A stretch of DNA of 29,304 nt from positions 1 through 29,304 of IMG/VR virus record IMGVR_UViG_3300038436_000099. One strand, written 5' to 3'. This stretch comes from a virus. Below, piece after piece: positions 1-29,304 of this stretch. A program made the translations under genes and the position numbers. Within the stretch, counting starts at the first letter, position 1. Each line of letters starts with the position of its first letter. The notes under the pieces are model-generated. The model was not told the origin of the DNA. It saw nothing but the letters and a program-made list of their open reading frames with translations, and did no database searches.

Positions 1-1158
1 CTCTGGACTCTGACCATTGTCCCGATTTGCGGTATGCGGGATGGGGCGCTTACCAGGTATTTCCGGCTGATTGGTATGTTAGGGCGAAATGAGCGGGTTG
101 ATACCGATTACCGCTCTGTCCCTCAACTGCAGGAAGACAAAAGCAACAAGATTGACCAGGCAAAAAAGCTATTTGATATGGGCGTGCCCCTTAACAAAGC
201 GGTTGATTTTGTCAATCTTGGCCTGGATGAAATCCCGGGCGGTGATATTGGTTATTTGCCATCTCAATTTGTGCCGGTGGACCAGTTACCGTATAAACCG
301 GGCGGGGTGCTGCTGGGCCAATCTCCCCTTCATACTGAGCAAAAGCATAACAAAGGCACTCAGTATGGGAGTGAAGAGCATGAAAAGGTTTACAAGCGTT
401 TGCAATCGCGCCTTGATAATCCAGTATCGGCAATCAAGCGCATTATTAAACGCGAATTTCAGCGGCAGCAGAATGAAATCAACCGGCGTTTGCGGGAAGG
501 GAAAACTTATGGCCGCGGTTTATTCAAGGATGAAGTTGAGAACATTCCTGATCCAGAATCATTGTTTGATCTGGAAGAAGAAATCAAAAAAATCATTGAA
601 GCCTTGAAAGAAACTCTGTTTTCAGCAGTCAATGTGATTGGCGAAGATGAACTGGCCGCGCTTGGTCTTCGGGGCGTGTTTGACATTACCCGGCCTGAAG
701 TGGTTGCCCAAGTCATGCAAATACTTCGCACTGTGGCCAGGAAGACCAATGAAACCACATGGGAAAACCTTGTTGATATTTTCCAACAAGCAGAGCGTGC
801 CGGCGAAGGAATACCAGCCATTCAAGAGCGGTTATCTGAATTCTTTGGCGACCGGAAAAGCGATTGGCAAACTGAGCGGATTGCCCGCACAACCATGACC
901 GGCGCGAGTAATGCCGGGAGCTGGCAAGCGTACCAGCAGGCGCAGGATAACGGACTGCAGCTACAGAAAGAATGGGTGAGCGCATTACAACCCAGCAGGA
1001 GCCGTGAAAGCCACATGGAAGCCCACGGCCAGGTTGTTGGAATCAATGAAGCATTTACGGTGGATGGTGAAGCTTTGATGTATCCAGGTGATCCGGCCGG
1101 TTTGCCGGGCAACATAATCAATTGCTTATGCGGCATGATCGCAAAGGTGAAGGAATAG
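1..1158 (+). CDS. Portal protein fused to MuF/gp7-type head morphogenesis domain (5' partial)
   Basis: The frame is open from the first base, so the gene begins outside the window; the ATG at 34 is internal. The first ~90 residues resemble the C-terminal part of HK97/SPP1-type portal proteins: the stretch from SVPQLQEDKSNKIDQAKKLF through GGDIGYLP is typical of that region. From about base 380 a charged helical section leads into a Phage_Mu_F (SPP1 gp7-like) domain. Its C-terminal signature is visible as RTTMTGASNAG, then SRESHMEAHGQ, a DGEALMYPGDP segment and a final INCLCGM. The portal forms the dodecameric DNA gate; MuF proteins enter the head and assist assembly. Here both are one polypeptide. 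A copy of the dispersed CATACTGAG repeat and its inverted partner lie at 325-371, between the two domains. It is followed 3 bases later by the protease gene. Confidence 0.85.
   Translation, partial: LWTLTIVPICGMRDGALTRYFRLIGMLGRNERVDTDYRSVPQLQEDKSNKIDQAKKLFDMGVPLNKAVDFVNLGLDEIPGGDIGYLPSQFVPVDQLPYKPGGVLLGQSPLHTEQKHNKGTQYGSEEHEKVYKRLQSRLDNPVSAIKRIIKREFQRQQNEINRRLREGKTYGRGLFKDEVENIPDPESLFDLEEEIKKIIEALKETLFSAVNVIGEDELAALGLRGVFDITRPEVVAQVMQILRTVARKTNETTWENLVDIFQQAERAGEGIPAIQERLSEFFGDRKSDWQTERIARTTMTGASNAGSWQAYQQAQDNGLQLQKEWVSALQPSRSRESHMEAHGQVVGINEAFTVDGEALMYPGDPAGLPGNIINCLCGMIAKVKE
325..371. repeat. Dispersed repeat, close inverted pair
   Basis: CCCCTTCATACTGAGC (325-340) and CTCAGTATGGGAG (359-371) face each other across 18 bases, so CATACTGAG/CTCAGTATG can form a 9-bp hairpin. 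It lies between the portal and MuF parts of the fused protein, encoding LHTEQ and TQYGS. Confidence 0.8.
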
Positions 1159-1161
1159 AAA

Positions 1162-1914
1162 ATGGCACTTATTTACAAAGTCTTTTCGGTTGAATCAAAA
1201 GCGCTTGACAAAGAAAAAGGGCTGTATGAAGTGATGGTATCCACTGAAGCCATTGACCGGGACGGGGATATTATCCGCGCTGCTGGCGGCCGGTTTGAAA
1301 ATTACCTCAAAAATCCGGTGGTGCTGCTTGGCCATGATTATCATGATCTGCCTGTGGCAAAGACCATGGAAATCAATGTTTTGCCTGGTAAGGGAGTACG
1401 CGCCACGTTCCAATTTCCTGAATGGGGGCTGTATGAAAAGGCTGATACCACCCGGAAATTATGGGATGCGGGTTTTCTCAATGCCGCTTCTATTGGTTTT
1501 GTGCCGGTTAAATCCATTAATTTGAATCCATCCGAACCGTGGGGACCTAAAGAATTCATCGAATGGGAGCTGCTTGAGTGGTCCATCGTAACCGTGCCGG
1601 CGAATCAGGAAGCACTACGGCTTGCCCTGGACAACATCAATTCAGCCATTGAAAAGCGCGGCCGGATTTTGAGCGCGGCTAACGAAAAAAAGCTGAAAGA
1701 AGCTGCTGAAGCAATCACGGCGGTTTTATCGCAACTGGAAGAAGAACCGGAACCGGGGAAAGCCCCCCATACTGAGCCCAATACATCCGCTATGGATGAT
1801 GGAAAATCCACAAACGCTGAGGCAAACACTGATCCGACATCAAACAACGCGACCAAAGCAGCAGTGGAAAAGATTAATCAACTTTTACAAACTCTTTTTG
1901 ATGAGGTGAAATAA
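1162..1914 (+). CDS. HK97-type prohead maturation protease (U35)
   Basis: This 250-residue protein matches the HK97 gp4-like serine protease that cleaves the capsid scaffold during head maturation. Visible family features are the EAIDRDGDII strand near residue 29, the histidine of LLGHDYHD (His58), the serine of FLNAASIGFVP (Ser110), and the IVTVPANQEAL segment near 185 that closes the fold. The last ~70 residues are low-complexity and acidic, and contain PHTEPNTS, encoded by a copy of the dispersed repeat at 1763-1779. The gene sits between portal-MuF and capsid, the canonical order. Its stop codon overlaps the capsid start (TAATG at 1912-1916), which implies translational coupling. Confidence 0.9.
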   Translation: MALIYKVFSVESKALDKEKGLYEVMVSTEAIDRDGDIIRAAGGRFENYLKNPVVLLGHDYHDLPVAKTMEINVLPGKGVRATFQFPEWGLYEKADTTRKLWDAGFLNAASIGFVPVKSINLNPSEPWGPKEFIEWELLEWSIVTVPANQEALRLALDNINSAIEKRGRILSAANEKKLKEAAEAITAVLSQLEEEPEPGKAPHTEPNTSAMDDGKSTNAEANTDPTSNNATKAAVEKINQLLQTLFDEVK

Positions 1915-3263
1915 TGGAACTCGAAGAACTTTTACAGAAAATCACCGAGCTTACCAATGCGGTGAAAGAGAACAAAGGCACTGATGGCCTGAATCGTGAT
2001 GCCCTGGTTGCTGATCTGAAATCTCTGATGGATGAATACAACCAGAAGCTACTTGATGCCATGCCCCAGCGCAAAGGCGAACAGTCTGAAATCCCGCCGA
2101 TGCAGCAGGTCAAAGGCCGCTATGCCAGTGTTGCCAAATCGTTTGAAAACCACGGCGAGGCCAAGATCAATGGCACCAAGGTTATGCCGGTTGATCTTTA
2201 TCTGGCGAAACTGCTGATGGAGCGTGCTGTTGAACAGAAACACCCCGGCGCGAAAGCCCCCAGCGATGACCTGGTACAGATGGTCAAAGCGATGACCTCC
2301 ACCGGAGCTGGAACCGGTGCTGAATTGGTGCCTGAGAATCTGGCCGGCGAAATTTGGGAAGATATGTACGCGGCTTCCCGTGTCTTTGCTGATCTGCCTG
2401 AAATGCCGATGACCAGCGACCCGCAGGATATTAGCTTGCTGGGCAATATGTCCTTTGCCAAGGGCACCCAGAACACCGCTGCTACCGCGCAGGACATTGC
2501 CACTGCTGAAAACAAACTGACCACGACTGAACTTCTCGCTGAGGTCAATTGGTCTTACAACCTGGATGAAGATGCTGTTATTGCCATGATGCCCGCGCTT
2601 CGGTTGGAAGCTGCCCGCGCTGGCGCTGAGTACATGGATGCCTTTGCGCTGAACGCTGATGCCACCAACGCGGCCATCGGCAACATCAACCTGGATGATG
2701 CTGATCCTGATGATGATAGTTACTTCCTGTCTGCTGGCCAGGATGGTTTACGCCATCTCTTCCTGGTGGACAACACCAATCAAGGCTCGAACGTCAATGC
2801 CGCTTTGGATGACACCAAGATGGCCGCGATTCTTGCCAAATTGGGCAAATACGCCCTGGATTATGCCAATGTCCGCATTGTGCCAGATGTGCAAACGTAC
2901 CTGAGCATGCTGGGAATGACCAACGTTGCCACGGTTGACAAATACGGTCCTCAGGCCGTAATGGTAGCCGGTGAGCTGGCCAAGTATCGCGGTATTCCGG
3001 TGATTCCTTCCGGCGTTATGCCTCTGACTGAAGCGGATGGTAAGGTTTCCACCACCGGAAGCAACAACACCAAAGGGCAGCTTGTGGCCTATAACCGCCT
3101 GATGTGGCGGCGCGGGTCTCGCCGTGGATTGACCATCGAAATTGACCGCTCGATCCAGAAACGGCAAATGATCATCGTTGTGTCCTTCCGCATTGCAGTG
3201 GGCTGTCGTGGTACGCGCTCGACCGCGAAGCATACCGCTGGCGGTTACAACATCACTGTCTAA
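1914..3263 (+). CDS. HK97-fold major capsid protein
   Basis: The protein has 449 residues. The N-terminal ~110 residues are helical and charged, like the delta/scaffold domain removed by the prohead protease encoded just upstream. The rest fits the HK97 fold: a TSTGAGTGAELVPENLAGEIW loader strand, ADLPEMPM, long E-loop/P-domain segments and a terminal GCRGTRSTAKHTAGGY-like end. It would form the icosahedral shell. No gene-specific promoter was seen; it is read with the upstream protease. Codon use is G+C-rich and regular, as expected for an abundant protein. No dispersed-repeat copy lies in this gene, the longest gap in that family (about 2 kb). Confidence 0.9.
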   Translation: MELEELLQKITELTNAVKENKGTDGLNRDALVADLKSLMDEYNQKLLDAMPQRKGEQSEIPPMQQVKGRYASVAKSFENHGEAKINGTKVMPVDLYLAKLLMERAVEQKHPGAKAPSDDLVQMVKAMTSTGAGTGAELVPENLAGEIWEDMYAASRVFADLPEMPMTSDPQDISLLGNMSFAKGTQNTAATAQDIATAENKLTTTELLAEVNWSYNLDEDAVIAMMPALRLEAARAGAEYMDAFALNADATNAAIGNINLDDADPDDDSYFLSAGQDGLRHLFLVDNTNQGSNVNAALDDTKMAAILAKLGKYALDYANVRIVPDVQTYLSMLGMTNVATVDKYGPQAVMVAGELAKYRGIPVIPSGVMPLTEADGKVSTTGSNNTKGQLVAYNRLMWRRGSRRGLTIEIDRSIQKRQMIIVVSFRIAVGCRGTRSTAKHTAGGYNITV

Positions 3264-3288
3264 GTTTTATCGGTTGTTCTCCTGATAA

Positions 3289-3329
3289 GGTGGGTGGGTG
3301 GCTTTACTCGGAACTGCTACTCACCCACC
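3289..3329. other. Inverted repeat in capsid-decoration intergenic region
   Basis: GGTGGGTG at 3289-3296 is complementary to CACCCACC at 3322-3329 with a 25-base loop. There is no T tract, so a classical terminator is unlikely. It may attenuate or stabilise transcripts between the capsid gene and the next gene. Confidence 0.3.
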
Positions 3330-3360
3330 GAACCGAGATTATTTGATTGTGAGGCAAAGA

Positions 3361-3771
3361 ATGACAAATGAACTTGATCCCAAATTTGGTGAATTGATCA
3401 CTCTACAGTTTTTATTGGCCAATGTGCCAGCGAATGCCACCACCGATTTGACCTTGCCGGGCGGCAATGCTGGTCTGGTGGTGCCAACGGGTTATGAATT
3501 CCATCCAACATTTTTGCAGATATCATCCAATGCGGATTTAACCGCGGGAACCGCGACTGCAAAAGTTACCGCTGACGGTACTGAGCTGGCCAAAGGTCCG
3601 GCGCCGGTCTTGAGCGATACGGTTCAAGCAGCTTCCGCTGTTGTGCGATTCGGCCTTGAACCGGTTGCCGCTGGTGATGTTGTTGGCGTGAGTGTTACCA
3701 CCACAGCAGCCTTTTTGCCAACTACGGCCGATGTGGACGCGATTCTGGCGGGGTATCTGGTGCCGGCATGA
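3361..3771 (+). CDS. Small head structural (decoration-like) protein
   Basis: This is a 136-residue protein starting at the ATG at 3361, chosen because a GTGAGG ribosome site lies about 8 bases before it; an in-frame GTG at 3298 has no such site. It is rich in Ala, Thr and Val, with predicted beta strands (LITLQFLLANVP, YEFHPTFLQISS, VVGVSVTTTAAF) and no charged coiled coil. That suits a beta-sandwich head decoration or stabilisation protein. Position directly after the capsid gene supports a head role. I do not recognise a specific family. The stop codon overlaps the next start (ATGA at 3768). Confidence 0.6.
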   Translation: MTNELDPKFGELITLQFLLANVPANATTDLTLPGGNAGLVVPTGYEFHPTFLQISSNADLTAGTATAKVTADGTELAKGPAPVLSDTVQAASAVVRFGLEPVAAGDVVGVSVTTTAAFLPTTADVDAILAGYLVPA

Positions 3772-3998
3772 AGCTAAAAGTTTTATTTAGATACAGAAGT
3801 AATCTTGCTCAGTATGAGGCGGGGACGGTCATAGATGTTGATCTTGAGACAGCAAAGTTTTTAGATCGAGACGCGCCCGGCTGCTTTGAAGTGTTTGAGT
3901 CAGAACCGGAACCGGAAACCAAAGAGCTTGACCAACCACCCGCTGACAAAATGATTGACCAGGAAAAGACCGGCCGCGGGCGGCCAAAAACTAAATGA
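3768..3998 (+). CDS. Small hypothetical head-region protein
   Basis: A 76-residue protein with an N-terminal beta-rich part (KLKVLFRYRS, then a GTVIDVDLETAKFLDRD motif) and an acidic, proline-rich tail ending in TGRGRPKTK, which looks like an AT-hook or a basic tail. Small proteins of this kind with a VDLETA...LD pattern occur between capsid and connector genes in many siphoviruses. An inverted copy of the dispersed repeat at 3807-3824 encodes LAQYEAG. The stop overlaps the next gene (ATGA at 3995). Function unknown. Confidence 0.65.
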   Translation: MKLKVLFRYRSNLAQYEAGTVIDVDLETAKFLDRDAPGCFEVFESEPEPETKELDQPPADKMIDQEKTGRGRPKTK

Positions 3999-4960
3999 AC
4001 GCGCAAATTTATTGCACACTCGCTGATTTGATAGATGACCTGAATCTGCCAGGGGATGAACCCGGTTTGTTTTCACGCATTCAAACCGCGTCCGGGTTCA
4101 TCAACCGGCGGTTTGGTGATTTTATCCCCCGCTTGGCTACGCGAAAATATTCAGGGAACAACAAGGTCAACCTTGAAGTTGATTATTTGTTGTCTGTATC
4201 TCAAATCCTGAATGATTCCGTGGCCGTTTCGGATTATGACCTCTACCCGCTTAACCGCCATTGGGAAAACGGACCATACACGCGCATCTATAACGAATTG
4301 ACGTGGGAAGAAGAAGTAGAAATCACCGGCGCGTGGGGAAAATTCAGCGAAACAGAAGCCCTGGGAGAGTCTGTAAGCCAGACAGATTCAGCAAACAATC
4401 TCTCAGTAACCAACGCCTCCATACTGAGCCCTGGAATGGTCCTGTTGGCTGGAGATGAACAGGAATTGGTAACTGGCTATGATTCCCCCACGTTGGCCAC
4501 GTCTCAACTGGCGGCCGCGGTGGACATTGCTGATGAAAATATCAGTGTTGATGATGGGGCTGAGTTTAACAGAGGGGAGGTGATCCAACTCTCTACGGAA
4601 GATTGTTACATCAAGCGGATTGTTGGCAACCTGTTATGGGTTGCCCGAGGTTGGAATAACACCATCAAACAATCCCACGCTGAAAATGATCCAATCTCCG
4701 TTTACAGGACTTTCGAGGTTACCCGGGCGGTGAATGGTACTACGGCTGCAGCTCATACCAGCGTTGCGCTTTACCGCTATTTGCCCCCGTATGATGTCAA
4801 TTGGTTGTGTCGGCAAATCGCCGGGCTTATGCGCATGAAAGCCGCTTCCGGTTTTGCTGGAAAAACAGGCAATGCAGATACTGGTGAAACTTTTTATTTC
4901 AATGAATTTCCCAGCCAGGTCAAGGAGATTCAGAAAAATTACCGGGTGGTGCAGCTGTGA
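3995..4960 (+). CDS. Head-tail connector (adaptor) protein
   Basis: 321 residues. The first ~100 residues (YCTLADLIDDLNL..., then ASGFINRRFG) are like the helical gp6/Ad1-type adaptor proteins that sit on the portal ring. The middle, roughly residues 140-250, is a beta-rich insert with two related blocks (SPGMVLLAGDEQELVTG and FNRGEVIQLSTEDCYIKRI). The C-terminus returns to helical adaptor-like sequence containing AGLMRMKAASGFAG. The dispersed repeat at 4415-4434 encodes ASILSPG at the boundary of the insert. Position between capsid and gp10-like genes supports the assignment. The stop overlaps the GTG start of the next gene. Confidence 0.65.
   Translation: MNAQIYCTLADLIDDLNLPGDEPGLFSRIQTASGFINRRFGDFIPRLATRKYSGNNKVNLEVDYLLSVSQILNDSVAVSDYDLYPLNRHWENGPYTRIYNELTWEEEVEITGAWGKFSETEALGESVSQTDSANNLSVTNASILSPGMVLLAGDEQELVTGYDSPTLATSQLAAAVDIADENISVDDGAEFNRGEVIQLSTEDCYIKRIVGNLLWVARGWNNTIKQSHAENDPISVYRTFEVTRAVNGTTAAAHTSVALYRYLPPYDVNWLCRQIAGLMRMKAASGFAGKTGNADTGETFYFNEFPSQVKEIQKNYRVVQL
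4415..4434 (+). repeat. Dispersed repeat, representative single copies
   Basis: GCCTCCATACTGAGCCCTGG is a near-consensus copy (family consensus CCCCTCCATACTGAGCCC). Other single plus-orientation copies: 1763, 7403, 13434, 15421, 17451, 18463, 21893, 23344, 26302. Minus-orientation copies: 3807, 6453 (diverged), 16011, 22324, 25883. All but the one at 16011 lie in genes, and that at 25883 provides a stop codon. Confidence 0.8.
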
Positions 4961-5475
4961 TCGGATATGACATTTCGGTAGAAGGGTTGGAAGAACAGAT
5001 TCAGAAACTGGTTGAATTCGACCTGATAGCCGAAAAGCACCTTAAAACCGCAATGCAAAAATCGGTATTGACCATCGAAGGGGAAGTCAAACCGTTGGTG
5101 CCGGTGGGTGTGTCTGCCAGGCTAAAAAACTCCATCGGCACCACAGTTTTGGAAATCGGCACACTTTCTCTTGAAGGGCGGGTTGGCAGCTCACTAAAAA
5201 GCGAGCTTTACCCGCAGGTCATGGAATTTGGGCGGGAACCTGGAAAAATGCCTCCACCAGAAGCCCTTACACGTTGGGTGCATTTGAAATTGGGTGTGCC
5301 AAAAGAAGATGAATTGCGGGTGGCTTACCTGGTAGCACGGAAAATAAAAAGCAAGGGCATTAAAGCCAAAGAGTTTATGAAAACAGGCTTTGAGAATGCT
5401 AAAGATCGAGTTGTGCGCTTCTTCAACCAGGCGCTTGATGATATTGCACAGGATTTGACCAATGGCCGTAACTGA
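4957..5475 (+). CDS. HK97 gp10-like head closure / tail completion protein
   Basis: 172 residues, starting with GTG at 4957 and overlapping the upstream stop (GTGA). The pattern of an N-terminal helix (EEQIQKLVEFDLIAEKHLKTAM), then VKPLVPVGVSARLKNSIG and a FGREPGKMPPPEALTRWV segment, is characteristic of HK97 gp10-family proteins that join head and tail. The C-terminal half is helical. It overlaps the next gene by 14 bases, implying coupled translation. Confidence 0.75.
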   Translation: MIGYDISVEGLEEQIQKLVEFDLIAEKHLKTAMQKSVLTIEGEVKPLVPVGVSARLKNSIGTTVLEIGTLSLEGRVGSSLKSELYPQVMEFGREPGKMPPPEALTRWVHLKLGVPKEDELRVAYLVARKIKSKGIKAKEFMKTGFENAKDRVVRFFNQALDDIAQDLTNGRN

Positions 5476-5920
5476 TTGGATTGATAAAATCACAGATCTA
5501 TGGGCAACCATAGACGTTGGGCAAGGGCGCAAGATTCGTTCTTATGCGGTTTTTCGGAAGGATGAATTTCCTGAATCGCTGAATGAATTTCCTTGCGCGT
5601 TGTCCTATGTTACCCGTGTGCCGGTCATCCAATACAGCGCGGGTGGTCCCAACGTGCTGGTGTGGAATGGCATTACAGAATTTCATCTCACAGATTCAGT
5701 CAACAAAAAGCAATATCCGTTTGTAATGCGTTTTCCAGAGCGGATTTTACAAGCGGCGGCCAATTCCATTACCCTGGGTGGTTCAGTACAGCATTTTTTG
5801 CCATTGCAAACTGATGGAATGGTTATTGGCGTTTTGCAATACGGTGCTGAGAATCCGCACTTTGGAATTTCCCTACGTTGGGAAGTCAAAGAAATTATTA
5901 CGTTATCTGTCTCTGCATAA
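5462..5920 (+). CDS. Tail terminator-like protein
   Basis: 152 residues. An N-terminal helix (DWIDKITDLWATID) is followed by a beta-rich body (FPCALSYV, VWNGITEFHLTD, FVMRFPERILQAAAN) and a C-terminal strand (WEVKEIITLSV). Size, shape and position between the gp10-like protein and the tail tube gene match tail terminator proteins that cap the tube before head joining. Sequence identity to a named family cannot be claimed by eye. Confidence 0.55.
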   Translation: MAVTDWIDKITDLWATIDVGQGRKIRSYAVFRKDEFPESLNEFPCALSYVTRVPVIQYSAGGPNVLVWNGITEFHLTDSVNKKQYPFVMRFPERILQAAANSITLGGSVQHFLPLQTDGMVIGVLQYGAENPHFGISLRWEVKEIITLSVSA

Positions 5921-5935
5921 TCGGAGGTTTTGAAA

Positions 5936-6946
5936 ATGGGTACTTCTGTTTTACGGCGAATGCAATATGGTAAAGAATCGGTACACGGCACGGCAGTAGC
6001 AGCCACGAAGATGCTGCCCTTGGCTGTACCGGCCATCAAACCGGATCGAAAACCAACTTACCCGCGTGAAAACGTTGGTGTGCGGGCTGATGCTGTCCGG
6101 TCTTACATATCTGGCATGTTAGTAAAAGACGCGCTGAAGTTTGATACTGCTTACTATCAGATTTTACCGTTGCTTTTTTCATGTGGAATCAAGGGTGGGA
6201 TCACCCCAGCAGAGCAAACCGTCTCACAAAGTGATTATTTGTGGGATCACACGCCCAACATGGACGATACCAGCAATGCGCAGGATTCCTTTACCCTGGA
6301 ACGTGGAGATGATACTTTCATGGTTGAGACCGCTTATACCATGTTTGAGCGGATCAAAATCAGTGGGGAAATCAACCAGGAAGGCGGCGATTCATCGGTA
6401 AAAATCGAAGCTGATTACTTCGGCCGGCAGAACACCGTAACCGCATTTACATCCGGGCTCAGTATTCCGGCGCTGACCCCCATCAATGCGAAATTGGCCA
6501 GGTTCTACCTTGATACCACCTGGGCAGGCGTGGGCAGCACCGAAAAAACCAACACCTTACGCGGGTTTGAAATTGAGATTCTTACAGGTCTTCACCCAAA
6601 GTTTCACGGTTCAGGCAATGAGTATTTTGATGAACACGGTGAAGGGTCAATGGCTATTATGGCCGCGTTTACCTTTGAAGGCAATTCCAACATGAGCGCT
6701 ATTTACAGTGCGTGGGGCAGTGCTGCATTACAAGTGGCGCGATTGAAAATCGAAGGACCGCAAATCGGCACCGGTCAAAAACACATGTTGCAGATTGACA
6801 TGTCCGGTTCATGGGAACAGGTTATTCCGCTGGCTGAAGAGTCAAACGGCAATGACTTGTGGACTGCAGTATTACGCGGTTATTACGACCCCACCGGCAG
6901 CAAGCTGCTGGATGTCAACACAATCACCAACCAGGCAACTTTATGA
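5936..6946 (+). CDS. Major tail tube protein
   Basis: 336 residues from the ATG at 5936, chosen over a TTG at 5930 because GGAGG at 5923-5927 is 8 bases upstream. The N-terminus (VLRRMQYGKESVHGTAVAATKML) is typical of phage tube proteins, which carry a G.E...GTA pattern. The rest is beta-rich with repeated strand-turn segments (FERIKISGEINQEGG, MAIMAAFTFEGNSNM). It polymerises into the tail tube around the tape measure. A diverged inverted copy of the dispersed repeat lies at 6453-6470. The stop overlaps the next start (ATGA at 6943). Confidence 0.8.
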   Translation: MGTSVLRRMQYGKESVHGTAVAATKMLPLAVPAIKPDRKPTYPRENVGVRADAVRSYISGMLVKDALKFDTAYYQILPLLFSCGIKGGITPAEQTVSQSDYLWDHTPNMDDTSNAQDSFTLERGDDTFMVETAYTMFERIKISGEINQEGGDSSVKIEADYFGRQNTVTAFTSGLSIPALTPINAKLARFYLDTTWAGVGSTEKTNTLRGFEIEILTGLHPKFHGSGNEYFDEHGEGSMAIMAAFTFEGNSNMSAIYSAWGSAALQVARLKIEGPQIGTGQKHMLQIDMSGSWEQVIPLAEESNGNDLWTAVLRGYYDPTGSKLLDVNTITNQATL

Positions 6947-7254
6947 GAATAGAAATTCCGAAAATCATCAAACCGCTCTGGTTGAAGGAATACGCGCCTG
7001 AATTTGGCGAGGTGAAGCTTGATGTGTGGGTGAACCCACCGGAAAAGCTTTTGAAAGATTTTGCTGAGGCGGCGAAACAGGTTGACATTGAAACCTCAAC
7101 CCTGCTGATTGGCGAATTGTGGAACTGCCCGGCCGACGATGTGAAGCGGTTGGAATCTGAAACGGCTGACACTGATCCCATGCTGTTTACCTGGTGCATA
7201 TCAAAATCATTTGAGCTGATCAAAGAGCACCGGAAACAAATAAAAAAAAATTAG
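6943..7254 (+). CDS. Tail assembly chaperone, short form (gpG-like)
   Basis: 103 residues starting at the ATGA overlap with the tail tube gene. It is an acidic, helical protein containing KLDVWVNPPEKLLKDFAEAA, placed exactly between tail tube and tape measure genes, where lambda gpG-type chaperones lie. The gene ends in a lysine-rich KQIKKN just before TAG at 7252. The A run immediately before that stop allows a -1 shift into the next frame, producing the longer form described at 7242-7508. The short form probably coats the tape measure during tail assembly. Confidence 0.75.
   Translation: MRIEIPKIIKPLWLKEYAPEFGEVKLDVWVNPPEKLLKDFAEAAKQVDIETSTLLIGELWNCPADDVKRLESETADTDPMLFTWCISKSFELIKEHRKQIKKN
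7242..7250 (+). promoter_or_regulatory. -1 programmed frameshift slippery site
   Basis: Nine consecutive A bases overlay the codons AAA AAA of the short chaperone, giving an A AAA AAA slippery heptamer two codons before its stop. Slipping by -1 joins it to the frame that ends at 7508. Position and downstream frame are what is expected for a tail chaperone shift. Confidence 0.75.
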
Positions 7255-7508
7255 ATGCGGCCGTTTACCAGATTGCTAAAACAGGCGAAACCACTGAACC
7301 ATTGATCATCAATGTTTTGTTAGCCAGGCGAATCAATCATATTTTGGGCGGGGCAGTTATCGCCCCCTGGGAGATTGACCAGCTGCCGGATGATACTCTC
7401 ACCTCCATACTGAGTATTGAGGAAATCGGCAAGGTCAAGGCGGGAATCAACAAAGTAGAAAATATTTTTGCCACATGGAGGGCTGATTATGCCCGAAAGC
7501 AACATTGA
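7242..7508 (+). CDS. Tail assembly chaperone extension (gpGT) read by -1 frameshift
   Basis: This frame has no good start of its own and is open from before the A run. Shifting back by one base on the nine A at 7242-7250 bypasses the TAG at 7252 and continues with KLDAAVYQIAKTG through IINVLLARRINHILGG to ARKQH. The fusion would be about 188 residues. It matches the G/GT organisation conserved in long-tailed phages. A dispersed repeat at 7403-7422 is doubled here into a near palindrome and encodes LTSILSIEEI. The end overlaps the tape measure start by 20 bases. Confidence 0.75.
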   Translation, partial: KKKLDAAVYQIAKTGETTEPLIINVLLARRINHILGGAVIAPWEIDQLPDDTLTSILSIEEIGKVKAGINKVENIFATWRADYARKQH

Positions 7509-8637
7509 TCTGATTTTACGAACCAAGCGCGAAGGGGACGCGCCTAAAGAAGTGTTAGAAGACCTGAACAATGTAAAGTCAGGTCTTTCAAACATTGAAA
7601 AGGCAATGGCCGGAACCCGAACCACGATTGGCGGTCTGGATGAAGATTTCAAAGTATTTGGCACCAGTGTTGGTTCTACAGCTGATTTGCTAGATGGTAT
7701 GGGTGTAGCCATTCCGATTGATCCAATGATGCTGTTTGGGGAAGCGATTCGGGCCGGCGCCCAATATGCTAAAGACTCTATCGCAGATTATTCTGCTTAC
7801 GTTGAAGAAATTAGTAAACTAGCATCATTTACTGGCATGGCCACTGAGGAAACAAGCCGTTTATATCAAGCTGCTGATGATCTTCGCATCCCAATAAACA
7901 GTTTGAAAATGGCTCTAAAAACCATGGCAGACCAGGGTACTACTCCTAGTATTGAAGGACTGATGCAATTATCTGATCAATATTTAGCGATTCAAGACCC
8001 TTTACAGCAAGCGCAATTTCTCATTGACAATTTTGGACGCTCTGGTCAAGAAATGGCGCGGATGATGAAGATGGGTAGCGCCAGTATTCGGGAAATGACT
8101 TCAGAAATTGAAGAATGGATGATTGTTACTGGTAAATCAGAAGCACAAGTAAATGAATATCTTTCCACAATGGATCGATGGGAGGAAACTTTACAGTCTG
8201 TTAAATTTGAATTTGCTATGAATGTAATCCCTGTGGTTACAAACTTCATGGATGCAATTCTTGATGCAAATGAAGAAGTTGAAAATTCTCGTACTGGGTT
8301 TGTTCGTTATTTAGGTATTCTCGGTGCAGTTCAACAAGCTTTTTTGGTTTTGAAAAATCTTTTCAATAATTTTAGAGCTCCTTCACTCCCAGACGCAGGT
8401 GGTTATGCCGGTGCGCGTGCTTCCGGTGGCGATGTGATGGCTGGTAATACTTATAAGGTTGGGGAGCGAGAGGTAGAGTATCTCACAATGGGTTTTTCTG
8501 GAATGGTTACTCCATCAAGTGGGACTGGTAATGGCACGATTATTTTTAACTATTCCCCGACTGTAAGTCTTGCAGATCAAGTTGAAGCTGAACGGAAATT
8601 AAAACCATTTATTCAAGCTGCTTTGCGAGGTAGCTAA
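7489..8637 (+). CDS. Tail tape measure protein (short)
   Basis: 382 residues from the ATG at 7489, with GGAGGG 7-8 bases before it; an in-frame TTG at 7468 is less likely. The N-terminus is helical (LILRTKREGDAPKEVLEDL). The core resembles tape measure N-domains: EEISKLASFTGMATEETS, then SLKMALKTMADQG and FLIDNFGRSGQEMARMM. The C-terminus has ASGGDVMAGNTYKVGEREVE, a common tape measure ending. Using about 1.5 angstrom per residue, the tail would be unusually short for a siphovirus. Base composition becomes clearly more A+T-rich from about 7780 onward. Confidence 0.8.
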   Translation: MPESNIDLILRTKREGDAPKEVLEDLNNVKSGLSNIEKAMAGTRTTIGGLDEDFKVFGTSVGSTADLLDGMGVAIPIDPMMLFGEAIRAGAQYAKDSIADYSAYVEEISKLASFTGMATEETSRLYQAADDLRIPINSLKMALKTMADQGTTPSIEGLMQLSDQYLAIQDPLQQAQFLIDNFGRSGQEMARMMKMGSASIREMTSEIEEWMIVTGKSEAQVNEYLSTMDRWEETLQSVKFEFAMNVIPVVTNFMDAILDANEEVENSRTGFVRYLGILGAVQQAFLVLKNLFNNFRAPSLPDAGGYAGARASGGDVMAGNTYKVGEREVEYLTMGFSGMVTPSSGTGNGTIIFNYSPTVSLADQVEAERKLKPFIQAALRGS

Positions 8638-10157
8638 TGGCCAGATATGCAAATTTCAAGTATGGCCAAGAAACTTACGGTATTACATCTCATTCAAATT
8701 TACTTTGGGCTTTGCAAATTGATTGGGATGGAGATGGAGTTTATACCGGAGTTAATGAAACACGGTGGTTGACCAATATCCAAACTCGGCGCGGGCGGCA
8801 ATATTTATTAAGTGCTGATGGTAAAGGCTTCCAACCTATCGAGATTGGAGAAGTAACTTTTGAAATGGATAATGATGATCTTCGTTATGATCCATACAAT
8901 GTAAATTCTTCGATATACCCTTATGTTCGGCCCGGTGTTGATTTGAAGCTTTCTGTAAAAATTGGATCCACAGGGACGCTATTACCTGTATTTACTGGTC
9001 GGATTGCAGATATACAGCCTATCAGTGGCAGCTACCCAAAACGAGTAACAATTACTGCAGTTGATGGTTTGCAGCGACTAAGAGACCAAACCGCAACAGT
9101 GTCATTGAAAGAAACCATTGCAGTGGACGATGCACTTAATTTTATTTTGGATTCAGTTGATTGGCCAAGCAGTTGGGGACGCGAATTAGACAGCTCATCC
9201 GATATTCTAAAGTTTTGGTGGGTGAATCAAAAAGCAGCCAGGCAAGCAATTATCGAATTAACCAATGCCTATATTGGCACTTTTTTTATTGCCGCTGATG
9301 GAAAAGCTAAATTTTACGGTCGTTCCCATAGTAGTTTAATTGAAAAAACCATAACCCAGAATGAAATAAACAAAGAAATTAAAAAGCAGCAACCCTGGGA
9401 GGTGATACGAAATGTTGTAACTTGTGTAAGTAATCCACGAGTAGAACAATCCTCAACTGATTTATGGAAATTGTGGGATGCACCTTTGGTTGAAGCTGGT
9501 GAAAGTATAGAAATTTGGGCGACATTTTCTTATAACGGTCAACGAGTACCGGCTAAGAATCTTATCTCGCCTGCAGCCGCTACTGATTACACAATGAATT
9601 CAAATTCAAGCGGTACAGGCACAAATCTAACCGCAAATTTTTCAATAACCATGACTGCTTTTGCTGAGAGCGCAAAACTTGTTATCACCAATAATGGAGC
9701 TACCAACGGTTATATAACCCTGCTGAAATTACGAGGCCAGGCAATTACTTCACCTGATCCAATTCAAATTATCAAAGAAGATTCAAACAGTATTTCTTTA
9801 TTTGGCCCGCGCCAATTTACATTGAATAGCACATGGTTACAAGACACCAACATTGCCATTGATCTGGCAAATTACATATCAATTAACTTTGCCGTGCCGC
9901 AAATGTTCTTAACAATAAGAATGGAACATCACCCAGACAATCAATTTGAGGTGGATTTATTTGACATTATCCAATTAACTATTGAATCTGAAAATATTGA
10001 TGCTCTTTTTCAGATTGCATACATAGAACACAAATGGCTTGATGAAAATGGTCAGACAGTTGAAACCATAATGAAATTGGAACCAGCTTCCGTTTTGAGC
10101 GCTGGGCAATGGGAATTTCCAACACAGATTGGCATTAGCAGCCGCTTCGCATTTTAG
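8637..10157 (+). CDS. Tail tip / baseplate protein
   Basis: 506 residues, start overlapping the tape measure stop (TAATG at 8635-8639). The N-terminal third (LLWALQIDWDGDGVY, then GEVTFEMDNDDLRYDPYN, FTGRIADIQPISG and KRVTITAVDGLQRLRD) has the pattern of distal-tail and baseplate hub proteins, in which strands carry a local frame of definition and rotation. A middle section (about residues 280-370) is a Ser/Thr/Asn-rich beta domain that could bind a surface carbohydrate. The C-terminus (VDLFDIIQLTIESENIDALF, IEHKWLDENGQTVETIMKLE) returns to hub-like sequence. It probably closes the tail end. A+T-rich composition like its neighbours. Confidence 0.7.
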   Translation: MARYANFKYGQETYGITSHSNLLWALQIDWDGDGVYTGVNETRWLTNIQTRRGRQYLLSADGKGFQPIEIGEVTFEMDNDDLRYDPYNVNSSIYPYVRPGVDLKLSVKIGSTGTLLPVFTGRIADIQPISGSYPKRVTITAVDGLQRLRDQTATVSLKETIAVDDALNFILDSVDWPSSWGRELDSSSDILKFWWVNQKAARQAIIELTNAYIGTFFIAADGKAKFYGRSHSSLIEKTITQNEINKEIKKQQPWEVIRNVVTCVSNPRVEQSSTDLWKLWDAPLVEAGESIEIWATFSYNGQRVPAKNLISPAAATDYTMNSNSSGTGTNLTANFSITMTAFAESAKLVITNNGATNGYITLLKLRGQAITSPDPIQIIKEDSNSISLFGPRQFTLNSTWLQDTNIAIDLANYISINFAVPQMFLTIRMEHHPDNQFEVDLFDIIQLTIESENIDALFQIAYIEHKWLDENGQTVETIMKLEPASVLSAGQWEFPTQIGISSRFAF

Positions 10158-10165
10158 GAGAGAAC

Positions 10166-10594
10166 ATGATTCTTACAGCTGACACAATAGCAAAACGAGA
10201 CGGATGTAAAACTGTGCGCGAGTGGATTTTAAAAACCAGTATGCGGCACGGAAAACCATGGAATAAAAAAACTGGTGGTAAGCCAGTGGAAGCCAGGCTT
10301 GATTTTGGCCGGTGGCTTGCGGATTGTGAATGTGGCGGTGCTGAATACGTCTCCCATACTGAGCCTGTTTTTTATTGTATGAGTTGTGGAAATGCTCAGT
10401 ATGGAGGGGCTGCCCGGCCGGTGGTCTTTCCCAAAAACCGCGAACAGATTGAAGTTCTGGTTTTAGAGCGGCCGGTTATTGGGAATGATCCTATCCGACA
10501 AAAACCGGTTATTCCCGGGTTATCTCGCAGTTGGAATCCGGGTGAAACATTGAAAGAATTGCGAAAGCAAAATGAGGTGATCAATGGCATATAG
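10166..10594 (+). CDS. Zinc-ribbon phage protein carrying paired dispersed repeats
   Basis: 142 residues with GGAGAG about 7 bases upstream of the start. Two cysteine pairs (CEC near residue 54 and CMSC near 71) suggest one zinc ribbon. The second pair lies between two inverted copies of the dispersed repeat (10351-10365 and 10394-10410), which encode SHTEP and AQYGG. The C-terminal half is basic and proline-rich (VIPGLSRSWNPGETLKEL). Similar short zinc-ribbon proteins occur between tail tip and fibre genes of other siphoviruses, but the role is unknown. It overlaps the following fibre gene by 11 bases. Confidence 0.6.
   Translation: MILTADTIAKRDGCKTVREWILKTSMRHGKPWNKKTGGKPVEARLDFGRWLADCECGGAEYVSHTEPVFYCMSCGNAQYGGAARPVVFPKNREQIEVLVLERPVIGNDPIRQKPVIPGLSRSWNPGETLKELRKQNEVINGI
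10351..10410. repeat. Dispersed repeat, second inverted pair
   Basis: CTCCCATACTGAGCC (10351-10365) and GCTCAGTATGGAGGGGC (10394-10410) form an inverted pair with an 11-bp core around 29 bases. It encodes SHTEP...AQYGG and encloses the second cysteine pair of the zinc-ribbon protein. Confidence 0.8.
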
Positions 10595-11216
10595 TTCTGT
10601 TCCAACCGTGGCGACCGGTGATTTATGGACTGCTGCGAATCATAATACCTATATTCGGGATAATTTCGCTGCAGGTGTGCCTGCTATTTTTACAACTGCC
10701 GGCGATCTTGCTTATGCAAGTGGGGCAGCAGTTGCAGCACGTTTACCGATTGGCAGTAATGGTCAAGTCTTAAAAGTTAGCAGTGGTTTGCCGGTTTGGG
10801 GAAGTTCTTTGGAAATCACAAAATTAGTGGCAGCTACACAATCAATTCCCCATAATTCAGCTACTTTAGTGCAATTTTCGACTGAAGTTATTGATACCGG
10901 AAACTTTTCAAATTTAGCAACAAGTAATACAAGAATAACAATTCCGGCTGGTTTTGATGGGATTGTTGAGGTTTATGGACGTGCGATTTGGGCAGCGCAA
11001 AATGGTACAAAACGAATCAGGATTTTAAGAAGTGGAACTGAAATGGCTAAAGAATATTTTGAAGGGGGAAGCACAGGAGGCATATTCACTTCTCAAATAC
11101 AAGTTGTTTTCAATGTAACTGCTGCAATGTACATTGAATTGGAAGTCTATCATGTAGATACAGGCGCAGCTTTAAATATTACTGAATCTGATTTGACATT
11201 GAAATGGTTGCGGTAA
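10584..11216 (+). CDS. Tail fibre-like protein
   Basis: 210 residues. The N-terminus (VPTVATGDLWTAANHNTYIRDNF) and the segment AGDLAYASGAAVAARLPIG followed by GQVLKVSSGLPVWG are common in phage fibre proteins, where they attach to the tail. The C-terminal ~110 residues form a strand-rich domain (IPAGFDGIVEVYGRAIWA, IRILRSGTEMAKEYF, MYIELEVYHVDTG) resembling C1q/TNF-like receptor-binding heads. Likely a receptor-binding fibre. The same N-terminal theme (KGNLIVATASGAVSALSVG) recurs in the second fibre at 11332. The stop overlaps the next small gene. Confidence 0.65.
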   Translation: MAYSSVPTVATGDLWTAANHNTYIRDNFAAGVPAIFTTAGDLAYASGAAVAARLPIGSNGQVLKVSSGLPVWGSSLEITKLVAATQSIPHNSATLVQFSTEVIDTGNFSNLATSNTRITIPAGFDGIVEVYGRAIWAAQNGTKRIRILRSGTEMAKEYFEGGSTGGIFTSQIQVVFNVTAAMYIELEVYHVDTGAALNITESDLTLKWLR

Positions 11217-11335
11217 TGATGAAAAAGAAGGTCTTGATTTTCTTATTGATGGTTTTGATGTTGTTATTTATGGTTGCATGCAAAGTTGAATTTCAACTTG
11301 ATGGTTATTACCCTCTTGGATTGGAGTCATTATGA
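11216..11335 (+). CDS. 39-residue lipoprotein
   Basis: A short gene, coupled on both sides: it starts on the TAATG of the fibre stop and ends on the ATGA of the next fibre. The peptide begins MMKKKVLIFLLMVLMLL, a lipoprotein signal, and has a lipobox-like MVAC with the cysteine at residue 22. Only 17 residues follow the cysteine. It would be a membrane-anchored peptide; short phage lipoproteins of this type can act in lysis (outer spanin-like) or in blocking superinfection, but nothing here chooses between these. Confidence in the gene comes from the overlaps and the signal. Confidence 0.6.
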   Translation: MMKKKVLIFLLMVLMLLFMVACKVEFQLDGYYPLGLESL

Positions 11336-12594
11336 GTACAAATTTTCCAGGTTCTTTGGATTCTTACTCTACAAAAGTAGATTTTGTTGATGATGTTCAG
11401 GCTGATCATATTAATGATTTGCAGGATGCGCTTGTAGCTATTGAAACAGAATTAGGTGCGAATCTGGCAAACATCATCAAGAAATCATTAGTAACTGCTA
11501 AAGGCAATTTGATAGTAGCTACGGCCAGTGGCGCGGTTTCGGCTTTATCAGTGGGCAGTAATAACCAGGTGCTTACTGCTGATTCTTCCCAAGCAAGTGG
11601 AGTAAAATGGGCAGCACCTTCAGGCGGAGGCGCAAAAAACGCGCTGATTAATGGCAGCTTTGCAGTGTGGCAACGCCAGATACCAGGTACCGCAACCGAA
11701 CGGGCTGATGATGCCTACGGTCCTGATCGCTGGTATGTTTTGACCGAATCAAACCCGGTGGATACAAAAAGGATTGATGGAAACACCCAGAGATATTCAG
11801 GTGAAGTGATCCAGAAAAATGCCACTGCACAAAGAATTGGAATTGCACAAATAATTGAGGGCGTGAACTGCCGCAATTTGCGAGGAAAAGAAGTTACTTT
11901 ATCTTTCCGGGCGCGGTTATCCTCTGCCGGCACTTTGCGATTTGCAATCCTTGAATGGACCGGCACCGAAGACACAGTTACCAGTGATGTAGTATCCACA
12001 TGGGCAGGAGACATTACCAGCTGGGCAACCAATATCACAGCCAATAAATCAAGTCAGGCTTTGAGCGCGAATACCTGGACTGATTGTTCTTATACAGTTA
12101 CTTTAGGATCATCTTTCAACAACCTGGTTATTTTCATATGGTCTGATTCTCAATTGGCCCAGAATGCCACGTTGGATATTGAAGCAGCACAATTGATTCA
12201 GGGTGCAACGGCTGGAAATTTTTCAGAAAATATTGCTGATGAACTGGCTAGGTGTTTGAGGTATTATGAAAAATCATATAATGACGCCGTTGCGCCAGGG
12301 ACGTCAGGTGGAGTCGGCAGCGTTATAGACACGATTGCGTCCAGCAACAAGTCTTATTCTCCAGTCATAAATTTATTTGCTCAAAAGCGCGTTACACCTA
12401 CTATCACTTTTTACTCGTTAAGTGGCGGTTTAGCGGGCAAAATCTCTGAGTACAATACTGGCGGGTCTTTGGTTCAAAATCTTGACGGGAATGCTGCACC
12501 AGGTGAGAAGAATTTTTTCTACTACTCTAGCGGAGGCACACCAACTATTGGTAATACTTTCCGTTTTCATTACACGGCAGAGGCTGAATTATGA
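11332..12594 (+). CDS. Tail fibre / receptor-binding protein
   Basis: 420 residues. Residues 1-45 hold a short helical section (DFVDDVQADHINDLQDALVA) typical of a trimerising fibre base. Residues 55-95 repeat the theme of the upstream fibre. From KNALINGSFAVWQRQ to about residue 300 is a beta-sandwich carbohydrate-binding-like domain (DAYGPDRWYVLTE, LRGKEVTLSFRARLSS, NLVIFIWSDS, LDIEAAQLIQGATAG), a fold repeatedly found in fibre proteins ending with an ARCLRYYEKSY motif. The last ~110 residues form a variable tip. It would recognise the host surface. Its stop overlaps the endolysin start. Confidence 0.7.
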   Translation: MSTNFPGSLDSYSTKVDFVDDVQADHINDLQDALVAIETELGANLANIIKKSLVTAKGNLIVATASGAVSALSVGSNNQVLTADSSQASGVKWAAPSGGGAKNALINGSFAVWQRQIPGTATERADDAYGPDRWYVLTESNPVDTKRIDGNTQRYSGEVIQKNATAQRIGIAQIIEGVNCRNLRGKEVTLSFRARLSSAGTLRFAILEWTGTEDTVTSDVVSTWAGDITSWATNITANKSSQALSANTWTDCSYTVTLGSSFNNLVIFIWSDSQLAQNATLDIEAAQLIQGATAGNFSENIADELARCLRYYEKSYNDAVAPGTSGGVGSVIDTIASSNKSYSPVINLFAQKRVTPTITFYSLSGGLAGKISEYNTGGSLVQNLDGNAAPGEKNFFYYSSGGTPTIGNTFRFHYTAEAEL

Positions 12595-13664
12595 GCCTTT
12601 GGAACAAATTAATTTACGGCTGGGATATTGACCAGGTTGGCGATGCGCTTCAGGTTGTTCCGGATCTGAACCATTGGCTAAAAATAGAAAAGAATCCGGA
12701 AAAACTCAAGCTTCAAAATTGGGATAAATTTGCCTACCAAGTGGAAGCGAAGGGGATCAAGCACATCATTTTCAAGGCCACTGATGCAACAAAATCTGGG
12801 GTGCAATTTCGCGATTCTACCGCTCCCTTCTGGCACTGGCTGGGTGGGCAGCTCAGCCTAAAGCGCGGCGCTTATCATTGGTTACAACCATCAGTGGATC
12901 CAAAAACAGCTTTTCAATATTATTCTCAATTCCTGGAAGAGTACCCGTGTGAATGGCCGCATATTATGGATTTTGAAGAAAATTCCATCACATCCGCCAC
13001 AGATTATATCTGGCGGGCACAGGTGTGGTATGGGCTGTCCAACGCGGCCACAAACTCACCGGCGCTATGCTACACCGCCCTGTGGTACATTAATAAAATC
13101 AAACAAATGTTATCTGAACAGGGGAAAAACTGGGTTACTGCTTTAGATTGGCTGCACGCGCAACCACTTTGGTTTGCTTTGTATTCGCGTTACTGGCCAA
13201 CTGTCTATGCTCGCTCACGAGCTTACAATAACAAACCTTTATGGCCATGGGATGAATCTGAACTTGTCGGTTGGCAATATTCAGATGCAGGCAGCTATCC
13301 TTACTACGGTGGCGGCAATGAGAGCGGCTTGACCTGGGGGTTTGATGGAAGCGGCCTGGATATGAATCTATTCAAAAAATCTTGGCTTGATAAGACCTTT
13401 GGCGAATCGGTTGAAGAACAGCCGGAAGAGCCGCCCCTCAATACTGAGCCCGGCCTTTTGACGGTTACTACCAATAAATTGTTTATACGATCTGGACCCG
13501 GTAGGAATTATCCAATTGTAGGTGAGCTGATTAAAGGCGAGCAAGCTGATTTGCTTGATATCTCTGGGCGGGATGTATGGCTGGAAATTGAACCCGGAAA
13601 GTTTTCAGCTTATCGATACCAGGGAGAACAATTGATGAAATTAAATAAAATTTCCCCCGATTAA
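12591..13664 (+). CDS. Endolysin: GH25 lysozyme with C-terminal SH3 domain
   Basis: 357 residues. Residues 8-265 are a GH25 (Chalaropsis-type) muramidase: YGWDID near the start supplies the first acidic pair (Asp12, Asp14), and HIMDFEE (Asp127, Glu129) the catalytic acidic residues; WLQPSVDP, then LCYTALWYI, and a WGFDGSGLDMN ending near 250 also fit. It cuts the MurNAc-GlcNAc bond of peptidoglycan. A linker contains LNTEPG from a dispersed repeat at 13434-13453. Residues ~290-357 form a bacterial SH3 domain (LFIRSGPGRNYPIVGEL) for wall binding. No signal peptide is seen, and no holin is recognised beside it. It is followed directly by a strong terminator. Confidence 0.9.
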   Translation: MSLWNKLIYGWDIDQVGDALQVVPDLNHWLKIEKNPEKLKLQNWDKFAYQVEAKGIKHIIFKATDATKSGVQFRDSTAPFWHWLGGQLSLKRGAYHWLQPSVDPKTAFQYYSQFLEEYPCEWPHIMDFEENSITSATDYIWRAQVWYGLSNAATNSPALCYTALWYINKIKQMLSEQGKNWVTALDWLHAQPLWFALYSRYWPTVYARSRAYNNKPLWPWDESELVGWQYSDAGSYPYYGGGNESGLTWGFDGSGLDMNLFKKSWLDKTFGESVEEQPEEPPLNTEPGLLTVTTNKLFIRSGPGRNYPIVGELIKGEQADLLDISGRDVWLEIEPGKFSAYRYQGEQLMKLNKISPD

Positions 13665-13681
13665 CCACCGGGGGAGTTTTC
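13653..13681. terminator. Bidirectional terminator between late genes and leftward accessory genes
   Basis: TCCCCCG at 13653-13659 pairs with CGGGGGA at 13669-13675, with a 9-base loop holding the endolysin stop codon. A GTTTT run follows on the plus strand and an A+T-rich tract precedes it, so it can end transcription from both directions. It separates the rightward late genes from the leftward gene at 13682. Confidence 0.85.
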
Positions 13682-13876
13682 TTATTTTAATTTTTCTATC
13701 AGTTCAGCAGCCATTTCTTTGGCTTTCTCGATATTCTGCCGGTCGCGGCAGATGGTTGATCGGTGAGCCAGACCCCAACGCCGCGCGATTTCGGCTTGCG
13801 GGAGACTGATTCCGAGCCGATCCGCCTCCATGAGTGCCAGTAATCTGGCGAGGGTCTCTGCAATGTGGTTACCCAT
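13682..13876 (-). CDS. Small HTH DNA-binding protein
   Basis: 64 residues from the ATG at 13876, which overlaps the stop of the upstream leftward gene (ATGGGTAA). A longer version would start within that gene. The sequence LPQAEIARRWGLAHRSTICR is a helix-turn-helix of the kind found in small transposase-type or sigma-like regulators, followed by a charged helix (IEKAKEMAAELIEKLK). It may regulate the accessory operon or act as a small terminase-like binder, but no partner is visible. Last gene of the three-gene leftward cluster, ending at the terminator. Confidence 0.6.
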   Translation of the reverse strand: MGNHIAETLARLLALMEADRLGISLPQAEIARRWGLAHRSTICRDRQNIEKAKEMAAELIEKLK

Positions 13877-14189
13877 CGGCCACGCTCTTGCCAATCGAAT
13901 CCCACGCGACACCTTCCGCACCAGGTTCGTTCAGGGCGCGTGCCACGCAGCGAAACCATAGGCGTTGTACGTATTTTCCTTTGATTTCGTTGCCGCGAGA
14001 AATTTGATCGCTTACATAGTTTTTTACCTCATCATCAACCGCATGATACCAACTGCTAGTAATCCAGCCGCCATAGTTTTCAACTTTTTGCGTCATGCTC
14101 CAACCGCGCCGAGCAGCGAAACGTCGCGTCATTTTATCTAGTTTTTCAAAATCTTCGGGTTGTGCTTTGCGATAAGATAACCAAGCCAT
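13869..14189 (-). CDS. Hypothetical protein, leftward accessory operon
   Basis: 106 residues with AAGGGAG about 7 bases before the ATG. It is rich in charged and aromatic residues (DKMTRRFAARRGW, KVENYGGWITSSWYHAVDDE, VQRLWFRCVARALN) with no membrane segment and no motif I recognise. It overlaps the HTH gene by 8 bases and follows the 14239 gene with a gap of about 50 bases. Being leftward and next to the integrase, it is likely expressed in the lysogen or as an accessory cargo. Confidence 0.55.
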   Translation of the reverse strand: MAWLSYRKAQPEDFEKLDKMTRRFAARRGWSMTQKVENYGGWITSSWYHAVDDEVKNYVSDQISRGNEIKGKYVQRLWFRCVARALNEPGAEGVAWDSIGKSVADG

Positions 14190-14238
14190 GTTTTTCTCCC
14201 TTCCGGCCTATTGCCCGACCGGTGGGGCTTTGAGATAT

Positions 14239-14670
14239 TTAGGCTGCGTAGTGGCCGCTGATCGCCAGTTTGAGAGTAGTTACCTGGCTAACGTGATACC
14301 GGTAGAGTGCATCCGCCAGCTCCATCTCGCTGATTTCATCCACATCATATAGGTGGATGGAGATTGCAAGCATCTTGTCATTCATCAGATGTTCGTATTC
14401 CTGCTCGGTTTCTTCGCGATTTGCAAAAGCGCCTGTCCGTTCGATAATCTTGATGTCGTGAGTGTAGCCACACTGATCCATGTATGCCGCTACCGTGGTG
14501 ATGATGGGTTCTGTGTCTGTGTTCCCGCCCTTATAAAGCTCAATTTTGCAGGTGGGATACTCTTCCAGGCTGGTCTTGTCATCGTTTTCGAGCGTATAGG
14601 TTGCCCAGTAGCGAATAAAAGAGTTAGAGTTTTCGAACATTTTCAGCGCTGCCAATTTTGTTGCGTTCAT
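14239..14670 (-). CDS. Hypothetical acidic protein, leftward accessory operon
   Basis: 143 residues, acidic (EEYPTCKIELYKGGN, REETEQEYEHLMND, YDVDEISEMELADAL). It ends with a hydrophobic stretch too short for a membrane helix. A GGGATGAG ribosome site precedes the ATG. A TATAAT-like -10 lies about 50 bases upstream on the minus strand. No family recognised. First gene of a likely three-gene transcript. Confidence 0.55.
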   Translation of the reverse strand: MNATKLAALKMFENSNSFIRYWATYTLENDDKTSLEEYPTCKIELYKGGNTDTEPIITTVAAYMDQCGYTHDIKIIERTGAFANREETEQEYEHLMNDKMLAISIHLYDVDEISEMELADALYRYHVSQVTTLKLAISGHYAA

Positions 14671-14720
14671 CTCATCCCTATTCTTTCTCCCCCTGCGGGG
14701 TGGTTGTGTTTGATGATCTG

Positions 14721-14726
14721 ATTATA
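14721..14726 (-). promoter_or_regulatory. Candidate -10 box for the leftward accessory genes
   Basis: Read on the minus strand this is TATAAT, about 50 bases upstream of the ATG at 14670. The -35 region is weak, so the promoter may need an activator. A small CCCC/GGGG hairpin (14690-14701) lies in the leader. Confidence 0.35.
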
Positions 14727-14759
14727 CGGCTTGCGCTTGTGTACATAACCTGTCTTTTG

Positions 14760-15710
14760 TTATGTTTTGTACAGATTATCCACCGGCGATGCTCTTCTAT
14801 GCGCATTGGCCGCGTCAGTTTGCGCCAGGGTCAAATATTTTTTTACCATCTCTAGTGTGGAATGACCTAAGAATCTTTGCAGTGTAAAAACATCACCACC
14901 ATTACGAAGATATTCAATGGCAAATGTGTGCCGGAATTTATGCGGGTGCACCCCGGCCACGCCAGCGCGTTTTCCCAAATTATCAAGCAAAGCCCGAATG
15001 CTGTATCTGGATGAACCCTTTTCAGTGGCATTGATAAAAAGCGGATTATCTGGTTTGCGCTCGCCCCAGTCATTAAGGTATTTCCATAACATCTTCCGGG
15101 CAAGCTTGCCGATGATCACCACCCGCGGTTTTGTTTTCCCGATTCGATAGGGTAATACCTGGATCTCTCCATTTTCCAGATTCACATCTTTTATCCTCAA
15201 CCTGGTCAATTCCCCCACGCGCACACCAGTATCAAGCAGAACCAGAATAATGGCTTTATCACGAATGGCCGTGTGCCGCTTGAACTGGTATGTTTTCTTA
15301 TTTTCCTTGTGGATGGGTGCCGAATAATCACAGGCAGCTATCAGCTTTTTTATATCATCTTCAGAGAACGGCACAATCTCTTTATTGTTATGCCTGGGCA
15401 TGCGGATGACCATATCTGGCCGCCCAATACTGAGCTCTGATTCAGCCCATTTGAACAATGCGCGAATTGATTTCCAATACCGGTGATGACTGGCCGTAGA
15501 TAATTCCTTACCAGTTTTGGATATGTAATCGTTTCTGATATATCCAAAAAATGACCGCAAATCGGTTTCAGAAATTTCTTCTATATTTTTATTTTCCAGG
15601 AAAGTAACCAGCAGCCCGAGTGAAGATTGATAAGCTGCCACTGTTAGTGGACTGTACCCCTCTGCATAAGCCCAAATTGTGAACCCTTTAATTGCCTCTG
15701 ACAGTTTCAT
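14760..15710 (-). CDS. Tyrosine recombinase (phage integrase)
   Basis: 316 residues from the ATG at 15710, with CGGAG about 10 bases upstream; a TTG 21 bases earlier is rejected. The N-terminal ~100 residues are a SAM-like core-binding domain (KGFTIWAYAEGYSPLTVAAYQSS). The catalytic domain shows TGVRVGELTRLRI (Arg near 164), HPHKFRHTFA (His-x-x-Arg near 257-260), LGHSTLEMV (His near 283) and KKYLTL (Tyr near 292). It joins phage attP to a host attB, here likely a tRNA-Glu gene, given the att-like site directly upstream. An inverted dispersed-repeat copy (15421-15437) encodes ELSIGR. Confidence 0.9.
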   Translation of the reverse strand: MKLSEAIKGFTIWAYAEGYSPLTVAAYQSSLGLLVTFLENKNIEEISETDLRSFFGYIRNDYISKTGKELSTASHHRYWKSIRALFKWAESELSIGRPDMVIRMPRHNNKEIVPFSEDDIKKLIAACDYSAPIHKENKKTYQFKRHTAIRDKAIILVLLDTGVRVGELTRLRIKDVNLENGEIQVLPYRIGKTKPRVVIIGKLARKMLWKYLNDWGERKPDNPLFINATEKGSSRYSIRALLDNLGKRAGVAGVHPHKFRHTFAIEYLRNGGDVFTLQRFLGHSTLEMVKKYLTLAQTDAANAHRRASPVDNLYKT

Positions 15711-15750
15711 GGTAAGAAAACTCCGTTTCAAGTATTTTTTGGTTTACTCG

Positions 15751-15767
15751 AAACGGAGTTATCAGCC
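15751..15767 (+). repeat. Inverted arm-type repeat, left copy
   Basis: AAACGGAGTTATCAGCC; its exact reverse complement is at 15895-15911, 127 bases away. Its first part (GAAACGGAGT, 15750-15759) also pairs with ACTCCGTTTC at 15720-15729, giving a 10-bp hairpin. Confidence 0.75.
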
Positions 15768-15894
15768 CATTTGGGGAATTGTAGGGCTATGTATTGAGTG
15801 TACCTCCAGAGGGATTCGAACCCTCGTTTTAGCCTTGAAAGGGCTGACAAGTTAGTGTTTTAACTAACATCTCAGCCTGCCGCGTTTTTAATGA

Positions 15895-15911
15895 GGCTGA
15901 TAACTCCGTTT
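15895..15911 (-). repeat. Inverted arm-type repeat, right copy
   Basis: Exact 17-base reverse complement of 15751-15767, on the far side of the tRNA-like core. The beginning (AGGCTGA) also pairs with TCAGCCT at 15872-15878. Confidence 0.75.
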
Positions 15912-16158
15912 ATGGTTGTCAAGGTGCCTGGTATGAGTAGCAAGTATCATTAAAAGCACTATTTTTAACTAACTGCATAATCCATATAAAATCCAGTTAA
16001 TAACAAGAAACTCAGTATTGCGGGGCATCAAAGATTCAGCTTTCTGAGAATTACATCGTTATCTGAATTTTCAAAACCCCTTGATTCTTTAGAATTAATG
16101 TTCTAAACTAAATCAATAAACTTACTTTGATACGTTAGAACATGGGCGATCAATCTTC
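15912..16158. other. Non-coding stretch between attP and repressor
   Basis: No gene is supported here. It holds one inverted dispersed-repeat copy (16011-16026, one of the few outside a gene) and a palindrome TTAGAATTAATGTTCTAA at about 16090-16107, which could help end leftward repressor transcription or bind a regulator. Otherwise nothing recognised. Confidence 0.5.
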
Positions 16159-16578
16159 TCAATCTTCAAATTCAATCTTGACACCGTATTTAGCGAATAT
16201 GTCTTTAATTATTCGCCGTTCGTCCGGGGAGGTTTTTGCATTCCCCCTTTTCAATCCTGATGAGCGGATTTCTTCCAAAGCGGAAATGAATTTAGCTGCA
16301 TCACCAGGGGGTAATAACTCATTGAGCAGATCATCTGCAGGAGGTTCTAAACCTAAAGGTTCATAAGATTCAAAGCCATATTTAGAAATAATCAAACTTC
16401 GTTGTTCTTCACCTGGACGTTCTTTTAGCTTTCCCAGTAACCAGTTGCTCATTACCTGGTTAGAAACTCCAATAAATTTAGCAAAGTGTGTCCCTTTAAT
16501 TCGACGGTCGCCATTTCGGTAATCGTCGAATTTTTGATTTATCCATACCGTGAATTGCTCAGAATTGAACTCTTTCAT
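16159..16578 (-). CDS. Phage repressor, XRE-type HTH
   Basis: 139 residues. Residues 28-58 hold an XRE-like helix-turn-helix (KGTHFAKFIGVSNQVMSNWL). A helical, partly acidic C-terminal part (LLNELLPPGDAAKFISALEEI, DERRIIKDIFAKYG) is probably for oligomerisation; there is no LexA-type peptidase domain. It is transcribed leftward, divergent from the early genes, with an operator-like palindrome in between, as expected for a CI-type repressor. A TGaTATAAT extended -10 ends 6 bases before the ATG, so the mRNA may be leaderless, like lambda cI made from its maintenance promoter. Confidence 0.75.
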   Translation of the reverse strand: MKEFNSEQFTVWINQKFDDYRNGDRRIKGTHFAKFIGVSNQVMSNWLLGKLKERPGEEQRSLIISKYGFESYEPLGLEPPADDLLNELLPPGDAAKFISALEEIRSSGLKRGNAKTSPDERRIIKDIFAKYGVKIEFED

Positions 16579-16584
16579 AGGGCG

Positions 16585-16593
16585 ATTATATCA
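16585..16593 (-). promoter_or_regulatory. Repressor promoter (extended -10), likely leaderless transcript
   Basis: Minus strand TGATATAAT, an extended -10, with only 6 bases between TATAAT and the repressor ATG. Transcription would start at or next to the A of the ATG, leaving no ribosome site. Confidence 0.55.
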
Positions 16594-16601
16594 ATTCATA
16601 A

Positions 16602-16621
16602 ATACATATACATATAAGTAT
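16602..16621. promoter_or_regulatory. Operator-like palindrome
   Basis: ATACATATACATATAAGTAT: 16 of 20 positions match its reverse complement. It overlaps the first base of the early -35 box and lies upstream of the repressor -10, the expected place for a repressor operator controlling both promoters. Confidence 0.5.
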
Positions 16622-16649
16622 TGACATTCTCCAAGTTTAGTTGTATTAT
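16621..16649 (+). promoter_or_regulatory. Early rightward promoter
   Basis: TTGACA at 16621-16626 and TATTAT at 16644-16649 are separated by 17 bases, a near-consensus sigma70-type promoter. It would drive the early genes from 16697 rightward. Confidence 0.8.
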
Positions 16650-16696
16650 TCAAGTACACTTTATTTATTCAATCGCTCTTTATTAGGAACAAGCCT

Positions 16697-16891
16697 ATGA
16701 ACAAACGGATCAAACGAACTTTCGCGCTGTTGCCAGAAACGGACCGGAAGCTTGAGGAAATGACCAGGAATCACATGCGCGGTACCAAATCCGCAACGAT
16801 TGATTATCTGGTTTCTCAAGCTTACAACCGGCAAAGTGAATTAACACAAGAATACCAAAATGGAGGTGAAAAGTCTCAATCAGAATCTTAA
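16697..16891 (+). CDS. Small RHH-like DNA-binding protein (Cro-position)
   Basis: 64 residues, first gene after the early promoter. Basic N-terminus, then KRTFALLPETDRKLEEMT and a helix containing SATIDYLVSQAY, the strand-helix-helix pattern of ribbon-helix-helix (Arc/MetJ/CopG) proteins. The last ~15 residues are polar and disordered. By position it is likely the early regulator antagonising the repressor. An AGGA ribosome site is 10 bases upstream. Confidence 0.6.
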   Translation: MNKRIKRTFALLPETDRKLEEMTRNHMRGTKSATIDYLVSQAYNRQSELTQEYQNGGEKSQSES

Positions 16892-16938
16892 GGGGGTCTT
16901 ATCCGACAACTAAATAGACAGATGGGAGGGCAGTACAA

Positions 16939-17190
16939 GTGACTAAAAGGCTCAGATGGCCAAATGAGGCTGAACACGCTAGACAAAATGCGCTCTTTAA
17001 TGCCAACACTGGACTTGAATCACTCACTGCAATAATAAAAAACCAATGCGCTTCACGCGCTGACGAAATTCAAAAAGTGGCAATTGCAACGGATTGCCTT
17101 CATCGTATCCGACATGATCTTGAGTCTGTGGGGCCCGGAATAGAAAAAGCCCCAGCTGTAGCACCAGCCAGGACTTTCGAGGTGGCTTAA
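16939..17190 (+). CDS. Hypothetical early protein
   Basis: 83 residues starting with GTG; GGGAGGG 8 bases upstream decides this start. Helical in the middle (HARQNALFNANTGLESLTAII, DEIQKVAIATDCLHRIRHDL) with a Pro/Ala-rich end. No family recognised. Small early proteins here often modify the host or help replication. Confidence 0.55.
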   Translation: MTKRLRWPNEAEHARQNALFNANTGLESLTAIIKNQCASRADEIQKVAIATDCLHRIRHDLESVGPGIEKAPAVAPARTFEVA

Positions 17191-17228
17191 CAAGCCACAA
17201 CCAAATTGTAACAAATCGAGGTGGATTT

Positions 17229-17720
17229 ATGCAAGCCAAAACTAAAAGCTTTATTCTCACAGTATCCCTAATCATTTCCTTGTTTATAGGCGCATGCGGC
17301 GCCATTCAAACCGCTTCTACAACCGGCACGCTGGGCGCTGCTGAAACCCTGGAAGGTATGAAATTGGTTTATCAACAGGCCAGCGGCACGATCCTCATGC
17401 AAAAGGGTGATCTGTTCTTGATGGCTTGGCCGCGAGGCGCTGATTATGCCCTCACCATACTGAGCCAAAGCAAAAACGCGCCGGAAGCTCTGAATGCCAG
17501 TCGCAACGGTGTAATTAGCTTTTCAGAGTACATCAAAACGCTTGAGGCTGGTGGTTGGCAATATGCTGCCCCCTCTGCTCTCCCAACTACGATTGCCAAA
17601 GCATTGACCGCTTACAGCGTAGAAGCTGCTGTAACAGCTCTCAATGGCCTACCTACCGTCTTTGTTATGCCGGTGATGTTAGTTACCCCACCTTATATCC
17701 AGGAGCCAGTTATTCAATGA
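17229..17720 (+). CDS. Phage-encoded lipoprotein
   Basis: 163 residues with GAGGTGG before the ATG. The N-terminus (KTKSFILTVSLIISLFIGAC) is a clear lipoprotein signal with lipobox IGAC (Cys 23). The mature part has a beta/alpha mix (MKLVYQQASGTILMQKGDLFLMAWPRG...) and a C-terminal section rich in Val/Pro. The dispersed repeat at 17451-17467 encodes LTILSQSKN. An exported lipoprotein in an early position suggests superinfection exclusion or host-surface modification, but no family is recognised. The stop overlaps the next start (ATGA). Confidence 0.65.
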   Translation: MQAKTKSFILTVSLIISLFIGACGAIQTASTTGTLGAAETLEGMKLVYQQASGTILMQKGDLFLMAWPRGADYALTILSQSKNAPEALNASRNGVISFSEYIKTLEAGGWQYAAPSALPTTIAKALTAYSVEAAVTALNGLPTVFVMPVMLVTPPYIQEPVIQ

Positions 17721-17980
17721 TCGGATCACTTCCATTCCGTGTATTGTTTGCGGTCTGGTGGCTGCAGCGTGTCCATCAAACCGGACTGAAACCTTTCAAC
17801 TACACCCAGCGGATTGACTTCCTTGAAAACCTACGGCGCAGTTTACCAATAGTGCAACTGGATGATGTTTTTGGAACATGGTTACTAACTCAAATCCTTC
17901 TGTGGATTGACCAGGAGAAATTAACCCTGATAAATCTCGAAACCCTGAATGTCCAGATTACTGGAACCTTGAAGAAATAG
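17717..17980 (+). CDS. Hypothetical early protein
   Basis: 87 residues beginning at the ATGA overlap with the lipoprotein stop; a longer reading upstream would overlap the lipoprotein by 160 bases and is rejected. It begins IGSLPFRVLFAVWWLQRVHQ, amphipathic and possibly membrane-associated, and then is helical (RIDFLENLRRSLPI, WLLTQILLWIDQEK). No family recognised; coupling suggests it acts with the lipoprotein. Confidence 0.55.
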   Translation: MIGSLPFRVLFAVWWLQRVHQTGLKPFNYTQRIDFLENLRRSLPIVQLDDVFGTWLLTQILLWIDQEKLTLINLETLNVQITGTLKK

Positions 17981-17990
17981 GAGCAAAAAA

Positions 17991-18710
17991 ATGACTGATC
18001 AAACACTTGTAAACGACCCTTGGGAAATTGCTGATAACGCAAAACCGCGTGAATTCGAATACTACGGTCTGGTAAAAGCGGATGTCTGGTTTGGATTCTT
18101 CCCCGGCGGTGGTCAAAAACCGGTTCCCTTTGATCCTCAGCAACACCCGGTTGAAAAGCGTGTGGTGATGATTGATATCCAAATCATCCCGATTGTTGAC
18201 CAGAACATCACCTTTGATGTGAAGCAAAACTATACCGATTTCAGCCTGGATTGGACAAAGGTAACTTTACCTTCAATCAAAGCTTTGGGCTTAGATGGTC
18301 TACGCTCTCTCAATGGCAAATTCGCCCGGGTTACCTTGGTTGATGGCAAACGCGAAAAGAAGGATGAAGACGGCAACAAGACCGGCGAATTCTACAAGAC
18401 CTTCAAATTCCTTCAAGTTTTTGCAGATGAACAGGCATGCCGGCAAGCGTATAGCGGCGCTTCCCCCGCTCATACTGAGCCCGAGCAACCCACCAGCAAT
18501 GGGAACGGTAATGGCGCAGTAAGTGCGGACAAAATGACCGCTTTGAGTTTTGCGAAGGTGATTGTTACCAATGCCGCAAAAGACCAAAAAGATCTAAACG
18601 TGATCCGCGAAACCATTGCAACTAATTTCGCAAATTACCCGCTGATCAACCAACATCTGACCGTTGATTCCCCAGAAGTGATGACCATGATCATGGAGGC
18701 AATGAAATGA
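17991..18710 (+). CDS. Likely ssDNA-binding (OB-fold) protein of the recombination module
   Basis: 239 residues, GGAG 9 bases upstream. Residues 20-150 alternate strands (FEYYGLVKADVWFGFFPGG, VVMIDIQIIPI, FDVKQNYTDFSLDW, FARVTLVDGKREKKDEDGN, YKTFKFLQVFADEQACRQAY), compatible with the OB fold of phage ssDNA-binding proteins; the TFKFLQVFADEQAC ending is seen in proteins next to RecT/Erf. A linker holds AHTEPEQPTS (dispersed repeat, 18463-18484). The C-terminal ~70 residues are a separate helical domain. In the same transcriptional direction as the RecT, exonuclease and ERCC4 genes. Confidence 0.5.
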   Translation: MTDQTLVNDPWEIADNAKPREFEYYGLVKADVWFGFFPGGGQKPVPFDPQQHPVEKRVVMIDIQIIPIVDQNITFDVKQNYTDFSLDWTKVTLPSIKALGLDGLRSLNGKFARVTLVDGKREKKDEDGNKTGEFYKTFKFLQVFADEQACRQAYSGASPAHTEPEQPTSNGNGNGAVSADKMTALSFAKVIVTNAAKDQKDLNVIRETIATNFANYPLINQHLTVDSPEVMTMIMEAMK

Positions 18711-18919
18711 ATCTGCAATTTATTTTTGAAACCGCCACAGAGCGCCAGGCGCGAACTGAGTATGAAGATACTTTGATTGAAGTCTATGTGCCTGAAGCTG
18801 GTGAAATGACCCGCGAAGAAGCATTGGTTTTGGCGCAAGAAAGAGACCTTCAGGCCTCAATTGAATTGCGTAGTGACGTGATTATGTTGCGTAACCTCGA
18901 AAAAGCTGCCAGCCAATAA
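18707..18919 (+). CDS. Small acidic hypothetical protein
   Basis: 70 residues starting on the ATGA overlap. Acidic and helical (TATERQARTEYEDTLIEVYVPE, MTREEALVLAQERDL). It could be a small partner of the ssDNA-binding protein just upstream. No family recognised. It is the last gene before the structured RNA region. Confidence 0.55.
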   Translation: MNLQFIFETATERQARTEYEDTLIEVYVPEAGEMTREEALVLAQERDLQASIELRSDVIMLRNLEKAASQ

Positions 18920-19211
18920 ATAACTTACGCTTTGGCAGTGTCCCCCCTCACATGCCAACCCGGATAGAGTAACCGAGAAAATTTATCGGTAGATTTTTGG
19001 TTGAACTGGCGGTGTCTCTCGCTAATTTGGGAAAACATCGGCCTGAACGGATAGCTTCCGGGAGTGGGAAGTGAGCCGAGCCGCCAGCAATAAGTAACCT
19101 AAAACCTCAACCCTAAAACTCTCGACGTCAGAGGATGAGTGTGAGCCGGGTTACCGGCAAGGAATTGCACCAACAAAGAGGCGTGACAGCCGGGAGAGAC
19201 CGGCGAACCAT

Positions 19212-19301
19212 GAGGTGGCGGCGTGGTGAGACACGATTTGGGCTAGAAACCCACGAACGGGACAGGCCGTAACCTGCCAGGTTTGAATCCTGGACACCTC
19301 A
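19212..19301 (+). tRNA. tRNA-Ser(AGA)-like, type II
   Basis: 90 bases. Acceptor GAGGTGG pairs with ACACCTC (19294-19300) with one mismatch at the base; A73 discriminator. D arm CGTG/CACG (19222-19225/19232-19235). Anticodon arm TGGG-CTAGAAA-CCCA at 19239-19253, anticodon AGA. Long variable arm ACGG/CCGT (19257-19260/19267-19270). T arm CCAGG-TTTGAAT-CCTGG. Position 8 is C instead of the near-universal U, and A34 is rare in bacteria, so this may be an atypical or decaying gene; identity (Ser or Leu class) is uncertain. Confidence 0.55.
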
Positions 19302-19544
19302 CTTACCACGCTGTGCGTATGTTACAAGGACGTGCCCGGCGCAAGCAGCGCACACGAGTATGCCGGCTGGAGTGCTGACATGATAAGGCGGCATGAGAAA
19401 GCCAGGAGCCAGTAGAGCATGAATCGGCTTGACGGTCGGAGAGACGACAATCGAAGCGGTGTCCACCGGACTATGACCGGATAAACATCGGCGCGCTTGG
19501 GGCAGGCAAGCCGAGCCGCAGAACTTTTACAACTGATTTGATAT

Positions 19545-19735
19545 GAGGCGGCGGCGTGGTGGGAACACGCTGATACATACTTAACTCTCGAATGTCGATC
19601 CGGCCCGGTGTGCAGTAATGTACACGATAGATGCGGGGCAGGGCGGAAATCTTCTGGAAACTGTTCGAGGCACCAGTCGAGCAAAGCGCGGCAGTATGTA
19701 ATTGAGAGAACCAGGTTCGAATCCTGGTCGCCTCA
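19545..19735 (+). tRNA. tRNA-like gene with ~110-base insertion in the anticodon region
   Basis: 5' GAGGCGG pairs with 3' TCGCCTC (19728-19734) followed by A. The D arm GCGTG/CACGC (19554-19558/19566-19570) is close to that of the tRNA at 19212. T arm CCAGG-TTCGAAT-CCTGG at 19711-19727. CATAC (19576-19580) can pair with GTATG (near 19694-19698), so a stem like an anticodon stem encloses about 110 extra bases. Could be an interrupted tRNA (intron or insertion) or halves of two genes. No group I intron core was recognised. Confidence 0.4.
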
Positions 19736-19738
19736 CTT

Positions 19739-19798
19739 GGGAAAGAGAATAGACAGCAAAGCGAAGTGAACCATGCTCAAAGATCGTATCTCTTTCCC
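19739..19798 (+). ncRNA. Long hairpin resembling an acceptor-stem-closed RNA
   Basis: GGGAAAGAGA and TCTCTTTCCC form a perfect 10-bp stem around a 40-base loop; the 3' strand is followed by ACA. The loop contains GCGAAGTGAACC, words like the two repeats of the array at 24543-25290. No T arm, so not a standard tRNA. Confidence 0.4.
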
Positions 19799-19802
19799 AC
19801 AT

Positions 19803-19902
19803 GAAGAAGGTTTGCATATTTTGGTAAATATGTGAAGTCTCGAAGCCGAAGTGAACCAGATCTTATAAACGTTTTTCTCCGGTTCGAATCCGGCCTTCTT
19901 CA
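19803..19902 (+). tRNA. tRNA-like gene with extended middle
   Basis: GAAGAAG pairs perfectly with CTTCTTC (19895-19901), discriminator A, then CC, so a partial CCA is encoded. D arm CATAT/ATATG with a loop containing GG (19815-19832). T arm centred on TTCGAAT (19883-19889), with four of five stem pairs. At 100 bases it is longer than a class I tRNA; the anticodon arm cannot be fixed by eye. The extra part again contains GAAGTGAACC. Confidence 0.4.
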
Positions 19903-20235
19903 CCTAAAGGAGCCAGCTATCAGGAGTGAACCAAAACCTTTAAGCGCAAACCTAACCATTCTGACGGGCGCGAGAACGCAACGGGCTTTCCTCCTTTCCC
20001 CGTATCGTGGGGGCAGTACCCACGAGCCCATTTAGCGAAGCTTCTGAGGTCGTTTCCTCATAAACGAGAAGCCAAAGCCTGTGAGAGCTGGGTAACGGGA
20101 AACAGCTAAAAAACCAGCACACAACTTAATATGAGCCCCATTGTATGTATGCAGCGGAAAAATCCGGTCTGTTGGCTAATCGTTCGACCCCTTATTGTGG
20201 TGATAAGGTTCAGCAAATTCAAATGGGGCTCACCT

Positions 20236-20298
20236 GGGGCGCGAAGGTTTCTCAGATTCCCTCCCATCTCTGACCAGGTTCAATTCCTGGGCGCTCCA
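20236..20298 (+). tRNA. Short tRNA-like gene lacking a D arm
   Basis: GGGGCGC pairs with GCGCTCC (20291-20297) with one G-U; A73. T arm CCAGG-TTCAATT-CCTGG at 20274-20290. Only 31 bases separate the acceptor strand and the T arm, so there is room for one arm (TCAGA/TCTGA). Either a D-armless tRNA or a tRNA 3' half with a fortuitous 5' match. Confidence 0.35.
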
Positions 20299-20327
20299 CA
20301 AGATATTTTTTAGAGAAAGGATTAACC

Positions 20328-20537
20328 ATGATCGAAGTTGATGAAAAAGAATTAGCCGAGATCGGCAAGAACGTGAAAGCCGTTTTGAAGGGTAAGCACC
20401 TGGTGATTGTGGTGGATGTAAGCCAGGAAATTGGCGAGAGCGCAAGCGGCAAAATGATGATGGTTGCTTCCACCAGCGGGTTTACTAATCTGCCAGGGCA
20501 CATGAAAGCTAATATCAACATCGGAAAGAAGCACTAA
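20328..20537 (+). CDS. Small hypothetical protein
   Basis: 69 residues with AAAGGA upstream. It has an alternating strand/helix pattern (ELAEIGKNVKAVL, HLVIVVDVSQEIGES, MMMVASTSGFTNL). Translationally coupled (TAATG) to the ERCC4 nuclease gene, so probably a partner in DNA processing. No family recognised. Confidence 0.6.
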   Translation: MIEVDEKELAEIGKNVKAVLKGKHLVIVVDVSQEIGESASGKMMMVASTSGFTNLPGHMKANINIGKKH

Positions 20538-21277
20538 TGATAACGGCCGTAATTGTTGACTCACGCGAACCTAAGTGGATCAAAGATTTGAAGTTTGGCG
20601 GCGTGTCAGTTTCCATCACCATGCTTGAATCAGGTGATGTTTGGTGTGCTACTGATGATGGAAAAATGCTAGTCATCGAGCGAAAAACACCCGATGATCT
20701 GCTGGGTTCGCTAAAAGATGATCGTTTGTTTGTGCAAATGGCCGGGCTTGCTGGTTTACGCGAATTGGGACATTGGCCGTATCTGATGATCACCGGGGAT
20801 CTGGTTTGTGGTCCAAACGGCAAGATCATCACTCCCCGCGGTGAAACCGGCTGGTCATGGAACTCAGTACATTGGGCACTTCTCACAATTCAGGAAATGG
20901 GAATATTTGTTACCTACGCGCAAAGTGATACCGATTTTGAGGCTGCTGTTATACGTTTGGGCAACCGCGAACGCACTGAAAAAATGATGATTCCGCCAGC
21001 TAGATTGGGAAAAGTGCTGGGCATCCAAGCTGGTTTCCTTTGCGGATTGCCCGGAATTGGCCCAGATAAGGTAGATAGCATTTTGAAAGCGTGTGGCTCG
21101 CCGGCATGGGCATTGGTGGCGCTCACAGATGCAACAACCCAATTGCCGGGAGTTGGCCAGGGTATCAAGAACAATGTGCGCTATACCCTGGGGCTGAAAG
21201 ACAATCAACAAATGGGTGTAATCCTGAATGATCAGGATAAAGAAGAACTTTCAATACTTAGATTAGGAGAACAATAG
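20537..21277 (+). CDS. XPF/ERCC4-type structure-specific nuclease with HhH domain
   Basis: 246 residues. The N-terminal nuclease shows the ERCC4 signature: VIVDSREP (Asp8, Arg10, Glu11) and VIERKTPDDLLGSL (Glu48-Arg49-Lys50, Asp53), which binds metal and cuts branched or flapped DNA. The C-terminal ~90 residues contain two helix-hairpin-helix elements (LCGLPGIGPDKVDSIL, TQLPGVGQGIKNNVRY) for DNA binding. In phages this family can resolve recombination or replication intermediates. Neighbours encode RecT and an exonuclease, so a recombination role is likely. Confidence 0.85.
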   Translation: MITAVIVDSREPKWIKDLKFGGVSVSITMLESGDVWCATDDGKMLVIERKTPDDLLGSLKDDRLFVQMAGLAGLRELGHWPYLMITGDLVCGPNGKIITPRGETGWSWNSVHWALLTIQEMGIFVTYAQSDTDFEAAVIRLGNRERTEKMMIPPARLGKVLGIQAGFLCGLPGIGPDKVDSILKACGSPAWALVALTDATTQLPGVGQGIKNNVRYTLGLKDNQQMGVILNDQDKEELSILRLGEQ

Positions 21278-21278
21278 T

Positions 21279-22040
21279 ATGGATGAATCGAAAAGTTTAG
21301 CAGTTTTTGAACAGCGTTCCGTTACGCCTGAGATTTGGCAAATGATCAATTCCATGGCTCCGGTAATGCACGAATCACGCCTCTTTGGAGTCTCTTCCAA
21401 AGAACAGGCGGCCGCTATCATGCTCAAAGGTTATGAGGTTGGTTTTGGTTTGGCAGCATCTTTTGACCTGGTGCAAGTGATTCAAGGCCGGCCGGGTGTT
21501 TCCCCGCGTGGATGTATGGCGCTGATTCTGAACAGCCCGAAAATCAAATCTGTTGAGGTGAACCGGATAACAGATAATAAAGGCTCTTACGTTGGACATG
21601 AATGCACGATGGAACGCGCCAACGGTTTCAAATACTCGGTTCGCTTCACCATGGAAGACGCAAAACGCGCCGGGCTGGTGAAACCGGATTCAGGATGGGA
21701 AAAATACCCAGAAAATATGTGCCAATGGCGTGCAATTGGTTTCGCTGCTGATGTGGTTGCCCCTGATATTACATCCGGCCTGACTGGTTTGATGAAAATG
21801 CCTGAACAGTATGGCGTTGCTCTGACTGCTGAAGGCGACATTATTGACATCAAAGCCGAAGTCCGGGAAGCGGCAAAACCACAACCTCTCCCCGCCTCCA
21901 ATACTGAGCCCGAACTTACTCTGGCTGATCTGATCTTTGTTTACTCAGCAGATAAGATCATGGCTGCCAACGGCGGCGCGATTCCCGGCACACAAGAAGA
22001 AGTCAATGCAGTGGCGGCAAAACTGGCCGGTGGTGAGTAA
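21279..22040 (+). CDS. RecT-family single-strand annealing recombinase
   Basis: 253 residues, AGGAGA 8 bases upstream. The RecT pattern is visible: SKEQAAAIMLKGYEVGFGLAA near 40-65, QGRPGVSPRGCMALILNS, then VRFTMEDAKRAGL, WEKYPENMCQWRAIGFAADVV and DITSGLTGLMKMPEQYG near 155-185. It anneals complementary strands made by the exonuclease encoded next. A linker from the dispersed repeat (SNTEPELT, 21893-21912) separates a ~45-residue C-terminal tail. The stop overlaps the exonuclease start. Confidence 0.85.
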   Translation: MDESKSLAVFEQRSVTPEIWQMINSMAPVMHESRLFGVSSKEQAAAIMLKGYEVGFGLAASFDLVQVIQGRPGVSPRGCMALILNSPKIKSVEVNRITDNKGSYVGHECTMERANGFKYSVRFTMEDAKRAGLVKPDSGWEKYPENMCQWRAIGFAADVVAPDITSGLTGLMKMPEQYGVALTAEGDIIDIKAEVREAAKPQPLPASNTEPELTLADLIFVYSADKIMAANGGAIPGTQEEVNAVAAKLAGGE

Positions 22041-22828
22041 TGATAGAACATTTATCTTATTCCAGCATTTCTGCTTTTCTTGATTGCCCAGAAATCTGGC
22101 GGCGTAAATATCTGGCCAAAGAACCCACCATGACCAGCCCGGCGTTGGTGTTTGGCTCCGCATTCCATGGCACCCTGGAAAAGATTGTAGTTGACCGCCA
22201 GCTTAAGATTCTGGATGTGTGGTCAGAACAATGGACAAAAGCTCTTGAAGGCCAAAATGTTTTCTGGGGTACCGATACACCCGAAGGAATTTGTAACGAA
22301 GGAATTCGCCTGTTTTCCCATGACTCAGTATTGAGGGCGGTTGCGCAAATCAAGCCGGCAGCCGATGAAAACGGTGCGAAGATTGAACGGCGGGTTGAAC
22401 TGCGTGTGCCAGGTGTGCCGGTGCCAGTGATTGGTTACATTGATATCACTCTTGAAGATGGCACTCCGGCCGATTTCAAGACCAGCTCAAAATCATGGAG
22501 CGATGCAAAAGCTTCTGATTCCTTGCAAAGCCTGTTTTATCTGGCCGCGCTGAATCAGGCCGGCGAGAAGATCAACTGGAAATTTCAACATATCGTTTTC
22601 GTAAAGAGCAAAAAACCCAAAGTGCAATTCCTTGAGCACTCGCACACCCCCGGTGAACTGTTTTTCCTGTTTGACCTGATTGGCCGTGTGTGGAAGTCCA
22701 TTGAAACCGGCGTGTTTCCTCTGAACCCTACTGGGTGGAAATGCAGCCCTTCATACTGCGATTTTTGGCAGAACTGCCGGGGAAAATTTATTTATGGAGG
22801 GAATCATCATGGCAACCATTACGGCTGA
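22040..22828 (+). CDS. Cas4/RecB-like PD-(D/E)XK exonuclease with Fe-S cysteines
   Basis: 262 residues. LSYSSISAFLDCPEIWRRKY opens a RecB-type fold; VIGYIDITLEDGTPADFKT supplies Asp135, Asp145 and Lys147 of the PD-(D/E)XK site; SLQSLFYLAALNQ is the following QXXXY-type helix. Cys16 plus Cys235, Cys240 and Cys246 near the end form the four-cysteine pattern of Cas4/AddB Fe-S clusters. It would resect DNA ends for RecT. An inverted dispersed-repeat copy (22324-22340) encodes DSVLRA. Overlaps the next gene by 20 bases. Confidence 0.85.
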   Translation: MIEHLSYSSISAFLDCPEIWRRKYLAKEPTMTSPALVFGSAFHGTLEKIVVDRQLKILDVWSEQWTKALEGQNVFWGTDTPEGICNEGIRLFSHDSVLRAVAQIKPAADENGAKIERRVELRVPGVPVPVIGYIDITLEDGTPADFKTSSKSWSDAKASDSLQSLFYLAALNQAGEKINWKFQHIVFVKSKKPKVQFLEHSHTPGELFFLFDLIGRVWKSIETGVFPLNPTGWKCSPSYCDFWQNCRGKFIYGGNHHGNHYG

Positions 22829-23627
22829 AAACGATATTTTAGTATTGAAGACTGATACATATAACTATCAGCTTCATCAGCAGATAAAAAACATTCCCAG
22901 CAATGAAAGAAAATGGGATGCCAACCGTAAGGTGTGGCTTGTGGATCCCAAACATGGCCGTAATCTGGTTGCCTGGGTTGGTGTGTTTATGGGGGAGAAT
23001 CTATCACTCCCCCAAACCAACACCACCATTACAAAACCTGTAACTCAAATTTTCCAGGTGAGATATATCGGCACATGTAAAACCCGCGATGATGCTTCAT
23101 CTTCAGCCTTTGGCCTGGTGGGGAATGATTGGTCTTTGATTTTCCCTGAAACGGTGCTCCGGGCTTGGTTTGATGTAGATCAAGAAGTAACCGAGATCCA
23201 AAATCTTTACCAGGTGCTTGGTGTGAAAAGATCGGCCAGTCAAGAAGACATCAAATCAGCTTTTCGCCGCATGGTCAAACAATGGCACCCCGATAAATGC
23301 CATGAACCAAACGCGCATGAAATGTTTATCCGCATTCAGGAAGCCCACTCCATACTGAGCGATGTAAATAAACGCGCCAGGTATGAAGCCGGTCTTGCAT
23401 TAGAAAAAGCGTATGAGAAACAACAAGCAAAAGTAAAAAACGTGGTTCAAATGGCTGGTTATCGTTCTCCATTACGCTGTGGTTACATCATGGTCGAAGG
23501 CTTTCAGAAGCTTGGCCGGTTTGAGGTCTCAAAAATCCTTGCCTGGGAAGACATTATTCAAAACGGAAAGACCCTGGTTGTATCGTGGCCAATGGGCGCG
23601 AAAGAACCAGTGGAGGCATGGGCATGA
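22809..23627 (+). CDS. HARP-like plus J-domain protein
   Basis: 272 residues from the ATG at 22809; the ATG at 22794 lies on the GGAGGG ribosome site. Residues ~8-50 (NYQLHQQIKNIPSNERKWDANRKVWLVDP) resemble a HARP domain, which binds branched or single-stranded DNA. Residues ~130-200 form a J domain with YQVLGVKRSASQEDIKSAF and HPD (160-162), which stimulates Hsp70; the dispersed repeat (23344-23360) encodes AHSILSD within its last helix. The tail is beta-rich. It may recruit host DnaK to the replication or recombination complex. Confidence 0.8.
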   Translation: MATITAENDILVLKTDTYNYQLHQQIKNIPSNERKWDANRKVWLVDPKHGRNLVAWVGVFMGENLSLPQTNTTITKPVTQIFQVRYIGTCKTRDDASSSAFGLVGNDWSLIFPETVLRAWFDVDQEVTEIQNLYQVLGVKRSASQEDIKSAFRRMVKQWHPDKCHEPNAHEMFIRIQEAHSILSDVNKRARYEAGLALEKAYEKQQAKVKNVVQMAGYRSPLRCGYIMVEGFQKLGRFEVSKILAWEDIIQNGKTLVVSWPMGAKEPVEAWA

Positions 23628-23836
23628 ACATTCAACTTGAAATCATCAAAGCTGCAAGAAGCAATGGCAACCCGGACATTCAACGGTTTGCAAAAACTTA
23701 TCTTGATTTACCGCTTTCCGAGAAGCGGAACATTAACCAATTTATTGAACGGATTTCATCCATCCAAAACTGTGGCGTGATTGGCGCCCTTGAAGTGGTT
23801 GGAAAAGTCGGTGAATACCTATCAGGAGGAAATTAA
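23624..23836 (+). CDS. Small hypothetical protein upstream of the Nop-like protein
   Basis: 70 residues from the ATG that overlaps the previous stop (ATGA), with GGAGG 7 bases upstream. Helical: LEIIKAARSNGNPDIQRFAK, LPLSEKRNINQFIERISS, GVIGALEVVGKVGEYL. The end is 1 base before the next start, and its last codons carry the AGGAGGA ribosome site of the Tas-like gene. It could be a regulator or partner of that gene, or only part of the replication operon. Confidence 0.6.
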   Translation: MNIQLEIIKAARSNGNPDIQRFAKTYLDLPLSEKRNINQFIERISSIQNCGVIGALEVVGKVGEYLSGGN

Positions 23837-23837
23837 T

Positions 23838-24542
23838 ATGGCAGACAATATGTTGCGTGTGTTGGTGGACTTACGTGATCGTACAATCCAGAAAAGCCGG
23901 ATTGCAATGGGGAACCGGTTGGCGGCTATCGAAAGCGGTCGGGATGAAGCAGACGATAAAACCGCTGCAATGATCGAAAAATGGTTACAGAAATTCGCAG
24001 AAATGGAACATCAGCTGGATGCAGATATCCGGCAAGCCACTGACAATTACCCAATCATTGATCACATGATTGCGGTCAAAGGCCTGGGCGAGATGTTGGC
24101 CGCAAAATTGATTGCTACGATTGATATTGAGCGTGCCGATTCTGTTTCCGCTCTTTGGCGCTATTGCGGGTATGCCGTGATTGATGGGGAGCGCGAACGC
24201 CCTAAAAAGGGTGAAAAGCTTCATTACAACAAAACTGCAAAGACGGTTTGTTATCTGATTGGATCTTCATTTCTCCGATCTGGTTCACCTTATCGAAAGG
24301 TTTACGACAATGCGAAGATTTATTACCAGGCTAACCGGCCAGAATGGACAAAAGCGCGGATCCACAATGCCAGCATGCGCAAAATGATCAAAGTCTTTCT
24401 ATCCCACCTTTGGGAGCGTTGGCGCACTCTGGAAGGGCTTCCCACTCGCGGTTTATATGTGAATGAGTATTTAGGGCATTCAACCTATTTTGAAGCAACA
24501 GAATTTGGTTGGGAACCTTTTACCATGCCAGTGGCAGCTTAG
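23838..24542 (+). CDS. Tas-like protein: Nop/IS110 C-terminal RNA-binding fold, no nuclease domain
   Basis: 234 residues, AGGAGGA 7 bases upstream. Residues 1-70 are a long helical arm (IEKWLQKFAEMEHQLDADI). Residues ~75-200 match the transposase IS116/IS110/IS902 C-terminal domain, related to the Nop domain of box C/D snoRNPs: AVKGLGEMLAAKLIATIDI (80-98), WRYCGYAVIDGERER (107-121), KGEKLHYNKTAKTVCYLIG, and RIHNASMRKMIKVFLSHLWERW. There is no DEDD/RuvC domain before it and no HNH, so it cannot be a complete IS110 recombinase. Directly after the stop lies the 36-nt-period array. Inference: it binds processed array RNAs as a nuclease-less TIGR-associated (Tas) protein. Confidence 0.75.
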   Translation: MADNMLRVLVDLRDRTIQKSRIAMGNRLAAIESGRDEADDKTAAMIEKWLQKFAEMEHQLDADIRQATDNYPIIDHMIAVKGLGEMLAAKLIATIDIERADSVSALWRYCGYAVIDGERERPKKGEKLHYNKTAKTVCYLIGSSFLRSGSPYRKVYDNAKIYYQANRPEWTKARIHNASMRKMIKVFLSHLWERWRTLEGLPTRGLYVNEYLGHSTYFEATEFGWEPFTMPVAA

Positions 24543-25290
24543 TTAACCATATCCCTGAGCGAGCCAATGAAAATTAGTGAACCAGGACAAGAAGCGAGCC
24601 ATTTGACACAAGGAAACCAGACAATCTATGCGAGTCAATACAAAGAGATGACCTAGATAGTAAAGCGAGTCAAGATCAGGAAGAAACCCTGCTTTATTAA
24701 GCGAGCCACGTTATGAGAAATGAATCAGATCACAAGAGCTAGCCAGCAGAAGTGATGCACCCGATTATTTGAAGCGAGCCAGGAAAAGTGATAAACCCAA
24801 TAATTTTAAGCGAGCCTTGCCATAGATGCAAACCAATAACAAAAAGTGAGTCGAGTAAGAAGATTGAACTACTACTAAAAAACGAACCTTGAAAATCGAG
24901 TAATCCTTTTTACGAAAGTGAGCCACAAATAGAAAAGAAACCCGAAACTGCCATGCGAACCATTATCTATTAGAGAACCTGGAAGGTTAAGTGAGTCAAA
25001 AGATGAATCGAACCTAAACAATTATACGAGCCATTTATAAGCAGAAACCCAAATCAATTGAGCTGTAATTACAAAGCTCCAATTTTACCAACCATTAACC
25101 TTTAGTGATCCATAGACAATTGAGTGAGTCGGAAATACAAGAGAACCGAGTTGAATAACGAGCCAAAAACCCCAATTAATCACCAACTGGCGAGTGAATC
25201 AAAGAGTTTAGTGACCCGCCTAATCGAATGAACCTAAAGTGCCGAGCAATCCAAAGTTAGTAAGTGAGTCGCTCTAATCGAGAGAACCAA
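24543..25290 (+). repeat. TIGR-like array: ~20 units of 36 nt with two alternating short repeats
   Basis: Core A (GAGCC, GAGTC or variants, usually preceded by RY) starts at 24561, 24596, 24632, 24667, 24703, 24740, 24776, 24812, 24848, 24884, 24920, 24957, 24993, 25028, 25126, 25160, 25196, 25230 and 25266. Core B (AAACC, GAACC or variants) lies between them at 24579, 24614, 24649, 24684, 24722, 24757, 24793, 24830, 24866, 24902, 24938, 24975, 25010, 25045, 25143, ~25180, 25212, 25248 and 25284; TAACC at 24544 starts the series. A-to-A is 34-37 bases, A-to-B 16-19. Spacers are A+T-rich and do not repeat. Order blurs at 25050-25125. No open frame or stem explains it. It matches tandem interspaced guide RNA arrays giving 36-nt dual-spacer RNAs. 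Confidence 0.8.
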
Positions 25291-25326
25291 TAATTTTAAA
25301 ACGTAATTAACACATCAGGAGGGATG

Positions 25327-25896
25327 ATGAAACAAAATAGTATTATTCCGGGCTCTTTGGGGGCCATTGCTAAACAAAGCGGTAAAACAATCGCTGAAAC
25401 TTTTGTTAATGCGGATGTGATCGTTCTTGTTGATGTTTCCGGTTCTATGGGCGATCACGATAGCCGAGGGGGACGTAGCCGCTATGATGTGGCCTGTGAA
25501 GAGCTGCAACAGCTGCAGCAGAATTTACCTGGGAAAATCGCGGTGGTTGGCTTCTCTGATTACCCTGAATTCTGCCCCAGCGGTATTCCGTTTATGCAAA
25601 ACGGTGGCACTTCAATGGATAAAGCATTGTCTTTCGTGAAAATTGCCGATGTGCCGGGCATGCGATTCATCCTGATATCAGATGGTGAACCGAGTAATGA
25701 ATCTGAAACCTTGCGAATTGCAGCCACATTCCAAAACAAAATCGATGTCATTTTTGTTGGACCGGAAGAACGGCCTTATGGACGTAATTTTCTCCACAAA
25801 TTGGCGGCTGCCACTGGTGGCCAGGCTATCACTGTTGACCGGGCAAAGGAACTCAATGCCGGAATCATGGGTTTGCTGGGTAGGGGCTCAGTATAA
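25327..25896 (+). CDS. von Willebrand factor A (VWA) domain protein
   Basis: 189 residues; AGGAGG at 25317-25322 favours the second of two adjacent ATGs (25327 rather than 25324). The MIDAS metal site is complete: DVSGS (36-40), Thr95 in GGTSMDKA, and Asp119 in LISDGEPS. The rest follows the VWA fold (KIAVVGFSDYP, IDVIFVGPEERPYG, LAAATGGQAITVD). VWA domains mediate metal-dependent protein contacts. It is the first gene after the array and lies on the same strand, so it may be co-transcribed with it, but a functional link is unproven. The stop codon lies in an inverted dispersed-repeat copy (25883-25905). Confidence 0.85.
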   Translation: MKQNSIIPGSLGAIAKQSGKTIAETFVNADVIVLVDVSGSMGDHDSRGGRSRYDVACEELQQLQQNLPGKIAVVGFSDYPEFCPSGIPFMQNGGTSMDKALSFVKIADVPGMRFILISDGEPSNESETLRIAATFQNKIDVIFVGPEERPYGRNFLHKLAAATGGQAITVDRAKELNAGIMGLLGRGSV

Positions 25897-25906
25897 GGGG
25901 GGCGGA

Positions 25907-26167
25907 ATGAAAAACTGTACTTTTTGTGAAAAGCCATTAGAGAAACCGATTGATGTTTACGGTCCAGAAGATATCCCGGCTTGTCAGACGTGTTTCTTGG
26001 CCGGAAAGCTAGAACAGATCAGGGAAGAACAAAGGTTAAATGCTGAAATGGAAGAAGAAGCAGCATTTCAAAAAGCGTTTATTGAAGAAATTGAATCAGA
26101 AGTATCAAGTTTGGAAAACAAGCTTGAAAAACAAAAAGCAGAATTATTGAAATTGAAGGGAGAGTAA
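25907..26167 (+). CDS. Zinc-finger / coiled-coil small protein
   Basis: 86 residues from the ATG preceded by GGGGGGCGGA. The first 35 residues hold CTFC and CQTC, a four-cysteine zinc knuckle (FCEKPLEKPIDVYGPEDIP between). The rest is a long acidic coiled coil (REEQRLNAEMEEEAAFQKAF, SSLENKLEKQKAELLKLKG). An adaptor-like architecture; function unknown. Confidence 0.7.
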   Translation: MKNCTFCEKPLEKPIDVYGPEDIPACQTCFLAGKLEQIREEQRLNAEMEEEAAFQKAFIEEIESEVSSLENKLEKQKAELLKLKGE

Positions 26168-26171
26168 CGAG

Positions 26172-26372
26172 ATGAAAAAAGATAGAAAAGATGCACGGTT
26201 TATTTTTCGTGTGGACAACGAAACAGCAACCAGGTTGAAAACATTAGCTGAAGAACAGAAAAAAACATTGTCCGAAATTATTAGGGAGCTTATTCAAAGC
26301 GCCCCTCTCCATACTGAGCCCAAGAAGCCAACTCCGAGACCGGAACCGTGCCCGCCACAGCCAACGATATAA
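26172..26372 (+). CDS. CopG/RHH-type small DNA-binding protein
   Basis: 66 residues. DARFIFRVDNETATRLKTLA followed by KKTLSEIIRELIQ is the strand-helix-helix of CopG-like ribbon-helix-helix proteins. The dispersed repeat (26302-26321) adds LHTEPKKPTPRPEP, a proline-rich tail, after the fold, so the copy extends the protein without damaging the domain. It probably regulates nearby genes. Confidence 0.7.
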   Translation: MKKDRKDARFIFRVDNETATRLKTLAEEQKKTLSEIIRELIQSAPLHTEPKKPTPRPEPCPPQPTI

Positions 26373-26377
26373 AACAG

Positions 26378-26441
26378 AAAACGCTCTCTCAAGGCCCAAT
26401 TCTGGCTCCCAAAAACCAGCGACACCTCGAGAAAGCGTTTC
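26378..26441 (+). ncRNA. Nested hairpin downstream of the RHH gene
   Basis: AAACGCT (26379-26385) pairs with AGCGTTT (26434-26440), TCTC with GAGA just inside, and an inner CTGG/CCAG hairpin (26402-26405/26415-26418). Only a weak T tract follows, so it may be a small RNA, an mRNA structure or a leaky terminator. Confidence 0.4.
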
Positions 26442-26489
26442 TAAAGACAGTTTATCTAATTTCAAATGAAAAATCAAGAGGTTTTAGTT

Positions 26490-26807
26490 ATGAAATTGAA
26501 AATCAATAAAGGATTCAAGCCGGTTTCTCCAGGCAAATTCATTAAGAATAATATACATGAATTTGATAGTTATAAATTGTGGCCATATTCAACGGTAATT
26601 GATTCAGGTCAACAAATTAATCTTCAAAGCCCAAAAGGGAATTGGGTGAATATTGATACCCGCAATAATCACACAGTTTGGGATGTGGTAATCAAAAATG
26701 AAGATAATGCGGTTGAAAAAATCAAAAAAATAGCTGCTATGTATGAAGAATACATTGGTAAAGAACTGACAGTGAATATTGAAGTGATCTATGAGGAAAG
26801 GAAATGA
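26490..26807 (+). CDS. Hypothetical protein
   Basis: 105 residues from the ATG at 26490 with GAGG 9 bases upstream; an ATG at 26466 lacks a site. Alternates strands and helices (KGFKPVSPGKFIKNNIHEFD, WVNIDTRNNHTVWDVVI, VEKIKKIAAMYEEYIGKEL). A+T-rich relative to its neighbours. No family recognised. The stop overlaps the next start. Confidence 0.5.
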   Translation: MKLKINKGFKPVSPGKFIKNNIHEFDSYKLWPYSTVIDSGQQINLQSPKGNWVNIDTRNNHTVWDVVIKNEDNAVEKIKKIAAMYEEYIGKELTVNIEVIYEERK

Positions 26808-27034
26808 ACGAGACAGAAGTAAAGTTAAAGTTGAAGTTTTCGATACACAAACTTTTTTTTTCTATCACTTGTGCTGATTGGAAAGACCCGTTTTGGTACT
26901 TTGAGGATGAAGTCGCAATATATTATCACTCGTTTGCTACTGGGTGGGTACACACAAAAGATGGAGTTGCCGGGATTCTATTTATTTTTGGACCACTGTA
27001 TTTTTTGGTCGCATGGTCACGGGAGGCAAAATGA
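26804..27034 (+). CDS. Small membrane-associated hypothetical protein
   Basis: 76 residues, coupled on both sides by ATGA overlaps. Aromatic-rich (FFSITCADWKDPFWYFEDEV) with a C-terminal hydrophobic segment GVAGILFIFGPLYFLVAW that could span a membrane once. Function unknown. Confidence 0.5.
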   Translation: MNETEVKLKLKFSIHKLFFSITCADWKDPFWYFEDEVAIYYHSFATGWVHTKDGVAGILFIFGPLYFLVAWSREAK

Positions 27035-27342
27035 GCGAAATTGAACTTTTGATCGAGGAATTATGTGCCAGCATGATGGAATACTGCACACACAAAGACA
27101 ATCCACATCAAGCTGAATTGCTGTGGAGCGCGTATGAGGAGAATAAAGCAAGACTCCGTGCACAGCTTGCTGAAATAATCAAACAACGGGATTCATTGGT
27201 AAAGCTGATCAAAGACAGCAAACTCGTTGATATTGTTAGTTGGCGAGGAAGGGTTGGGCTAACTGCTGGCCTGAATTCTTTCTGGAGTGACGACCTTGAT
27301 GATTCTGATTTTGATTGGCTGAAGGGATTGGAAAATGAGTGA
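27031..27342 (+). CDS. Hypothetical protein
   Basis: 103 residues from the ATGA overlap; GGGAGG 8 bases upstream. Helical first half (EIELLIEELCASMMEYC, ENKARLRAQLAEIIKQRDSL) then a short acidic end. No family recognised. Overlaps the following gene by 8 bases. Confidence 0.55.
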   Translation: MSEIELLIEELCASMMEYCTHKDNPHQAELLWSAYEENKARLRAQLAEIIKQRDSLVKLIKDSKLVDIVSWRGRVGLTAGLNSFWSDDLDDSDFDWLKGLENE

Positions 27343-27658
27343 GATTCCTGAAATCAACGGATACAAAATTACCGGATTGTATCTCATAGAACCTATGCGA
27401 GATGGTCAATACATCCCGGGTGAACCGTTTTATTCAACAGGCGTTGTGGTCGAGCCAGTGTATCAACCTGATGGTGACGTGTTATGGGCAATTCGCAAGC
27501 CCAACCAAAGCCCCGGCCAGTGTTTGAACAAAAAAGGGGAATGGGAAATTGAGCCGATGCCATCAAGCAGAACAAATGATTTTTATCGGCGCTGCCGGTT
27601 TGGATCCATCGAGGATGCTATGAGAGTTTGGGAAACTACCCAAAGAGCGGGGAGGTAA
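27335..27658 (+). CDS. Hypothetical protein
   Basis: 107 residues, overlapping the upstream gene. Beta-rich with a repeated P-x-x-P character (YKITGLYLIEPMRDGQYIPG, VVVEPVYQPDGDVLWAIRKP, EWEIEPMPSS). It resembles small phage proteins of unknown function that precede replication genes. Confidence 0.55.
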   Translation: MSEIPEINGYKITGLYLIEPMRDGQYIPGEPFYSTGVVVEPVYQPDGDVLWAIRKPNQSPGQCLNKKGEWEIEPMPSSRTNDFYRRCRFGSIEDAMRVWETTQRAGR

Positions 27659-27661
27659 GGA

Positions 27662-27874
27662 ATGCCTGATAACTTCACTCCTGAACAAATTGCAAACCAG
27701 CGAAAGATCATAGAGGAAGCTTACGAGAATCAATTCACCTATGATCTTTTTATCAAACAGGCTACAAAAAATTGGCCAAAAGCATTGGATGAAATTGAAA
27801 GACTTCGGGGTCTATTGGAAGAAGATAGCAGAATCATCCGCGCCCTTAACCGTCTATGTAAGGGGAAAGCATGA
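27662..27874 (+). CDS. Hypothetical protein
   Basis: 70 residues, 3 bases after the previous gene with GGGGAGG upstream. Helical (EQIANQRKIIEEAYENQFTY, DEIERLRGLLEEDSRIIRAL). No family recognised; likely part of the replication operon ending in the helicase. Confidence 0.55.
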   Translation: MPDNFTPEQIANQRKIIEEAYENQFTYDLFIKQATKNWPKALDEIERLRGLLEEDSRIIRALNRLCKGKA

Positions 27875-27892
27875 TCATTACAGGAAACCATT

Positions 27893-29164
27893 ATGGCTAA
27901 AAATCACAATACCTTTGCAGAACAGTATATAGCCTCCCATAAGGATGATACGATCTACGCTCATGGCCGGTGGTGGCGTTATGGTCCTGGTGTATGGGAA
28001 CCAATTCACGATCTTGTAATTGAGTTGGAAATCAAAGAACTGCTAAAACGGTTGAATGTCAACATGACGGCCAGCCTGGTCTATTCTGTAATCAGCCTGG
28101 TCAGGCCTGAACTTTTCATTCCTGATGATCAAATGGATGCTTACCCCAATTTGATCAATATGAAAAACGGCACCTACGATTTTGAGACCGGCGCCGGTCT
28201 CACTCACAACCCAAAGCACTATTTTACAAGCCAACTGCATTTTGCTTACGATTCCACTGCAGATGCACCCAATTGGTTCAAATACTTGGAATCAACGCTG
28301 ATACTAGATCCTAGAGACACAGGCGGCCAATTTATACCAGATCCTGAGCTGATTGATTTTGTCCAAGAAGCAGTAGGGTATAGCTTAACCAATGACAACC
28401 GCTTTCATATTACCTTCTGGTGCCTCGGCCGTGGTAGAAACGGTAAGGGTGTTTTATTCCATGTTTTGGAGCGTCTGGCCGGCAGCGCGGCAACCACATT
28501 GAATCTCAACCTTCTCAATAAAGAGCAGTACCAGCTTGCTAACCTGGTGGGAAAAAGAATCGCACTTTGTTCTGAAGCCAACAGCACGGATAATCTGGTA
28601 GAAGATGCAACGATAAAAAGTCTGATTGCCGGCGATACCATGACTGTGCGCATGATCCGGCGTGAACCGTTTGAGTTACGGCCAAGAATCAAGCTTTGGT
28701 GGTCGATGAACCGATTACCCAGCGTGGCAGATACCAGTGTTGGTTTTTGGTCTCGTATCAGGATTGTTCCATTCCACCGCATTTTTCAAGCGCATGAAAG
28801 AGACCTTGATCTAAAAGAAAAATTGGATGACGAATTGCCCGGAATTTTCAATTGGGCAATGCGCGGCCTGCAGCGGATGAATATCCAGGGAAGTTTTATC
28901 ATCCCAAAGCAAGTTATTAAATACACTGAAAATTACCGGCGCGAATCAAACACCGTTGAAATGTTCATTGATGATTGTTGTACTAAAGGTAGTGGATCAA
29001 CTTCCACAAGTTATCTTTACAGCACTTATAAAACCTGGTGTCTTGATAATGGGTACAAGGCCTTAAGTAATAAGAACCTAAAGCGGGAACTTGAGCTATT
29101 GGGGATTTATATGGTTCACAGGATGAATGGTAATGTTTACGATGGTATTAATATCAAGCCTTGA
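27893..29164 (+). CDS. SF3 (D5-like) replicative helicase
   Basis: 423 residues, AGGAAA upstream. The N-terminal ~160 residues are a D5_N-type region (AEQYIASHKDDTIYAHGRWW, LINMKNGTYDFETG). Superfamily 3 ATPase motifs follow: Walker A GRGRNGKGV (Lys185), Walker B-type KRIALCSEAN (~221-230), sensor WWSMNRLP (Asn273) and arginine-finger region FWSRIRIVPF (~285-294). It would unwind phage DNA at the origin. The N-terminal primase domain often fused to this family is missing, so a separate primase must be supplied. Last gene in the window. Confidence 0.85.
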   Translation: MAKNHNTFAEQYIASHKDDTIYAHGRWWRYGPGVWEPIHDLVIELEIKELLKRLNVNMTASLVYSVISLVRPELFIPDDQMDAYPNLINMKNGTYDFETGAGLTHNPKHYFTSQLHFAYDSTADAPNWFKYLESTLILDPRDTGGQFIPDPELIDFVQEAVGYSLTNDNRFHITFWCLGRGRNGKGVLFHVLERLAGSAATTLNLNLLNKEQYQLANLVGKRIALCSEANSTDNLVEDATIKSLIAGDTMTVRMIRREPFELRPRIKLWWSMNRLPSVADTSVGFWSRIRIVPFHRIFQAHERDLDLKEKLDDELPGIFNWAMRGLQRMNIQGSFIIPKQVIKYTENYRRESNTVEMFIDDCCTKGSGSTSTSYLYSTYKTWCLDNGYKALSNKNLKRELELLGIYMVHRMNGNVYDGINIKP

Positions 29165-29304
29165 TTCTTTAACATTTGATAACGAATAGCAAGAATCACA
29201 TGAAGGGATATGAAGGATATGAAGGTTGCAGTTAACGACATTTACCGTTTTATTACATTTCAAGCTTTTTCAGTAAATTACCATATACCGTTTTTTATCG
29301 CTCC
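29165..29304. other. Non-coding tail with TGAAGGATA direct repeats
   Basis: TGAAGGGATATGAAGGATAT at 29201-29220 is made of near-tandem 9-10-base units. No gene is supported; a possible 11-codon reading frame from 29200 is too short to call. Could be the start of the next replication gene's leader or an origin. Confidence 0.4.

Follow-up and report, generated by a model that had tools for sequence, protein, structure and literature searches.

The tRNA-like domain of tmRNA (RF00023) keeps the upper half of a tRNA and carries an insert in place of the anticodon arm. Mimicry of tRNAs, with pseudoknots beside the mimic, is also known from plant RNA viruses, which have tRNA-like structures, and from mascRNA-type elements; mascRNA is cut by tRNA enzymes. 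Bacterial RNase P, RNase Z, and the CCA-adding enzyme read mainly the acceptor stem, the T arm, and the elbow, and the two RNases do not read the anticodon. In phages, GOLLD and ROOL are giant structured RNAs found near tRNAs, and the put antiterminator RNA of HK022 has two adjacent hairpins.

The locus described here resembles each of these systems in part. It lies in an IMG/VR virus record of 29,304 bases (G000, analyzed in full and hereafter called the window), in which positions 18920-20327 are non-coding and are located between two phage genes on the + strand. Judging from the sequence, the best explanation is that the region is the same-strand non-coding part of a phage operon and would yield a multi-module structured RNA. 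Two of its elements belong to a tRNA-like class designated R1. R1 resembles the tmRNA domain but has no mRNA-like domain and differs in the D-loop region (a 5-bp GUGGGA hairpin), and the tmRNA model finds no match in the window record at E ≤ 0.01. It shares the acceptor, the D hairpin, and the canonical T loop with tRNA (RF00005) and tRNA-Sec (RF01852), whereas its scores are below gathering and an anticodon arm is absent in its 22 members. Unlike the plant-virus and mascRNA-type mimics, the elements of the region lie inside DNA phage operons, in the interior of the transcript. A link to GOLLD or ROOL had been raised by the first-pass annotation of this DNA, but no Rfam match to either is found in 18700-20500 at E ≤ 1. 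The likeness to put RNA is confined to the P5/P6 part described below.

R1, the pseudoknot (PK) module, and the P5/P6 hairpin are not covered by Rfam 15 in the tested loci. A literature search, with most subscription journals outside its scope, gave no description of these RNAs and nothing for the two motif strings, and passages of PMC9378689 do not describe them either. Since no catalogued RNA family matched, the tRNA mimics of these phages appear to be of a kind not described before. We rate R1 as new as an RNA class, and its role is what we infer from sequence.

The host is probably a member of Chloroflexi, since of the five genome contigs with a relative of the ERCC4 gene, three bear the name Chloroflexi or Anaerolineae in their titles (the other two are titled "bacterium" and Gammaproteobacteria). 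In the class to which the Chloroflexi MAG G014 belongs, a search of 396 genomes finds the ERCC4 gene in the centre genome only.

Architecture of the structured region

The genes and RNA features are as follows.

17991-18710 (+): gene for a 239-aa protein of no known family, upstream of the region
18707-18919 (+): 70-aa gene directly 5' of the region
19008-19088 (+): block partly common to L002 (48 nt at 93.8% identity, window 19037-19084)
19125-19204 (+): P5-GAC-P6, with P5 formed by 19125-19129 and 19180-19184, and P6 (GAGAGA loop) at 19189-19204
19211-19302 (+): tRNA-like element 1, class R1, with acceptor, D hairpin (GUGAGA loop), 40-nt insert, and T arm
19428-19449 (+): second GAC/GAGAGA hairpin, with the variant stem GTCG/CGAC
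19544-19736 (+): tRNA-like element 2, also of class R1, in which the insert measures 140 nt
19738-19799 (+): hairpin domain (11 bp) separating element 2 from element 3
19802-19904 (+): tRNA-like element 3, with an acceptor of about 9 bp, a 7-bp D-like hairpin (UUGGU loop), and T arm
20035-20118 (+): double-pseudoknot module, from a descriptor and covariation on 6 sequences; P1 20040-20045/20067-20072, P2 20046-20049/20056-20059, P3 20051-20055/20062-20066, P4/P5 to 20118
20130-20235 (+): long hairpin domain with a 10-bp stem, its order kept with L010 (alignment)
20236-20301 (+): tRNA-like element 4, with acceptor, one hairpin, and T arm, without a D arm
20328-20537 (+): 69-aa gene directly 3' of the region
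20537-21277 (+): ERCC4-domain nuclease gene
past the ERCC4 gene (+): gene for a RecT-like annealing protein, then a PD-(D/E)XK exonuclease gene

The first-pass annotation had read the region as a structured stretch holding abnormal tRNA-like genes, and its description of the letters holds. Four T arms (stems from 19277, 19711, 19878, and 20274) each have an acceptor partner pairing at 7/7 positions, the 5' strands of which start at 19211, 19545, 19803, and 20236, respectively. Dinucleotide shuffles of 18920-20327 (n = 300) give a mean of 0.02 such T arm/acceptor pairs and a maximum of 1. The odd traits also agree: the implied lengths, C at position 8, A34 (first element), the long insertion (second), and the missing D arm of the fourth. 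Of the two acceptor-like stems said to lack a T arm, the 11-bp stem is located at 19738-19799 and the 10-bp stem, as read from the sequence, at 20133-20142 with 20222-20231. Among the interpretations offered, a large non-coding RNA that includes tRNA mimics comes nearest to our results, so that the interpretation as a whole stands in part.

The four elements are not equally well supported. Element 1 scores 66.4 bits with the R1 model, in which it is a training-set member, and its acceptor, D, and T arms are all formed in the minimum free energy (MFE) fold. Element 2 scores 55.7 bits (E = 9.3e-10) though it was held out of the model. Element 3 has weak scores (R1, 18.8 bits, E = 0.34; tRNA-Sec, 21.1 bits); its MFE z is −2.7, and the acceptor and the D-like hairpin fold while the T arm is absent from the MFE structure. 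In element 4, the acceptor, the one hairpin, and the T arm are present in the MFE fold. The hairpin domain at 19738-19799 has a z of −3.43, with an equal fold in 0/200 shuffles. The P6 hairpin ends 6 nt upstream of element 1; the P5 helix of the window was read by eye. A block like 19008-19088 is seen by eye at about 19462-19521.

Known models and finders recognize little of this. ARAGORN calls a single tRNA in the region, tRNA-Ser(aga) at 19212-19302. Rfam gives no match anywhere in the window at the gathering threshold. At E ≤ 1, tRNA-Sec is the best Rfam model for the region, though below gathering (28.8 and 21.1 bits versus 47), with one further antisense match; RF00005 gives 14.5 and 11.4 bits versus a cut-off of 29, with the other two elements unlisted. 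The combination of acceptor stem and T arm that marks a tRNA is present four times in the region and, for R1, is backed by covariation. A BLAST search against cultured phages finds no homologues of the region, with short, weak matches only for two R1 elements. A further sub-threshold tRNA-like match lies elsewhere in the window, at 15801-15856 on the − strand (RF00005, 23.7 bits).

A tRNA-like class without an anticodon arm

We are highly confident that R1 is a structural class of tRNA-like RNAs. It consists of a 7-8 bp acceptor, a 5-bp D hairpin with a GUGGGA loop, and a canonical T arm, and 8-140 variable nucleotides occupy the place of the anticodon arm. The D hairpin of element 1, used as the pattern GGYGGYGTGGTGRGACACR against IMG/VR, retrieves 30 stretches, 26 of them distinct. 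A covariance model matches 22 of the 26 at E < 1e-4 over its full length; 14 of these members come from the 15-sequence training set and 8 from outside it. The other four (L049, L051, L057, and L058) look like chance pattern matches. In single-sequence shuffle tests, p < 0.05 is reached by 15/26 pattern matches, including L063 via a more distant T arm.

In the 15 training sequences, 94.1% of stem cells are paired versus 76.6% in shuffled alignments (29-45% in slid controls), and the acceptor, D, and T stems hold 40 double-change cells versus 12. This covariation is not fully independent, because the alignment rows had been picked for acceptor pairing. Elements outside the training set agree with the model, namely window 19544-19736, L077, L078, L014, L075, and others. 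So do two R1 elements of L089, likewise from outside the training set, in which the GTGGGAA loop is unchanged but the D stems differ (TTGTG/CACAA and GCACG/CGTGC).

The place of the anticodon arm should be noted. None of the 22 elements has an anticodon arm (5-bp stem, 7-nt loop, U33) next to the D arm, and an anticodon-type arm anywhere in the insert occurs in 2/22, versus 1.18 in shuffles. CCA does not directly follow the acceptor in any of the 22. R1 elements are not decoding tRNAs.

R1 is mostly single, at about one per phage record. On 30 phage records, the model matches 26 at E ≤ 0.01, the match in G008 being the ordinary tRNA of L013, and G001, G004, G005, and G006 give none. A simple ORF survey assigns an upstream ORF to 29 elements, and in 26 of them it shares the strand of the element; the distance from the end of the ORF to the element is 4-40 nt in 11/23. 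The caller over-calls in GC-rich DNA, and ORF-overlap counts for P6 sites were set aside for this reason. The neighbours of R1 comprise many unrelated genes. In a PHROGs scan of 10 proteins, four match ssDNA-binding families (L044, L050, L059, and L191) and one matches RecT (L070); the remaining scanned proteins, including the 239-aa product of the window (AlphaFold pLDDT 60), have no ssDNA-binding or RecT match.

In bacterial genomes, the R1 model gives E ≤ 1e-4 in 36 of the 396 genomes of the class of G014. Six of these loci were inspected; four are ordinary tRNAs and two are R1 (G102 and G218), with two copies in G218 and one in G102 as verified by eye. None is found at E ≤ 1e-6 in 378 genomes of the phylum of G434.

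The double-pseudoknot module and the P5-GAC-P6 hairpin

A PK module of about 100 nt follows a tRNA or tRNA-like element in L010, L011, L013, L063, and L089 and also occurs at window 20035. Its helix P1, starting with GCGA, encloses the crossing helices P2 and P3; hairpin P4 follows, its loop pairing downstream (P5), and the module usually ends in hairpin P6 with a GAGAGA-type loop, which is missing from the window copy. Over six sequences, P1-P3 are paired in 90/90 cells, both sides have changed in 13/15 pairs, and the covariation is 1.04 versus 0.32, with 39-48% paired in slid controls. Four of the six copies were spotted by eye, while those in the window and L010 were obtained by a descriptor that itself demands pairing. 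A relaxed descriptor gives 11 matches in 1.9 Mb, of which the five listed bear the P4-P6 tail, versus 6 in reversed sequence; the window copy is outside that set. As read from the sequences, the distance from the acceptor strand to the start of the module is 3 nt in L011, L013, L063, and L089 but 1-2 nt in L010. Before the window module, a degenerate tRNA-like element at about 19986-20028 is only suggested.

The P5-GAC-P6 hairpin is widespread. The pattern GTGACAGCC(N)GGAGAGAC(N)GGC occurs in at least 120 IMG/VR stretches, of which 80 (L147-L226) were used in the site tests. P5, which lies outside the search pattern save for its last GT, is perfect (5 Watson-Crick pairs) in 33/80 sites, versus 4.8 in shuffles and 9.3 in swaps. 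A tRNA or tRNA-like element starts 3-13 nt downstream of P6 in six sites; the other 74/80 have none at that distance, and the hairpin is therefore not only a tRNA leader. Viewed from the tRNA side, a P6-type hairpin lies within 45 nt upstream in 9/35 tRNA or tRNA-like rows, three of the nine coming from the P6 scan itself. Rfam at gathering finds only tRNAs in 12 P5/P6 loci, and at E ≤ 1 nothing at the motif in seven loci (coordinates as read). The put RNA was considered as a counterpart of P5/P6 and rejected, the GTGACAG-GAGAGA hairpin being absent from HK022 22000-34000.

The P6 pattern occurs in two of the 396 genomes of the class of G014. In G287, also of this class, a copy lies within a spacer of a CRISPR array with 117 exact repeats. 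This spacer agrees with window 19182-19204 at 23/23 nt, and over 30-33 nt it also matches copies on the chromosomes of G287 and G218. The match of a second spacer, to window 19175-19201, is weak (89%, E = 0.04). Of the G218 copies, one is near HTH/MerR-type and ParA genes and the other beside MoeA genes, and they are read as putative integrated elements. By eye, the recurring order in these loci is mini tRNA-like, P6, tRNA-like, pseudoknot module, P6, and tRNA-Met.

Several further arrangements were seen. L188, L190, and L206 have tandem P5-GAC-P6 hairpins (stems ACGCC/GGCGT or ACACC/GGTGT), and in L149, L165, L200, and L209, P6 lies just 5' of the start codon of the same kind of gene, after a longer ORF. 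On the L182 contig, 19 ordinary tRNA genes score above gathering, and a P6 hairpin precedes one of them by 12 nt. In the cultured Morganella phage IME1369_02 (L268), 3001-3169 is a relative of the L203 element region and lies between a small ORF and a holin gene.

Possible roles and the same site in related phages

The reading that we favor, at a probability of about 45%, is that the tRNA-likes punctuate or protect phage transcripts through processing. They keep the acceptor stem and the D-loop/T-loop elbow, a variable insert replacing the anticodon arm, and the host tRNA-maturation machinery should recognize them, because its enzymes read the acceptor, the T arm, and the elbow. Cuts by these enzymes at the tRNA-like ends would separate the upstream gene from the downstream nuclease and recombinase genes, leaving stable ends, with the P6 hairpin as a guard at one side and the pseudoknot at the opposite one; elements processed like tRNAs would thus act on the transcript as punctuation or protection. 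Stem covariation, the held-out members, the lack of an anticodon arm, the same-strand upstream ORFs, and the spacing of the PK module and P6 argue for this reading. The absence of CCA, the 74/80 P6 sites that are tRNA-free downstream, the absence of R1 from L002 and L005, and the 15/26 result in the shuffle tests argue against it.

Tentatively, the modules may form an RNA toolkit common to phages of Chloroflexota and other hosts, in which cargo-bearing anticodon-less mimics, PK modules docked at the 3' end of the tRNA, and the 5' GTGAC/GAGAGA hairpin work as a relay. If so, while the phage replicates and recombines its DNA, the relay would usurp the tRNA-maturation or translation machinery of the host. 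The families are backed by covariation, are missed by tRNA finders and Rfam, and occur in phages of a phylum that has received little study as well as in others, the P6 hairpin alone accounting for the IMG/VR stretches and the host spacer match given above. A tRNA body without an anticodon and with free cargo is a natural counterpart of the engineered tRNA scaffold, and whether phages mimic tRNAs to process, protect, or arm transcripts becomes directly testable.

It is unlikely that the elements act as decoys or inhibitors, that is, as abundant tRNA-shaped RNAs titrating a host factor that binds the elbow or the acceptor, such as a defence effector, RNase P, EF-Tu, or the CCA-adding enzyme. 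The locus differs in make-up between related phages, as an arms race would lead one to expect, and a host CRISPR spacer does match the P6 hairpin; however, R1 without an anticodon arm is an improbable lure for anticodon nucleases, and many R1 members lie shortly after a gene. Distinctly unlikely is one large folded RNA in the style, not the family, of GOLLD and ROOL, with the tRNA-likes and pseudoknots as scaffold domains. Several modules do stand in a row, and the PK module and the next hairpin domain keep their order between the window and L010, but the mostly solitary occurrence of R1 and the missing GOLLD/ROOL match do not fit. That the folds form a cis-regulatory leader tuning translation or transcription of the ERCC4/RecT genes is very unlikely: in relatives without R1, the ERCC4 gene is still preceded by a hairpin and a pyrimidine tract (CCTCCTTT), whereas R1 itself is found beside many unrelated genes.

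Relic or intron-bearing tRNA genes in decay, both raised by the first-pass annotation, are highly implausible despite the ARAGORN call and the ordinary tRNAs that L013 and L089 have at this site or close to it, since the acceptor, D, and T stems of elements 1 and 2 show compensatory changes in other phages, the PK module of the region covaries as well, the shortest R1 members have 8 and 13 nt at the place of an anticodon arm that 0/22 members possess, and Rfam group I and group II introns give no match in the region at E ≤ 1. Elements 3 and 4 could be relics.

In related phages with the same gene order, the non-coding DNA that separates the ERCC4 gene from the small gene differs in length and make-up. 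At this site, L003, L014, L075, and L089 carry tRNA-likes with an R1-type D hairpin, L010 and L011 have tRNA-likes of other kinds, and L013, L076, and L089 have near-ordinary tRNAs. In L012, L036, L037, and L038, all that is present is a short interval containing a hairpin or a small ORF. This differing content indicates a variable site, not a fixed gene. R1 is dispensable, because L002 and L005, among the closest relatives (ERCC4 identity 68% and 64%, respectively), have no R1 match in their records.

In L013, a phage of the same family, an 87-nt element at 3281-3367 (+) reaches 47.3 bits under the tmRNA model, whose cut-off of 47 is exceeded in this one record of 20; the element resembles the tRNA-like domain of tmRNA, the mRNA-like part being absent. 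A strong hairpin that follows a pyrimidine tract (CCTCCTTT or similar) and is itself followed by a ribosome-binding site is seen upstream of the ERCC4 gene in L005, L011, L012, L013, L036, L038, L074, L084, L086, and L088, and at about 19985-20028 in the window. This arrangement is probably a leader that includes an anti-Shine-Dalgarno tract and precedes the nuclease gene or one next to it.

What the first reader, a model, noticed from the sequence alone, without database searches (positions are those of the whole stretch)
23838..25290. TIGR-Tas-like RNA-guided system in a temperate phage
Seen: a protein with a Nop/IS110-C-terminal fold is followed with no gap by a ~750-bp non-coding array in which two different 5-7-base repeats alternate every ~18 bases, giving a 36-base unit about 20 times with unique A+T-rich spacers. 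Known: TIGR-Tas systems consist of exactly such an array, processed to 36-nt RNAs with two spacers, and a Nop-domain protein; they occur in phages. Inference: this is such a system, probably directed against competing phages or plasmids, or used to regulate host or phage genes. The repeat sequences and the protein here may represent a divergent subtype.
Basis: partly seen in the sequence, partly recalled or inferred. Interest (0 to 1): 0.95.

Follow-up and report, generated by a model that had tools for sequence, protein, structure and literature searches.

The report
TIGR-TasA guide system in a phage
A bacterial virus carries a complete copy of the recently described TIGR-Tas system (an RNA-binding protein next to a long string of paired short guide sequences), in its nuclease-free form, so it probably steers a DNA-binding protein to other DNA rather than cutting it.

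Summary
The window is a 29.3-kb IMG/VR phage record. The 234-aa protein at 23838-24542 passes the curated NCBIfam TIGR-Tas model (216 bits, cut-off 100). It matches the solved TasR and TasH structures by sequence profile (E 1e-54, 5e-42) and by AlphaFold2/Foldseek (TM up to 0.84). It has only the Nop part, no HNH or RuvC, so it is a TasA. The next 750 bases are a dual-repeat TIGR array of about 21 36-nt units (edge AGCGAGCCA, loop AGAGAACCA, spacers ~8-9 nt), scoring 279 against at most 43 in 200 dinucleotide shuffles. About 40 related loci share the architecture, so this is a new member of a known kind. Its repeats are unusually degenerate and no terminator follows. Guides show no targeting of their own phage, or of ~1.4 Mb of related DNA, beyond re-paired controls. 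Between close relatives, arrays turn over much faster than flanks. One near-perfect solitary guide unit and three weaker ones lie 4.6 kb upstream among tRNA-like elements: the most novel feature, unproven. Natural targets and role remain unknown; the likeliest role is cleavage-free, RNA-guided binding against competing mobile elements.

The parts
23838..24542 (+). tasA: 234-aa Nop-domain Tas protein without a nuclease domain (stop included)
   Evidence: NCBIfam NF052498 5.1e-64, 216 bits vs cut-off 100; PDB 9mty TasR and 21kl TasH by phmmer/hmmsearch; AF2 pLDDT 93.7 and Foldseek TM 0.84 to TasH
23824..23829 (+). Shine-Dalgarno AGGAGG of tasA
   Evidence: sequence
24541..25289 (+). Dual-repeat TIGR array, 43 alternating repeats, about 21 units of 36 nt
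24541..25056 (+). Regular 5' part of the array (about 14 units)
   Evidence: 29-repeat contiguous chain, spacings 18 (22 times), 17 (4), 19 (2); unit listing
24737..24808 (+). Two adjacent units that look like a diverged tandem duplication (spacers GCAGAAGTG/ATTATTTGA and GGAAAAGTG/ATAATTTTA)
   Evidence: TRF period 36, 81%; 12 of 16 spacer bases shared
25057..25122 (+). Decayed stretch of the array, repeats hardly recognisable
   Evidence: unit listing
25123..25289 (+). Regular 3' part of the array (about 5 units)
25324..25896 (+). VWA-domain protein gene directly after the array, in the same transcription direction; no terminator-like site between
   Evidence: Pfam VWA_2 1.5e-5, just below that family's cut-off; terminator scan
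19907..19951 (+). Solitary near-perfect tigRNA-like unit: AAGGAGCCA GCTATCAGG AGTGAACCA AAACCTTTA AGCGCAAAC
   Evidence: 28.1 bits with repeat models from other phages' arrays; maximum 19.3 in 400 shuffled strands
19832..19876 (+). Weaker tigRNA-like unit inside a tRNA-like element (loop repeat AGTGAACCA exact)
   Evidence: 20.4 bits own model, 13.3 independent model
19747..19791 (+). Weaker tigRNA-like unit enclosed by an 11-bp stem (loop repeat AGTGAACCA exact)
   Evidence: 16.4/16.6 bits; hairpin z -3.05
19184..19228 (+). Doubtful fourth tigRNA-like unit at the start of the tRNA-Ser-like gene
   Evidence: 14.3/14.8 bits, within the shuffled range

Best explanation
A complete TIGR-TasA system in a temperate tailed phage. 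Shown here: a nuclease-free Nop-domain Tas protein, followed at its stop codon and in the same transcription direction by a dual-repeat TIGR array. Inferred from the published TIGR-Tas work (PMC12045711): the tasA-array transcript is cut within the edge repeats into ~36-nt tigRNAs, probably by a host RNase and in a TasA-dependent way. A TasA dimer holds one tigRNA through box D (AG here) and box C (YCA). The two spacers pair with opposite strands of a 16-18-bp DNA site without a PAM and bend it. With no nuclease, the complex blocks or bends rather than cuts. My best guess for the role (about even odds, inference only) is cleavage-free interference with competing mobile elements, by blocking their transcription, replication or maintenance; fast spacer turnover in relatives and the lack of self-targeting fit that best.
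For: NCBIfam TIGR_Tas 216 bits vs cut-off 100. TasR/TasH sequence match E 1e-54/5e-42. Fold match TM 0.65-0.84 to TasH and 0.73-0.74 to TasR. The alignment covers only residues 69-308 of TasH (354 aa) and 120-321 of TasR (331 aa), so the N-terminal nuclease parts are absent. Array score 279 vs shuffled maximum 42.8. Edge and loop share box D in 39 of 43 arrays (31 AG/AG, 8 TG/TG), as the paper describes. All but a few relatives have a 36-period array next to the gene. Guides do not match their own phage more than re-paired controls. Relatives with 85-93% identical flanks share only 5 of 19/12, or about 3 of 11, units.
Against: No natural target was found for any guide. The repeats here are among the most degenerate of all arrays seen (edge 11.8, loop 7.5 bits, against about 13-19 typically), so some units may be dead. 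There is no terminator after the array, unlike the typical published layout. The biological function of TasA has not been shown for any member in the paper read. The role in competition between mobile elements is inference only.
Confidence: 0.9

Rival explanations
1. TIGR-TasA system used to regulate the phage's own genes or replication, by guided binding to sites in its own genome.
For: TasA lacks a nuclease, so self-binding would be harmless. The gene sits in the recombination/replication module (ERCC4-type nuclease, RecT-like, PDDEXK exonuclease, DnaJ-domain protein).
Against: Across 329 guides in 26 phage records, matches to the own genome in either two-strand layout are no better than for re-paired controls (full 18-mers; 16-mers).
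Confidence: 0.12
2. TIGR-TasA system that acts on host chromosome sites (gene control, or an aid to integration).
For: Temperate phage with integrase. The paper suggests DNA bending by TasA as an integrase aid.
Against: The five guides of the related prophage in Ornatilinea apprima have no site with up to 1-2 mismatches in the 4.3-Mb host genome in one layout. Fast spacer turnover fits fixed host sites poorly.
Confidence: 0.2
3. A decaying, no longer functional TIGR locus.
For: Among the most degenerate repeats of the arrays compared, irregular spacings and an unreadable stretch at 25057-25122.
Against: The tasA frame is intact, carries the invariant and nearly invariant residues of the family and has a ribosome-binding site. 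Most units keep boxes C and D; about 19 units remain readable.
Confidence: 0.12
4. An IS110-family transposase relic with repeats unrelated to guide RNA.
For: Pfam Transposase_20 (E 0.04, below cut-off) and PHROG 'transposase' names.
Against: The catalytic N-terminal part of IS110 is missing. IS110 NCBIfam model 25 bits vs cut-off 140, against 216 vs 100 for TIGR-Tas. IS621/ISCro4 fold matches are much weaker (TM about 0.6) than TasH/TasR. The array is present beside the gene in about 40 relatives.
Confidence: 0.01

Closest known systems
TIGR-TasA with dual-repeat array (Faure et al. 2025, PMC12045711; e.g. the Flavonifractor plautii locus)
   Same: Solo Nop-domain protein next to alternating edge/loop repeats with two short spacers per 36-nt unit; box C and box D shared between edge and loop; found in phages
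   Different: Box D is AG, not the UG of TasR arrays; repeats unusually degenerate; about 21 units (published arrays most often 5-15); no terminator after the array, a VWA gene follows; possible extra solitary units 4.6 kb upstream
TIGR-TasH of Salicola phage CGphi29 (PDB 21kl, 9w04)
   Same: Nop part about 28% identical, TM up to 0.84; the array in L007 has edge AGCGAGCCA and loop AGACAACCA, nearly the same repeats as here
   Different: TasH has an N-terminal HNH nuclease; this protein does not
TIGR-TasR (PDB 9mty)
   Same: Nop part homologous (E 1e-54 by profile)
   Different: TasR has a RuvC nuclease; its repeats use box D UG
Ornatilinea apprima P3M-1 prophage-like locus (L065)
   Same: TasA 62% identical, short array with edge AGCGAGCCA and loop AGAAACCCA, same strand
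   Different: Only about 5 units and a terminator-like hairpin after the array; in a cultured Anaerolineae host
IS110 transposases with bridge RNA (IS621, ISCro4)
   Same: Distant Nop-like RNA-binding fold (TM about 0.6)
   Different: DEDD catalytic domain and single bridge RNA; neither here

Membership tests
TIGR-Tas (dual-repeat type) | Tas protein with a Nop domain | tested here: met
   NF052498 216 bits vs cut-off 100; TasR/TasH sequence and fold matches
TIGR-Tas (dual-repeat type) | Adjacent array of two alternating 8-12-nt repeats with ~9-nt spacers, 36-nt period | tested here: met
   repeats 9-10 nt, spacers 8-9
TIGR-Tas (dual-repeat type) | Box D and box C shared (covarying) between edge and loop | tested here: met
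   AG/AG and CCA/CCA here; 39 of 43 arrays share box D between edge and loop
TIGR-Tas (dual-repeat type) | Array followed by a rho-independent terminator (typical, not obligatory) | tested here: not met
   No terminator-like site between 25289 and the VWA gene
TIGR-Tas (dual-repeat type) | Array processed into 36-nt tigRNAs bound by Tas | not testable with these tools
   Needs RNA sequencing
TIGR-Tas (dual-repeat type) | tigRNA-guided binding of both strands of dsDNA | not testable with these tools
   Needs biochemistry
TasA subtype | No nuclease domain fused to the Nop part | tested here: met
   Protein aligns only to residues 69-308 of TasH and 120-321 of TasR; no nuclease domain found in it by Pfam
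TasA-TasParB variant | ParB-like gene in an operon with tasA | tested here: not met
   None of the neighbours tested by family search matches ParB; the small ORFs around were not all tested
IS110 transposase | DEDD catalytic domain | tested here: not met
   NF033542 25 bits vs cut-off 140, matching only its C-terminal positions 148-332; protein lacks the N-terminal part

The most novel reading that the evidence does not exclude
The phage carries a second, dispersed source of guides: solitary tigRNA units (19747-19951) placed among, and in one case inside, tRNA-like elements, so that their RNAs could be released by tRNA-processing enzymes rather than by array processing. This would parallel box C/D guides in archaeal pre-tRNA introns and tRNA-snoRNA transcripts (the parallel is from general knowledge, not tested).
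Probability: 0.25. Interest if true: 0.75.

Novelty: new member of a known kind. Interest (0 to 1): 0.45.

Why it matters
TIGR-Tas was described in 2025, and the natural targets, the array dynamics and the role of nuclease-free TasA are open. This locus and its relatives give (1) a well-defined TasA clade, with one prophage-like member in a cultured bacterium (Ornatilinea apprima P3M-1), in which native tigRNAs and binding sites can be looked for directly; (2) evidence that guides do not address their own phage; (3) evidence that units are gained and lost much faster than the flanking DNA diverges; (4) a possible second, tRNA-associated guide source.

Tried and rejected
Self-targeting and cross-targeting among 63 loci/contigs (1.38 Mb), two two-strand layouts plus a same-strand control, full 18-mers and 16-mers: no clear excess in the two-strand layouts over re-paired spacers (one search gave 4 and 3 one-mismatch hits against 1.2 and 0.6 per control round, on very small counts and with duplicate records). 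The same-strand A+B control layout gave 37 one-mismatch hits in other records against 21 per control round; I did not follow this up, as it is not the published targeting layout and related records were not collapsed. Exact 18-mer pseudo-targets in IMG/VR: two array guides gave 0 hits; the solitary unit gave 5 hits that are all copies of one phage sequence, so one independent hit, as chance allows. A search for tRNA-embedded AGTGAACCA units in IMG/VR gave 11 mostly tRNA-like places with no Tas gene in the DNA held. The ncRNA region had no match in phage records and no Rfam family at gathering score. Expansion of arrays by unit duplication shows only a modest excess of similar neighbouring units over shuffled spacers. 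A search by the VWA gene found 16 relatives with no tas gene detected in those stretches, and none close enough to serve as an empty site.

Full report
What is there. The window is a whole IMG/VR virus record of 29,304 bases with head, tail, endolysin and tyrosine-integrase genes, so most likely a temperate tailed phage. The gene at 23838-24542 encodes 234 aa and is followed at its stop codon by about 750 bases without an ORF of 60 aa or more.

The array is real. Base identity at distance 36 is 0.385, z 6.3 against dinucleotide shuffles (with simple shuffles). A segmentation into alternating edge and loop repeats scores 279 on 24540-25310, against a mean of 19.8 and a maximum of 42.8 in 200 dinucleotide shuffles. 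A run over a longer stretch places 43 repeats from 24541 to 25289. Edge consensus AGCGAGCCA, loop AGAGAACCA. The last base of each 9-nt spacer is a purine in about 92% of spacers over all arrays, so the functional repeat is nearer 10 nt and the spacer nearer 8. The stretch 25057-25122 is badly decayed and the whole array is among the most degenerate of those compared (edge 11.8, loop 7.5 bits).

The protein is a Tas protein. NCBIfam NF052498 (TIGR_Tas, equivalog) gives 5.1e-64, 216 bits, cut-off 100; the IS110 model stays far below its cut-off. phmmer matches TasR 9mty (3.7e-27) and TasH 21kl (1.7e-22); a profile of 29 relatives gives 1.2e-54 and 4.8e-42. The AlphaFold2 model has pLDDT 93.7; the best fold matches are TasH (TM up to 0.84) and TasR (0.74), then IS621/ISCro4 at about 0.6. 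Only the Nop part of TasR and TasH is covered, so this is the nuclease-free TasA form. The word 'endonuclease' in the NCBI name is not supported for this protein.

Relatives. tas relatives were found in 82 phage records by tblastn, in 41 IMG/VR loci and in 4 genome contigs, including Ornatilinea apprima P3M-1, Chloroflexota. Nearly all the loci examined carry a 36-period array beside the gene, including Microcystis phage Mvi-JY20 (L006) and Salicola phage CGphi29 (L007). Box D is shared between edge and loop in 39 of 43 arrays (AG/AG 31, TG/TG 8), as described for TIGR arrays in PMC12045711. All 28 aligned proteins match the TIGR_Tas model.

Targets. From the published cut geometry (8-nt 3' overhangs) I took spacer A + reverse complement of spacer B as the likely target layout, and also tested the other order. 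In 329 guides from 26 phages the best match to the own genome is distributed like that of re-paired guides; the same holds for 16-mers and, within small counts, for 1.38 Mb of related DNA. Five guides of the O. apprima prophage-like locus have no close site in its host genome, in one layout and up to 1-2 mismatches. So self-regulation is not supported, and no target is identified.

Array turnover. L049 and L051 have flanks 93% identical, yet only about 5 of 19 and 12 units are shared, in the same order, with single units present or absent inside the array. L050 and L052 (flanks 82-88%) share about 3 of 11. L029 and L030 share 3 identical units and 1 near-identical unit. Units are thus replaced faster than the flanks diverge. 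In the window, two adjacent units look like a diverged duplication.

Possible second guide source. Outside the array the best unit-like site on either strand is 19907-19951 (AAGGAGCCA GCTATCAGG AGTGAACCA AAACCTTTA AGCG), 28.1 bits with repeat models built only from other phages; 400 shuffled strands reach 19.3 at most. Two more sites with the exact loop repeat lie at 19747-19791 and 19832-19876; AGTGAACCA occurs 4 times in the window where 0.24 are expected. With the independent models these two, and a fourth at 19184-19228, score one by one within the range of the shuffles, although the four are also the top four sites of the + strand outside the array. They lie in an ORF-poor region with a tRNA-Ser-like gene and further T-arm-like sequences. 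One sits inside an 11-bp hairpin (z -3.05), another inside a tRNA-like fold. In 25 related records no comparable cluster was seen, and ARAGORN found no tRNA in those scanned, although some have second remote arrays. This is suggestive, not shown.

Mechanism. Shown: protein class, array, lack of nuclease, same strand and direct adjacency. Inferred from the published family: processing to 36-nt tigRNAs, dimer binding through boxes C and D, pairing of the two spacers with opposite DNA strands. Guess: cleavage-free interference with competing mobile elements.

Verdict.

Noticed in passing
window 18900-20330: About 1.4 kb, ORF-poor, with a tRNA-Ser(AGA)-like gene at 19212-19302 and three more T-arm/acceptor-like sequences near 19711-19737, 19877-19905 and 20275-20300; no Rfam family at gathering score and no match in phage records.
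   Followed up: partly
window 19747-19951: Three exact copies of the TIGR loop repeat AGTGAACCA with array-like 9-9-9 spacing, outside the array; one is a near-perfect tigRNA unit.
   Followed up: partly
L049 and L051, L050 and L052, L029 and L030: Arrays of closely related phages share only some units, in conserved order, while flanks are about 82-93% identical: fast turnover of guides.
   Followed up: partly
L065 10001-10891: Prophage-like TasA locus with about 5 units and a terminator-like hairpin in the cultured Anaerolineae bacterium Ornatilinea apprima P3M-1.
   Followed up: partly
L006 (PP438412.1) 3950-5007: Microcystis phage Mvi-JY20 carries a TasA gene annotated only as 'hypothetical protein', with a dual-repeat array ending near a terminator-like hairpin.
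   Followed up: no
G006:C1 around 19779-19815; G004:C1 around 52310: Second TIGR arrays remote from the tas gene in other phages.
   Followed up: no
window 22040-22828: PD-(D/E)XK exonuclease with weak similarity to Cas4, next to RecT-like and ERCC4-type genes, upstream of tasA: an ordinary phage recombination module.
   Followed up: no
all parsed arrays: Spacer position 9 is a purine in about 92% of cases, so the repeats of this clade are nearer 10 nt and spacers 8 nt.
   Followed up: partly
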